NCBI GenBank assembly: GCA_023136265.1
Contig: JAGLRN010000015.1
Coordinates: 1-44,469 of the forward strand
Direction of reading: 5' to 3'
Source: Thermoplasmata archaeon
GTDB lineage: Archaea; Thermoplasmatota; Thermoplasmata; RBG-16-68-12; JAGMCJ01
DNA length: 44,469 nucleotides
Below, one piece after another: positions 1 to 44,469 of this stretch (the stretch's first letter is position 1; each line of letters opens with the position of its first letter). The position numbers and the translations under genes were made by a program. Below the pieces are notes generated by a model that did not search any database, was not told the DNA's origin, and saw only the letters and a list, made by a program, of their open reading frames with translations.

Positions 1-16
1 AGAGAATCAGAAACTA

Positions 17-24
17 TTTATATA
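17..24 (+). promoter_or_regulatory. TATA box of the RHH-ftsZ operon
   Basis: TTTATATA, preceded by a purine-rich stretch, lies 79 bases upstream of the RHH gene start. An archaeal start site 25-27 bases downstream would fall near 43-48, inside the palindromes at 38-57. Assignment rests on sequence and spacing only. Confidence 0.7.
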
Positions 25-37
25 GCATACGCTATTA

Positions 38-57
38 CCGACATTTGTCGGACAAAT
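38..57. promoter_or_regulatory. Palindromic operator candidate at the RHH-ftsZ start site
   Basis: Two overlapping inverted repeats are visible: CCGACATTTGTCGG (38-51, perfect) and ATTTGTC-G-GACAAAT (43-57, perfect arms). The octamer GTCGGACA at 47-54 recurs inverted as TGTCCGAC at 68-75. They sit on the predicted transcription start of a gene encoding a ribbon-helix-helix protein. Such proteins commonly bind short palindromes, so autoregulation is the natural inference. Confidence 0.6.
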
Positions 58-95
58 ACGAAAGTGGTGTCCGACGCGGACTACAGGGAACCAAC

Positions 96-413
96 ATGGC
101 GTCGGAATCAGAAAGAGTGACTGTCAGGGTGCCAAGCGTACAGGTGAGTGCTCTCCATGCGCTAGTGGAGAGCGGACAATTTGCGACAATATCCGACGCC
201 GTCAGAGCCGCAATCAACAACTTCATCGACGAGAAGTTCGCCCCCGACTACATCCGCAAGATGACGATCGAGCTTCCGAAGGGAAACGTCGTGAACCTAG
301 AGGAGCTCGTGAAGAGCGGCGATTCGGTCTCCGTCGAGGATGCCGTCAGGAACGCCGTGCGTGAATACATTCGGAGACGCTTGTCGGAAGTAGTGGAAAG
401 AAAAAGGGCCTAG
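96..413 (+). CDS. Tandem ribbon-helix-helix regulator upstream of ftsZ (CdrS-like)
   Basis: This 105-residue protein has two ribbon-helix-helix (MetJ/Arc/CopG) units in one chain. The first, residues about 6-45, has strand RVTVRVPS then two helices including the DAVRAAI turn. The second, about 54-95, has strand KMTIELPK then the matching DAVRNAV helix. One polypeptide could thus act like an RHH dimer. Haloarchaeal CdrS is a short RHH factor encoded next to ftsZ2 that controls cell division genes; position and fold suggest the same role here. ATG 96 is used because an upstream in-frame start at 45 would lie at the predicted transcription start and code through the operator repeats. The gene is followed 81 bases later by ftsZ on the same strand. 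Confidence 0.8.
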   Translation: MASESERVTVRVPSVQVSALHALVESGQFATISDAVRAAINNFIDEKFAPDYIRKMTIELPKGNVVNLEELVKSGDSVSVEDAVRNAVREYIRRRLSEVVERKRA

Positions 414-494
414 CCTAGAAGGGAACGACACAACGGGATGCACATCGGAGGAATGCGCAAGCATTCCCTCCACACTCTAACGAACGGTGAGATA

Positions 495-1550
495 ATGGGC
501 ATGGATCATCTAGTCAAGGAAGCAAGGAGCTTCGACGTGAGCGTAGAATTCGGAAAGCCAAGGATACTGGTCGTCGGCTGCGGCGGTGCAGGGAACAACA
601 GCGTGGACAGACTCATGCGGATAGGCGTCCACGGTGCCAAGACCGTCGCGATCAACACGGACAAGATGCACATAGACCGCATCGAAGCCGAGAAGAAAGC
701 CCTCATCGGAAGGTCCATTACCCGAGGGATGGGAGCCGGCGGTTGCCCCGAGGTCGGGGAGCGCTGCGCTCTGCTCGCCGAGGACGACATCAGGAGGCTC
801 ATAAGCGGGGCGGACATGACGTTCATCACCGTGGGAATGGGCGGTGGCACGGGCACCGGGGTCGCACCGGTCGTCGCAAGGCTCGCCGAGAGCATGGGCT
901 CCGTCGTCGTTGCCATCGCGACCACTCCCTTCGACGCGGAGAAGAGAAGGTGCAGGGCCGCGAGGGAGGGCCTCGAGAAGCTCCGCCGTCACTGCGACAG
1001 CGTCATAGTTCTCGACAACAACAGACTCGTCAAGATGGTCCCCAACCTCCCGATAGAGCAGGCATTCTGCGTGATGGATCAGCTGATATCGGAGGTCATC
1101 AGGGGAATAACTGAGACGATTACTCTGCCCTCACTCATAAACCTGGACTTCGCTGACGTCAAGACGATGATGTCTACGGGTCAAACCGCGACCATCCTAT
1201 ACGGAGAGGAATGCGCGGACGATCCGGAGCAGGTCATCGTGGAGACGCTCAACAACCCTCTCCTCGACATCGACTACTCCGATGCGAGCGGTGCCCTGAT
1301 TCACCTCACATCGGGACCGGACCTCTCGATCGGGACCGCGTACTCGGTCGTGGACGGGATATCCTCCCAGCTCAGCCCGGATGCGAACGTGATCTTCGGG
1401 GCGAGATTGGACTCAGACTTCACGGGCGTGATCAGAGTATTGGCCATAATTACGGGCGTGCACTCGCCAAACCTCCTCAGTCCCTCAGCGGGACAGGTGA
1501 TCTATGACGATGAACCCCTCCTCGCTCACGGAGTCTCAATAGTCAGATAA
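495..1550 (+). CDS. ftsZ: Cell division GTPase FtsZ
   Basis: Tubulin-like GTPase that polymerises into the division ring at mid-cell. Visible motifs: N-terminal nucleotide-binding VVGCGGAGNN, the tubulin signature GGGTGTG in the middle of the GTPase domain, the N-D-N-N-R-L stretch, and a synergy (T7) loop NLDFADVK carrying the catalytic Asp. From ATG 495 it is 351 residues, normal for archaeal FtsZ; the C-terminal tail after the globular domain is short. ATG 495 follows GGTGAG at 486-491; ATG 501 is also possible, and an in-frame start at 438 adds residues that do not look like FtsZ. It is probably co-transcribed with the RHH gene. Which archaeal class (FtsZ1 or FtsZ2) it belongs to needs a tree; the RHH neighbour favours an FtsZ2-type context. 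Confidence 0.95.
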   Translation: MGMDHLVKEARSFDVSVEFGKPRILVVGCGGAGNNSVDRLMRIGVHGAKTVAINTDKMHIDRIEAEKKALIGRSITRGMGAGGCPEVGERCALLAEDDIRRLISGADMTFITVGMGGGTGTGVAPVVARLAESMGSVVVAIATTPFDAEKRRCRAAREGLEKLRRHCDSVIVLDNNRLVKMVPNLPIEQAFCVMDQLISEVIRGITETITLPSLINLDFADVKTMMSTGQTATILYGEECADDPEQVIVETLNNPLLDIDYSDASGALIHLTSGPDLSIGTAYSVVDGISSQLSPDANVIFGARLDSDFTGVIRVLAIITGVHSPNLLSPSAGQVIYDDEPLLAHGVSIVR

Positions 1551-1567
1551 CGATGAACCTCCTCCTC

Positions 1568-1617
1568 TTTTTTTTGGGGGATTTCACGATTACCTCCTCC
1601 CCCCTTTTTATTTTTTT
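1568..1617 (+). terminator. T-rich terminator downstream of ftsZ
   Basis: T8 at 1568-1575 and T5-A-T7 at 1605-1617, with pyrimidine-rich DNA between, follow the ftsZ stop. Oligo-T tracts are the usual intrinsic termination signal in archaea. The second tract abuts the stop codon of the convergent thrS. Confidence 0.55.
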
Positions 1618-3449
1618 CAGAACCTAGGCCTCTTGCTGACCTCGCCGGGGAGGTACATCTGGCGGAAGGGTTTTCCCTCCATCTTCTCCTCGATCTCGCT
1701 GAGCAGGCCATCGAGGGTCATCTCCCTGCTCTCGTCCCGCTCGCGGTCGTACACGACGAGCCGGTCCCCCTTCATCTCCCTCTCACCGATTACTATCACG
1801 TAGGAAACCCAGTCCGTCTTCGCGTCCCTGACCCGCTTCGAGACAGACCCACCAGTATCGTCGACCCCCACTCTGACGGATCCCTTCCTGAGCTCCTCAG
1901 CAAGGTCTGAAGCCCTTTGAACATAATCGTCCGACACGGGCACAAATCTCACCTGCTCAGGGTTCAACCACAACGGAAGATATCCTACGCTTCCATCCTC
2001 CTCCATCTTCACCGCCGTGTCCAGGACCATGTAGATGTACCTCTCGATGGTCCCCAACATGGCGGAGTGCAGTATGATCGGAAAGCGCTTCTTCCCGTCC
2101 TTGTCAGCGAAGCTCATGCCGAACCTCTCCGCATTGCCCACGTCAATCTGAACCGTGCCTATCTCCCTCTCCCGCTTGATCGCGTCCATGATCACGTACT
2201 CGATGTTCACGGTCCAGTAGTAGTTCTTTCCGCTGAGGTAGAAGTGAATGAGCCCCTCTTTCTCCTCTCTCTTCAGGACCTCCAGGATGAGCTCCTTCTC
2301 CTTTTCGTAGGCCTCTCTCGATGAGACATTTATGAGGATCTCATAATCCCTTCCGAGGTCCTTCGCCTCCTTCGTGATCCTGTCGTGCAGGTTCAGAAGC
2401 CATTCCCTTGCCTCCTCGTCGTCCCTGCAAAAGACGTGAAGGTCCGGCATGTTCATCCTTCTGACCCTGAATGCGAGCATAGTCTCGCCGGACTGCTCGA
2501 GGCGGTAGGAGTCCGCAACCTCGAACGCCCCGAAAGGCAGTTGCTTGTAGCTGAAGTTCCAGTCCTTGATCATGGCGAACTGCTGGTGGCAGGCGGCATA
2601 TCTCATCACGAATGATCGCCTCTTGGTCTCGATCATGTAGAGCCTGTCGCCGAAGAGCTCCGCGTGTTCCGAGATCGCGGGCTCCGAAAGATCGAACATG
2701 TTCGTTCCCTTGACCTGCATGACTGGCAGACCCAGTGAATTGACCACCGCGGTCGCGTAGTCAGCGCACAGGTCGAATATGATGGCGCCCTTCGGGTTGT
2801 ACCTCATGTGGCCAACGTCGCTCATGGGCTCCCATTCTATCCCGAACTTCTTGCACAGGCGCAGGTAAGCGGGCTTCTCGGCAGCCATGTGCTCCTCCTT
2901 GAGCGCCTCCTTTCTCATCAATACCTGGAATGCTTCGGATCCTTCTGCGTACTCCTCTGGTGCAAACTCGCTCCCTTCTGGAGTGAGGACGAGGAAATCC
3001 TCTTCGACCTTCTCCTCCTCCTTCTTGCTCGCCTTTATATCCCGGAACGACTCCGCCAGGGGATGCCCCTTGCAGGAGAGTACGAAGGCCTTGTACCAGC
3101 CAAAGGGGGGCGTCGTCACTTCGAAGCCCCGGTCCCGCAGACTGGCGGTCATAAGCTCCAGGGCCTTCTTCGCATTGCTCGGCCCCGTGAGTGAGGAGCT
3201 GAGATGAGCGTACGGGTAGAGCATCACGTTGCGGACGGACAGCTTCTCGGCAGTGGCCATTATCTCCTCTACCGCCGCCGCGGAGGCTTCCTCGATCTGC
3301 CCCTCATCACCTTTCTCGACGGTCAGGAAGGCCACGAGCGCCTCCTTCACCTCTCCCTTTTCCTCTCCGGGGGAGATCTCGTCGGCGAACCGTGTCTTCT
3401 CCTTCACCTCGTATCTCATGAAGTCGGAGTGGATGAGCAGAACTTTCAT
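1617..3449 (-). CDS. thrS: Threonyl-tRNA synthetase, archaeal type
   Basis: Charges tRNA-Thr in the cytoplasm. The 610-residue chain has an archaeal-type N-terminal editing domain (about 1-145, related to D-aminoacyl-tRNA deacylase) followed by the class II catalytic core: the DLCADYA region near 226-232, the zinc-ligand Cys in RYAACHQQ near 287, motif 2 near SYRLEQSGE at 314, a second zinc ligand His in the DLHVFCRD segment near 338, and motif 3 HSAMLGTIERY with the third His. A C-terminal anticodon-binding domain follows. The bacterial TGS and HxxxH editing domains are absent, as expected. A TATA-like box 23-31 bases upstream of ATG 3449 implies a leaderless mRNA, which fixes the start. Confidence 0.95.
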   Translation of the reverse strand: MKVLLIHSDFMRYEVKEKTRFADEISPGEEKGEVKEALVAFLTVEKGDEGQIEEASAAAVEEIMATAEKLSVRNVMLYPYAHLSSSLTGPSNAKKALELMTASLRDRGFEVTTPPFGWYKAFVLSCKGHPLAESFRDIKASKKEEEKVEEDFLVLTPEGSEFAPEEYAEGSEAFQVLMRKEALKEEHMAAEKPAYLRLCKKFGIEWEPMSDVGHMRYNPKGAIIFDLCADYATAVVNSLGLPVMQVKGTNMFDLSEPAISEHAELFGDRLYMIETKRRSFVMRYAACHQQFAMIKDWNFSYKQLPFGAFEVADSYRLEQSGETMLAFRVRRMNMPDLHVFCRDDEEAREWLLNLHDRITKEAKDLGRDYEILINVSSREAYEKEKELILEVLKREEKEGLIHFYLSGKNYYWTVNIEYVIMDAIKREREIGTVQIDVGNAERFGMSFADKDGKKRFPIILHSAMLGTIERYIYMVLDTAVKMEEDGSVGYLPLWLNPEQVRFVPVSDDYVQRASDLAEELRKGSVRVGVDDTGGSVSKRVRDAKTDWVSYVIVIGEREMKGDRLVVYDRERDESREMTLDGLLSEIEEKMEGKPFRQMYLPGEVSKRPRF

Positions 3450-3471
3450 TCACACATGGAAAGAAATCACC

Positions 3472-3480
3472 GTATAAAAA
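3472..3480 (-). promoter_or_regulatory. TATA box for leaderless thrS
   Basis: TTTTTATAC read on the minus strand, centred about 27 bases before ATG 3449, so transcription should start at or next to the start codon. Confidence 0.65.
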
Positions 3481-3517
3481 CACAACTCAGAAATAGAGGC
3501 ATCGAGATGGCAACACG

Positions 3518-4717
3518 ATGTTCAATGCCAGGGTGGTTGAGCTCTCGACCGAGGAGCAGGTGAGGAAAGAACTCAAGGGCATAGGCGTCTACTCCGAGGG
3601 CGCGAGCATCATGACACCCAAGGCTCTGCACGCTCTGATCTGGCTCGAAGGAGTGGGCGTTAAGGAAGCGCACATCCTCAAGCAGGAGATGCTGTCCGTG
3701 GGCGGCGATGTGGCGGTCGCGAAGGGCGTGGTCGACCTCACCCACAAGGAGACCGACGTGCTCCTCATGGGCACTGTCAAGCAGCTAAAGAGGGCAGCCA
3801 GGAAACTCTCGATGCAACCGTTCAGGTGTCCGAGAATCGCCGAAGAAATCGGGGAGACCCTCGAGAACCACTCCAAGAGGTCATTCACGCTGAAGGCGGG
3901 GGGAAGACGACTGAGAATGGACCGCCCGCTGGTCATGGGCGTGGTCAACGTCACGCCCGACTCCTTCTCGGACGGCGGCAAGTTCTTGGATGCGGAGGCG
4001 GCGATAGCCCACGCGAAGAAGCTGGTCAAGGAGGGAGCGGATCTCCTCGACATCGGAGGGGAATCATCGCGTCCGGGTTCCGACGCTATTCCCGCCAAGG
4101 AGGAGCTCGAGAGAATCGTCCCCGTTCTTGATGGGATAATAGACGACGTGAAGGTCCCCATATCCGTCGACACGTGCAAGCCGCAGGTCGCGAGAAAGGT
4201 CCTGGACATGGGGGTTCACATCATAAACGACATAACTGGCCTCACGAGCGCGAAACTGGCGGACGTTGTGGCCAAGCATGGGGCGGGCATCGTGATCATG
4301 CACATGCAGGGGACTCCGAAGACGATGCAGAAGAAGCCCCGCTACGACGATGTCGTCGCGGACATCCTGCGCTTTCTCAGGGAGAGGGTCGAGCGGGCCG
4401 AGAAGAAAGGCATCCGCAGGGAATCCATCATCATCGACCCTGGCATCGGCTTCGGAAAGACCGCCGAACACAACCTGGAGATAATCTCGCGGTTGAAGGA
4501 GTTCAAGAGCCTCGGTCTGCCGATCCTTGTCGGCGCGTCCCGCAAGAGCTTCATCGGTAAGGTTCTGGACAAGGATGTCGACGACAGGCTCAGCGGAGGT
4601 CTCGCCATGCTCTCGATGAGCATCCAGAACGGCGCGAGCATCGTTCGCGCGCACGACGTGAGGGAGAGCGTGGTTGCGGCGAAGATGACCTGGGCAGTCC
4701 TGGAATCCACCGCCTGA
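3518..4717 (+). CDS. folP: Dihydropteroate synthase with N-terminal extension
   Basis: Condenses a pterin pyrophosphate with p-aminobenzoate (or a related arylamine) in folate or methanopterin-type cofactor synthesis. The TIM-barrel synthase occupies about residues 127-399: MGVVNVTPDSFSDGG, the DIGGESSRPG pterin loop, the SVDT strand, INDITG, the IDPGIGFGK phosphate-site loop and GASRKSF are all present. Residues 1-125 form a separate domain containing an AHILKQEML segment, known from longer clostridial-type and archaeal synthases and of unclear role. Length 399 versus about 280 for short enzymes reflects this extension. Start ATG 3518 is taken because ATG 3507 opens a frame that soon stops. 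Divergent from thrS; whether the cofactor is folate or a methanopterin cannot be told here. Confidence 0.9.
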   Translation: MFNARVVELSTEEQVRKELKGIGVYSEGASIMTPKALHALIWLEGVGVKEAHILKQEMLSVGGDVAVAKGVVDLTHKETDVLLMGTVKQLKRAARKLSMQPFRCPRIAEEIGETLENHSKRSFTLKAGGRRLRMDRPLVMGVVNVTPDSFSDGGKFLDAEAAIAHAKKLVKEGADLLDIGGESSRPGSDAIPAKEELERIVPVLDGIIDDVKVPISVDTCKPQVARKVLDMGVHIINDITGLTSAKLADVVAKHGAGIVIMHMQGTPKTMQKKPRYDDVVADILRFLRERVERAEKKGIRRESIIIDPGIGFGKTAEHNLEIISRLKEFKSLGLPILVGASRKSFIGKVLDKDVDDRLSGGLAMLSMSIQNGASIVRAHDVRESVVAAKMTWAVLESTA

Positions 4718-4736
4718 AACGCTCCTGCAACGCACA

Positions 4737-5738
4737 CTACTGGATTTCCACGTCGAAGACGAAGTGCGCCTCGGACGGGGAGAACGTTCTCACTCTTCTG
4801 GTCCCCACCAGGCGAATGGACTTGCCTTCGTTCTCGGCAATGGCATTGAGGTCCTCGATTCTGTCCTTAACATATGTCTCTTCGAGGATCTCGTAGTAGT
4901 GCACGAACCCCTTCTCGACCACCCTGACCGCCGGTGCGAAGTAGTCCATTGAGGAGTGTGGCAGGTCGATGATCACCCTGCTCGCGCGTCCTATCTTCTC
5001 CATGGCGGACCGCGAGTCGTCAAGGATCGCCTTCACGTTCAGGACCTTGTTGTGGGCGATGTTCTTCTCCAGATATCGAATCGCATGCGGGTTCGAGTCT
5101 ATCGCGTACACTTGGGCGGGCTTCGCGTGCTTCGCTATCGTCAAGGCAAAAGGTCCCACCCCGCTGAACATATCCACGACGATCTCGTTCTCCTCCACCT
5201 GCTCGGCGATTCTCCACGTCTCCGTCGCTATCCTTGGGGAGAAGTAGCACTTTGAGAGATCCACCTCCAGGCTCACTCCGTGCGCTCTGTGGACCGTCCT
5301 GAGGGAATCGTCTCCGTGAATGACCCGCAACTTCCTGACCCTGAAGTCCCCCTTGACGCCCTCGTCGAGCGCCACGGTTCTGACACCCTTGTACGCTCTT
5401 GTCATGGCCCGCCCGATTTCCTCGGAGAACGGGATGATCTCTTCAGCCAGCTTGATGATAATCACTCCGCCAATCACGTCAAATGACCTCGGAAGAAGAC
5501 GCCTCAACTCCTCAGGGAGCTCCACTAGCTCTCTGTAGGATCTCGGTCTCCTCTCGATCGCCCTGCCCTCCCGCTCGATTAGCTCGAGGCCGAGATCCAC
5601 CTCTCTCGTCACCGGGATGAAAACGCTCTCCGCATCGGACTCAGTCTTGACGTCCTTGTCCAGAGCGTCCATTTCCAAAAGGCTCTTACGAATGGCCTCA
5701 CCTTTGTCCCTCGGAACGACCAAGAATAGAGACCTCAT
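4737..5738 (-). CDS. trm5: tRNA (guanine37-N1)-methyltransferase Trm5
   Basis: Uses S-adenosylmethionine to make m1G37 next to the anticodon, which prevents +1 frameshifting. The 333-residue protein has the Trm5 layout: a short N-terminal D1-like region, the RNA-binding middle segment around 95-150, and a class I Rossmann methyltransferase domain with motif I VDMFSGVGPFAL near 193, motif II YAIDSNPHA near 213 and the catalytic-loop region IDLPHSS near 260. The usual motif is N/D-x-P-P/H-like, so the Asp and Pro are retained. The start ATG 5738 is supported by an A/T box about 28 bases upstream, implying a leaderless transcript. Convergent with folP, with 19 bases between the stops. Confidence 0.92.
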   Translation of the reverse strand: MRSLFLVVPRDKGEAIRKSLLEMDALDKDVKTESDAESVFIPVTREVDLGLELIEREGRAIERRPRSYRELVELPEELRRLLPRSFDVIGGVIIIKLAEEIIPFSEEIGRAMTRAYKGVRTVALDEGVKGDFRVRKLRVIHGDDSLRTVHRAHGVSLEVDLSKCYFSPRIATETWRIAEQVEENEIVVDMFSGVGPFALTIAKHAKPAQVYAIDSNPHAIRYLEKNIAHNKVLNVKAILDDSRSAMEKIGRASRVIIDLPHSSMDYFAPAVRVVEKGFVHYYEILEETYVKDRIEDLNAIAENEGKSIRLVGTRRVRTFSPSEAHFVFDVEIQ

Positions 5739-5762
5739 CTGGCGATACCATGGTACAGATTC

Positions 5763-5770
5763 TATTTATT
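5763..5770 (-). promoter_or_regulatory. TATA-like box for trm5
   Basis: ATAAATAG on the minus strand, within a wider A/T stretch, about 28 bases before ATG 5738, consistent with leaderless transcription. Confidence 0.5.
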
Positions 5771-5813
5771 ATCTATCCAATGGAATACCGACGTGAATTC
5801 TCAAAGAAGTGAG

Positions 5814-6041
5814 CTAACCGCTCTTCCCTCTAATACGTGATGATATCGCCGCCAAAACGATTATCATGATACCAGGCAAGAGCAGAGACAGTAGGCACAT
5901 CACATTTCCGCCACTCCCGCTCCAAACCGTGTATATCAACGCAACCACAACAACAACAACGAACGGAATCAACACAATCAAACCAGTGAGAATGCCCTCA
6001 CGAAAAGCAAAGCTCATCAACACCCTCTTACTCTTCCTCAC
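5814..6041 (-). CDS. Small two-helix membrane protein
   Basis: I do not recognise this gene with certainty. From GTG 6041 it encodes 75 residues: a basic N-terminus (RKSKR), a hydrophobic segment at about 18-40 rich in Val and Ile, a short loop with GSGG, a second hydrophobic segment at about 47-66 and a basic C-terminal tail (RIRGKSG). Two transmembrane helices with both ends cytoplasmic is the likely topology. The stretch REGILTGLIVLIPF recalls the N-terminus of DUF502 membrane proteins, but the chain is far shorter. GTG 6041 is preferred because GGAGG lies 8 bases upstream at 6050-6054; longer in-frame starts (6056 TTG, 6095 ATG) overlap the predicted promoter elements. Confidence 0.6.
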   Translation of the reverse strand: MRKSKRVLMSFAFREGILTGLIVLIPFVVVVVVALIYTVWSGSGGNVMCLLSLLLPGIMIIVLAAISSRIRGKSG

Positions 6042-6052
6042 CAGGGCATCCT

Positions 6053-6067
6053 CCAATCCTTGATTGG
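6053..6067. promoter_or_regulatory. Palindrome at the predicted start site of the small membrane gene
   Basis: CCAATC-CTT-GATTGG is a perfect 6+3+6 inverted repeat. It lies about 26 bases downstream (minus strand) of the TATA box at 6078-6086, where transcription should begin. It could be an operator or a short leader hairpin. Confidence 0.4.
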
Positions 6068-6077
6068 TCCATCCTCC

Positions 6078-6086
6078 CTTATATAC
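6078..6086 (-). promoter_or_regulatory. TATA box of the small membrane gene
   Basis: GTATATAAG on the minus strand. The predicted start site near 6056 places GTG 6041 just downstream with its GGAGG between. Confidence 0.6.
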
Positions 6087-6110
6087 TTCCCCCATCCTCC
6101 TCAACCCTCA

Positions 6111-6118
6111 CTTTTATC
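6111..6118 (+). promoter_or_regulatory. TATA box for leaderless dphB
   Basis: CTTTTATC centred about 28 bases before the GTG start at 6143. This supports the GTG as a leaderless start. Confidence 0.55.
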
Positions 6119-6142
6119 AGCCAGACAAACCATTAGCCCAGC

Positions 6143-6931
6143 GTGATAATATTCATAGGCTTAGGGCTCTTCGACGAGAAGGACATAACGGTGAATGGAG
6201 TGGAAGAGGCCCGCTCGTGCGACATCCTCTTCGCAGAGTTCTACACGTCCAAGCTCATAGGCGCAACTCGGGAAAGCATCGAATCCCTTATCGGCAAGGA
6301 GATTCGAGTCCTCGGCCGGGAGGATGTCGAGAAGGGCGACATCATTCTTGAGGCCGCGAAATCCAAGCGCGTGGGGCTACTCATCGGAGGCGATCCGATG
6401 ACCGCGACGACCCATGTCGACCTGAGGCTCAGGGCCAAGAAGATGGGGATACCCACTAGAATAGTGTACGGCGTCTCGATCCTGACGGCCGCAGCCGGTC
6501 TGGTCGGCCTTCAGTCGTACAAGTTCGGCAGGACGACGAGCCTCCCGTTCCCGCAGGAGAAGTTCTTCCCCACGAGCCCGTACGAGGTCATCCACGAGAA
6601 CCGCATGATGGGGCTGCACACGCTGATCCTCTTGGACATCGGCGAGGATGGCAGGGAGATGGGCGCGAAGGAGGCCCTGGACTACCTCTTGGAAATGGAA
6701 GAGAAAGAGCAGAAGAAGGCGTTCATCGAGGACACGGTCGTGTGCGTCGTCTCGGAGGTGGGCTCTCCTGACGCGGTAGCCAGATGCGATAGCGTGGGCA
6801 AGCTCTTGGGCATGGGCCATGGGGAGCCCCTTCACTGCCTGATCATTCCCGCGGACCTTCACTTCATGGAGAAGGAGGCCCTCATTGCCTTCGCGGGTGC
6901 GCCCGAAGACGTGGATGAGAGGATGCGCTAG
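6143..6931 (+). CDS. dphB: Diphthine synthase
   Basis: S-adenosylmethionine-dependent methyltransferase that trimethylates the intermediate on the conserved histidine of elongation factor aEF2 during diphthamide synthesis. The 262-residue length is standard. Visible features: N-terminal strand IIFIGLGLFDEKDIT, the LIGGDPMTATTH loop that binds the cofactor in this class III (tetrapyrrole methylase-like) fold, the YGVSILTAAAGL helix and the LHTLILLDI strand before the C-terminal domain. The start is GTG at 6143: there is no suitable ATG and the TATA box lies at leaderless distance. The last four bases overlap the end of the convergent methyltransferase gene. Confidence 0.95.
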   Translation: MIIFIGLGLFDEKDITVNGVEEARSCDILFAEFYTSKLIGATRESIESLIGKEIRVLGREDVEKGDIILEAAKSKRVGLLIGGDPMTATTHVDLRLRAKKMGIPTRIVYGVSILTAAAGLVGLQSYKFGRTTSLPFPQEKFFPTSPYEVIHENRMMGLHTLILLDIGEDGREMGAKEALDYLLEMEEKEQKKAFIEDTVVCVVSEVGSPDAVARCDSVGKLLGMGHGEPLHCLIIPADLHFMEKEALIAFAGAPEDVDERMR

Positions 6932-7734
6932 CGTGCTTCAGTGACCAACTCATCTAGTTGCCCCACATCCCACATGTAGACGAGGACATCGTAGCTGTTT
7001 TCGAATTCCTCTCCAGAGTACTTCTCCCTCATCTCTGTAATCACGGCTCTGTGCAACTCCTCTGGGACTTCCCATTGACTCGAAAAGCACCTTCCATCCA
7101 GTCTGTCTATGACGCGATCAGCTGCTTGATGGTGCGTCACACTCGCCACCTCCTTCACTAACCTGGGTTTCACCCTTTCGGCGAGACTCTTCTCCCCTAT
7201 GCCCGGGTGGTCCTTGTCGTACCCACGCTCCCTGAGCAAATCATGATAGCTTTCACCAAACCATTTGATTTCGTTCTCGATTACGACTGACACTAGAGAA
7301 TCTCTCAGGACCCTCCTGATTTCTGCGACTGCGACAATCCAGTCCTCAAGAAGATGGAGAACATGGACCGCCAAGGCGAAGTCGAATGCCGCGTCTCTGA
7401 AGGGCAGGAATGCCGCGTCCGCTCTTACCAGGCGATCGAACCCTTTGTGTCTGGAGATTCCAAGCATCTTCTCAGATATATCTATGCCGACAACCGAGAA
7501 GCCCCTTCTCGACAGTTGAAGTGCGAACCTGGCGGTTCCAGATCCGATGTCGAGTATGCCCGAACCCTCAGGCACTTCCTCGCATAAGGCGTCAAGGACC
7601 TTGTTCATTACATCTTCCGGTAGCTCCCTGGTCTTATCATATTCTTCGGCAATCCTATCGAAGCTTACTCTCTTCACGTGTGAGCGATTGTATCGAGTCT
7701 TAAACAGTTGTCGTTTCACCGCCGAATCCGGCAT
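6928..7734 (-). CDS. Class I SAM-dependent methyltransferase
   Basis: The 268-residue chain contains a Rossmann methyltransferase domain at about 22-160: an N-terminal FDRIAEEYDKTR element typical of UbiE/ArsM-like enzymes, motif I ILDIGSGTARFA near 60, motif II VVGIDISEKML near 80, VRADAAFLPF near 101, and the FALAVHVLHLLEDW segment near 118. The substrate cannot be inferred; the C-terminal 100 residues (WDVGQL near the end) are not a recognised domain. ATG 7734 has no clear ribosome site, and a GTG at 7677 just before the conserved domain is an alternative. It is divergent from radA and shares the intergenic region with the symmetrical CCTTATAAGG. Confidence 0.8.
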   Translation of the reverse strand: MPDSAVKRQLFKTRYNRSHVKRVSFDRIAEEYDKTRELPEDVMNKVLDALCEEVPEGSGILDIGSGTARFALQLSRRGFSVVGIDISEKMLGISRHKGFDRLVRADAAFLPFRDAAFDFALAVHVLHLLEDWIVAVAEIRRVLRDSLVSVVIENEIKWFGESYHDLLRERGYDKDHPGIGEKSLAERVKPRLVKEVASVTHHQAADRVIDRLDGRCFSSQWEVPEELHRAVITEMREKYSGEEFENSYDVLVYMWDVGQLDELVTEAR

Positions 7735-7780
7735 ATTTCGAGAGGTTCAGACTTCAGTTTTACTCATCTCCGAAAAATAG

Positions 7781-7790
7781 CCTTATAAGG
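7781..7790 (+). promoter_or_regulatory. Promoter between the methyltransferase and radA
   Basis: CCTTATAAGG is a self-complementary TATA element. For radA it predicts a start near 7811-7813, just at the GGTGGTGA ribosome site at 7811-7818. Because it is symmetrical it could also serve the divergent gene. Confidence 0.5.
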
Positions 7791-7822
7791 CGCGGCGGGG
7801 TTTACTATGCGGTGGTGAAGGA

Positions 7823-8764
7823 ATGACCGCAACAGACATCGAGGAGTTGCCAGGAGTAGGACCTGCAACCGCCGACAAATTGAGGGATGCCGGATACACC
7901 GATCTCATGGCGATTGCCGTTACGGCGCCTCAGGCACTCGCAGACGCCGTCGAAGTCGGAGCGAGTACGGCTCAGAAGATTATCGCGGCCGCTAGGGAGG
8001 CCGCGGACATTGGCGGATTCGAGACGGGAGAGGCACTGCTGGAGAAGCGTAAGAAGGTAGGAAAACTGACATCTGGGGCGAAAGCCCTGAACGAGCTTCT
8101 TGGCGGGGGATTCGAGACGCAGGCCATAAGCGAGCTTTTCGGTGAGTTCGGGAGCGGTAAGACACAGATTGCACATCAGCTCGCGGTGAACGTGACCCTC
8201 CCGGTCGACCAGGGAGGACTCGACGGCGGGACGATTTGGATCGATAGCGAGAACACGTTTAGGCCGGAGAGGATATCACAAATGGCGACCGGTCTAGAAC
8301 TGGATCCAGACGAAACGCTCAAGACCATACATGTTGCTCGAGCTTTTAATTCCCATCACCAGATGCTTCTTGCAGAGAAGGCTATGGAGGTTGCCAAGGA
8401 ATACAGCGCTAGGCTTCTCGTGGTCGATTCCATGACCGCGCATTTCAGAGCGGAGTACATAGGAAGGGGAGCTCTCGCTGAAAGGCAGCAGCTTCTCAAC
8501 AAGCACATGCACGGTCTTCTGAGGTTTGGGGACGCCTTCAACGCCGCGGTTTGTGTGACGAACCAGGTCATGGCAAAGCCGGATGCCTTCTTTGGCGACC
8601 CGACCCGCCCGATTGGCGGCCACATCGTGGGGCACACCGCCACCTTCAGGTTATACCTCAGGAAAAGCAAAGGCGGGAAACGCATCGCGAGGCTCGTGGA
8701 CTCTCCAAACCTTCCAGAGGGCGAAGCCGTCTTCCTTGTTGATGCAAACGGGGTATCTGACTGA
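7823..8764 (+). CDS. radA: DNA repair and recombination recombinase RadA
   Basis: Archaeal Rad51/RecA homologue: forms ATP-dependent filaments on single-stranded DNA and drives strand exchange. Residues 1-60 are the helix-hairpin-helix domain ([13 protein letters not shown]). The ATPase core has Walker A GEFGSGKT at 107-114, Walker B LLVVDS near 195, loop regions with RGALAERQQ, and the C-terminal [17 protein letters not shown] segment. The 313-residue length is normal and no intein is present. A GGTGGTGA ribosome site sits four bases before ATG 7823. The following MBL-fold gene starts 40 bases later but has its own TATA-like box, so they are not necessarily one operon. Confidence 0.97.
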
Positions 8765-8772
8765 GGAAACCC

Positions 8773-8780
8773 TTAATATC
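8773..8780 (+). promoter_or_regulatory. TATA-like box for the MBL-fold gene
   Basis: TTAATATC, centred about 28 bases upstream of ATG 8805, inside the 40-base gap after radA. It argues for a separate leaderless transcript. Confidence 0.45.
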
Positions 8781-8804
8781 GAACCCGCCCTACTGCAACT
8801 CCTT

Positions 8805-9458
8805 ATGGAAGTGCGGCTCATCGTGGACCCAGCGTACGATGCGAACATGTACCTAGTGATGTCTGGGACATCAGTTCTCATTGACACTGGCACAGGCCTC
8901 CAGTCGGAGGAGTGTGTCAAATTGTTGTCGGAGTTCATCGATCCGAAGGACATCGACAGGATAATCCTCACGCACAGGCACATCGACCATGTGGGAGGAG
9001 CCAAAGCACTCTCAGAAGCCTGCGACGCAACTCTCTACGCCTCAGAGGACGAGGCCCCCTCTCTCAGGTCAGGTGACCAGGCGACGACGGCAGCTCGAAT
9101 GTTCGGGAAGAACCTGGACAAACTCGATGTGGAGTCCATCGGATATGGCAACGCCATCGAGATCGGGGCAGAGGAGCTGAGGGTCATACACACACCAGGC
9201 CATACGAAAGGGAGCATAAGCCTCTATGAGGAGGGCACGAAATCTCTCTTGTGCGGAGATACAGTGTTCGCGTACGGAGGGGTCGGCAGATGGGATTTCC
9301 CGACCGGAAACCTCCAGGAGCTGGTCGAATCGGTCAAAGGCCTCACAGAGATTCCAATTGAGAACCTCTATCCCGGCCACGGTCCGGCAGTGAAGGGCAA
9401 TGCCCACAAACATATCCAAGCCAGCTACAGGAGCTTGAAGGTTTACAGACTCGTTTGA
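8805..9458 (+). CDS. Metallo-beta-lactamase-fold hydrolase (glyoxalase II-like)
   Basis: This 217-residue protein has the zinc-binding motifs of the superfamily in order: HRHIDH near residue 51, a further His in HTPGHTKGSISLY near 130, Asp in CGDTVFAYGGVGRWDFPTGN near 150, and the last His in YPGHGP near 193. The GRWDF-GN stretch resembles hydroxyacylglutathione hydrolase-like proteins, so a thioester or similar hydrolase is plausible; the real substrate is unknown. ATG 8805 is chosen because the family fold begins there and a promoter box precedes it; a longer frame would run back into radA. It leads a run with sua5 and map (gaps 9 and -8 bases), probably one operon. Confidence 0.85.
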   Translation: MEVRLIVDPAYDANMYLVMSGTSVLIDTGTGLQSEECVKLLSEFIDPKDIDRIILTHRHIDHVGGAKALSEACDATLYASEDEAPSLRSGDQATTAARMFGKNLDKLDVESIGYGNAIEIGAEELRVIHTPGHTKGSISLYEEGTKSLLCGDTVFAYGGVGRWDFPTGNLQELVESVKGLTEIPIENLYPGHGPAVKGNAHKHIQASYRSLKVYRLV

Positions 9459-9467
9459 GGGACACAG

Positions 9468-10094
9468 ATGAAGCTGCTCAAGTGCAAGAAGCCTGAAGGG
9501 GCCCTAGCGGATGGGGACTTCGAGCTAGTCAAACTCGCGCTGGAGGAAGGCGAATTGGTCGTTTTCCCGACAGAGACCCTCTACGGTCTGGGCGGTGATC
9601 CTGAGAACGAGAAAGCCGTCAAGAGGATCTACGATCTCAAGGGCAGGCCAAGGAGCGATCCGCTCCCTGTTGCCGTGAGCTCACTAGAGGAGATGGAGAA
9701 GATCGCGGAGGTCGGTGGACTCGCCCGAACCCTGGTCGATGAGTTCCTGCCCGGTCCGCTGACTCTTGTCCTGAAGAAGAGGAGGGCCACATCCTTCAGG
9801 ATGATTTCCAGGAGCGACACGATCGGGATCAGGATTCCGTTCCAGCCCCTCGTTGTTGAGCTTGCAGAGGAGTTTGGTCCGATCACAGCCACAAGCGCGA
9901 ATCTCCACGGCGGTGAGAACCCCACATCCGTTGAGGGGGCGATGGACCAGCTGGGAACCAAGGTCGACTACTACATTGACGGAGGCAGGACTCCGCTCGG
10001 GGTTCCATCCACGATAGTGGACCTCTCGCGGAATGAGATAAGGATATTAAGAGTGGGCGCGATTCCAGAGGAGAGGATAGAGTCCCATGGATGA
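9468..10094 (+). CDS. Threonylcarbamoyl-AMP synthase (Sua5/YrdC/TsaC)
   Basis: Makes threonylcarbamoyl-AMP from threonine, bicarbonate and ATP, the first step of the t6A modification at tRNA position 37. At 208 residues it is a single YrdC domain without the C-terminal Sua5 domain. Motifs: VVFPTETLYGLGGD near 28, the KGRPRSDPLPV nucleotide site near 55, LPGPLTLVLK near 90, and the TSANLHGGENPT segment near 146. The gene begins nine bases after the MBL-fold gene and its last eight bases overlap map, so the three are probably co-transcribed. With trm5 in this window, two enzymes acting at tRNA position 37 are near each other. Confidence 0.92.
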   Translation: MKLLKCKKPEGALADGDFELVKLALEEGELVVFPTETLYGLGGDPENEKAVKRIYDLKGRPRSDPLPVAVSSLEEMEKIAEVGGLARTLVDEFLPGPLTLVLKKRRATSFRMISRSDTIGIRIPFQPLVVELAEEFGPITATSANLHGGENPTSVEGAMDQLGTKVDYYIDGGRTPLGVPSTIVDLSRNEIRILRVGAIPEERIESHG

Positions 10095-10989
10095 TGAGGT
10101 TTTGGAGGCCTATTACACCGCGGGAAGAATCGCAGGTGAGGCCAGAACCTACGGAGCCAGCCTTGTCAGGGAAGGGTCGACCTACCTCGAGGTGGCCGAG
10201 AAAACGGAAGAACTCATCAAGAAGAGGGGAGGCGTCCCCGCGTTCCCGGTCAACATCGCCATCAATGACGTGGCCGCACACTTCACACCACATCACAGCT
10301 CCAAGGAGACATTCACCAGAGGGGACATCGTCAAGGTGGATGTGGGAGTCCACGTGGACGGGTACATCGGCGACACGGCCACAACAGTGGAGGTCGGCAC
10401 GCTGAACTGGACGGACCTGATACGAGCTTCCGAACACGCTCTCCAGACGGCGATCGAGCTGCTCAAGCCCAACGTCCAGATGAGGATGATCGGGGGAGCT
10501 ATCGAGAGGGCGGTCGACTCGGTCGGGTACAAGTCCATCTCGAACCTCACCGGTCACAGCATGCAGCAGTTCTCTCTGCACGCTGGAAAGAGCGTCCCGA
10601 ACGTACTGGATACCGATAGTGCCACGGCGAAAGAAGGGGACGTTCTGGCGATTGAGCCCTTTGCCACCAACGGGGCAGGAAAGGTCACGGGCAAGAAGGG
10701 AGGGAACATCTACAGGCTTCTCCGCGCGAGGGAACTGAAGAACATAGCGCTGACAACCCTGCTCCGCTCAATCGAGGACAGCTTCCTGACACTGCCCTTC
10801 GCCGAGCGCTGGTGTCTGCAGTTCGACGACAAGGCCTCGCGCAGGATCGGAAAGCTCATCAGACTCGGAGCTCTGTATTCCTATCCCATTCTCAGGGACG
10901 GTGGCGGCGGAATGGTGTCCCAAGCCGAACACACGGTCATAGTCACGGACTCTGGGTGCGAGATCATAACCAGCCCAAAAAGTTTATAA
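10087..10989 (+). CDS. map: Methionine aminopeptidase, type II
   Basis: Removes the initiator methionine from nascent proteins. The pita-bread fold is evident with the five metal ligands: Asp in VKVDVGVHVDGY near 80, Asp in IGDTATTVE near 93, His in LTGHSMQQF near 156, Glu in AIEPFATNG near 190, and the final Glu in QAEHTVIV near 282. The long insertion between the last two Glu-containing motifs marks the type II (archaeal/eukaryotic) class, and 300 residues fits. ATG 10087 overlaps the end of the sua5 gene in a different frame, which suggests translational coupling. Confidence 0.95.
   Translation: MDDEVLEAYYTAGRIAGEARTYGASLVREGSTYLEVAEKTEELIKKRGGVPAFPVNIAINDVAAHFTPHHSSKETFTRGDIVKVDVGVHVDGYIGDTATTVEVGTLNWTDLIRASEHALQTAIELLKPNVQMRMIGGAIERAVDSVGYKSISNLTGHSMQQFSLHAGKSVPNVLDTDSATAKEGDVLAIEPFATNGAGKVTGKKGGNIYRLLRARELKNIALTTLLRSIEDSFLTLPFAERWCLQFDDKASRRIGKLIRLGALYSYPILRDGGGGMVSQAEHTVIVTDSGCEIITSPKSL
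10982..10989 (+). promoter_or_regulatory. TATA box of the DUF211 gene
   Basis: TTTATAAT overlaps the map stop region. It predicts a start near 11012, leaving a short leader before the GTG at 11029. A weaker TGTTATAG at 11000-11007 would give a leaderless start. Confidence 0.5.
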
Positions 10990-11028
10990 TCCCTCGCCCG
11001 TGTTATAGCTATTGGCAGGGAACACACA

Positions 11029-11319
11029 GTGAGCGAAATAAAACGATTGGTTCTCGACGTTCTGAAGCCTCACACCCCTTCTATTGTGGAGCTTTCCAGG
11101 AAGCTTGGGAAGCTCGTGGGAGTTCTTGGAGTGAACTGCTCGGTCAACGAGGTCGACAAAGATACCGAGAGCATCAAGATAACCATCGAAGGACACTCCA
11201 TAAACTTCGACAAGGTGACTGGCACCATCGAGGCGATGGGGGCCGTCATCCACTCCGTTGACAGCGTTTCGGCGGGAAAGAAGATAGTGGAAGAGGTCGA
11301 AACGCCTCAGGACCGCTGA
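11029..11319 (+). CDS. DUF211 family protein
   Basis: This 96-residue protein matches the small archaeal DUF211 family: it opens with KRLVLDVLKPH, then ELSRKLGKL, GVNCSVNEVD, IKITIEGHSINFD and the EAMGAVIHSVDSVSAGKK close. The family folds as a ferredoxin-like alpha/beta sandwich that oligomerises; its role is unknown. The start is GTG 11029, since no ATG lies upstream in frame before the promoter. It is on the same strand as map but with its own TATA box, and its last 13 bases overlap the convergent SRP19 gene. Confidence 0.85.
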   Translation: MSEIKRLVLDVLKPHTPSIVELSRKLGKLVGVLGVNCSVNEVDKDTESIKITIEGHSINFDKVTGTIEAMGAVIHSVDSVSAGKKIVEEVETPQDR

Positions 11320-11594
11320 TCCTTCAGTCGGGAAGCTATCTGCATAACGATGTCCGATTTGGAAGTCGTCTTGGCCACAATCACACGGCCGTCCCCTCTC
11401 CAGGGCTCAGAAGGATGACTCTTCTCCGGCTCGATCTCAACGTAGTAGCCCAGATCCTTGGCTGCGCTCGCGATCGCCTCCACCGTCGGATCGGGTATGG
11501 CGAACTTCTTCGGGACCCTTCTGCCCTCCTTTCTGGTCTTGGCCCTGTCGAAGTAGCAGGGCCAAAGAATAATCAGGTCCTTTTTCCGAGGCAT
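11307..11594 (-). CDS. srp19: Signal recognition particle 19 kDa protein
   Basis: Binds the tips of SRP RNA helices 6 and 8 so that SRP54 can assemble, an essential step in membrane targeting. The 95-residue chain shows the family features: ILWPCYFDRAKTRKEGRRVPK near the start, AIPDPTVEAIASAAKDLGY in the middle and the C-terminal GRVIVAKTTSKSDIM-like segment. Length is normal for archaea. The gene follows S8e on the same strand with a 41-base gap. Its 3' end overlaps the DUF211 gene tail to tail. Confidence 0.93.
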   Translation of the reverse strand: MPRKKDLIILWPCYFDRAKTRKEGRRVPKKFAIPDPTVEAIASAAKDLGYYVEIEPEKSHPSEPWRGDGRVIVAKTTSKSDIVMQIASRLKDQRS

Positions 11595-11635
11595 CGTCGC
11601 ACGTATCCCTTGCAGGACAAAAAAGCCTTTCCGTT

Positions 11636-12016
11636 CTATTCAGTGAGAACGGCGTTGACCACGCCGTGCTGACCGGGGCGGGAAGTCACTCTCGCCGTGC
11701 CCAGCTCCGTCTCTATCGTCGCACCCTTCGTGATGATGTTCCTCTGCACGAAGTGGGGATTGGCGGGATTGCTCTTCACGGTGAGGATCTTTGTCTTCTT
11801 CGTAGTCTTCTTTTTCGGGTCCAGAACGTTAGCCCACTCGGCCCTCAGCAGCCTGACCTTCTGACTGTGTCCTCTGGTCCTGTACAGCTTGACCCTGTGC
11901 TCCCCTGTGGAAGCATACTGCTGTTCCCTGCCTATCTCGAACTTCCTCTTCTTGCGGGATCGGCGCAGTCTTCCGCCCGAGGACTTCCTTCTGGATTTTC
12001 CTTGCCAAAGAGCCAT
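11636..12016 (-). CDS. rps8e: Ribosomal protein S8e
   Basis: Small-subunit ribosomal protein shared by archaea and eukaryotes. The 126 residues begin [31 protein letters not shown], abbreviated here by its hallmark WQG, SGGR and KRKFEIGR elements. They are followed by [18 protein letters not shown] and an end with [17 protein letters not shown] and [13 protein letters not shown]. Highly basic as expected. A TATA box at 12051-12058 predicts a leader of about 12 bases before ATG 12016. SRP19 downstream may be co-transcribed, tying translation and protein targeting. Confidence 0.95.
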
Positions 12017-12050
12017 GTTCTCACTGGGACCTGCACCATTGACGGTACTC

Positions 12051-12058
12051 TATAAAAA
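12051..12058 (-). promoter_or_regulatory. TATA box of rps8e
   Basis: TTTTTATA on the minus strand; a start about 26 bases on would be near 12028, 12 bases before the ATG. Confidence 0.6.
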
Positions 12059-12097
12059 CATTGCGAAGGTCCAGTTGCCTGCCTGGTGACAGCGCAG

Positions 12098-12748
12098 TCA
12101 CTCCTTTAGAAGGACTTCCCTGGTCTCAGTGTCGATCATCGCATACCTACCGAACATCCCGCCGCCGGGATTGATGTAGACAGTCGCCTCCCTATGTATC
12201 CCAGGGTTCTCGTGCAGATGACCGAAGATCGAGAAGATCGGCGAGAATTCCTCCACGATCTCTCTGATGGCTATGCTTCCAACGGAACCCCGTCCTGGCA
12301 CGACATCTAGGTGTCCCCTGGGCGCGTCATGCGTCACGAGAATGACGCCTGGCCCCATCAACGGAGTGAGCGCTGACCTGATCTCATCCTCCGAAACCTC
12401 GAACGGGGTGTGGAACGGCGTCGGGCTCGAACCGCCCAGTCCGACGAAGGTGCAGTCATCTACTTCGACCCTCCTTGCGTGAAGAGAGACGCCCAGGGCC
12501 TTCAGTAGGGACGTCGTCTCCAGAGGGTCGCAGTTTCCCGGGATGGCCAGGACTCTGCCCTGAAGCCCCTCCAGAAAGGACCTCGCCCAAGCCAAGGGCC
12601 CGAAATGAGTGATATCTCCACACACGAGAGTCAGGTCTGGCTCTTGGGAGAGAATGGCTTCGCGAATCGTCCTCGCCCCTTGGTTTGAGGAGTGAAGATC
12701 AGATGCTACCAGTATTCTCACTCCGCCACTTCCCTCAGACGATTCCAA
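12098..12748 (-). CDS. Calcineurin-like metallophosphoesterase
   Basis: The 216-residue protein has all metal-binding motifs of the superfamily: D-x-H in ASDLHSS near 16, GD in VCGDITHFG near 43, GNCD near 72, H in VTHDAP near 138 and GHLHE near 177. The layout resembles YfcE/MJ0936-type phosphodiesterases, but the substrate is unknown. The start overlaps the end of the presenilin-like gene by 14 bases, so a coupled operon aIF2-beta / protease / phosphoesterase is likely. A GTG start at 12721, just before the first conserved strand, is an alternative. Confidence 0.88.
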   Translation of the reverse strand: MESSEGSGGVRILVASDLHSSNQGARTIREAILSQEPDLTLVCGDITHFGPLAWARSFLEGLQGRVLAIPGNCDPLETTSLLKALGVSLHARRVEVDDCTFVGLGGSSPTPFHTPFEVSEDEIRSALTPLMGPGVILVTHDAPRGHLDVVPGRGSVGSIAIREIVEEFSPIFSIFGHLHENPGIHREATVYINPGGGMFGRYAMIDTETREVLLKE

Positions 12749-13676
12749 AGATCAGGTCGCCATAGAAGACGATGTACGAAATCAGGAACCCTAGTATGGC
12801 TCCCGCATTCAGAAGCGGAAGACCCGCCTGCGGATTCCCCCTCAGCACGAACCTCATCAGTATCGAGAAGCCTATCACAACCCCAATCATCGTGAATATG
12901 GCGACCAGAATCTGAGCGGGGAAACCGAGGAAGAGGTTGTCGGGTAGCCAGCGAAAGGCAGACACGACGAGGGCCCCGGGGATTATTATGTCCCCGAGCC
13001 CCATAAACATCGCTTCCCGCTTCTTCTTCTTTTTGATCTGGTCCTTGAGACCTTTCTCGGTCTTGTAGGAATAGGATTTCGATTTCGGTATGACGAGAAG
13101 TATGGGAAGATGTTGTTCCGTGACCGCATCAGCCAAAGTCACCATGTGCTTAGTCTTGTAGACGGAGATGGCATCGTACACCGCAAGCGCGACAAGCAGG
13201 ATAATTGCCGGTAGTATCGCGAAGGATATCCCAATTATGGCCGTCACACCCGCCGCAACAGTGATTCCTACGCCATCGACGACATACCACTCCGGATTCT
13301 TGAAAGAGACGAACGTTACGGTCGCAGCGATTGCGACCGAGATAACCATGGAGGCCAAATCAGCAGTCGCAGGTTCAAAGGCCACGAGCAAGAGATAGTA
13401 CAGAGGAACGGAAAGGACGAATATCATGGTGAGGAAGATCGCCAGTAGCACGAAAAGTCGGATGAACCCTTTCCTTCCCATCTTGATCGCAAAAAGGATG
13501 AGACCCGTGAACGCCAAGATAAGGAATACGTAGAGAATGGGGTTGACCGGGTCCTCGGGATTCGGGAAGGCCTCATACCCGCTTGCCGTGAAAGGGATCG
13601 CAAGGAGAACTGCCAGTGATTGGGTGACGACTAAGAGACAACCCATTGCGACGACGGCAGGGACTTCCTCTTTCAT
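12735..13676 (-). CDS. Presenilin-like intramembrane aspartyl protease
   Basis: A 313-residue polytopic membrane protein with about nine hydrophobic segments. It carries the three presenilin/signal-peptide-peptidase signatures in order: YD in LAVYDAISVYKTKHM (Asp 168), GLGD in FMGLGDIIIPG (Asp 229), and a PxL-type motif GLPLLN (287-289; Pro-Leu-Leu rather than Pro-Ala-Leu). A lysine-rich cytoplasmic loop at 198-220 separates the two catalytic helices. The two Asp would cleave peptide bonds within the membrane, as in the archaeal homologues used for structures. It starts one base after the aIF2-beta stop, so the two are co-transcribed. Substrates are unknown. Confidence 0.88.
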   Translation of the reverse strand: MKEEVPAVVAMGCLLVVTQSLAVLLAIPFTASGYEAFPNPEDPVNPILYVFLILAFTGLILFAIKMGRKGFIRLFVLLAIFLTMIFVLSVPLYYLLLVAFEPATADLASMVISVAIAATVTFVSFKNPEWYVVDGVGITVAAGVTAIIGISFAILPAIILLVALAVYDAISVYKTKHMVTLADAVTEQHLPILLVIPKSKSYSYKTEKGLKDQIKKKKKREAMFMGLGDIIIPGALVVSAFRWLPDNLFLGFPAQILVAIFTMIGVVIGFSILMRFVLRGNPQAGLPLLNAGAILGFLISYIVFYGDLIFGIV

Positions 13677-13677
13677 C

Positions 13678-14298
13678 TCATTCCCTTGAGAGGGTGGCGA
13701 AGGCGATGTTCCCCGTGATCTTGTCTATCCTGATTTTGACGATCGAGCCCTTGGCGGTTCCTGGCACATAGATGATGTATTTGTCCTTCTTCGCGATTCC
13801 GTCTCCCTTCTTCCCTATGTCCTGAATCATGACCTCATAGACCTTGCCTTCCACAAGAGGTGCCTCTTCCTCCCTCGGGAGAATCCTTCCGAACTTGACC
13901 GGCCTGTGAGCACCGCAAGCGTCGCATTCTAGGAGCGTCACGCGCCCCTCCTTGACGAGTTTCGTGTCAGGGCGCTGGCACTCCGAGCATAGGACGAAGG
14001 TCTCGATGTAACCCTTCAGGCGCTTCTCAATCTGGATCCCCGGAACCCTTCCCTTGAATACGACCCTCTTCCCGTCGATTATTCCGGCCGTACCGAGTTC
14101 CCTGAGAAGGTAGACGAGTATCTGCGATGGCTCCCGGTTTATGGCATTGGCTATCTCCTCAAAATTCCTGAAAACGGTGGTCTTCCCCTCAATGAACACC
14201 TCGACACCAGGGACTCTGAACCTCTCGCGTGTGATTATTCTCTCGGGCAGACTCTCTCTTGCCCTCTTCAGTAGTGCTTCGTAGTCTAGCTCTGCCAT
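13678..14298 (-). CDS. Translation initiation factor aIF2 subunit beta with C-terminal TRAM domain
   Basis: Beta subunit of the heterotrimer that brings initiator Met-tRNA to the ribosome. Residues 1-140 are the aIF2-beta/aIF5 fold: basic N-terminal helix, RFRVPGVEVFIEGKTTVFRNF core, the EPSQILVYLLRELGTAG helix, then a C4 zinc ribbon (CSEC near 103, CDAC near 124). Residues about 143-206 are a TRAM domain, with KGDGIAKKDKYIIYVPG and the G-x-V-K-I-I/R-x-x-I strand, an RNA-binding module. This fusion is known in some euryarchaeal lineages; the classic subunit is about 140 residues. First gene of a three-gene minus-strand operon. Confidence 0.93.
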   Translation of the reverse strand: MAELDYEALLKRARESLPERIITRERFRVPGVEVFIEGKTTVFRNFEEIANAINREPSQILVYLLRELGTAGIIDGKRVVFKGRVPGIQIEKRLKGYIETFVLCSECQRPDTKLVKEGRVTLLECDACGAHRPVKFGRILPREEEAPLVEGKVYEVMIQDIGKKGDGIAKKDKYIIYVPGTAKGSIVKIRIDKITGNIAFATLSRE

Positions 14299-14347
14299 TC
14301 AGTGACAAAAGAGTCAAGCCATCTAAAAAGCTTTGCTATCGGACCGC

Positions 14348-15949
14348 CTAACCCGTTTTCCGCTCAAGGGACGCCTGAACGAGTCCGTAGTGGAGCGGGG
14401 ACGGTCTGAGAGGTCTCGACTTGAACTCTGGATGGAATTGCGACGCAACGAAATAGGGATGGCCCGCGAGCTCCGCAATCTCCATTCTCCTACCGTCCAT
14501 CGACCGTCCCGTGTATTCCAGACCTTCCTTCTCAATCTTGCCTATGAAGTCAGGGTTTATCTCGAACCTGTGCCTGTGTCTCTCCTCTATCTTGGTCTTC
14601 CCGTAGAGTCTCTCGGCGGTCGAGCTCTCTCTGACGGCTATCTCGTGGGCACCGAGCCTCATAGTCGCGCCCATGTCCACGACCTCCTTCTGCTCTGGGA
14701 GCAGGTCCACGACTGGATAGGGAGTGTCATTGTCGAACTCTGAGCTGTTCGCGCGTTCCAGGCCAAGGACATGCCTCGAGAACTCTACAGTCGCCAGCTG
14801 GAAACCGAGGCACACACCCAAGAAGGGAACGTCATTCTCCCTCGCAAACCGAATCGCGCTGATTTTCCCCTCTATTCCTCTGTCGCCGAAACCGCCTGGG
14901 ACCAGTATGCCATCTGCTTTGTGGAGCAGGTCCTTTGGCCCGCCCGCCTCCAGGTCTTCGCTTTCCACCCACAGGATGTTCACTTTGGCCTTGGCCTTGG
15001 CTCCCGCGTGGTTCAGGGCCTCAACATGACTGACATACGAGTCCATCAGATGGGTGTACTTCCCGACAAGGGCGATGTTCACGGCATCCTTCGGGTTCAG
15101 CAGCCTGTCAAGATAGTCCTTCCATTCTGTGAGGTCCTCTTCAACCTTGTCAAGCTTGAATCTGTTCAGCACGAAGTCCGTAAGGCCCTGTCCTTCCAGA
15201 AGCAGTGGAACCTCGTAGATCGACCCAACATCATGGGCGCTGATGACCGCGTCACTGGGAACATCGCAGAAGAGCGATATCTTGTTCTTTATGGACCCCT
15301 CAAGTGGTCTCTCGGATCTGGTGACAATGAAGTCTGGCTTGATGCCTATCGCTCTCAGTTCTCTCACTGAGTGCTGCGTCGGCTTCGTCTTCTGCTCCTT
15401 CACAACTCCAAGAATCGGAACCAGAGTCGTGTGGATGAAAATGATGTTATCTCTCCCCACATCTCTTGAGAGCTGCCTGACCGCTTCGAGGAAGGGCATG
15501 GATTCTATATCACCGACAGTTCCGCCGAGCTCCACGAGTGTCACATCGACATCGCTATCCTCTCCCACCTGCACGATATCCCTCTTTATCTCATCGGTGA
15601 TGTGTGGAATAATCTGCACAGTGTTCCCGAGGTAGTCCCCTCTCCTCTCTTTCTCGATGACCGTTCTGTAGACCTTCCCAGTCGTTATGTTGTGATTGGT
15701 CGTGAGGCTGACGTCTATGAACCTCTCATAGTTCCCGAAATCCATGTCGACTTCGCTACCATCATCCAGGACGTAAACCTCACCGTGCTGGAATGGATTC
15801 ATCGTTCCGGCATCGCAGTTCAGGTATGGGTCGATTTTGATTGCCGTCACCCGAAGCTCTCGCGCTCTGAGAAGCATTCCGAGCGAGGAAGTTGTGATGC
15901 CCTTTCCAAGGCCGGACAAAACACCGCCCGTGACTATCACATATTTCAT
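14348..15949 (-). CDS. pyrG: CTP synthase
   Basis: Converts UTP to CTP with ATP and glutamine. From ATG 15949 it has 533 residues, standard for the family. The N-terminal synthetase domain starts [17 protein letters not shown] and includes the P-loop-like [29 protein letters not shown] and the [19 protein letters not shown] segments. The C-terminal class I glutamine amidotransferase domain has the nucleophile in LGVCLGFQ and the His/Glu pair in SQFHPEF. Earlier in-frame starts add 37 residues with no family similarity. A TTAAATTA-type box about 38 bases upstream may be its promoter. Ends 50 bases before the aIF2-beta start on the same strand. Confidence 0.96.
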
Positions 15950-16116
15950 GATTTCACGGGGCATAGACATGGTTTGGACGTAATTTAACCTTTGTTTTTG
16001 CTCCCAGTTGGGCGGGAACCCTCGATGGCACGTTCGACGAGTATCGGCACGACCACCCAACCCGTTGGCGAAAAGGAATAATAATCGAAACCAGATGGAC
16101 TCGGTGGAGGTATCAG

Positions 16117-16323
16117 ATGGGCTCGAAAAGAAGGAAGGATCTCATGAATCTTGCTAAGAAGATTCTTGAAGACATGGAGGATCATCAATTGTTTGGCTTC
16201 ATTCTCTCGCACGTGGGGAAGAAGGCGGTCCCGGAGATAGTCAAACTGTGGGGAGAACCCGCCACCCCGGAAACCGCAGTGAAGCCGAAAGAGAATCTCA
16301 TCGAGCTAATCAAAAGAGACTGA
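16117..16323 (+). CDS. Small hypothetical protein
   Basis: I do not recognise this 68-residue protein. It is mostly helical in appearance: a basic N-terminus (GSKRRKD), an amphipathic helix [14 protein letters not shown], a second helix [22 protein letters not shown], a Pro/Thr linker and a short C-terminal helix. There is no Cys and no clear membrane span. A strong ribosome site GGTGGAGGT directly precedes ATG 16117, and an A/T-rich element AATAATAAT lies near 16075, which supports a real gene. The last 18 bases overlap the convergent phosphopantothenate synthetase. Confidence 0.6.
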
Positions 16324-17064
16324 TTCCAACTTCGTTAGCCTTCGCGTGATGTGTTTGAGAACCTCAGAGAGGTTCTTCTTGTTGTCGAACTCGGAAAGGA
16401 TCCTGTCTATTCTCTCGTCGTCCCCCCTGAGCTCATTGGCAAATCCCGCGAGGCTCGGCATACTACGTGTGATGTTGTCGACGATTGTAATGTCGGAGAC
16501 TCGCGATGTTCTGGAGAGCGGATTGAGGTCTATCGTCAACACGACCTTCCCCATGTCCTTCAGTGCCCGCGCCCTGTCACCGTCCTCGAGCGGGACAAGG
16601 ACCACATCCGCCGAATAGATTCCAGCCTTTGCGCAAAGACCTCTGGGATGATCCAACCCCTCGATTCTCGCGTCAGGATCGAGTCCGAGAACCTCTTTGG
16701 CACCGGCGTTCTTCAGTTTCCTAACAATCTTCTGCACACGTTCCTCTGTTCTGTGGAAGATGTTGGCCTCGATTGTCGCACCCACTCCTAGGGCGACATC
16801 CACAGTCTCCTTGGCGGACAGAGCGGCGACATTACCGTTCACCGAGATGACTGGATGCCTCGCCTTGAGAAGACGTCCGGCCGCCGCATACTCCGCCTCG
16901 ATTGCGGGCTCGATGCTCACCTCACCGATGAGGTAGTCGAACGCTTCCCCCCTGCCGTGGGCTATGAGTCCTTGCCTCACGACGATGCCTTCCTTGACGC
17001 CTTCCACGAGCGCCTCCCTTGCCATCAGGGAGTCGTAGCGCGGATGGCTCTTGGGTATCTTCAT
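16306..17064 (-). CDS. Phosphopantothenate synthetase (4-phosphopantoate--beta-alanine ligase)
   Basis: Archaeal coenzyme A pathway enzyme that ligates 4-phosphopantoate and beta-alanine with ATP; it replaces bacterial PanC and works after pantoate kinase. The 252 residues show the family N-terminus (IPKSHPRYDSL-AREAL, then GLIAHGRGEAFDYLIGE), the PVISVNGNVAAL strand, ANIFHRTEERV, the GLDPDARI-GLDHPRG loop, and VVLVPLEDGDRA-ALK-MGK followed by IDLNPLSRTS. The ATG overlaps the DUF1611 stop (ATGA), a sign of translational coupling. No pantoate kinase is in the window. Confidence 0.92.
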   Translation of the reverse strand: MKIPKSHPRYDSLMAREALVEGVKEGIVVRQGLIAHGRGEAFDYLIGEVSIEPAIEAEYAAAGRLLKARHPVISVNGNVAALSAKETVDVALGVGATIEANIFHRTEERVQKIVRKLKNAGAKEVLGLDPDARIEGLDHPRGLCAKAGIYSADVVLVPLEDGDRARALKDMGKVVLTIDLNPLSRTSRVSDITIVDNITRSMPSLAGFANELRGDDERIDRILSEFDNKKNLSEVLKHITRRLTKLESVSFD

Positions 17065-18128
17065 AGTAACATCTCCTGGATTCTGTCAACGATTTCCTCA
17101 CAGCCTTGTGTCAGAGGGTCGCATGTAGGTATGTGAAAACGAGATTGGTACTCATCGATAACCTGACTCAGCTCCTCCTCGGTGAGTCCCTCCATGTTCA
17201 CCGCGAGGGCGATCACCTCGGATTTAGAGAAGGACTCCAGAAGCAGGATTTCTTCCTCAACAGTCGGCATCGGTATGTGCAGTTCTTCCCTGTGATAGCT
17301 CCTGAACTCACGGCCCGGGGCACATTGAAGGACTATCCCGCTCGGACTGCTTGCAGTGATGATGGCCCGGGTGCCACAAACGTAGGCCGGATGGGATATG
17401 CTTCCCTGCCCCTCGATGAGTATGACCTGGGGCTTCCTCTCCTCGTATGCCAGGATTATCTGGTGCTCCAGCTCGCCCACCACGAAGTCCCCGCCGATCG
17501 CATCAAGGGGGAGACCGTATTCTGCTCCCTGAAGAAGACCCGTCTGGCCCGTGACGACGAACACGGACTTCACGCCCACCTGCTCAAGTGCCTCAGTGAG
17601 GATCCATCCGGTCGTCCTCTTTCCTATCGAACCATCCATCCCGAGTATGGGAATCCTCAACGCGTCCATATCCCCGGCAAGATCAGCAAAGTGGTGAAGC
17701 TCCCCGAACGGGGGCTGCTTCCTGATGTCTCTGATCTCCACTCCTTTCTCTCGAGCGATGTCCGAGAACTCCGAGTCCAAAGCCAACCTCTCATGAAGAC
17801 CTGATATCACGCCAATTCCGCTCTTAAGCGCATGCCGTATGGCAGGTCTGAGCTCATCTGGGAGGAACCCCCCGATTGTCGCGACCCCGATTACGAGCCA
17901 GTCGGGCCTCTCCCCGAGGCGGAGGGCTTCCTCAATTGACGGATATATCTGTATCCCCTTGGGCTTCCCCTCCAACACGGCACCAGCATCCTGGCCAGCA
18001 CAACTGCTGTCTATCACCCCAAGTATCCTGTACTTCTTAGAGAGCCTCACAAGGCCGTTGGCGGTCTTGCCTACGCTTCGACCGAATCCTTCCTCGCAGA
18101 GCACTATCGCTTTCTCCATCGTCATCAT
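17061..18128 (-). CDS. DUF1611 family P-loop protein
   Basis: The 355-residue protein fits DUF1611 (COG3367): an N-terminal Rossmann-like domain (about 1-145, with ILGVIDSSCAG and WLVIGVATIGG) and a C-terminal P-loop domain from about 150. The loop is GMDGSIGKRTT near 164, followed by FVVTGQTG near 192, the DFVVGELE segment near 216 and ILIEGQGSISHPAY near 240. One family member, DgcN, acts in D-glutamate catabolism as an N-acetyltransferase, but archaeal members are uncharacterised. Its stop overlaps the start of the phosphopantothenate synthetase gene, so the two are probably translated together. A TATA element TTATAAAC at about 18172-18179 (minus) lies upstream. Confidence 0.85.
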   Translation of the reverse strand: MMTMEKAIVLCEEGFGRSVGKTANGLVRLSKKYRILGVIDSSCAGQDAGAVLEGKPKGIQIYPSIEEALRLGERPDWLVIGVATIGGFLPDELRPAIRHALKSGIGVISGLHERLALDSEFSDIAREKGVEIRDIRKQPPFGELHHFADLAGDMDALRIPILGMDGSIGKRTTGWILTEALEQVGVKSVFVVTGQTGLLQGAEYGLPLDAIGGDFVVGELEHQIILAYEERKPQVILIEGQGSISHPAYVCGTRAIITASSPSGIVLQCAPGREFRSYHREELHIPMPTVEEEILLLESFSKSEVIALAVNMEGLTEEELSQVIDEYQSRFHIPTCDPLTQGCEEIVDRIQEMLL

Positions 18129-18267
18129 CGTTTATCGGCCTAGTAACCGGGACGATAGATATTTGAGAAGCTGTTTATAAGTCCATCGTGATTGAATCCA
18201 AGAGAGGGGGAGAGTCAACAGCGTGTCGCCCTCGCACCCATCACTTTCACCCTCCTGGTACCCATAG

Positions 18268-18275
18268 CTTTAAGG
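18268..18275 (+). promoter_or_regulatory. TATA-like box of the Obg-type GTPase gene
   Basis: CTTTAAGG, centred about 30 bases before ATG 18302, giving a leader of only a few bases. It decides against the longer frame that begins at 18188. Confidence 0.5.
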
Positions 18276-18301
18276 CGGAGAAAGAAGTAGCCATTACTCC
18301 G

Positions 18302-19492
18302 ATGGAAGTTGGGATTGTAGGGAAGCCAAACGTCGGGAAATCGACCTTCTTTTCCGCAGCAACTCTAGCTCCCGCCGAAATCGCGGACTACCCCTTCACA
18401 ACGATTGAAGCAAACAGAGGAGTCACTTACGTGAGGGCGAAGTGTCCTCACGATGAGCTGGGAATCGAGTGCAATCCCAACAACGCCCCTTGCGAAAACG
18501 GGACCCGACTTGTGCCCGTTGAGATGCTGGACGTTGCAGGCCTCGTTCCAGACGCTCACAAGGGCCGTGGACTCGGCAACAAGTTCCTGGACGACCTCAG
18601 ACAGGCGAAGGCCCTGATTCACATCGTTGACGCCAGCGGCGGTACGGACCACGAGGGAAACATAGTACAGGTGGGTAGCCACGACCCCCTGTCCGATGTG
18701 CAGTTCCTGGACACCGAGATCTCTCATTGGATAAGGAGCATCCTGGAGAAAGGATGGAAGAAGGTCGTCAGACAGGTCCAGCTGGACGGACTGAAGGTGG
18801 AGAAGGCGATCCAGGAGAGGATGACTGGTTTGGGATTCACCGATGCAATGGTCCTGGACTCGCTTAGGCGGATGGCGACCGATGAGACGCCAATGAACTG
18901 GTCCGAGGACGATATTCTCAGACTCGCGGACAACCTTCGCACGGTCGGCAAACCAATGATAGTCGCCGCCAACAAGTGCGATGTCGCCCCGGATGAGAAC
19001 ATCAAGTTGCTGGAGTCCCTGGACGACAAGATTGTGGTTCCTACGTCCGCGGAATCGGAGCTTGCCCTTCGGCGCGCGGCGAAATCAGACTTAATCTCGT
19101 ACGATATAGGAGACGATCACTTCGAGATTCTGGATGAGAGCGGGCTCAACGCCGAGCAGCTCAAGGGATTGGAATTCATGAGCAATCTCTTGAAGAAATT
19201 CGGCAGCACCGGGATTCAGAAATGTGTAGAGGAGGCCGTGTTCAATCTTCTGGACATGATAGTCGTCTACCCGGTCGAGGATGAGAACAAGTGGACCGAC
19301 AAGGACGGTCGAGTACTGCCCGATGCCTACCTTCTCCGCCGGGGCAGCAATGCAAAGGATTTAGCGTACGAGGTGCATACTGACCTTGGAGACAACTTCA
19401 TTCGTGCTATTGATGGCAGAACCAAGAGGGTTCTCGGTGCCGATCACGAGCTGAAGGATGGAGACATCATCACGATAGCGGCAAGGGCATAA
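18302..19492 (+). CDS. Obg-family GTPase, YchF-like with TGS domain
   Basis: A 396-residue translation-factor-class GTPase. G1 is GKPNVGKST at 7-15, the switch region is AEIADYPFTTIEANRG, G3 is DVAGLVPDAHKGRGLGN, and the specificity motif is ANKCD near 225. NKxD predicts GTP preference, unlike bacterial YchF, where NxxE favours ATP. A helical insertion follows, and the C-terminal TGS domain covers about 320-396. It resembles archaeal YchF-like proteins of known structure but no known function; ribosome association is inferred from the family. The DNA polymerase gene begins one base after its stop, so they are co-transcribed. Confidence 0.88.
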   Translation: MEVGIVGKPNVGKSTFFSAATLAPAEIADYPFTTIEANRGVTYVRAKCPHDELGIECNPNNAPCENGTRLVPVEMLDVAGLVPDAHKGRGLGNKFLDDLRQAKALIHIVDASGGTDHEGNIVQVGSHDPLSDVQFLDTEISHWIRSILEKGWKKVVRQVQLDGLKVEKAIQERMTGLGFTDAMVLDSLRRMATDETPMNWSEDDILRLADNLRTVGKPMIVAANKCDVAPDENIKLLESLDDKIVVPTSAESELALRRAAKSDLISYDIGDDHFEILDESGLNAEQLKGLEFMSNLLKKFGSTGIQKCVEEAVFNLLDMIVVYPVEDENKWTDKDGRVLPDAYLLRRGSNAKDLAYEVHTDLGDNFIRAIDGRTKRVLGADHELKDGDIITIAARA

Positions 19493-19493
19493 G

Positions 19494-21863
19494 ATGGGAA
19501 GCTGGGATGTCAGACTGCTCAACGCCTCCTACAAAGAAGAGGGTGAGGGGGTCGTCGTCGAACTTTTCGGGAAGACTCGTGATGATAGGTCCATATCCAT
19601 AAGGTCCGAAGGGTTCCATCCCTACTTCTACATAGTCGAGCCGCCCAAGGTTCTCGTTGACGACTTCGAACGCGATCCCGAGGTCAGGGGAATGGAGGAC
19701 GTGCAGCTCTGGACCGACGGCGAGACGAGGGACTGCAAGAAGGTCTTCCTGCGATTGCCCAGGAGAACGCCCGAATACAGGGCGCGAGCGAAGAACCGTT
19801 GTAGCGTTCTGGCGGCTGACATACCATTCGCACTCCGCTTCATCTTCGACAAGGACCTAGGATCGTGCGTGAGGGTTAACGGAGAAGAGGTGGAGGGTTC
19901 TTACAGTACAGACATCACCGTTAAGGCCGAGACGTTCGAGCAGATCGAACCGTTCAGTCCCCGCCTGACGATTCTGAGCTTCGACATCGAGAACAGCATC
20001 AAAGACGGGACGATATTCACGATATGCTGTGCTCTGAGGGAGAACGGCGAGCTCCATGAGAAGTGCTTCGAAGGCCCGGAGAAGGAGATGATCGAGGGCT
20101 TTGTGAACTACGTGAAAGAGAAAGACCCTGACGTGATTACCGGATACAACATCGACGGGTACGACATCCCAGTTCTTCTCGAAAGGGCCAGGAAGAACGG
20201 CATCCCCGATCTTTACCTCTCAAGAAATGAGATCCGTATGCGGGAGGGCGGCGGGCGGTTCTGGCGAATCTACGGTCGAATAGTTGCTGATGCTTGGTGG
20301 AACGCCAAGAGGGAGCTGCGGCCGAAGCAAGAGACGCTCGACCACGTGGCGAAGCTTGTTCTCGGAGAAGGAAAGAAGGACGTCGATCCGACGAAGATTG
20401 ACGAGGAATGGGAGAAGGACAAGGACCGGGTGATCAGGTACTGCAAGAAGGACGCCGAGCTCGCACTTCGCATCTTGGAGGATATCGCCGTCTTGGAGAA
20501 ATCGATGGACCTTGGGGCGGTCTCCAAGCTCCCGGTCGATTACGTCCTGAACGGGAGGACATCATCGCTGATAGACTCCTTGCTCATCAGGGCCGCCGAC
20601 CGCGCGGGCGTGGGAGTACCGATGACCCGCCAGGGTCGCAAAGGGGAGTCCATCGAGGGCGGTTACGTTCACACAATCCCGTCCGGGCTGTACCACTGGG
20701 TCTGTGTCCTTGACTTCAAGGCGATGTATCCGAATCTGATCATCGCCAACAACATCTGCTTCACGACACTCTCCGAGGAGGGCACGATTTCCAGCCCCAC
20801 AGGCACGAGGTTCCTGAGCAAGGACCGAAAACCAGGCCTTCTGCCGGAGATCCTCAGCGACCTGATGAAGGAACGTGACGAAGCGAAGGCCCTCATGAAG
20901 GAAGCCAAAGGGGAGAAGAGGAAGTACTACAACGGATTGCAGAACGCCATCAAGATCCTGATGAACGCGTTCTACGGCGTCTTCGCATCGAGCTTCTACA
21001 GGTTTACCAATCCAAAAATCGGTGCCACCATAACCGCGATTGCCAGAGAGAACACCAAGGCCCTGATCTCCCAGCTCGAGGACGAGGACATCAGGGTGAT
21101 CTACGGTGATACGGACAGCGTGTTCTTCCAGTCACCCGAGGAGAGTTTGGATGGCGCCGTGAAGATGGGGCAGGAAATCGCCAGGAGGTTCTCAAAAGGC
21201 GGGGCGATTCTTGAATTCGAGAAGGTCATGGACCCGTTCTTCTCTCACGGGAGGAAGAAGAGGTACGTCGGCAAGGTCCTGTGGCCAGAGGAGGACCTTC
21301 TCGTTCGCGGTTACGAGCTCAGGAGGACGGATGCCTTCGATCTTCAGAGCGAGGGGCAGGCAATGCTCTTCGAGCGGATGATGGAGGATGACATAGACGG
21401 CGCGGTCCGCATCGCAAGGGACCTCGTTGCCGACACCAGGGAGGGGAAGGTGCCCCATGAGAAACTGGTCATATCGAGATCCGTGAAGGCCGAGAAGGAC
21501 TACGTCACTCCAGATGCGCTTCCGAACGTCCAAGCGGCGCGCAAGTTGAAGAAGTGGGGCTACGAGGTCGTTCCCGGAATGAAGGTTTCCTGGATAGTCA
21601 CAGACGCGAAGAGATCGCCGCAGCGGATCCATCCGTACGTCAGCGGCAGGGAGTTCGATGGAACGCCTGACTGGAACTACTACGCTCGCAGATTGGCGCA
21701 CACGCTCGCCTACGTCACGGAAGTCTTCGGATGGGACGACAAGAGCCTTTTGGCGGGAAGTCAGCAGGTCACGCTGTTCCGCGACGAATTCGACTCGAAG
21801 AGGAGGGACGAGACCAGGGTGAAGAAGACAGAGAAGAAGCTCACCCTGAAGGACTTCATGTGA
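19494..21863 (+). CDS. polB: DNA polymerase, family B
   Basis: Replicative or repair DNA polymerase of 789 residues. The 3'-5' exonuclease motifs are intact: Exo I SFDIE near 162, Exo II YNIDGYD near 221, Exo III YCKKDAEL near 316. Polymerase motifs follow: A DFKAMYPNLI near 406, B KILMNAFYGVF near 485, and C YGDTDSV at 537-543. The C-terminal octet KLTLKDFM has the spacing of a PCNA-interacting peptide (position 4 Leu, 7 Phe). No intein interrupts motifs A-C. The gene follows the GTPase by one base. Proofreading and polymerisation activities are expected to be intact. Confidence 0.96.
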   Translation: MGSWDVRLLNASYKEEGEGVVVELFGKTRDDRSISIRSEGFHPYFYIVEPPKVLVDDFERDPEVRGMEDVQLWTDGETRDCKKVFLRLPRRTPEYRARAKNRCSVLAADIPFALRFIFDKDLGSCVRVNGEEVEGSYSTDITVKAETFEQIEPFSPRLTILSFDIENSIKDGTIFTICCALRENGELHEKCFEGPEKEMIEGFVNYVKEKDPDVITGYNIDGYDIPVLLERARKNGIPDLYLSRNEIRMREGGGRFWRIYGRIVADAWWNAKRELRPKQETLDHVAKLVLGEGKKDVDPTKIDEEWEKDKDRVIRYCKKDAELALRILEDIAVLEKSMDLGAVSKLPVDYVLNGRTSSLIDSLLIRAADRAGVGVPMTRQGRKGESIEGGYVHTIPSGLYHWVCVLDFKAMYPNLIIANNICFTTLSEEGTISSPTGTRFLSKDRKPGLLPEILSDLMKERDEAKALMKEAKGEKRKYYNGLQNAIKILMNAFYGVFASSFYRFTNPKIGATITAIARENTKALISQLEDEDIRVIYGDTDSVFFQSPEESLDGAVKMGQEIARRFSKGGAILEFEKVMDPFFSHGRKKRYVGKVLWPEEDLLVRGYELRRTDAFDLQSEGQAMLFERMMEDDIDGAVRIARDLVADTREGKVPHEKLVISRSVKAEKDYVTPDALPNVQAARKLKKWGYEVVPGMKVSWIVTDAKRSPQRIHPYVSGREFDGTPDWNYYARRLAHTLAYVTEVFGWDDKSLLAGSQQVTLFRDEFDSKRRDETRVKKTEKKLTLKDFM

Positions 21864-21880
21864 GCCGGCTCGGCAAAGCC

Positions 21881-21888
21881 ATTTATAC
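21881..21888 (+). promoter_or_regulatory. TATA box of rpl15e
   Basis: ATTTATAC just after the polymerase stop. The predicted start near 21910 leaves a leader of about 70 bases, which contains the hairpin at 21916-21932. Confidence 0.6.
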
Positions 21889-21915
21889 GAGGTGAATCCT
21901 TACAATGGCCAAGTC

Positions 21916-21932
21916 GCGAGAGGAAATCTCGC
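21916..21932 (+). promoter_or_regulatory. Hairpin in the rpl15e leader
   Basis: GCGAGA-GGAAA-TCTCGC forms a perfect six-pair stem with a five-base loop, close to the predicted 5' end of the mRNA and about 50 bases before the ATG. It could be a feedback site for the ribosomal protein or simply a stabilising stem. Confidence 0.4.
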
Positions 21933-21980
21933 TGGAGATGTGCCGAAAGGTGAATCCACAAACGCCCAGGAGGGCAGTGA

Positions 21981-22613
21981 ATGAACGAGAAAACAGAAGA
22001 CGGGGAAGCGGAAGAATCCGCTGAGACCCGGAGCATGTATCATTTTGTAAGGGATGCTTGGAAGAATCCTGATGCTAGCTACGTTAAGGAACTGCAGTGG
22101 CGCAGGATGATCGAGTGGAGGAAAGGCCCCTCCTTCCAGAGGGTCGAGAGGCCTACGAGGATTGACCGTGCCCGGGCCCTCGGATACAAGGCGAAGCAGG
22201 GTTACGTCATTGTACGGGCGAGAGTTAGGAGAGGAGGCTTGCGAAAGCACACCATCAAGGCCGGTCGAAGGCCCAAGAGGAAAGGCATGAAGAAGATCAC
22301 GATGGCAAAGAGCATCCAGAGGATAGCCGAGGAAAGGACCGCCAAGAGGCACACGAACCTGGAGGTACTCAACTCCTACTGGGTGGGTGACGACGGGAGG
22401 AGCAAGTACTATGAAGTCATTCTGGTCGACCCGCATCATCCCGTGATAAAAAGCGACCGAAAAATCTCGTGGATAGGAAATCCCCCTCACAAGCGCAGGG
22501 TCTACCGGGGTCTGACATCGGCCGGAAAGAAGGGTCGCGGACTGAGGAAGAAGGGCAAGGGTGCGGAGAAGATCCGCCCGTCCTTGAGAGCTCACGACAA
22601 CAAGGGGAAGTAG
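21981..22613 (+). CDS. rpl15e: Ribosomal protein L15e
   Basis: Large-subunit ribosomal protein of archaea and eukaryotes, 210 residues. The conserved body begins [13 protein letters not shown] near 18 and contains [42 protein letters not shown], the basic [13 protein letters not shown] stretch and [23 protein letters not shown] (each shortened to its core). Most homologues start at or near the SMYH segment; here an acidic 17-residue extension precedes it. ATG 21981 is chosen because GGAGGG lies six bases upstream, though 22035 is possible. Convergent with the ThiI-like gene, one base between them. Confidence 0.94.
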
Positions 22614-22614
22614 G

Positions 22615-23466
22615 CTAGCTTCCAATCCTCCGCAGAAGGTCATCCAACTCCTTCTCTGTCAACCCGATCGTCGGGTAGAAGACAGGGATGTTCTCGGACG
22701 GCACGGAGCGCCCCCTCTCCCGCCAGACCGTCACGAAACCCTGGGAGCAAGTCTCCTTCACTATGGAATCCAGCTCGGACGCATCATTGAGGCGATGGGT
22801 CATCAAACGGATATCCCACTTCTTGAGCGGTTCAACATTATTCTGCTGATCGGAGTGGGCGATGTGAACCTTGCACCCTCTCTTCATCATGAGCCATGCT
22901 CCGGCCACGCCTTCGTCGGAGAACACGGCTGCGAGAACGGTGCCCTGGGTGCCCATGGGCATCCCGCCCGGTCCCGGCGTCCTCCCGCCAAAAACGTAGG
23001 CTTCCTTCCCTCTGACCTCGATGAAGATTTCAACGTCCGGATTGCTCAAGTCCACCGCCAGATCCTCGAACGCCGATTGTATTGCACCGCCCACATAGCT
23101 CGCCAGTTCCGGACTCGTGTACTTATGGTTCCCCGATCTCCTGGCCCTCACTGCGAAACTGGTTCCCCGCTTCAGTTTGGTGCCGAACTGTTCGGCGGCG
23201 AGATGCGCCACGTCCTTCATGTCAGAGCTTGTCGTCTCCACGGTGCTGAAGGAAGTGATCCCGAATATTCTGCTCAGTAAATCCGAGGCTCGCTGGATCT
23301 CGTCCGTGTCCAGAAAGATCCTTCCGCGCTCCGACCTCATCATGCACTGGATGCGCTCGTGAAGGAAGTAGTCCTGGATGTTGGCGACGAGCTTGTCCTG
23401 GAACTTCTTCCTAACCCAATCGCCTTTCAGGGCTATCTCGCCATACCTGATCAGGAACCTGGTCAT
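22615..23466 (-). CDS. ThiI-like THUMP protein lacking the PP-loop
   Basis: The 283 residues align in plan with tRNA 4-thiouridine synthetase ThiI: N-terminal ferredoxin-like domain (RYGEIALKG near 8), a THUMP RNA-binding domain (about 60-165, with SFAVRARRSGNHKYTSPEL cut to its core) and the GRTPGPGGMPMGTQG linker. At 182-190, where ThiI has the pyrophosphatase-loop SGG-x-DS, this protein reads FSDEGVAG before the retained AWLMMKRG helix. The following adenylation half is also short (ThiI is about 370-390). So it probably binds tRNA but cannot adenylate U8 in the usual way. SD GAGGAGG precedes ATG 23466. No remnant of the missing part lies downstream. Confidence 0.75.
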   Translation of the reverse strand: MTRFLIRYGEIALKGDWVRKKFQDKLVANIQDYFLHERIQCMMRSERGRIFLDTDEIQRASDLLSRIFGITSFSTVETTSSDMKDVAHLAAEQFGTKLKRGTSFAVRARRSGNHKYTSPELASYVGGAIQSAFEDLAVDLSNPDVEIFIEVRGKEAYVFGGRTPGPGGMPMGTQGTVLAAVFSDEGVAGAWLMMKRGCKVHIAHSDQQNNVEPLKKWDIRLMTHRLNDASELDSIVKETCSQGFVTVWRERGRSVPSENIPVFYPTIGLTEKELDDLLRRIGS

Positions 23467-23508
23467 TCATCCTCCTCATGCACGCCACCGCTAATATCTT
23501 TCTCGGTA

Positions 23509-23517
23509 GTTTAATAG
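23509..23517. promoter_or_regulatory. Shared A/T box between the ThiI-like and TauE genes
   Basis: GTTTAATAG on the plus strand is about 27 bases before ATG 23540, fitting a leaderless start. Read on the other strand (CTATTAAAC) it is placed to give the ThiI-like gene a leader of about 20 bases. Confidence 0.45.
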
Positions 23518-23539
23518 GTGTCACACACATTCCCGCCCG

Positions 23540-24337
23540 ATGGACTTCTGGACCATCGCTCTCCTGATAGTCATGGTCTTTGGCGTCGCCTTCGTCTACT
23601 CGAACCTCGGTCTGGGCGGCGGGCTCCTCTACGTCCCCATACTTCTCTCCCTCACACCATACGTGAAGGAGGTCGTTGTCCCGATATCTCTGACGTTCAC
23701 GATCGCCACATCGCTCTCCGCCACAATCAACCATCGGAGAAAGGGGCTGGTCGATTTCAACCTCGCCCTCATGCTTATCACCGGAGCCCTGATTGGCGCG
23801 GTCCTTGGCGTTCTCTTCAATCTCAACGTGCCTAAGGAGATTTTCTACTCCGTCTTCATTGCGGTCATTCTGCTCATGTCCTCGAAAATGCTCAGGGACT
23901 GGATCCGGGAGACCAGGGACGAGGACGCCGACGATGACTCGAAGCTCACCCGACCGCGAAAGATTGCCACCTCGACCGGAACGCTCGTGTCAGGGTTCAC
24001 ATCGGGCAGTCTCGGGATCGGCGGGGGATTGATCAACGTCCCGTTGATGGAGTATGTCCTCGGGCGGGGGGCAAGAAGAGCAATCGGAACATCGAGCCTG
24101 ATGATAATATTCACAGGCGCTTTTGGGTTCATGACGTATCTCTTCCTCGGAACCCCGGAGCCGATAGATTTCAATCTCATATTCGTACTCTGGCCCTTCA
24201 TCTTCGTCGGCGCCTTCGTGGGGTCAAGGTGGGGGCTGGAGAAGCTCAAGAGCAGGATGGTCGCTCTCATTTTCATCATCGTCATATTCCTCGCGGCCGC
24301 CAAGATGAGCATCGATCTCTACTCTCTTCTGACCTGA
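23540..24337 (+). CDS. Sulfite exporter TauE/SafE family permease
   Basis: A 265-residue membrane protein with about eight hydrophobic segments in two similar halves. Each half has the glycine-rich family motif: FVYSNLGLGGGLLYVPILL near 21 and FTSGSLGIGGGLINVPLM near 155. The family (formerly DUF81) moves sulfur-containing or other small organic anions; the substrate here is unknown. A charged cytoplasmic loop RETRDEDADDDSK lies at 126-140. ATG 23540 is the first start and lies at leaderless distance from a TATA-like box. The nitroreductase gene follows 58 bases later. Confidence 0.85.
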   Translation: MDFWTIALLIVMVFGVAFVYSNLGLGGGLLYVPILLSLTPYVKEVVVPISLTFTIATSLSATINHRRKGLVDFNLALMLITGALIGAVLGVLFNLNVPKEIFYSVFIAVILLMSSKMLRDWIRETRDEDADDDSKLTRPRKIATSTGTLVSGFTSGSLGIGGGLINVPLMEYVLGRGARRAIGTSSLMIIFTGAFGFMTYLFLGTPEPIDFNLIFVLWPFIFVGAFVGSRWGLEKLKSRMVALIFIIVIFLAAAKMSIDLYSLLT

Positions 24338-24395
24338 TCCGAGCAGGATGAAACCTTTTCTACGGATCCGGGTATACTGCCAATGAGGTGTTCAG

Positions 24396-24965
24396 ATGGA
24401 TGTTGCAGATGCCATACGCACAAGGAGAGCCCTGAGGGTTCTCAGCGACCGCCTGATAGGCAAAGAAGCAATCGGCTCCCTGGTCGAGGCCGCGCGACTC
24501 GCGCCATCCTGCTTCAACAATCAACCCTGGCGCCTCGTCTTCGTGCAGGGTGAGCCAGCCCTGTCCGCGGTGAAGGATGCCCTTCCGAGCGGGAACAACT
24601 GGGCCACGAGGGCACCCTTGATGATCGCTGTTGCCGCCAGGCGGGATGATGACTGCAAGCTCTCCGACGGGCGCGACTACTTCCTCTTCGACTGCGGGCT
24701 CTCCGTCAGTCAACTGATTCTGCGAGCCGTGGAACTGGACCTCATCGCCCATCCCATCGCCGGATACGACCCCGAGGCGGTCAAGGAGGCGCTCGGCATT
24801 CCTGAAGACCATGTCGTCATCGCCCTGATCGTCTGCGCCCATCAGGGTGACGATGATAGCCTTCTCTCGGAGAAACAGAAGGAGATGGAGCCAGAAAGGC
24901 CAGAACGGGATCCCATCGACGAGGACTTCTTCCTGGACTCTTGGGGGAACCCCTTCACGGAGTAG
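24396..24965 (+). CDS. Nitroreductase family FMN protein
   Basis: A 189-residue flavoprotein of the nitroreductase superfamily. It shows the N-terminal RRALRVLSD element, the LVEAARLAPSCFNNQPWRLVFV flavin-binding core (shortened), the middle RAVELDLIAHPIAGYDPEAVKEALGIPEDH segment typical of these enzymes, and VVIALIVCAH near 150. The C-terminal 25 residues are acidic and lack the usual R-K-PL-ceils, so the tail departs from common members. The natural substrate cannot be predicted; reduction of quinones or other electrophiles with NAD(P)H is usual. Convergent with the TPR gene, two bases apart. Confidence 0.83.
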   Translation: MDVADAIRTRRALRVLSDRLIGKEAIGSLVEAARLAPSCFNNQPWRLVFVQGEPALSAVKDALPSGNNWATRAPLMIAVAARRDDDCKLSDGRDYFLFDCGLSVSQLILRAVELDLIAHPIAGYDPEAVKEALGIPEDHVVIALIVCAHQGDDDSLLSEKQKEMEPERPERDPIDEDFFLDSWGNPFTE

Positions 24966-24967
24966 CG

Positions 24968-25744
24968 TCAGTCTAGGTCGGTCGCCACACCCGTCGTGAG
25001 GTACCTGAGGGAGTTGAGCCCCCTCTTGGCAGTCAGGGAGTTCGGCTTGAGCTCCAGCGCCTTCTCCAGCAAGGGCCTTGCCTCGTCATACCTCTCGAGG
25101 CAGAGCAGGGCTGTACCCTTCTTTGCCCATGCATCTGCGTTCTCCGGGTCCAGCTCGGTAGTTCTGCCATACGATTCGATGGCCTCCTCTACCTTGTCGA
25201 GGTTCATGTAAGCGACCGCCCGCCTGTACCAGGCCTTTCTGTCTTCAGGACTGGACTCGAGCGTCTTCCGGGCTCTCTCCAACTCTCCAGACGCCTTGTC
25301 CACCGCCTTGGACGCCTTCTCGGCATCCGGTCCCGCCAACGGATGGTCCGGAGCGAGCTCCAGTGCCCTCGTGTAGTATCCGAGAGCCTTCTTGTTGTTA
25401 CCGTAGAACCTGGACATCCGTCCAAGGAACTCCAAGTCGTTCGCCTCTATCGTTCTCATCTTGATCTCGTAGTCCTTCGCCATCCCGCTGTCACCAACTG
25501 CGACAGCAAGGTCCGTCAGTCTCTTGTAGACCTCGGGAGAATCTAGCGGGCGCCAGAAGTATTCCTCGGCCTCCTTCACCTTCACGTCGATTAACTGTAG
25601 CACGTTTCGACTGGTAGCGACATCCTGTACAGTCGGGTTTCCCGAAGGGTCCATACCAAGACCGGTGGATTCTATCGCCGCTTCTATCACTTCCACATTC
25701 CTGCTCATATTGAGCGTCACATCGAGTTTCTCCAGTTCCTTCAT
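24968..25744 (-). CDS. Tetratricopeptide repeat protein
   Basis: A 258-residue soluble protein. TPR-like helical pairs are visible at about 108-135 (FYGNNKKALGYYTRALELAPD), 168-201 (AWYRRAVAYMNLDKVEEAIE, ending ELDPENA) and 202-235 (AWAKKGTALLCLERYDEARP, ending ELKPNS). The N-terminal 100 residues are helical but not recognised. TPRs mediate protein contacts, so a scaffold or adaptor is likely; the partner is unknown. A GGTGAG ribosome site is 10 bases before ATG 25744 and a CTTTTAG box is farther upstream. Confidence 0.82.
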   Translation of the reverse strand: MKELEKLDVTLNMSRNVEVIEAAIESTGLGMDPSGNPTVQDVATSRNVLQLIDVKVKEAEEYFWRPLDSPEVYKRLTDLAVAVGDSGMAKDYEIKMRTIEANDLEFLGRMSRFYGNNKKALGYYTRALELAPDHPLAGPDAEKASKAVDKASGELERARKTLESSPEDRKAWYRRAVAYMNLDKVEEAIESYGRTTELDPENADAWAKKGTALLCLERYDEARPLLEKALELKPNSLTAKRGLNSLRYLTTGVATDLD

Positions 25745-25801
25745 CCTATCAAGCTCACCAAACGGCTTTCTCGCACTAAAAGGTTCCTGAGGGTAGGCGC
25801 G

Positions 25802-26464
25802 TCATGCGAATATCTCCCTCGGCTTCGATGAGAACGTCCACTCACCCTTGTTCGTGTAGAGGTCTCGAAGGATTTCCACGGCGACCTGTGGGTCGATCGT
25901 CCCCAGAAGTCTGGCAACGTGCTTGCACATGAACTTCTTCGACATCCATGCTATCCAGTCTCCGCAGTCGTGGGCGAACACCCTCGATTCGATGTCGACC
26001 TTGACCAGGTACTCCTTCACCCTCGCAACGATGTACTCGCCAGTCACCTTCTCGATTTCAATCCTTTCGTGGGGAATGTCCCTTGCACTCTCCATCCTCT
26101 TCTCTCCCACGAAATGCCGCAAGAGGTCGTCCAGCGTGAGAGCGTCCGCGTCCACATCATCTGGGAAGACGATGTCAGGGACGCGCTCAGAGCCCTCGAC
26201 TGTGCCACCGTACTCCTCCGGGTCTATTCCGAATCCCTGTAGAGCCGAGTCGATCCTGCTGTCGATGTAGGCTCGCTCCTCCTCCGGATATCTCCGGCGG
26301 CTCCTTTCCATGCTGAAGAATCGGCGGGCGAGCTTTGCCCTTCTGGGCGTGTCGAGCGGATATTTCCAGTTCTCTGGGTCACCGTAGAGTTCAGAATCAC
26401 TTGGGAAGTTCGGAGGCGGATTTCCCAACGTCCCTCGCTTTCGAGCCGGTCTCTTCCCCCTCAT
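25802..26464 (-). CDS. SWIM-like zinc-finger protein with a phage-protease-associated N-terminal motif
   Basis: The 220-residue protein combines two recognisable pieces. Residues about 25-80 (YGDPENWKYPLDTPRRAKLARRFF core, then RI-SAL-GFGI) resemble a short alpha-helical motif found in DUF6582 proteins and beside phage prohead protease domains. Residues 152-190 look like a SWIM finger: VKVDIESRV, then H-x-C (165-167), and C-x-H (180-182) followed by VARLL; the first Cys of the usual CxC is His. SWIM fingers bind DNA or proteins. The middle has an acidic PDDVDADALTLDDLLRHF segment. A box CTTTTCTATAG at 26486-26496 gives a leaderless start at ATG 26464. Function is unknown. Confidence 0.6.
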   Translation of the reverse strand: MRGKRPARKRGTLGNPPPNFPSDSELYGDPENWKYPLDTPRRAKLARRFFSMERSRRRYPEEERAYIDSRIDSALQGFGIDPEEYGGTVEGSERVPDIVFPDDVDADALTLDDLLRHFVGEKRMESARDIPHERIEIEKVTGEYIVARVKEYLVKVDIESRVFAHDCGDWIAWMSKKFMCKHVARLLGTIDPQVAVEILRDLYTNKGEWTFSSKPREIFA

Positions 26465-26485
26465 CAGAAATCGAACTGACCACGA

Positions 26486-26496
26486 CTATAGAAAAG
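26486..26496 (-). promoter_or_regulatory. TATA-like box of the SWIM-like gene
   Basis: CTTTTCTATAG on the minus strand, centred 27 bases before ATG 26464. Confidence 0.5.
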
Positions 26497-26540
26497 TTCC
26501 CGCTCGTCGAGTGAAGATGATGGCATTTGCGCATAGGAAA

Positions 26541-26550
26541 TTCTAATAAG
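26541..26550 (+). promoter_or_regulatory. Candidate promoter of the DUF2769 gene
   Basis: TTCTAATAAG predicts a start near 26571 and a leader of about 64 bases. The same ATTCTAATAAGC string recurs near 39659-39670 before the proline-rich membrane protein gene, with suitable spacing there too. Confidence 0.35.
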
Positions 26551-26634
26551 CATGGCTGACGGTTTTGTGCTAACCCTTTCAGGTCAGAGCAGGAGTCAGA
26601 TCCAACGCTTTGGAGGGTCGGATTAGGTGACAAA

Positions 26635-26895
26635 ATGGAAGGAACGCAGATGAGTCCAGAGGAAATGGAGCAGAGAAAGAACATGGTCCTGCAGATGTGC
26701 GTATGTCCCAGTTGCCCGTCTTGGGTAGAGTGCGGAGAAAAGGGCGGGTACTGCTTCCCCACGATAGGCAAGAGCGGGTGTATCACTGAAGAGAAGGGCT
26801 GCACGTGTCCAGGCTGTCCAGCCACAGCGAAGATGGGACTCAAGCATATCTATTTCTGCACAAAAGGATCGGAAATGGAGCAATCGTCCGCCTAG
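26635..26895 (+). CDS. DUF2769 Cys-rich protein
   Basis: An 86-residue protein with eleven Cys. The pattern C-x-C-x2-CPSW-x3-C, then YCF, then GC, then KGCTCPGCPA and a final YFC matches DUF2769, a small family common in methanogens and related archaea. The Cys spacing suggests one or more Fe-S clusters or zinc sites; no function is established. AGGTGA lies four bases upstream of ATG 26635. The gene stands alone between the SWIM-like gene and tRNA-Leu. Confidence 0.8.
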   Translation: MEGTQMSPEEMEQRKNMVLQMCVCPSCPSWVECGEKGGYCFPTIGKSGCITEEKGCTCPGCPATAKMGLKHIYFCTKGSEMEQSSA

Positions 26896-26986
26896 ACATT
26901 TCATGCACCGGCGCTGGTTGCCTCACGGTGGTTATCTCTGCTAGTGGATAGAGCACACGCTCGGCGAAATCTGGCATCAGGAGAAT

Positions 26987-27070
26987 GCGGAGGCGAGGAT
27001 TCGAACCCCGGAACTCCTGCGAGACTAGACCCTGAATCTAGCACCGTTGACCAGACTTGGTTACCTCCGC
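26987..27070 (-). tRNA. tRNA-Leu (anticodon CAG)
   Basis: On the minus strand the 84 bases fold fully: acceptor GCGGAGG/CCUCCGC, a D-arm ACC-loop-GGU, anticodon stem CUAGA/UCUAG with loop UUCAGGG (anticodon CAG), a long class II variable arm CUC-GCAG-GAG, and T-arm CGGGG-UUCGAAU-CCUCG with one G-U pair. The long variable arm and CAG anticodon identify leucine. There is no intron and CCA is not encoded. An A/T box lies about 33 bases upstream. Confidence 0.96.
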
Positions 27071-27098
27071 ATAGAGCGTTCACTCTAATACGGCTGCG

Positions 27099-27107
27099 AA
27101 TAAAAAG
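27099..27107 (-). promoter_or_regulatory. TATA box of tRNA-Leu
   Basis: CTTTTTATT on the minus strand, about 33 bases before the first tRNA base, so transcription would start a few bases ahead of the mature 5' end. Confidence 0.6.
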
Positions 27108-27132
27108 ATTGTGCGCTGGGAATAGAAGAGGC

Positions 27133-27357
27133 TTATCTCTTCTTCTTCATTATTTTCATCCAGCCGCCAGACTCGTAAACCTGGAGCTTCCTTCTCTTCA
27201 GCGTCGTCTCGAACTCGTCCCAGGTTATGATCTCTAGGCGGGCGTTCCTACCCTTCGTGAACTGGATGCCATCCGTTCCCTTTACTCTTCCCGGCTTCAG
27301 TCCCTTCCTCTTCGCTATGTTCATCGCCTTGTCGGGTGTTATTGCTTCCATCACCAT
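27133..27357 (-). CDS. Small conserved-looking protein of unknown function
   Basis: I cannot assign this 74-residue basic protein. It reads as helix (DKAMNIAKRKG), a turn-rich segment with KGTDGIQFTKG, a strand LEIITW, helix DEFETTLKRRK, and an end with VYESGGWMKIMKKKR. The compact alpha/beta plan and high Lys/Arg content would suit nucleic-acid binding, but that is inference. GGAGGG at 27364-27369 is six bases before ATG 27357 and supports that start. A TATA box at 27421-27428 and a palindrome over the predicted start site lie upstream. Divergent from glmM. Confidence 0.7.
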   Translation of the reverse strand: MVMEAITPDKAMNIAKRKGLKPGRVKGTDGIQFTKGRNARLEIITWDEFETTLKRRKLQVYESGGWMKIMKKKR

Positions 27358-27385
27358 TGTATGCCCTCCGATCTTTCGGTCCTAT

Positions 27386-27404
27386 ATCTGGCCTATGGCC
27401 AGAT
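27386..27404. promoter_or_regulatory. Palindromic operator candidate of the 27133-27357 gene
   Basis: ATCTGGCC-TAT-GGCCAGAT is a perfect 8+3+8 inverted repeat. The TATA boxes at 27411-27418 and 27421-27428 (minus) predict transcription starts within it, the typical place for a repressor site. Confidence 0.5.
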
Positions 27405-27420
27405 GGTAATCATATAATCC

Positions 27421-27428
27421 ATATAAAA
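27421..27428 (-). promoter_or_regulatory. TATA box of the 27133-27357 gene
   Basis: TTTTATAT on the minus strand, with a second box ATTATATG at 27411-27418. Either places the start site in or next to the 27386-27404 palindrome. Confidence 0.55.
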
Positions 27429-27448
27429 GCTTTTTCGAGCCAGACAGT

Positions 27449-27467
27449 CTCCAGAGCGGTTCTGGAG
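27449..27467. promoter_or_regulatory. Inverted repeat upstream of glmM
   Basis: CTCCAGA-GCGGT-TCTGGAG is a perfect 7+5+7 inverted repeat, between the two divergent promoters. The glmM box GAATAAGAATAAC (27476-27488) follows it, so it is placed for an activator or a shared regulator. Confidence 0.4.
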
Positions 27468-27511
27468 GGCAAAACGAATAAGAATAACTACGTGAAGGAT
27501 GATAGGGACCC

Positions 27512-28819
27512 ATGGGGTTGTTCGGTACCTCTGGGATTCGCGGGAGGGTCGGCGAAGCAATCACCATCGAGCTTTTTCGCGATATTGGGCGGGCCGTCGG
27601 CGCGGAGTACGAGGACTGTGTCGTGGGCCACGATCCCAGGACCTCGAGCGAGATGCTGGAGTGTGCTCTCGTCTCCGGCCTCCTTTCTGCGGGACGCGAC
27701 TGCCTCTTGGCGGGAATGGTCTCTACGCCAACGCTCGCTTGGGCGGGCAGGAACCACGCCTGCGGAGCGATGATAACCGCCTCGCACAACCCGCCCGAGT
27801 ACAACGGGGTCAAGCTTTGGAATCCGAATGGGCTTTCCTTCGTTTCCGTTCAAAGGGTGGGAATCGAGGAACGGATTGAGCGGGGAAGCTTTGTCGAGAT
27901 GACCTGGGACAGAGCGGGAAGGATTGACGTGCTGGAGAACGCGATTACTGAGCATATCGATTCCATCCTAGGTCATGTTCCTGAGTCGACGGCTCGGGTT
28001 GTTATCGACTGCGGCGGGGGCGCGACTTCAGAGATCTCGCCACAGGTGCTCGAGGGAATGGGATGCGAGGTCATTTCTCTGAACTGCAAACCCGACGGGC
28101 GATTTCGAAGCAGAGGCTCAGAGCCAGTCGAGAAGAATCTGGCAGCATTGAAAGAGGCAGTTCGCTCAAAGAACGCTGACCTGGGAATCGCACATGACGG
28201 GGACGGGGACAGAATGGTCGCCGTCGATGAAAAGGGCAACTACGCCGGCGGAGAAGCCTTACTCCCGGTATTTGCGAAGGAGGAAGTGAGGAACTCGCTC
28301 GTTGTCCCCATAAACGGTTCGATGGTACTCGATGACATACTCCCTGGAGCGAAGATATGGCGGACGAGGGTGGGAGACGTCTTTGTGGGAGAGGAGATCG
28401 AGAAGCGCGGTGCCGATTTCGGCGGGGAGCCGTCAGGGACCTGGATATTCCCGCGGCACTTCCTCTGTCCAGATGGCGTCTTCGCGGCGGCAAGACTCGT
28501 CACGATGGTCGCTCACACACCGCTGTCGGAGCTGGTCGAGAGCATCCCGAGATACCCCCTCATCGAAGAATCGGTTTCCTTCGCACAGTCAAGAAAGCGC
28601 GACATCCTCTCCAGGCTGAAGGAGGAAGTCGAGGGCGTTGAATGCGCGTCGCTGGACACCATAGACGGTTGGCGGTTCGAGTTCGAGGACGGATGGGCCC
28701 TGGTCAGGCCGAGTGGCACGGAGCCAAAGATAAGGATCACGGCGGAGGCCAGGGAGGAGGAGAGAGCAAAAGAGATATACAGCTCGATGATTTCTCTCGT
28801 GAAGGAAGTGATTGCTTGA
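27512..28819 (+). CDS. glmM: Phosphoglucosamine mutase / phosphomannomutase
   Basis: Alpha-D-phosphohexomutase of 435 residues that moves phosphate between C6 and C1 of hexoses, here most likely glucosamine. Features: N-terminal LFGTSGIRG, the phosphoserine loop TASHNPPEYNGVKLW near 90, the metal loop DGDGDRMVAVD near 230, the sugar-binding GEPSGTW near 308 and the phosphate-binding RPSGTEPKIRI near 400. The preceding box GAATAAGAATAAC is about 30 bases before ATG 27512. The stop overlaps the TTG start of the nucleotidyltransferase (TTGA), so the pair is coupled; that context favours glucosamine-6-phosphate as substrate. Confidence 0.9.
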   Translation: MGLFGTSGIRGRVGEAITIELFRDIGRAVGAEYEDCVVGHDPRTSSEMLECALVSGLLSAGRDCLLAGMVSTPTLAWAGRNHACGAMITASHNPPEYNGVKLWNPNGLSFVSVQRVGIEERIERGSFVEMTWDRAGRIDVLENAITEHIDSILGHVPESTARVVIDCGGGATSEISPQVLEGMGCEVISLNCKPDGRFRSRGSEPVEKNLAALKEAVRSKNADLGIAHDGDGDRMVAVDEKGNYAGGEALLPVFAKEEVRNSLVVPINGSMVLDDILPGAKIWRTRVGDVFVGEEIEKRGADFGGEPSGTWIFPRHFLCPDGVFAAARLVTMVAHTPLSELVESIPRYPLIEESVSFAQSRKRDILSRLKEEVEGVECASLDTIDGWRFEFEDGWALVRPSGTEPKIRITAEAREEERAKEIYSSMISLVKEVIA

Positions 28820-30036
28820 AGGCGTATATTCTGGCTGCAGGTGAGGGCACGAGAATGAGGCCCCTCACGGCGAACATCCCAAAACCCCTGTTGCCGGTGG
28901 CGGGAAAGCCATTCATCGTTCACACAATCAGTGCGCTCAAGAGGGCAGGAATCAAGGAGGCCACGATTCTCATAGGCTGGCGAGGAAGGCGGGTCAGGGA
29001 GTTCCTCAAGGACGGAAAGGACCTCGGTATCAAGATAAGGTACGAAGAGCAGGAAAAGAGGCTCGGAACCGCCCACGCCATAGGACTCGCCAAGAAGCAC
29101 ATGAAGAGCAAGTTCCTCTGCCTCAACGGGGACATCATCCTCCCGCCGAAGTCGCTCAAGGCCCTCATAGAGTTCTCCCGCGGGAAAGGAAACGTCGTCG
29201 GCCTGACGAGCGTGGAGGATCCCAGCAACTTCGGGGTCGTGGACCTCAAGGGAGACATCATCCAGGGGATAGAGGAGAAGCCCGCGAGGCCGAAGTCCAA
29301 TCTCATAAACGCCGGGGTCTATGTCTTCCAGCCAGCGATCTTCGATGCTATATCCAAGACGACGAAATCCCCTCGAGGGGAGTATGAGATAACGGATTCT
29401 CTGAAGATACTCATGAAGAAGAAGGTGTACGGCTTCACCCTCCCCGGTGACTGGATCGATGTTGGAAGGCCGTGGGACCTTCTCAAGGCGAACAGCATCC
29501 TCATGAAGGACATGAGGTCAAAGATCGAGGGAAAGGTGGACAAGAACGTCGTCGTTGAAGGGGAGGTCCTGATCGGCAAGGGAACCAGCGTGAGGAGCGG
29601 AACCACGATCCTGGGACCCGTCGTGATAGGAAGGGATTGCAGTATCGGCCCGAACGCCTTCATCCGAGGAAGCAGCTATATCGGGGACGGATGCAAGGTG
29701 GGGGCCAGCTCTGAAGTGAAGAACTCGATAGTCATGAACGAGACGCACATCCCCCATCACAACTACGTCGGCGACAGCATCATCGGGGAGAGGTGCAATC
29801 TGGGCTCAGGCACGAAGATAGCCAATCTCCGATTGGACGAGGGCACCATCAGGATCTTCGTGAAGGGGAAGAAGGTGGATACCGGCCTGAGAAAGCTCGG
29901 CGTGATAATGGGTGACGATGTCAAGACCGGGATAAACGCCTCTATCGACTCTGGAACGATAATCGGTCAAGACTCCTACATCGGTCCTGGAGCCCTCGCC
30001 GGAGGCTTCATATCTTCGGATAGCAGGATACACTGA
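28816..30036 (+). CDS. glmU: Bifunctional sugar-1-phosphate nucleotidyltransferase / acetyltransferase (GlmU-like)
   Basis: The 406-residue enzyme has an N-terminal nucleotidyltransferase domain (LAAGEGTRMRPLT at 6-18, LNGDIILP near 99, INAGVYVF near 160, DWIDVGRPWD near 208) and a C-terminal left-handed beta-helix from about 238 to the end with hexapeptide repeats. The order fits archaeal GlmU-like enzymes that acetylate glucosamine-1-phosphate and add UMP, giving UDP-GlcNAc. The start is TTG at 28816: it overlaps the glmM stop, the conserved KAYILAAGEG begins immediately after it, and the upstream in-frame codons lie within glmM. Which nucleotide is used cannot be proven by sequence alone. 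Confidence 0.88.
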   Translation: MKAYILAAGEGTRMRPLTANIPKPLLPVAGKPFIVHTISALKRAGIKEATILIGWRGRRVREFLKDGKDLGIKIRYEEQEKRLGTAHAIGLAKKHMKSKFLCLNGDIILPPKSLKALIEFSRGKGNVVGLTSVEDPSNFGVVDLKGDIIQGIEEKPARPKSNLINAGVYVFQPAIFDAISKTTKSPRGEYEITDSLKILMKKKVYGFTLPGDWIDVGRPWDLLKANSILMKDMRSKIEGKVDKNVVVEGEVLIGKGTSVRSGTTILGPVVIGRDCSIGPNAFIRGSSYIGDGCKVGASSEVKNSIVMNETHIPHHNYVGDSIIGERCNLGSGTKIANLRLDEGTIRIFVKGKKVDTGLRKLGVIMGDDVKTGINASIDSGTIIGQDSYIGPGALAGGFISSDSRIH

Positions 30037-30041
30037 GGGCA

Positions 30042-31160
30042 ATGAAAGTTCTGCAGGTCGCTCCATATTTCCACCCACACATCGGGGGAGTCGAATCACA
30101 TGTTCTTGACCTCTCCAGAAAGCTCGTTGAGCTCGGTCTCGAGGTCGAGATCGTCACCAGCATGTATGAAAAGATGAAAGACAGAGAGAACGTTTTCGGA
30201 CTGGACGTTGTGCGGTTGAAGCCCACCGCCTTATGGTGGAAAACGCCAGTCACCTTCAAGCTGCGGGCGTACGTCTCCTCGAGCGACGCGGACATAGTCC
30301 ATGCCCACAGCCCTCCTCCTCTGGACTCCTACTTCGCCGCGAGGGCGTGTATGTCCTCCGAGAAACCGTTCGTCATCACCTACCATTGTGACCTCGAGAT
30401 TCCGGGGGTGCTCGGGCCATTCATTGTCTGGATGTATGAAAGGACCTTCGGCTCCTACACGATGAGCTCTGCAGACAAGATTATCGTCACAACGGGCACT
30501 TACGCGGCGACATCTAGAAGCGTTTGGAAGTATCTGCCAGTCGTCATCCCGAACGCGGTGGACAAACAGATGTTCAATCCGTCCATTGACGGGTCAGGGA
30601 TCAGGGGAAGGCACAACATCGGAAGTGATGAGCGGGTGGTTCTGTTCGTAGGGAGGCTCGTGAGCCACAAAGGGATCGAGCATCTTTTGGATGCGGCGAA
30701 GCACGTCCCGGGCGCCAAGTTCGTCATCGTCGGAGGAGGCGAGTTCGCAGAGTTTCTCAAAAGGCGACATCCTGCAGTTTCTGGCGGGAACGTGATATTC
30801 GCTGGAAGGGTCCCGTACGCGGATCTTCCGAAGTACTACGCGGCCTGCGACATCTCCGTGCTTCCCTCCGTTTCCAGATTGGAGGCGTTCGGCATTGCGG
30901 CGCTCGAAGGGATGTCCTCTGGAAAACCCGTGGTTGTCAGTGACATTCCAGGTGTCAGGGAAGTCATAACGGACGGGGAGGAGGGATTGCTCTGCGAGCC
31001 GATGAACCCCGAGGATCTGGCCCAGAAGATCACGACCCTCCTTGAGAACGATGCGAGACGCCAGCGGATGGGCTCGAAGGGCAGGGAGAAGATCGAGAAG
31101 TACTTCAACATCGAGAGGGTCGCCAAGAATCTGGCAGAGGTCTACGAGTCACTGGTCTAG
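30042..31160 (+). CDS. GT4-family glycosyltransferase
   Basis: A 372-residue GT-B fold transferase. The N-terminal acceptor half starts VAPYFHPHIGGVE near 5 with VEIVTSMYE near 41 and ADIVHAHSPPP near 85. The donor half has VLFVGRLVSHKGIEHLLDA near 198, VIVGGGEF near 226, GRVPYADLPKYYAACDISVLPS near 250 and the E-x7-E catalytic signature in EAFGIAALEGMSSGKPVV near 281. No membrane helix is clear. It begins five bases after glmU, so UDP-GlcNAc or a derivative is a plausible donor, for glycolipid or surface glycan synthesis. Its last four bases overlap the JAMM gene tail to tail. Confidence 0.88.
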   Translation: MKVLQVAPYFHPHIGGVESHVLDLSRKLVELGLEVEIVTSMYEKMKDRENVFGLDVVRLKPTALWWKTPVTFKLRAYVSSSDADIVHAHSPPPLDSYFAARACMSSEKPFVITYHCDLEIPGVLGPFIVWMYERTFGSYTMSSADKIIVTTGTYAATSRSVWKYLPVVIPNAVDKQMFNPSIDGSGIRGRHNIGSDERVVLFVGRLVSHKGIEHLLDAAKHVPGAKFVIVGGGEFAEFLKRRHPAVSGGNVIFAGRVPYADLPKYYAACDISVLPSVSRLEAFGIAALEGMSSGKPVVVSDIPGVREVITDGEEGLLCEPMNPEDLAQKITTLLENDARRQRMGSKGREKIEKYFNIERVAKNLAEVYESLV

Positions 31161-31546
31161 TCGACTACTTCCAGGTCAACGGGCTCTCCGTACAGGTCGA
31201 AGGCCCGCCAGGAGCCCTCGTTGAAAGGGACGCCGGTTATTATGTGGATGTACCCGAACTTCTGGAAGAGAGCTACGTCCGCTCCGGAGGGACTTATGCT
31301 TCCCGACGGATGGGAATGAACCGTCCCGACAACCGTGAAATCGATGGGTAGCATGTGCAACTGGAATATCGCCGACCTCGAACCCGACAGGGTGCCCGGG
31401 AGCAGCATGATCTCCGTGATCACTCCCTCCTCCGCCCTGAGGATGGCCCCAAACTCGTTTGGATAGACATCCCTCGAAGCTTCAAGAATCATTTCGATGG
31501 TCTCTTTCTTGATCGCCCTTGCCCTCTTCCTTTTGAATGGCATCAC
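31157..31546 (-). CDS. JAMM/MPN+ metalloprotease
   Basis: A 129-residue single-domain zinc peptidase of the Mov34/PAD-1 fold. The JAMM motif is complete: Glu 31 in NEFGAIL, then H77-x-H79-P80, P86-S87 and D90 in VHSHPSGSISPSGAD. In Haloferax, a JAMM protein removes ubiquitin-like SAMPs from targets and frees sulfur carriers, so desampylase activity is a fair prediction. The start overlaps the NAD kinase stop (ATGA), and NAD kinase overlaps the phosphatase in the same manner, giving a tightly coupled three-gene operon. No SAMP or E1 gene is in the window. Confidence 0.88.
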   Translation of the reverse strand: MMPFKRKRARAIKKETIEMILEASRDVYPNEFGAILRAEEGVITEIMLLPGTLSGSRSAIFQLHMLPIDFTVVGTVHSHPSGSISPSGADVALFQKFGYIHIITGVPFNEGSWRAFDLYGEPVDLEVVD

Positions 31547-32349
31547 TGCACCATCAGCTTCTCTCTGATTCTCTCGTAGAAATCCTCGTGGAAGCGTACG
31601 AACCTGGCCTTGTTCTCCGATACCCCAAGCCTGACCTCCTCATTGCCGTTCAAATCGAACTCCACCTGGCCATCGAGGACCAGTTTGCACGGTTTAGGGT
31701 CGGAGATGCGCAGCGAGACCTCGCTTTGTGCGGGGACTATCAGCGGTCTGACGGAGAGCTTGAATGGGGCGATGGGAACCACCACAATCGCCTCGACCCT
31801 CGGGTCGATGATGGGCCCGCCAGCGCTCATCGCGTAGCAGGTGGAACCCGTGGGGGTGGCGATTATGACCGCATCCGCCCTGATGCTCTCGGCTGGCTGC
31901 CCGTCAATCTCAATCGAAAAAGCCCTCATCTTCGCTATGTGCGCCGTGTTCAGGACCGCCTCGTTCGTGCAGTCCGGAACCCGTTCTCCGTTGACCTGGG
32001 TCTTCAGCTTCAGCCTCTCGTCGATCTCGTAGTCTCCAGTGACTATCTTGTCAAGGCCCTTCTCGATCTCGTCCACACGAATCTCCGTCAGGAATCCTAG
32101 AACACCGGCGTTGATGCCGAATATCGGGGAGGGATTCCTCTGAAGCGTGGAAAGAATGGTCCCGTCCCCGCCGATTGCGACCACGACATCCGCATCTATC
32201 TCCTCCAAGGGAGAACCTTCCCTGCCGATCTTCTTCGCCAGATTCTCGTCCAGCAATACCTCGTGGTCCGTCTCCAGATAGTCCAGGACGCGTATTGCCA
32301 GGGCGATTCTACGCTCGATCTCAGGATTGCAGGAAATACCAAATCTCAT
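31543..32349 (-). CDS. nadK: NAD kinase
   Basis: Phosphorylates NAD(H) to NADP(H). The 268-residue chain has the family signatures AIGGDGTILSTLQ near 59, GINAGVLGFLTEI near 78, TNEAVLN near 125 and TPTGSTCYAMSAGGP near 165, plus the C-terminal SVRPLIVPAQSEV and LVLDGQ strands. Length is standard for archaeal NAD or polyphosphate/ATP-NAD kinases; the phosphate donor is not determined. It sits between the inositol phosphatase and JAMM genes with four-base overlaps on both sides. Confidence 0.94.
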   Translation of the reverse strand: MRFGISCNPEIERRIALAIRVLDYLETDHEVLLDENLAKKIGREGSPLEEIDADVVVAIGGDGTILSTLQRNPSPIFGINAGVLGFLTEIRVDEIEKGLDKIVTGDYEIDERLKLKTQVNGERVPDCTNEAVLNTAHIAKMRAFSIEIDGQPAESIRADAVIIATPTGSTCYAMSAGGPIIDPRVEAIVVVPIAPFKLSVRPLIVPAQSEVSLRISDPKPCKLVLDGQVEFDLNGNEEVRLGVSENKARFVRFHEDFYERIREKLMVQ

Positions 32350-33128
32350 CCCAGAACCTCCAATACTCTCTCATCTCCAATGACCATGAAATTCGACCTT
32401 GACGAAATGTCGAAGTCCATTTCCAGTCTCCGACCCTCCAGATCAAGAACCTCCCCGCCAGCTTCTCTCACGATGAGCGCGCCCGCCGCGATGTCGATTA
32501 TCCTCAGCATGGCGTCGCAATCCACATAGTACAGGTCGGCTTGGCCGCTGGCGACGTAGCACATCTCAAGGGAAGCGGCTCCAAATGAGCGTGCACGTCT
32601 GGCCTTCGCCGCTATCTCAAACGAGCGGGGATGGGCGAGTTTTCCGATGTAGACTATGAATAGGGACTTCTCTGGGTCGAAACCCGCGGTCCTGATTCTC
32701 TCGCCATTCAGGAAGGCACCCTTGCCCTTCTCAGCATAATACGCATCGCCATCCGTGAGATTCCTCACGAGCCCGTACTTAACATCGGAGAGACAGCTCT
32801 CGCCAACCGCCATGGAAATCGAATAGAACGGCGTACCTAGCAGGGCGTTGAACGTCCCGTCCACCGGGTCGAGAACCAGGGTCATGTCGGCCCCGTTGTC
32901 GATGAATTCCGCCTCCTCGCTCAGAATGTTCAGAGGGACGCTCTCCCGCTTGACCTTCTCTATGACCACCCTCTCCGCGATCTCGTCTATCCTGGAGGTG
33001 GGTGTCCCGTTCGCCCCCATGCCAACCTGCTTTGAGAAATCCGTTCCTGAGGATGACCTCAGTGTCTTGTAGACCTCCTCGGCAGTCTCGAAAAGGAACT
33101 CCTTCACATTCTCTGTAATCGACTCCAT
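32346..33128 (-). CDS. Inositol monophosphatase family protein (possible dual FBPase)
   Basis: A Mg-dependent sugar phosphatase of 260 residues from ATG 33128. Metal ligands appear in SEEAEF near 67, DPVDGTFNALLGTPFYS near 84 and the C-terminal DCDAMLRIIDIAAGALIVREAGG near 192. Archaeal members often hydrolyse both inositol-1-phosphate and fructose-1,6-bisphosphate. Fusion or pairing with NAD kinase occurs in some methanogens, and here the genes overlap by four bases, which suits a shared link to NADP phosphatase or kinase balance. ATG 33161 would add 11 residues. Confidence 0.9.
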   Translation of the reverse strand: MESITENVKEFLFETAEEVYKTLRSSSGTDFSKQVGMGANGTPTSRIDEIAERVVIEKVKRESVPLNILSEEAEFIDNGADMTLVLDPVDGTFNALLGTPFYSISMAVGESCLSDVKYGLVRNLTDGDAYYAEKGKGAFLNGERIRTAGFDPEKSLFIVYIGKLAHPRSFEIAAKARRARSFGAASLEMCYVASGQADLYYVDCDAMLRIIDIAAGALIVREAGGEVLDLEGRRLEMDFDISSRSNFMVIGDERVLEVLG

Positions 33129-33205
33129 CCTTAAATCATTAGTCCCGCGACCGAGCTGCATGCCGACTTTGGACTCGGGTCATCAGTGGGGCATGTTTCA
33201 TTAGA

Positions 33206-33213
33206 TTTATATA
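33206..33213 (+). promoter_or_regulatory. TATA box of the thermosome gene
   Basis: TTTATATA, preceded by ATTAGA, predicts a start near 33236 and a leader of about 28 bases that carries GGGGTGAG at 33251-33258. Confidence 0.7.
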
Positions 33214-33263
33214 GAAGAACAAACATAGCAACTTAGAATTCATCTAGAAAGGGGTGAGAAACA

Positions 33264-34892
33264 ATGATGACAGGAACCACACCAGTACTGGTGTTGAAAG
33301 AAGGAACAAGAAGAGAAAGGGGAAAGGGAGCTCAGCTCAACAACATCGCCGCCGCCAAGGCTGTGGCCGATGCGGTTCGCTCAAGTCTGGGTCCGCGAGG
33401 GATGGACAAGATGCTCGTGGACGGCATGGGCGATGTCGTCATCACCAACGACGGTGTGACGATACTGAAGGAGATCGACATAGAGCACCCGGCGGCCAGG
33501 ATGCTCGTGGAAGTGGCGAAGACGCAGGACCAAGAAGTCGGAGATGGGACCACGACCGCAGTGATTCTGGCGGGCGAGCTGCTGAAGAAGTCAGAGGACA
33601 TGATTGACCAGAACGTCCACCCGACCATAATCGCTGGAGGATACAGGATAGCCGCAGACAAGTCGATTGAGGTCCTCTCCAAGATTGCGAAGAAGATCGA
33701 CATCAAGGACAAGAAGCAACTGAGAGAGATCGCGGCCACGGCGATGATTAGCAAGAGCGTCGGGGCGCACCGAGACATGCTTGCCGACATAGCTGTCAAG
33801 GCGGTCACGATGGTCGCGGAGAAGACAGAGGACGGAAGATGGTCGATCGACGATGACAACATCCAGATCACTAAGAAGCAGGGAGCGGGTATCGCCGATA
33901 CAGAGCTGATTCCTGGAATAATCGTGGACAAGGAGAGGGTTCATCCCGGCATGCCGAGGAGCGTGAAGAAAGCGAAGATTGCGCTGCTCGATTCAGCAAT
34001 GGAAATCAAGAAGACGGAGATCGACGCGAAGATTGAGATCACCGATCCGTCGCAACTCCAGGCATTCCTGAATGAAGAGGAGAAGATGCTGAAGGGCCTG
34101 GTAGCCAGGGTCAAGAAGTCTGGAGCGAACGTCCTCTTCTGTCAGAAGGGCATCGATGACCTTGTGCAGCACTACCTATCCAAGGAAGGAATCTACACCG
34201 TTCGCAGGGCCAAGAAGTCGGACATGGAGAAGCTCGCCAAGGCGACCGGTGCGACGATCGTATCGAAGATCGACGAGCTGAGAAAAGGAGACCTTGGATC
34301 CGCAGGTGAGGTCTACGAGAAGAAGATAGGCGACGATGAGATGACATTCGTGACTGGATGCAGGAACCCGAAAGCCGTGTCCGTCCTTCTCCGAGGCGGG
34401 ACCGAACACGTCGTCGATGAGCTTGACAGGTCCTTCGAGGATGCCATTAGCGTCGTCGGAATAGCGATTGAGGACGGGAAAATGGTAACGGGCGGAGGTT
34501 CTACGGCGACTGAGATCGCGCTTGCACTGAGGGAATACGCGGCCTCCGTTGGCGGAAGGGAGCAGATTGCAATCGACGCCTTTGCCGATGCGATCGAGGT
34601 AATCCCGAGGACACTCGCTGAGAATGCAGGTATGGACCCGATAGACACTCTGATTGACATGAGGAAGGAGCACAAGAAAGGAAAGAAGACAGTCGGAGTG
34701 AACGTCCTGAAAGGGAAGCTCTCCGACATGATGAAGGGAAACGTCATTGAGCCGATTCGCGTCGGAACTCAGGCGATCCAGTCAGCGACAGACGCTGCAG
34801 TGATGATCCTGAGAATCGATGACGTCATCGCATCGAAGGGAACCGGGGCATCCATGCCAGGAGGACCGGGTGGAGAGGACGACGAGTACTAG
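33264..34892 (+). CDS. thsA: Thermosome subunit (group II chaperonin)
   Basis: ATP-driven protein-folding chamber subunit. The 542-residue protein has the N-terminal [27 protein letters not shown] segment, the ATP site [14 protein letters not shown] and [15 protein letters not shown], the apical [13 protein letters not shown] region, and the equatorial C-terminus [16 protein letters not shown]-like with [13 protein letters not shown]. The tail ends in [10 protein letters not shown] rather than the long Gly-Met repeat of some homologues. Strong ribosome site GGGGTGAG precedes ATG 33264 (33267 also possible). It is followed by grpE, dnaK and dnaJ on the same strand. Confidence 0.95.
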
Positions 34893-34945
34893 TCCTACCC
34901 CATGCATCCCTTTCACTGGCTCGAACACTAGAAGGAGCAGCCTAG

Positions 34946-35470
34946 ATGCCAAGCCCGGCCAAGAAGCCCACGCAGCAGACTACGAGAGTGCTGCAATCGA
35001 AGATCAGAAAGCTCAAGAGGGACCTCAGGAAGCAGACGGAAGAGGCCGAGGAATGGCAATCGAAGCTCGTCTATATCCAAGCCGAGTTCGAGAACCTCAA
35101 GAAGCGAAGCGACAGGGAAAAAGAGGAGTTCACGAGATATGCAAACAGGCAGCTCTTCGAGAAGCTCCTGCCAGTACTGGATGACCTGGACTCCGCCATC
35201 AGCTCTATGGATGAGTGCGACAGTGAGTCGGCTCAGGGAATCGGAATGATCAGGAACAACCTCCTCGAGTTGCTCAAGAGCGAAGGACTGGAAGAGATGG
35301 AGTGCCTGGGGGAGGTCATCGACCCGTACAAGCATGAGGTCGTTCACACGGTATCGGATGATTCGGCGGAGGACAATACCGTGGCAGAGGTTGTCCAGAA
35401 AGGGTATGTTTACAGTCATAGGGTGATTAGACCGTCAAAGGTCATTGCCGTTAAGAACACGGAGGAATGA
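34946..35470 (+). CDS. grpE: GrpE nucleotide exchange factor
   Basis: Releases ADP from DnaK. The 174-residue protein has a long N-terminal coiled coil (about 15-75, with [16 protein letters not shown]), the hinge segment [19 protein letters not shown] typical of GrpE, and the C-terminal beta wing with [10 protein letters not shown] and [28 protein letters not shown] sits nine bases ahead of ATG 34946. The stop is one base before the dnaK ATG, so both are translated from one mRNA. Bacterial-type KJE genes in archaea are regarded as early acquisitions from bacteria. Confidence 0.95.
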
Positions 35471-35471
35471 G

Positions 35472-37319
35472 ATGGCGAAGATAATTGGTGTCGATTTGGG
35501 AACGACGAATTCTGAAGCAGCATACCTGGAAGCGGGAAGACCGAAGATAATCCCCAGTGCCGAGGGGAGCACTTTCGGAGGGAAGATGTTCCCTTCCGTC
35601 GTGGCCTTCACTGAGGATGGCGAGAGAGTAATCGGGGAACCTGCGAAGAGACAAGCGGTTCTCAATCCAGAACGCACCGTGACGAGAATAAAGAGGAAGA
35701 TGGGAACCGACCATAAGGTCAAGATCGACGATAAGGAATTCACGCCGCAACAGATTTCGGCGATGATACTCCAGAAGATCAAGACGGACGCTGAGGAATT
35801 CCTCGGGGAGGAGGTGAAGCAGGCGGTCATAACGGTCCCCGCGTACTTCAATGATAACCAGAGGACCGCCACTAAGGATGCTGGCGAGATCGCGGGTCTG
35901 GAAGTTCTGCGACTGATTAACGAACCCACCGCCGCCTCTCTTGCCTATGGCCTCGACAAGGCCGAAGAACAGAGGCTCCTCGTTCTCGACCTGGGAGGAG
36001 GAACATTCGACGTGACAGTAATGGAGATTGGGGATGGAGTCTTCGAGGTCGTGTCCACGAGCGGAGACACCCAACTCGGTGGCACAGACATGGACGATGA
36101 GATTATCGATTGGGTTCTTGATGGGTTCAAGAAACAGGAAGGTATCGATCTCTCAGAGGACAAGAACGCATTGCAGAGAGTCCGTGACGCGTGTGAGAGG
36201 GCCAAGATCGAGCTGAGCAGCACTCTCACGACGACGATCAATCTTCCTTTCATCGCTCAGAAGGACGACAAACCCAGGCATCTGGAGATCAAGCTTACAA
36301 GGGCGAAGCTGGAAGAGCTCGTGGAACCTGTTCTGAAGAGGTGCGAAGCTCCCATTCGACAGGCCCTGAAGGATTCGAAACTCAGTCCGGAGGAAATAGG
36401 AAAGATCATCCTCGTCGGCGGTCCGACGAGAATGCCGATTGTCCGCGAGTGGTTCGAGAAGATCCTGGGCAAGAAGGCGGAAAGGGGTGTGGACCCCATG
36501 CAGTGCGTCGCGATGGGGGCGGCCATTCAGGCCGGAGTCCTCGCGGGCGAGGTCAAGGACCTGGTTCTGCTCGATGTCACTCCTCTCTCACTCGGACTTG
36601 AGACCCTCGGAGCGGTCACGACTCGCCTGGTGGAGAGGAACACGACGATTCCAACCAAGAAGACGCAGGTCTTCACGACGGCTGCTGACGGACAGACGAG
36701 TGTCGAGATCCACGTTCTCCAAGGTGAGAGGGAAATGGCCGCCGACAACACAACGCTCGGAAGGTTTCATCTCATCGGCATCCCGCCCGCTCCGAGAGGC
36801 ATCCCTCAGGTCGAGGTCTCATTCGACATCGACGCAAACGGCATACTCAACGTCTCGGCGAAGGATCTCGGAACCGGGAAGGAACAGAAGATAACCATAA
36901 CCGCATCTACGAAGCTCTCGCATGAAAAGATAGACGAGGCGACGAAGGAGGCCGAGAAGTACGCCGAGGAGGATGCGAAGAAGAGGGTGGCCGTAGAGGC
37001 CAGGAACCAAGCCGATTCCCTCGTGTATTCCACCGAAAAGACCCTCAAGGAGATGGGCGACAAGCTGAGCGATGACACCAAGAACGCGGTCCAAGCCGCC
37101 GTGGACGACCTCAAGAAGGCCCTCGAAGGCGACGACGTCTCGGAGATAAAGGCCAAGACAGAGAAGCTCATCGAAGAGTCGCAGAAGATCGGGTCGGAGA
37201 TCTACCAGCAGGCGCAGGCACAGCAAGCCGCCGCTCAAGCCCCACCCGCAGAGGAAGAGAAGAAGGAAGACAAGGACAACGTCGTGGACGCTGACTACAA
37301 GGTCGTCGACGAAGAATAA
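35472..37319 (+). CDS. dnaK: Chaperone DnaK (Hsp70)
   Basis: ATP-dependent Hsp70 of 615 residues starting [19 protein letters not shown] (shortened: [10 protein letters not shown]). Nucleotide-domain signatures follow: [34 protein letters not shown] and [12 protein letters not shown]. The substrate-binding domain begins near [13 protein letters not shown], and the lid is helical with an Ala/Gln-rich end and an acidic tail (no EEVD). ATG 35472 is chosen because the conserved N-terminus begins there and the grpE stop is one base upstream. Confidence 0.97.
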
Positions 37320-37321
37320 GG

Positions 37322-37329
37322 TTTAATAT
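37322..37329 (+). promoter_or_regulatory. TATA-like box upstream of dnaJ
   Basis: TTTAATAT directly after the dnaK stop. Its centre is about 27 bases before the GTG at 37353 but only 18 before ATG 37344, which favours a separate leaderless dnaJ transcript starting at the GTG. Confidence 0.45.
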
Positions 37330-37352
37330 TCGGCCCTTTTCTTATGCCTACT

Positions 37353-38486
37353 GTGGCCAAGCGGGACTATTACGAAGTGCTTGGAGTTGACAAGACGTCC
37401 TCTGAGCGTGAGATCAAGAAGGCCTACAGGAGACTCGCGAAGAAGCACCATCCGGACCTCAACAAGGATGACCCGAAGGTTGCGGAAGAGAAGTTCAAGG
37501 AGATATCCGAAGCCTATGAGGTCCTCGCGGACGAGGAGAAGAGACGAGGGTACGATCAGTTCGGGTTCTCTGGGGTTGAGTCCCAATTCGGAAGAGGCGG
37601 GTTCACCTGGTCCGACTTCACTCACCACCGTGACATAGAGGACATATTCGGGAGGGACCTCTTCAGGGACCTCTTTGGGGAGGGCATTTTCGACGGCCTC
37701 TTTGGCGGGCGGAGAGCGAGGAGAGGCCCGCGAAGGGGTCACGATCTCAGGATGGATGTGGAGGTCGACCTGAAGGACGTGGTGAGCGGGGTGAGAATGA
37801 ACCTGAAAGTACCCCACTCAACGAGGTGCAAAGAGTGCAGCGGTACCGGCGCGGAAGGTGGGAAGACAGCCACCTGCCCCCAATGCAGCGGGGCGGGCCA
37901 GATACGCAATGTCTCCCGGCAGGGATTCAGCCAGTTCATACGGATCGCAACTTGCCCCGTGTGCAGGGGATCAGGTTCCACATTCGACAAGCCGTGCGAG
38001 AAGTGTGGCGGAAGAGGATCGGTTCGGAAGACGAGCTCGATAGACGTCAGTATCCCGAAGGGGGCGTACACGGGCCTCAGGCTCAAGATCTCTAGTGAAG
38101 GCGAGGCCGGAGATCCCGGGGCACCTCCGGGGGACCTCTACGTGATCGTGCACGTGAGACCGCATGGAATATTCGAGCGGGACGGCGACAATCTCTGGAT
38201 GCAGGTTCCGATTACAATCTCGCAGGCGGCGCTGGGCGCGAGAATCCAGGTTCCGACGATCAATGGAAAGGCCGAGCTGAAGATTCCGAGCGGCACACAG
38301 ACCCATACCACCTTTCGTCTGAAGGGGAAGGGCCTGCCCCGAATCAACGGGTTCGGGCGAGGAGACGAGATGATACAAGTGGTCGTTGCAGTCCCTGGGA
38401 AGCTCACATCAGAGCAGAGAAAGCTCCTAGAGGACTTCCAGGGGCTGGCGGGAGACTACACACTGTCGAGCCCTCGGAAGAAATGA
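37353..38486 (+). CDS. dnaJ: Chaperone DnaJ (Hsp40)
   Basis: Co-chaperone that stimulates DnaK ATPase. The J domain includes [10 protein letters not shown] at the start and the HPD tripeptide in [12 protein letters not shown] Gly/Phe-rich region (FGRGGF to FGGRR) follows. The zinc centre has all four CxxCxGxG repeats: [24 protein letters not shown] and CEKCGGRG. Then come the two C-terminal beta domains. The protein is 377 residues from GTG 37353, whose product MAKRDYYE is the classic DnaJ N-terminus; ATG 37344 adds three residues and cannot be excluded. Convergent with the radical SAM gene. Confidence 0.95.
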
Positions 38487-38495
38487 ACGCAGCCT

Positions 38496-39584
38496 CTACC
38501 AAAGGAGATGGATATTTCCGATTCTGACGTTGGAAAGCCCACACTCCTTCGCAGCCGAGTAGCACTCGTCGGTGATCCTTCGGGAGGTCGTGGGGATGTC
38601 CAGCATCTCATATGCGCCGTAGAATGCGAGAAGCGAGTACGGGATGTCGGGGTTCAGCCCCGCCACGAAGGATGCGATTTTCTCGACCTCGTCCGACTCG
38701 ACGTAGCCTGGGATCATCAACGTGCTAGCGATGGCGAAGGGAAAGCCCCGGTCTCCTCTCTCCTTTTCATAATCCGCGAGCCACTCGAAATTCCTGAGCG
38801 TGTTCTCGTTGCTGGTCCCGCACAGCGCGATATTGAGGTCCTCGTTCCATGTCTTCAGGTCGAACTTGATGCAACCACCGCTGTTGTAGGAGAGCGCCGC
38901 GATTCTTTTCAGGAAGCCCTTCGACATTGACCCGTTCGTCTCAAAGCAGATCCTCGTTATCTCGTCCCTATCGGCCGCGATCTCGGAAGTGCGTATCGCA
39001 TGCTGAATCTGCGGGGTCGGATCGCCTCCGAAGTAGCATATGCACGACGTCCTCTCGTCAACCTTCGAGGCGAGTTCCCGGGCCGACATGACCGGCCTCA
39101 TCTCGCGGGTCAAGGATCTGTACGTCCAGTTCTGGCAGGAGAGACAGTCGTATGAGCAGGCTCCGTAGAAGACCGCGAGGTTGTTGTGGCCGCGTTCGGG
39201 TCCCTTTGCATGAGCATACTCAGGATAGCCAGCACCCGTCCCACCCGGGCAGACGAAGCTCGCCACGCAGTTCGTCGGAAGCGGGTCGTAGTACCATTCC
39301 ACGACGGCACCCTCAACAACGGGCTTGACCTCACCGCCGGAGTTCTCCCTGATCCCGCAGTAGCCCCGCTCCCCAAGGGGTATTCTGCACACGTTGACGC
39401 ACTGACCACAGGGCTCCCCCTCGATCGGGACCTCGGGCGGGAGATCGAACCTGCCTTTGCTCTTTCTATGGGCCTCAGCAATCCTCTCCTTCCCTTTTCC
39501 TGCAACTATGCAATCCCTGCACACACCAAGGAAGGAGGACACGGTATCCGAACGACTCCCACACGACTCACAGACCGCCTTCAT
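38496..39584 (-). CDS. Radical SAM enzyme with extra Cys clusters
   Basis: A 362-residue radical SAM protein. The 4Fe-4S motif is C-SYD-C-LS-C in GACSYDCLSCQNW near 141-150, followed by CYFGGDPTPQ near 183, the glycine-rich GGD-type SAM contact, and ICFETNGS near 212. The N-terminus has a zinc-ribbon-like CxxC (4-7) with a second CRDC (22-25), then CGQCVNVC near 60-67 and C in YCGIRE. The plan resembles activating-enzyme-like proteins (PflA/COG1180 relatives), but the target is unknown. ATG 39584 is used because an upstream in-frame start at 39770 would overlap the divergent membrane-protein gene. Confidence 0.82.
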   Translation of the reverse strand: MKAVCESCGSRSDTVSSFLGVCRDCIVAGKGKERIAEAHRKSKGRFDLPPEVPIEGEPCGQCVNVCRIPLGERGYCGIRENSGGEVKPVVEGAVVEWYYDPLPTNCVASFVCPGGTGAGYPEYAHAKGPERGHNNLAVFYGACSYDCLSCQNWTYRSLTREMRPVMSARELASKVDERTSCICYFGGDPTPQIQHAIRTSEIAADRDEITRICFETNGSMSKGFLKRIAALSYNSGGCIKFDLKTWNEDLNIALCGTSNENTLRNFEWLADYEKERGDRGFPFAIASTLMIPGYVESDEVEKIASFVAGLNPDIPYSLLAFYGAYEMLDIPTTSRRITDECYSAAKECGLSNVRIGNIHLLW

Positions 39585-39697
39585 TCTCAGACCAGCGTTC
39601 GAGATGGAATCGACGTATCCGCTTGAAAAGCTTTGGGGAATTTCAATCCCTGAAAAACATTCTAATAAGCGAACTCTATTACGAATGGAGGGCTCAA

Positions 39698-40135
39698 ATG
39701 TCATATCAGCAACCACCAGAGGCGGCACCGCCGCCAGCCCCGGAAGGATATCCACAACCGGTACCACCACCAGCCTACGCCCCTCTAGTCAAGACAAAGA
39801 AGAAACCCGAGGAAATCATCAGCAACGGTGTCGTCATCGCAATTGTGATGCTTGCCGGCATCCTGATTCTGGTCAGTGCAATATTGGCACACTCAACGAG
39901 ATTCCTCGACGCCCATGCTGACGCCGACCTCATAAAGAATATGGGGACGATATCTCTGATATTGCTAGACGTGGCCTTGTTTCTGCTGGTCGTGTTCTTA
40001 GTACTTGTAGCCGTCATGAGGAGCGACATTCATCACTGGGTACGAGTGGCCATAGTCGTCTTGGCAGCATTCATACTATCGTTCTATCTCGGCATCGTGT
40101 ACACAGAATCCATGATTTCCGGTCTCTTTCCGTAG
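39698..40135 (+). CDS. Proline-rich small membrane protein
   Basis: A 145-residue protein not assigned to a family. Residues 1-32 are rich in Pro, Ala, Gln and Tyr (PPPAPEGYPQPVPPPAY), followed by a basic patch KTKKK. Three hydrophobic segments follow at about 45-65, 82-105 and 114-137. The Pro-rich N-terminus is probably cytoplasmic. GGAGGG lies just before ATG 39698, which is preferred over an upstream in-frame ATG at 39623. An ATTCTAATAAGC box near 39659-39670 is at promoter distance. Similar Pro/Tyr-rich tails with short membrane domains occur widely and do not reveal function. Confidence 0.7.
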   Translation: MSYQQPPEAAPPPAPEGYPQPVPPPAYAPLVKTKKKPEEIISNGVVIAIVMLAGILILVSAILAHSTRFLDAHADADLIKNMGTISLILLDVALFLLVVFLVLVAVMRSDIHHWVRVAIVVLAAFILSFYLGIVYTESMISGLFP

Positions 40136-40204
40136 GGGATTGCGTACTTTCCGAGCGACAAGCGCTGGCCGTCACCCTCAAAATCGTTATCTATAGCCAC
40201 AGCC

Positions 40205-40966
40205 ATGAACCCAGATGTGCGGAAGCTCATAGGCGTCTACACAGGGGACTTCGGTTTCTTCCATAGTGTTAGAGAGATCCTCAAGGCCAAAGGAATCCCC
40301 TTCGTCGGCATCTCCGTTGGCGAGGAGGTCCCGGACACCGTCGGAGTCATACTCACATCCGCAGAGGAGATGGATGACATAGACTTCGAACCCAAGGTCG
40401 CCCTCGAATCGATTGATGAAGCGATCGGGCGGGCGCTCTGCCTGCTCGCTGGAAAGACGCAGTTTGAGTGGTTGACCATAGGCATCGATCCGGGACCCGA
40501 GCCAGGTCTTGCAGCCATTGGGGACGGGGAGGTCCTCGAGGCTCGCACAGCCGGGTCGCCGGAGCACGTCGCCGCACTCGTAGGGGAATTCGCACGGATA
40601 TACGCGCCGAGGAACATGAGAGTCCGCATCGGGCACGGAGACCCGCTGAACAGGAACAGGATAATAAACTCCCTTCTTGAAGAGGACCGCCTGGTGGAAA
40701 TCGTGGACGAGAAAGGGACCACGAGGAAGACAGAGAATCCTGATCTGGAAGCTGCGAAGCAGATCGCCGCTTCGAGAGGTGATCGCGTCAGAGAGAGCCT
40801 TCCTCTCACTCCAACGGCTAGACAGCTCAAGGACATTCAGAGGCATAGCAGGATAGCTAGCGACAACAGAATAACGATCTCGACGGATTTGGCGAGGGAA
40901 GTAGCGGTCGGGAGTATCACGCTAGCCGAGGCTCTGAAGAGGCAAGATAGGTCGAAGAAGACATAG
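40205..40966 (+). CDS. RuvC/RNase H-like fold protein of unknown function
   Basis: A 253-residue protein. The N-terminal 85 residues look like an alpha/beta domain (IGVYTGDFGFFHSV). From about 90 it resembles the RuvC-type RNase H fold: first strand with acidic residue TIGIDPGPEPGLAAIGDG (Asp 95), a strand with MRVRIGHGDPLNRNRI near 138, and a late helix NPDLEAAKQIAASRG near 178 with Asp 180 and Glu 182 in the place of the last catalytic acids. This suggests a nuclease or resolvase-like enzyme, but I do not know a named family. A TATA-like TTATCTATA at 40187-40195 would give a leaderless start at GTG 40217, so the N-terminus may be four residues shorter. It precedes cdc48 by 78 bases. Confidence 0.7.
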   Translation: MNPDVRKLIGVYTGDFGFFHSVREILKAKGIPFVGISVGEEVPDTVGVILTSAEEMDDIDFEPKVALESIDEAIGRALCLLAGKTQFEWLTIGIDPGPEPGLAAIGDGEVLEARTAGSPEHVAALVGEFARIYAPRNMRVRIGHGDPLNRNRIINSLLEEDRLVEIVDEKGTTRKTENPDLEAAKQIAASRGDRVRESLPLTPTARQLKDIQRHSRIASDNRITISTDLAREVAVGSITLAEALKRQDRSKKT

Positions 40967-41012
40967 TGCCCATCGGGATATCCACACCTCTTCTGATATT
41001 GTCAAGATAAGC

Positions 41013-41020
41013 TTTATAAC
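41013..41020 (+). promoter_or_regulatory. TATA box for leaderless cdc48
   Basis: TTTATAAC, centred about 28 bases before ATG 41045. No ribosome site is visible, so the mRNA is probably leaderless. Confidence 0.6.
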
Positions 41021-41044
41021 CAAGCTCTGTCTATCAAGAAAAGT

Positions 41045-43270
41045 ATGCCAGAAAAGGTAATGTTGAAGGTTGCTGAGGCCCCCCAATCGGATGTTGGATT
41101 GGGAAGGGCGAGGGTCGATACTCAAATAAGAGCAGCCCTCGGCATAGATGTGGGAGAGATTGTGGAGATCGTTGGAAAGAAGAAGACAGCGGCAAAGCTC
41201 TTCCGCGTGATGCAGGAGGACGAAGGCAAGGGCATAGTCCGCATTGACGGACTGGTGCGGAAGAACGCCGGTGTATCGATTGGCGACAGGGTGGAGGTTA
41301 CCAAGGCGGAGGTCAAGCCCGCTGAGCGGGTGATAATCGCGCCCATTATATCCGAAGGTCACAGAATCAGCTTTGGCGAGGGAATAGAGAGCTTCGTCAA
41401 GAGGGGGCTCATCAAGCGGCCCATTACGAAGGGCGATGTCGTCATCGTCCCTGGCATTGCTCTGATGGGCGGTGCCCTTCCCTTCATGGTCGTCAAGGGC
41501 GTCCCCCGCGGTATCGTCCAGATTACGGATGACACGTCCGTCGAAATCAAGGAGGAGCCCGTAAGCGAAGCGGATATGGTCGCACCCACCGTCAATTATG
41601 ATGACATCGGCGGGCTCGGGGAGGAGCTCCTGAGGGTCAGGGAGATGATCGAGCTCCCGCTGAAGCATGCCGAGCTCTTCGAGAGGCTTGGGATTGACCC
41701 GCCAAAAGGGGTCCTTCTCTACGGGCCGCCAGGAACAGGCAAGACGATGATTGCGAAAGCCGTAGCCAACGAGGCCGGCGCCTATTTCTCTTCGATACAG
41801 GGCCCGGAAATCATGTCGAAGTACTACGGGCAGAGCGAGGAGAGGCTGAGAGAGAAGTTCGAGGAAGCGGAGAAGAACGCGCCCTCGGTCCTCTTCATCG
41901 ACGAGCTTGACTCGATCGCACCGAAGCGGGAAGAGGTCACGGGCGAGGTCGAGAGGAGGGTCGTCGCTCAGTTGCTCACGCTGATGGACGGTCTGAGCGG
42001 TAGAGGGAACGTCATAGTCATTGGAGCCACAAACAGAGAGGAAGCAATCGACCCAGCGCTGAGGAGACCCGGCAGGTTCGACAGAGAGATTGAGATCGGT
42101 GTCCCGGACAGAGAGGGCAGGAAAGAGATTCTGCTAATCCACACTCGCGGCATGCCAATAGAGGGCTCGGACGAGGAAAGGGATGAGATCCTTTCGGGGC
42201 TGGCGGACATCACTTACGGATTCGTCGGGGCCGACCTTGCAGCCCTCGCGAGGGAGGCGGCGATGAAGACCCTTCGCAGGTATCTCCCCGAGATCGACCT
42301 GGACAAGCCCATCCCTCCCGAGATTCTGGAGAAGATGAGGGTCATGAAGGAGGACTTCAAGGAAGCGCTGAAGGAAGTGGAGCCCAGCGCCATGAGAGAA
42401 GTGCTCGTTGAGATCCCCAGGGTTTCATGGGACGACGTCGGTGGTTTAGACGACGTGAAGAAGGTCCTCAAGGAGACGATCGAGCTCCCGCTCAAGGACC
42501 CTGAGGCGTTCAAGCGGATGGGGATAACCCCGCCTCGCGGCATCCTTCTCTACGGACCGCCTGGCTGTGGCAAGACCCTGCTAGCGAAGGCCGTCGCGAA
42601 CGAATCCAAGGCCAACTTCATATCGATCAAGGGTCCCGAGGTCATGTCGAAATGGGTGGGAGAGAGCGAGAAAGCGGTCAGGCAGATATTCAAGAAGGCG
42701 AAGCAGGTCGCCCCCGCGATTGTCTTCCTCGACGAGATCGATGCGATTGCCCCGCGGAGAGGAGCCTCTATGGGGGATTCGGGCGTGACGGAGAGGCTCG
42801 TCAATCAGCTGCTCACATCGATAGACGGTCTGGAGTCTCTTGAGGGCGTCGTCATCGTCGGGGCAACGAACAGACCCGACATAGTGGATCCGGCACTGCT
42901 TCGAGCGGGAAGATTCGGAAAGCTTGTTCTCATCCCTGTCCCTGACAGAGACGCGCGGCTCGAGATATTCAAGGTCCACACGCGGGAAATGCCGTTGAAG
43001 GACGTGAATCTGGAGGAACTGGCCGATCGAACGGAGAGCTTCTCCGGAGCAGACATCGAGTCCCTGTGCCAGGAGGCGGGACTGAGCGCCTTGAGGAAAG
43101 ACCCGGACGCTTCGGAAGTGACGATGGAGGAGTTCGAGGAGGCCCTGATGCACGTGCGTCCTTCGGTCGACAAGGAGACCATGGAATTCTACAAGATGAT
43201 AGGAGAGGTTCTCGAAAAGGGGACCATGACGAAGAAGGAACGGCAGGACGTTCAGTCGATGTACCGCTAG
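41045..43270 (+). CDS. cdc48: Cdc48/VAT AAA+ ATPase
   Basis: Hexameric unfoldase of 741 residues: N-terminal substrate domain (1-190), D1 with Walker A GPPGTGKT near 227 and Walker [13 protein letters not shown], and D2 with GPPGCGKT near 504 and [12 protein letters not shown]. Both rings have the second region of homology with arginine fingers ([11 protein letters not shown] and [11 protein letters not shown]). The chain ends in Ser-Met-Tyr-Arg; the last three residues fit the HbYX pattern by which archaeal Cdc48 and PAN dock on the 20S proteasome. It probably unfolds proteins for degradation. Leaderless start at ATG 41045. Confidence 0.96.
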
Positions 43271-43352
43271 CTGTTTTCCGACGTTGGCCATCCTCTAATG
43301 CTAAATAGGAGAATGTCGATATAGGAGAGGCTTAGGCCCAAGGAGGTGTGGG

Positions 43353-43592
43353 ATGAAGAGATTTGCAACAGAGCTGAGAGGAAAGACCGTTATGACGAAC
43401 GATGGCCAGATCCTCGGCATGATAGAGAATTTCATTATCGATACCAGAACCGGGAAGTTGCACGATGTTCTCGTGATTCCAGCCGAGGAGGTTGAGACCC
43501 GCCTCTTCAAGACGGATCCCCAGGGGAGAATCATACTGCCCTTTACTGGCATGAAGGCTATCAAAGATGTCGTCGTGATGGACGTCGAGTAG
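43353..43592 (+). CDS. PRC-barrel domain protein (CdpB-like)
   Basis: A 79-residue protein consisting of one PRC-barrel: ELRGKTVMTNDGQILG, then IDTRTGKLHDVLVIP, F-TDPQGRIILPF and AIKDVVVMDVE. This plan matches small archaeal PRC-barrel proteins, among them CdpB1/CdpB2, which link SepF/FtsZ division complexes in Haloferax. A strong AGGAGGTG site precedes ATG 43353 and a GCTAAATAGG box lies upstream. Assignment to the division family rather than another PRC-barrel is uncertain. The gene is convergent with the small ORF and flotillin-like gene. Confidence 0.82.
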   Translation: MKRFATELRGKTVMTNDGQILGMIENFIIDTRTGKLHDVLVIPAEEVETRLFKTDPQGRIILPFTGMKAIKDVVVMDVE

Positions 43593-43745
43593 TTATCCTG
43601 TCCGTCCGAGAAACGCTTCCACGACTTCTTTTCTGTCCCTAACCTGAACTCTCAGTATCGCCTCTATCGTAGCGGCGACTGACCAGCTCTCGATGATTAG
43701 TTCCGGTGATTTCTGGAAGGTCCATTCCACCGAGCCCACTCTCAT
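43593..43745 (-). CDS. Possible 50-residue protein downstream of the flotillin gene
   Basis: An ATG one base after the flotillin-like stop opens a 50-codon frame (begins MRVGSVEWTFQ, ends EAFLGRTG, TAA at 43593-43595) that fills exactly the space up to the PRC-barrel stop. The product looks like a short strand plus two helices (ESWSVAATIEAIL and RKEVVEAFL). A GGAGA lies 13 bases upstream, so translation would mainly be by coupling. I do not recognise it; it is short enough to be chance. Confidence 0.45.
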   Translation of the reverse strand: MRVGSVEWTFQKSPELIIESWSVAATIEAILRVQVRDRKEVVEAFLGRTG

Positions 43746-43746
43746 C

Positions 43747-44469
43747 CTATTTCAGCGTCTCCTTGACTTTCGTGGTAAGGTCAGAGATTTCCATTCCGGT
43801 CAGTGCCTTTATGAGCGCAGGCGCCTGAGCGGCTATGTCGACGACGCTGCCAACGAGATCCGAAGGGCCTCTGCTGCCCATGATTATGATCTTCTCAGTG
43901 TTCTCCAGAGGTCTGGCCGCCTCAGCGACGATTTCAGGCAGCTTCTCCACTATCAGCTCCGTGACGGCAGCTCGCCCGTACTGCTCCCAAGCCTGAGCCT
44001 TCTTGGCCATTGCCTCCGCCTCGGCGAGTCCCTTTGCGCGTATGGCATATGCTTCGGCCTCACCTTTTAGCCTGATTATGTCTGCCTCGGCTGTTCCCTC
44101 TTGGCGGATCTTCTCTGCCTGTCCGAGCGCGACATTGGAGAGCCTCTCCTTCTCGCCCTCCGCGATGAGTATGAGCTTCTGCTTCTCACCCTCGGACGTG
44201 ATTATGGCCCTCCTCTTCTCGCCGTCTGCCTCTGCTGCCATTGCGTCAGCATGAGCCCTTGCGGGAACCACTTGCTCGGCAGTCTGCTCTTGCTCCCTTC
44301 TCCGGACCTCCTGCTTCATGACCTCGACCTGCTTCTCCTTGTCCTTGATGTCGATTATCCTCTCCTCCACGACGAGCTCCTGTCTTCTCGTGGCGTCCTG
44401 TATCGAGAACGATATCTCTCTGTTGGCTCTCTCCCTTTCAACCTCCGCCTCCGCCTTCTGGCGGGTGAT
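43747..44469 (-). CDS. Flotillin/SPFH-family protein, C-terminal part
   Basis: The frame is open to the right window edge, so the 5' part (the SPFH/band 7 domain) is missing. The 240 visible residues form a long alanine- and glutamate-rich coiled coil with repeats of the type EGEKQKL, EGEKERL and AEAEAMAKKAQAW, the flotillin signature, followed by a C-terminal domain with LPEIVAEAARPLENTEKIIIM and GMEISDLTTKV. Flotillins assemble on the inner face of the membrane and organise microdomains. A small frame follows one base after the stop. Confidence 0.85.
   Translation of the reverse strand: MTRQKAEAEVERERANREISFSIQDATRRQELVVEERIIDIKDKEKQVEVMKQEVRRREQEQTAEQVVPARAHADAMAAEADGEKRRAIITSEGEKQKLILIAEGEKERLSNVALGQAEKIRQEGTAEADIIRLKGEAEAYAIRAKGLAEAEAMAKKAQAWEQYGRAAVTELIVEKLPEIVAEAARPLENTEKIIIMGSRGPSDLVGSVVDIAAQAPALIKALTGMEISDLTTKVKETLK

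Follow-up and report, generated by a model that had tools for sequence, protein, structure and literature searches.

A tandem ribbon-helix-helix protein related to CdrS and its predicted operator upstream of an FtsZ2-type gene in Thermoplasmata

The rhh-ftsZ locus and its products

The stretch of DNA analyzed here (the window; 44,469 nt from a Thermoplasmata archaeon, genome G000 in our sample) starts at the contig end (G000:C28:1), and its first 1,550 positions harbor a gene for a protein with two ribbon-helix-helix (RHH) units and, on the same strand and 81 nt past the rhh stop codon, an ftsZ gene. The features of this locus are as follows.

17-24, + strand: TATA box TTTATATA, read from the letters; the sole promoter element seen for the operon
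40-43, + strand: right half (GACA) of a third box, 11 nt upstream of box 1
46-54, no strand assigned: predicted operator box 1, TGTCGGACA, with AA after it, beginning about 29 nt past the TATA start
68-76, no strand assigned: predicted operator box 2, TGTCCGACG, exactly 22 nt from box 1
96-413, + strand: tandem-RHH CdrS-like regulator, 105 aa (P0001), from the ORF and profile matches
111-236, + strand: RHH1, residues 6-47, with the invariant reading strand R7-T9-R11
255-380, + strand: RHH2, residues 54-95, with the degenerate reading strand K55-T57-E59
414-494, + strand: ftsZ leader, 81 nt, with a conserved GGGATG at 435-440 and a GNRA-loop hairpin at 450-467
495-1550, + strand: ftsZ of putative FtsZ2 type, falling outside the FtsZ1 clade; product of 351 aa (P0002)

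By eye, no TATA-like element is visible in the 81-nt gap between the two genes; in the aligned promoters of the class, a T/A-rich block and a TTWAWA motif precede box 1 by about 28-30 nt. A sequence-only reading of this DNA had placed a tandem RHH gene 81 nt before ftsZ on the same strand, behind a single TATA box, and was correct on both points, judging from the two ORFs, the two stretches of RHH_1 similarity and the lone TATA box at 17-24. An alternative ftsZ start at position 438 was ruled out, given that the sister genome has a 1-nt indel that disrupts the reading frame at this point and that homology begins at 495. Within the leader, the GGGATG element is found in one to three copies at 46 of 51 loci from eleven families (3% in controls), in part as the ftsZ start codon itself, and it also lies downstream of the boxes at four smc genes and at one gene of the FtsZ1 clade (L333). 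The hairpin, GGAATGC-GCAA-GCATTCC with a GNRA loop, has counterparts with different stems in similar positions at three other loci (L011, L012 and L021).

The RHH protein P0001 matches the Pfam domain RHH_1 (PF01402) in two stretches (33.8 bits against a gathering threshold of 20.5, 3e-8) and, likewise in two separate stretches, NF058555, the NCBIfam model for CdrS of haloarchaea (59.8 bits, E 1.9e-16); the latter score is below the curated cut-off of 100 for the CdrS equivalog, which no genome in our sample of the phylum reaches. The residues of RHH proteins that correspond to R7, T9 and R11 of P0001 are those of the strand that faces the DNA. In RHH1, all three are retained in 20 of 20 rows of a diverse alignment, forming an invariant RxTxR signature; their equivalents in RHH2 are mostly K/R, T/M/V/N/S and E/D/A/Q, respectively, with KxTxE in the window protein. 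Despite the loss of the reading strand, RHH2 is the more conserved of the two units (mean column identity 0.81 vs 0.71 in alignment A3 and 0.71 vs 0.60 in A1), which would fit a role in assembly or in protein contacts. AlphaFold applied to the single sequence yielded a low-confidence model (pLDDT 74) with strands at residues 8-11 and 56-60, and the model obtained from a 46-row alignment (pLDDT 65) contained no strands at all; a Foldseek search returned no significant match.

The product of the downstream gene, P0002, is an intact FtsZ that scores 361 bits with TIGR00065 (cut-off 295) and contains both the GGGTGTG tubulin signature and the NLDFADV T7 loop. Most genomes of the class encode four to nine FtsZ-family proteins, and G000 has six such genes, including a divergent one on contig C110, two on C33 that adjoin a gene for a KOW-domain NusG/Spt5-like protein, and one on C30 beside proteasome-alpha-like genes. 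In the FtsZ tree, which includes several long branches and is unsure in its deep part, the C33 pair and the C30 gene belong to the FtsZ1 clade, and P0002 lies outside the clade of Methanocaldococcus jannaschii FtsZ1 and the nusG-linked paralogs (96/86), grouping with the RHH-linked FtsZs. By synteny and by this tree, which holds no certified FtsZ2 reference, P0002 is tentatively classified as FtsZ2-type.

Distribution of the tandem form and its relation to CdrS

A search of the class Thermoplasmata with P0001 produced some match in 137 of 150 genomes, most of them full length, and ftsZ is located directly downstream of the full-length tandem ORF, on the same strand, in almost every such genome of the class, so that the pairing of rhh with ftsZ is not a chance arrangement. 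A scan of named genomes with the tandem alignment listed the best 80 of 129 relatives, and the titles inspected among these denote Thermoplasmata-type MAGs, including Methanomassiliicoccus and Proteinoplasmatales SG8-5; the viral contigs searched contained no relative of the tandem protein. In the phylum outside Thermoplasmata, the orthologous ftsZ of other classes is preceded by an ORF for a protein of 75-91 aa with a single RHH and a helical tail. The tandem form is fixed across the class Thermoplasmata and appears to be new, as do the degenerate strand of RHH2, the box described below and its further copies, and our search of the open-access literature found no paper on this form or on an operator for it in this phylum. 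RHH1 is closer than RHH2 to the single RHHs of the other classes in 19 of 20 sequences, from which we infer that the tandem form probably arose at the level of the class from an older, single-RHH state. In family f22 (L102-L106, L116), the rhh gene persists upstream of pheT with no FtsZ nearby, and three genomes of this family (G026, G036 and G054) contain no FtsZ match at all.

The pairing of a CdrS-type RHH gene with ftsZ2 outside haloarchaea is not new, since the pairing is published across archaea and a 2023 study states that ftsZ2 contexts usually include an RHH_1 gene (PMC9871819). The present locus resembles that of haloarchaeal CdrS (Halobacterium salinarum VNG0194H, Haloferax HVO_0582; NF058555) in that the RHH gene directly precedes ftsZ2 and the protein is similar to the CdrS model in both halves, but CdrS is a single RHH of about 55 aa, as opposed to the 105-aa tandem. 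The view that the operon is related to CdrS and belongs to an old and widespread device, already expressed in the sequence-only reading, is borne out: the pair is conserved in related genomes, both throughout the class and, in a version with one RHH, elsewhere in the phylum. Another archaeal RHH factor, aCcr1 of Sulfolobales, likewise controls a division gene, cdvA (reviewed in PMC7617429), but this is an ESCRT-type gene in an unrelated context.

A predicted operator at rhh-ftsZ promoters and at other genes

Alignment of the upstream regions uncovered a repeated palindromic box, TGTCNGACA. Allowing for one mismatch at most, this box is present within 150 nt upstream of 96 of 111 distinct rhh genes (64 exact), compared with 3.0% of random windows (0.29% for exact matches), and it was found in the 110 nt upstream of 7.7% of 261 control genes. 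The box is represented in 23 of 25 families, is mostly lost in family f11 (3 of 9), and occurs in 31 of the 32 single-RHH/ftsZ promoters, 27 times in the exact form. In family f22, it is mostly kept together with rhh, although there rhh precedes pheT without a neighboring ftsZ; hence the box goes with rhh rather than with ftsZ. The single-RHH/ftsZ pairs of the other classes (for example, L162, L169 and L176) have the same box in the same place and an FtsZ of the same non-FtsZ1 group, and differ from the pair described here in the architecture of the regulator and in the distance between paired boxes.

Exact core pairs lie 22 nt apart in 61 of 107 tandem promoters, with virtually none in shuffled sequences; among the 32 single-RHH promoters, pairs were detected at distances of 11 nt (three), 10 nt (two) and 12 nt (one), and none at 22 nt. 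Exact double boxes with the 11-nt distance are rare in the phylum (4 of 118 genomes), which leaves a small number of promoters as the basis for the 10-12 nt spacing. Spacing and architecture appear to have changed together on one branch; because this amounts to one evolutionary transition, coincidence is possible, and the link between the two changes is suggestive, not proven. In 41 non-redundant promoters chosen for the 22-nt pair, conservation extends to columns outside the selection, namely, the T/A-rich block at about -28, the AA after box 1, and the half box 11 nt upstream (columns -6 to -3). In most promoters, the distance from the start of the TATA-like motif to the first box is 26-31 nt, which places the boxes at the expected transcription start site. 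In Haloferax, by contrast, most CdrS sites are found 41-110 nt before starts, and none is listed at the promoter of CdrS itself, whereas here the boxes are at the regulator's own promoter, with the predicted operator over the expected start of its own operon. In the open-access literature searched, we encountered no CdrS recognition site from outside haloarchaea. Judged by comparative sequence analysis, the unit that consists of the regulator, the predicted operator and ftsZ is real and conserved, and represents a variant of the CdrS/ftsZ2 arrangement outside the curated CdrS equivalog.

The window's genome contains additional genes of this kind. A second, diverged tandem-RHH gene (L186, G000:C39:67500-73000; 2841-3353, - strand) is followed by a short FtsZ-like gene (1885-2745, - strand) that seemingly lacks the C-terminal domain, and similar pairs are present in family f11, in one case (L329) with a double box upstream. 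A single-RHH CdrS-like gene on contig C83 (L161, 5685-5951, - strand) is unlinked to ftsZ and has the box at its own promoter; genes similar to it occur in family f24 (L172 and L135).

The double-box pattern GTCNGAC-N15-GTCNGAC is found in one to three copies per matching genome (68 of 120 genomes), and the reversed control pattern once each in a handful of genomes. Second copies are located directly upstream of another ftsZ gene in eight genomes (G022, G041, G087, G032, G065, G104, G017 and G061); six of these eight ftsZ genes group with M. jannaschii FtsZ1 in the FtsZ1 clade, and the two from family f19 fall outside it. In four genomes (G050, G080, G094 and G073), the second copy precedes smc, and in G115, it precedes a second RHH gene that is followed by a short FtsZ. 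The boxes at the FtsZ1-clade genes precede the TATA-like motif, and those at smc and the f19 ftsZ genes follow it closely. The window's own genome has the double box once, at its own operon, so that it is only in relatives that targets in trans are predicted. For Haloferax, a CdrS binding site 50 nt before the ftsZ1 start has been published, along with a drop in ftsZ1, sepF and smc when cdrS-ftsZ2 is repressed (PMC8406309); the predicted targets in Thermoplasmata, ftsZ1-clade genes and smc, match these published haloarchaeal genes bound by or affected through CdrS. The predicted operator, with its two boxes that the sequence-only reading did not contain, and the predicted ftsZ1 and smc targets are the main gain over that reading.

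Two other occurrences of the boxes are worth recording. In the window's genome, two boxes 11 nt apart (L278, 1453-1472, contig C45) precede a gene for a TPR protein by about 190 nt and might mark an extra target. In both sampled genomes of family f20 (L300 and L301), a double box overlies a TATA-like stretch before the gene for a short secreted or membrane protein.

How the boxes may be read

We consider it likely that the tandem protein is a CdrS-like autoregulator of ftsZ2 in which an RHH1 homodimer reads the box and RHH2 is a spacer or an assembly domain. Given the synteny, domain architecture, box, spacing and target positions, all of which are directly apparent in the sequences, the mechanism could be envisaged as follows. 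The RHH1 units of two chains would form a dimer that reads the major groove of one TGTCNGACA box; with both boxes occupied, the two dimers would sit two helical turns apart on one face of the DNA. The RHH2 units, presumably no longer DNA-reading, would either pair among themselves or bridge the two dimers, which would account for a spacing of 22 nt rather than 10-12 nt. Since the expected start site is under the boxes, the predicted effect of binding is repression of the rhh-ftsZ2 operon, a negative autoregulation that would set the level of FtsZ2. In some families, the same factor may have further targets, namely, an FtsZ1-clade gene, with the double box ahead of the TATA-like motif in an activator-like place, and smc, with the double box at the start site. 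Repressors of the MetJ/Arc/CopG type are RHH dimers that read short palindromes repeated in tandem across a promoter, as proposed here; the differences are the two RHH units per chain, one of them without reading residues, and the 22-nt box spacing.

The sequence-only reading had instead proposed a pseudo-dimer, that is, a single molecule that would bind DNA through pairing of its own RHH1 and RHH2 strands. The presence of two RHH units joined by a short linker and the strands in the low-confidence single-sequence model agree with this proposal, but we regard it as unlikely: the box is a symmetric palindrome common to single-RHH proteins, which must dimerise, the position of R11 is taken in RHH2 by E/D/A/Q, the alignment-based model has no strands, and Foldseek gave no significant match. 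Because the box is palindromic, is shared with single-RHH proteins, and the reading residues of RHH2 are lost, a pair of RHH1 units from two chains is the simpler reader.

Alternatively, the box could belong to another factor, such as the single-RHH paralog encoded on contig C83, that controls rhh-ftsZ2 from outside, the tandem protein having some other task; there is a precedent in haloarchaea, where CdrL binds cdrS-ftsZ2. The C83 protein outscores the tandem protein on the CdrS model when the best single match is considered (48.1 vs 41.0 bits) and has a box, CGTCGGACA, at its own promoter, so that it could share or own the site. This alternative seems improbable, however, since the box stays with rhh in family f22, where ftsZ is absent, since the single-RHH lineages have the box before the ftsZ-linked rhh itself, and since it is to those single RHHs that tandem RHH1 is the closer unit. 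That the adjacency of the RHH gene and ftsZ has no regulatory meaning, or that the protein is a toxin-antitoxin-like RHH located there by chance, can hardly be entertained, even though RHH antitoxins are common and the sequence matches in the PDB include ParD and CopG-type antitoxins, in view of the class- and phylum-wide synteny, the conservation of the operator, the ftsZ and smc targets, and the lack of an adjoining toxin gene.

Extending the reading by RHH1 homodimers to the origin of the system, we offer a tentative scenario that we deem possible without considering it the probable one. A CdrS-like RHH regulator might have become tandem in the thermoplasmatal ancestor, RHH2 giving up DNA reading to turn into an assembly module, and the operator might have followed, its box spacing growing from one helical turn to two. 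The same box would place an ftsZ1-clade gene, joined in some families by smc, in one regulon for division and segregation.

The timing of division in archaea is largely an open problem, and a predicted operator that extends across a phylum is directly testable in vitro. The operator would indicate which of the up to nine ftsZ copies, and which smc, are co-regulated. Conceivably, these promoters also provide a natural case of a regulator whose architecture changed together with its predicted operator.
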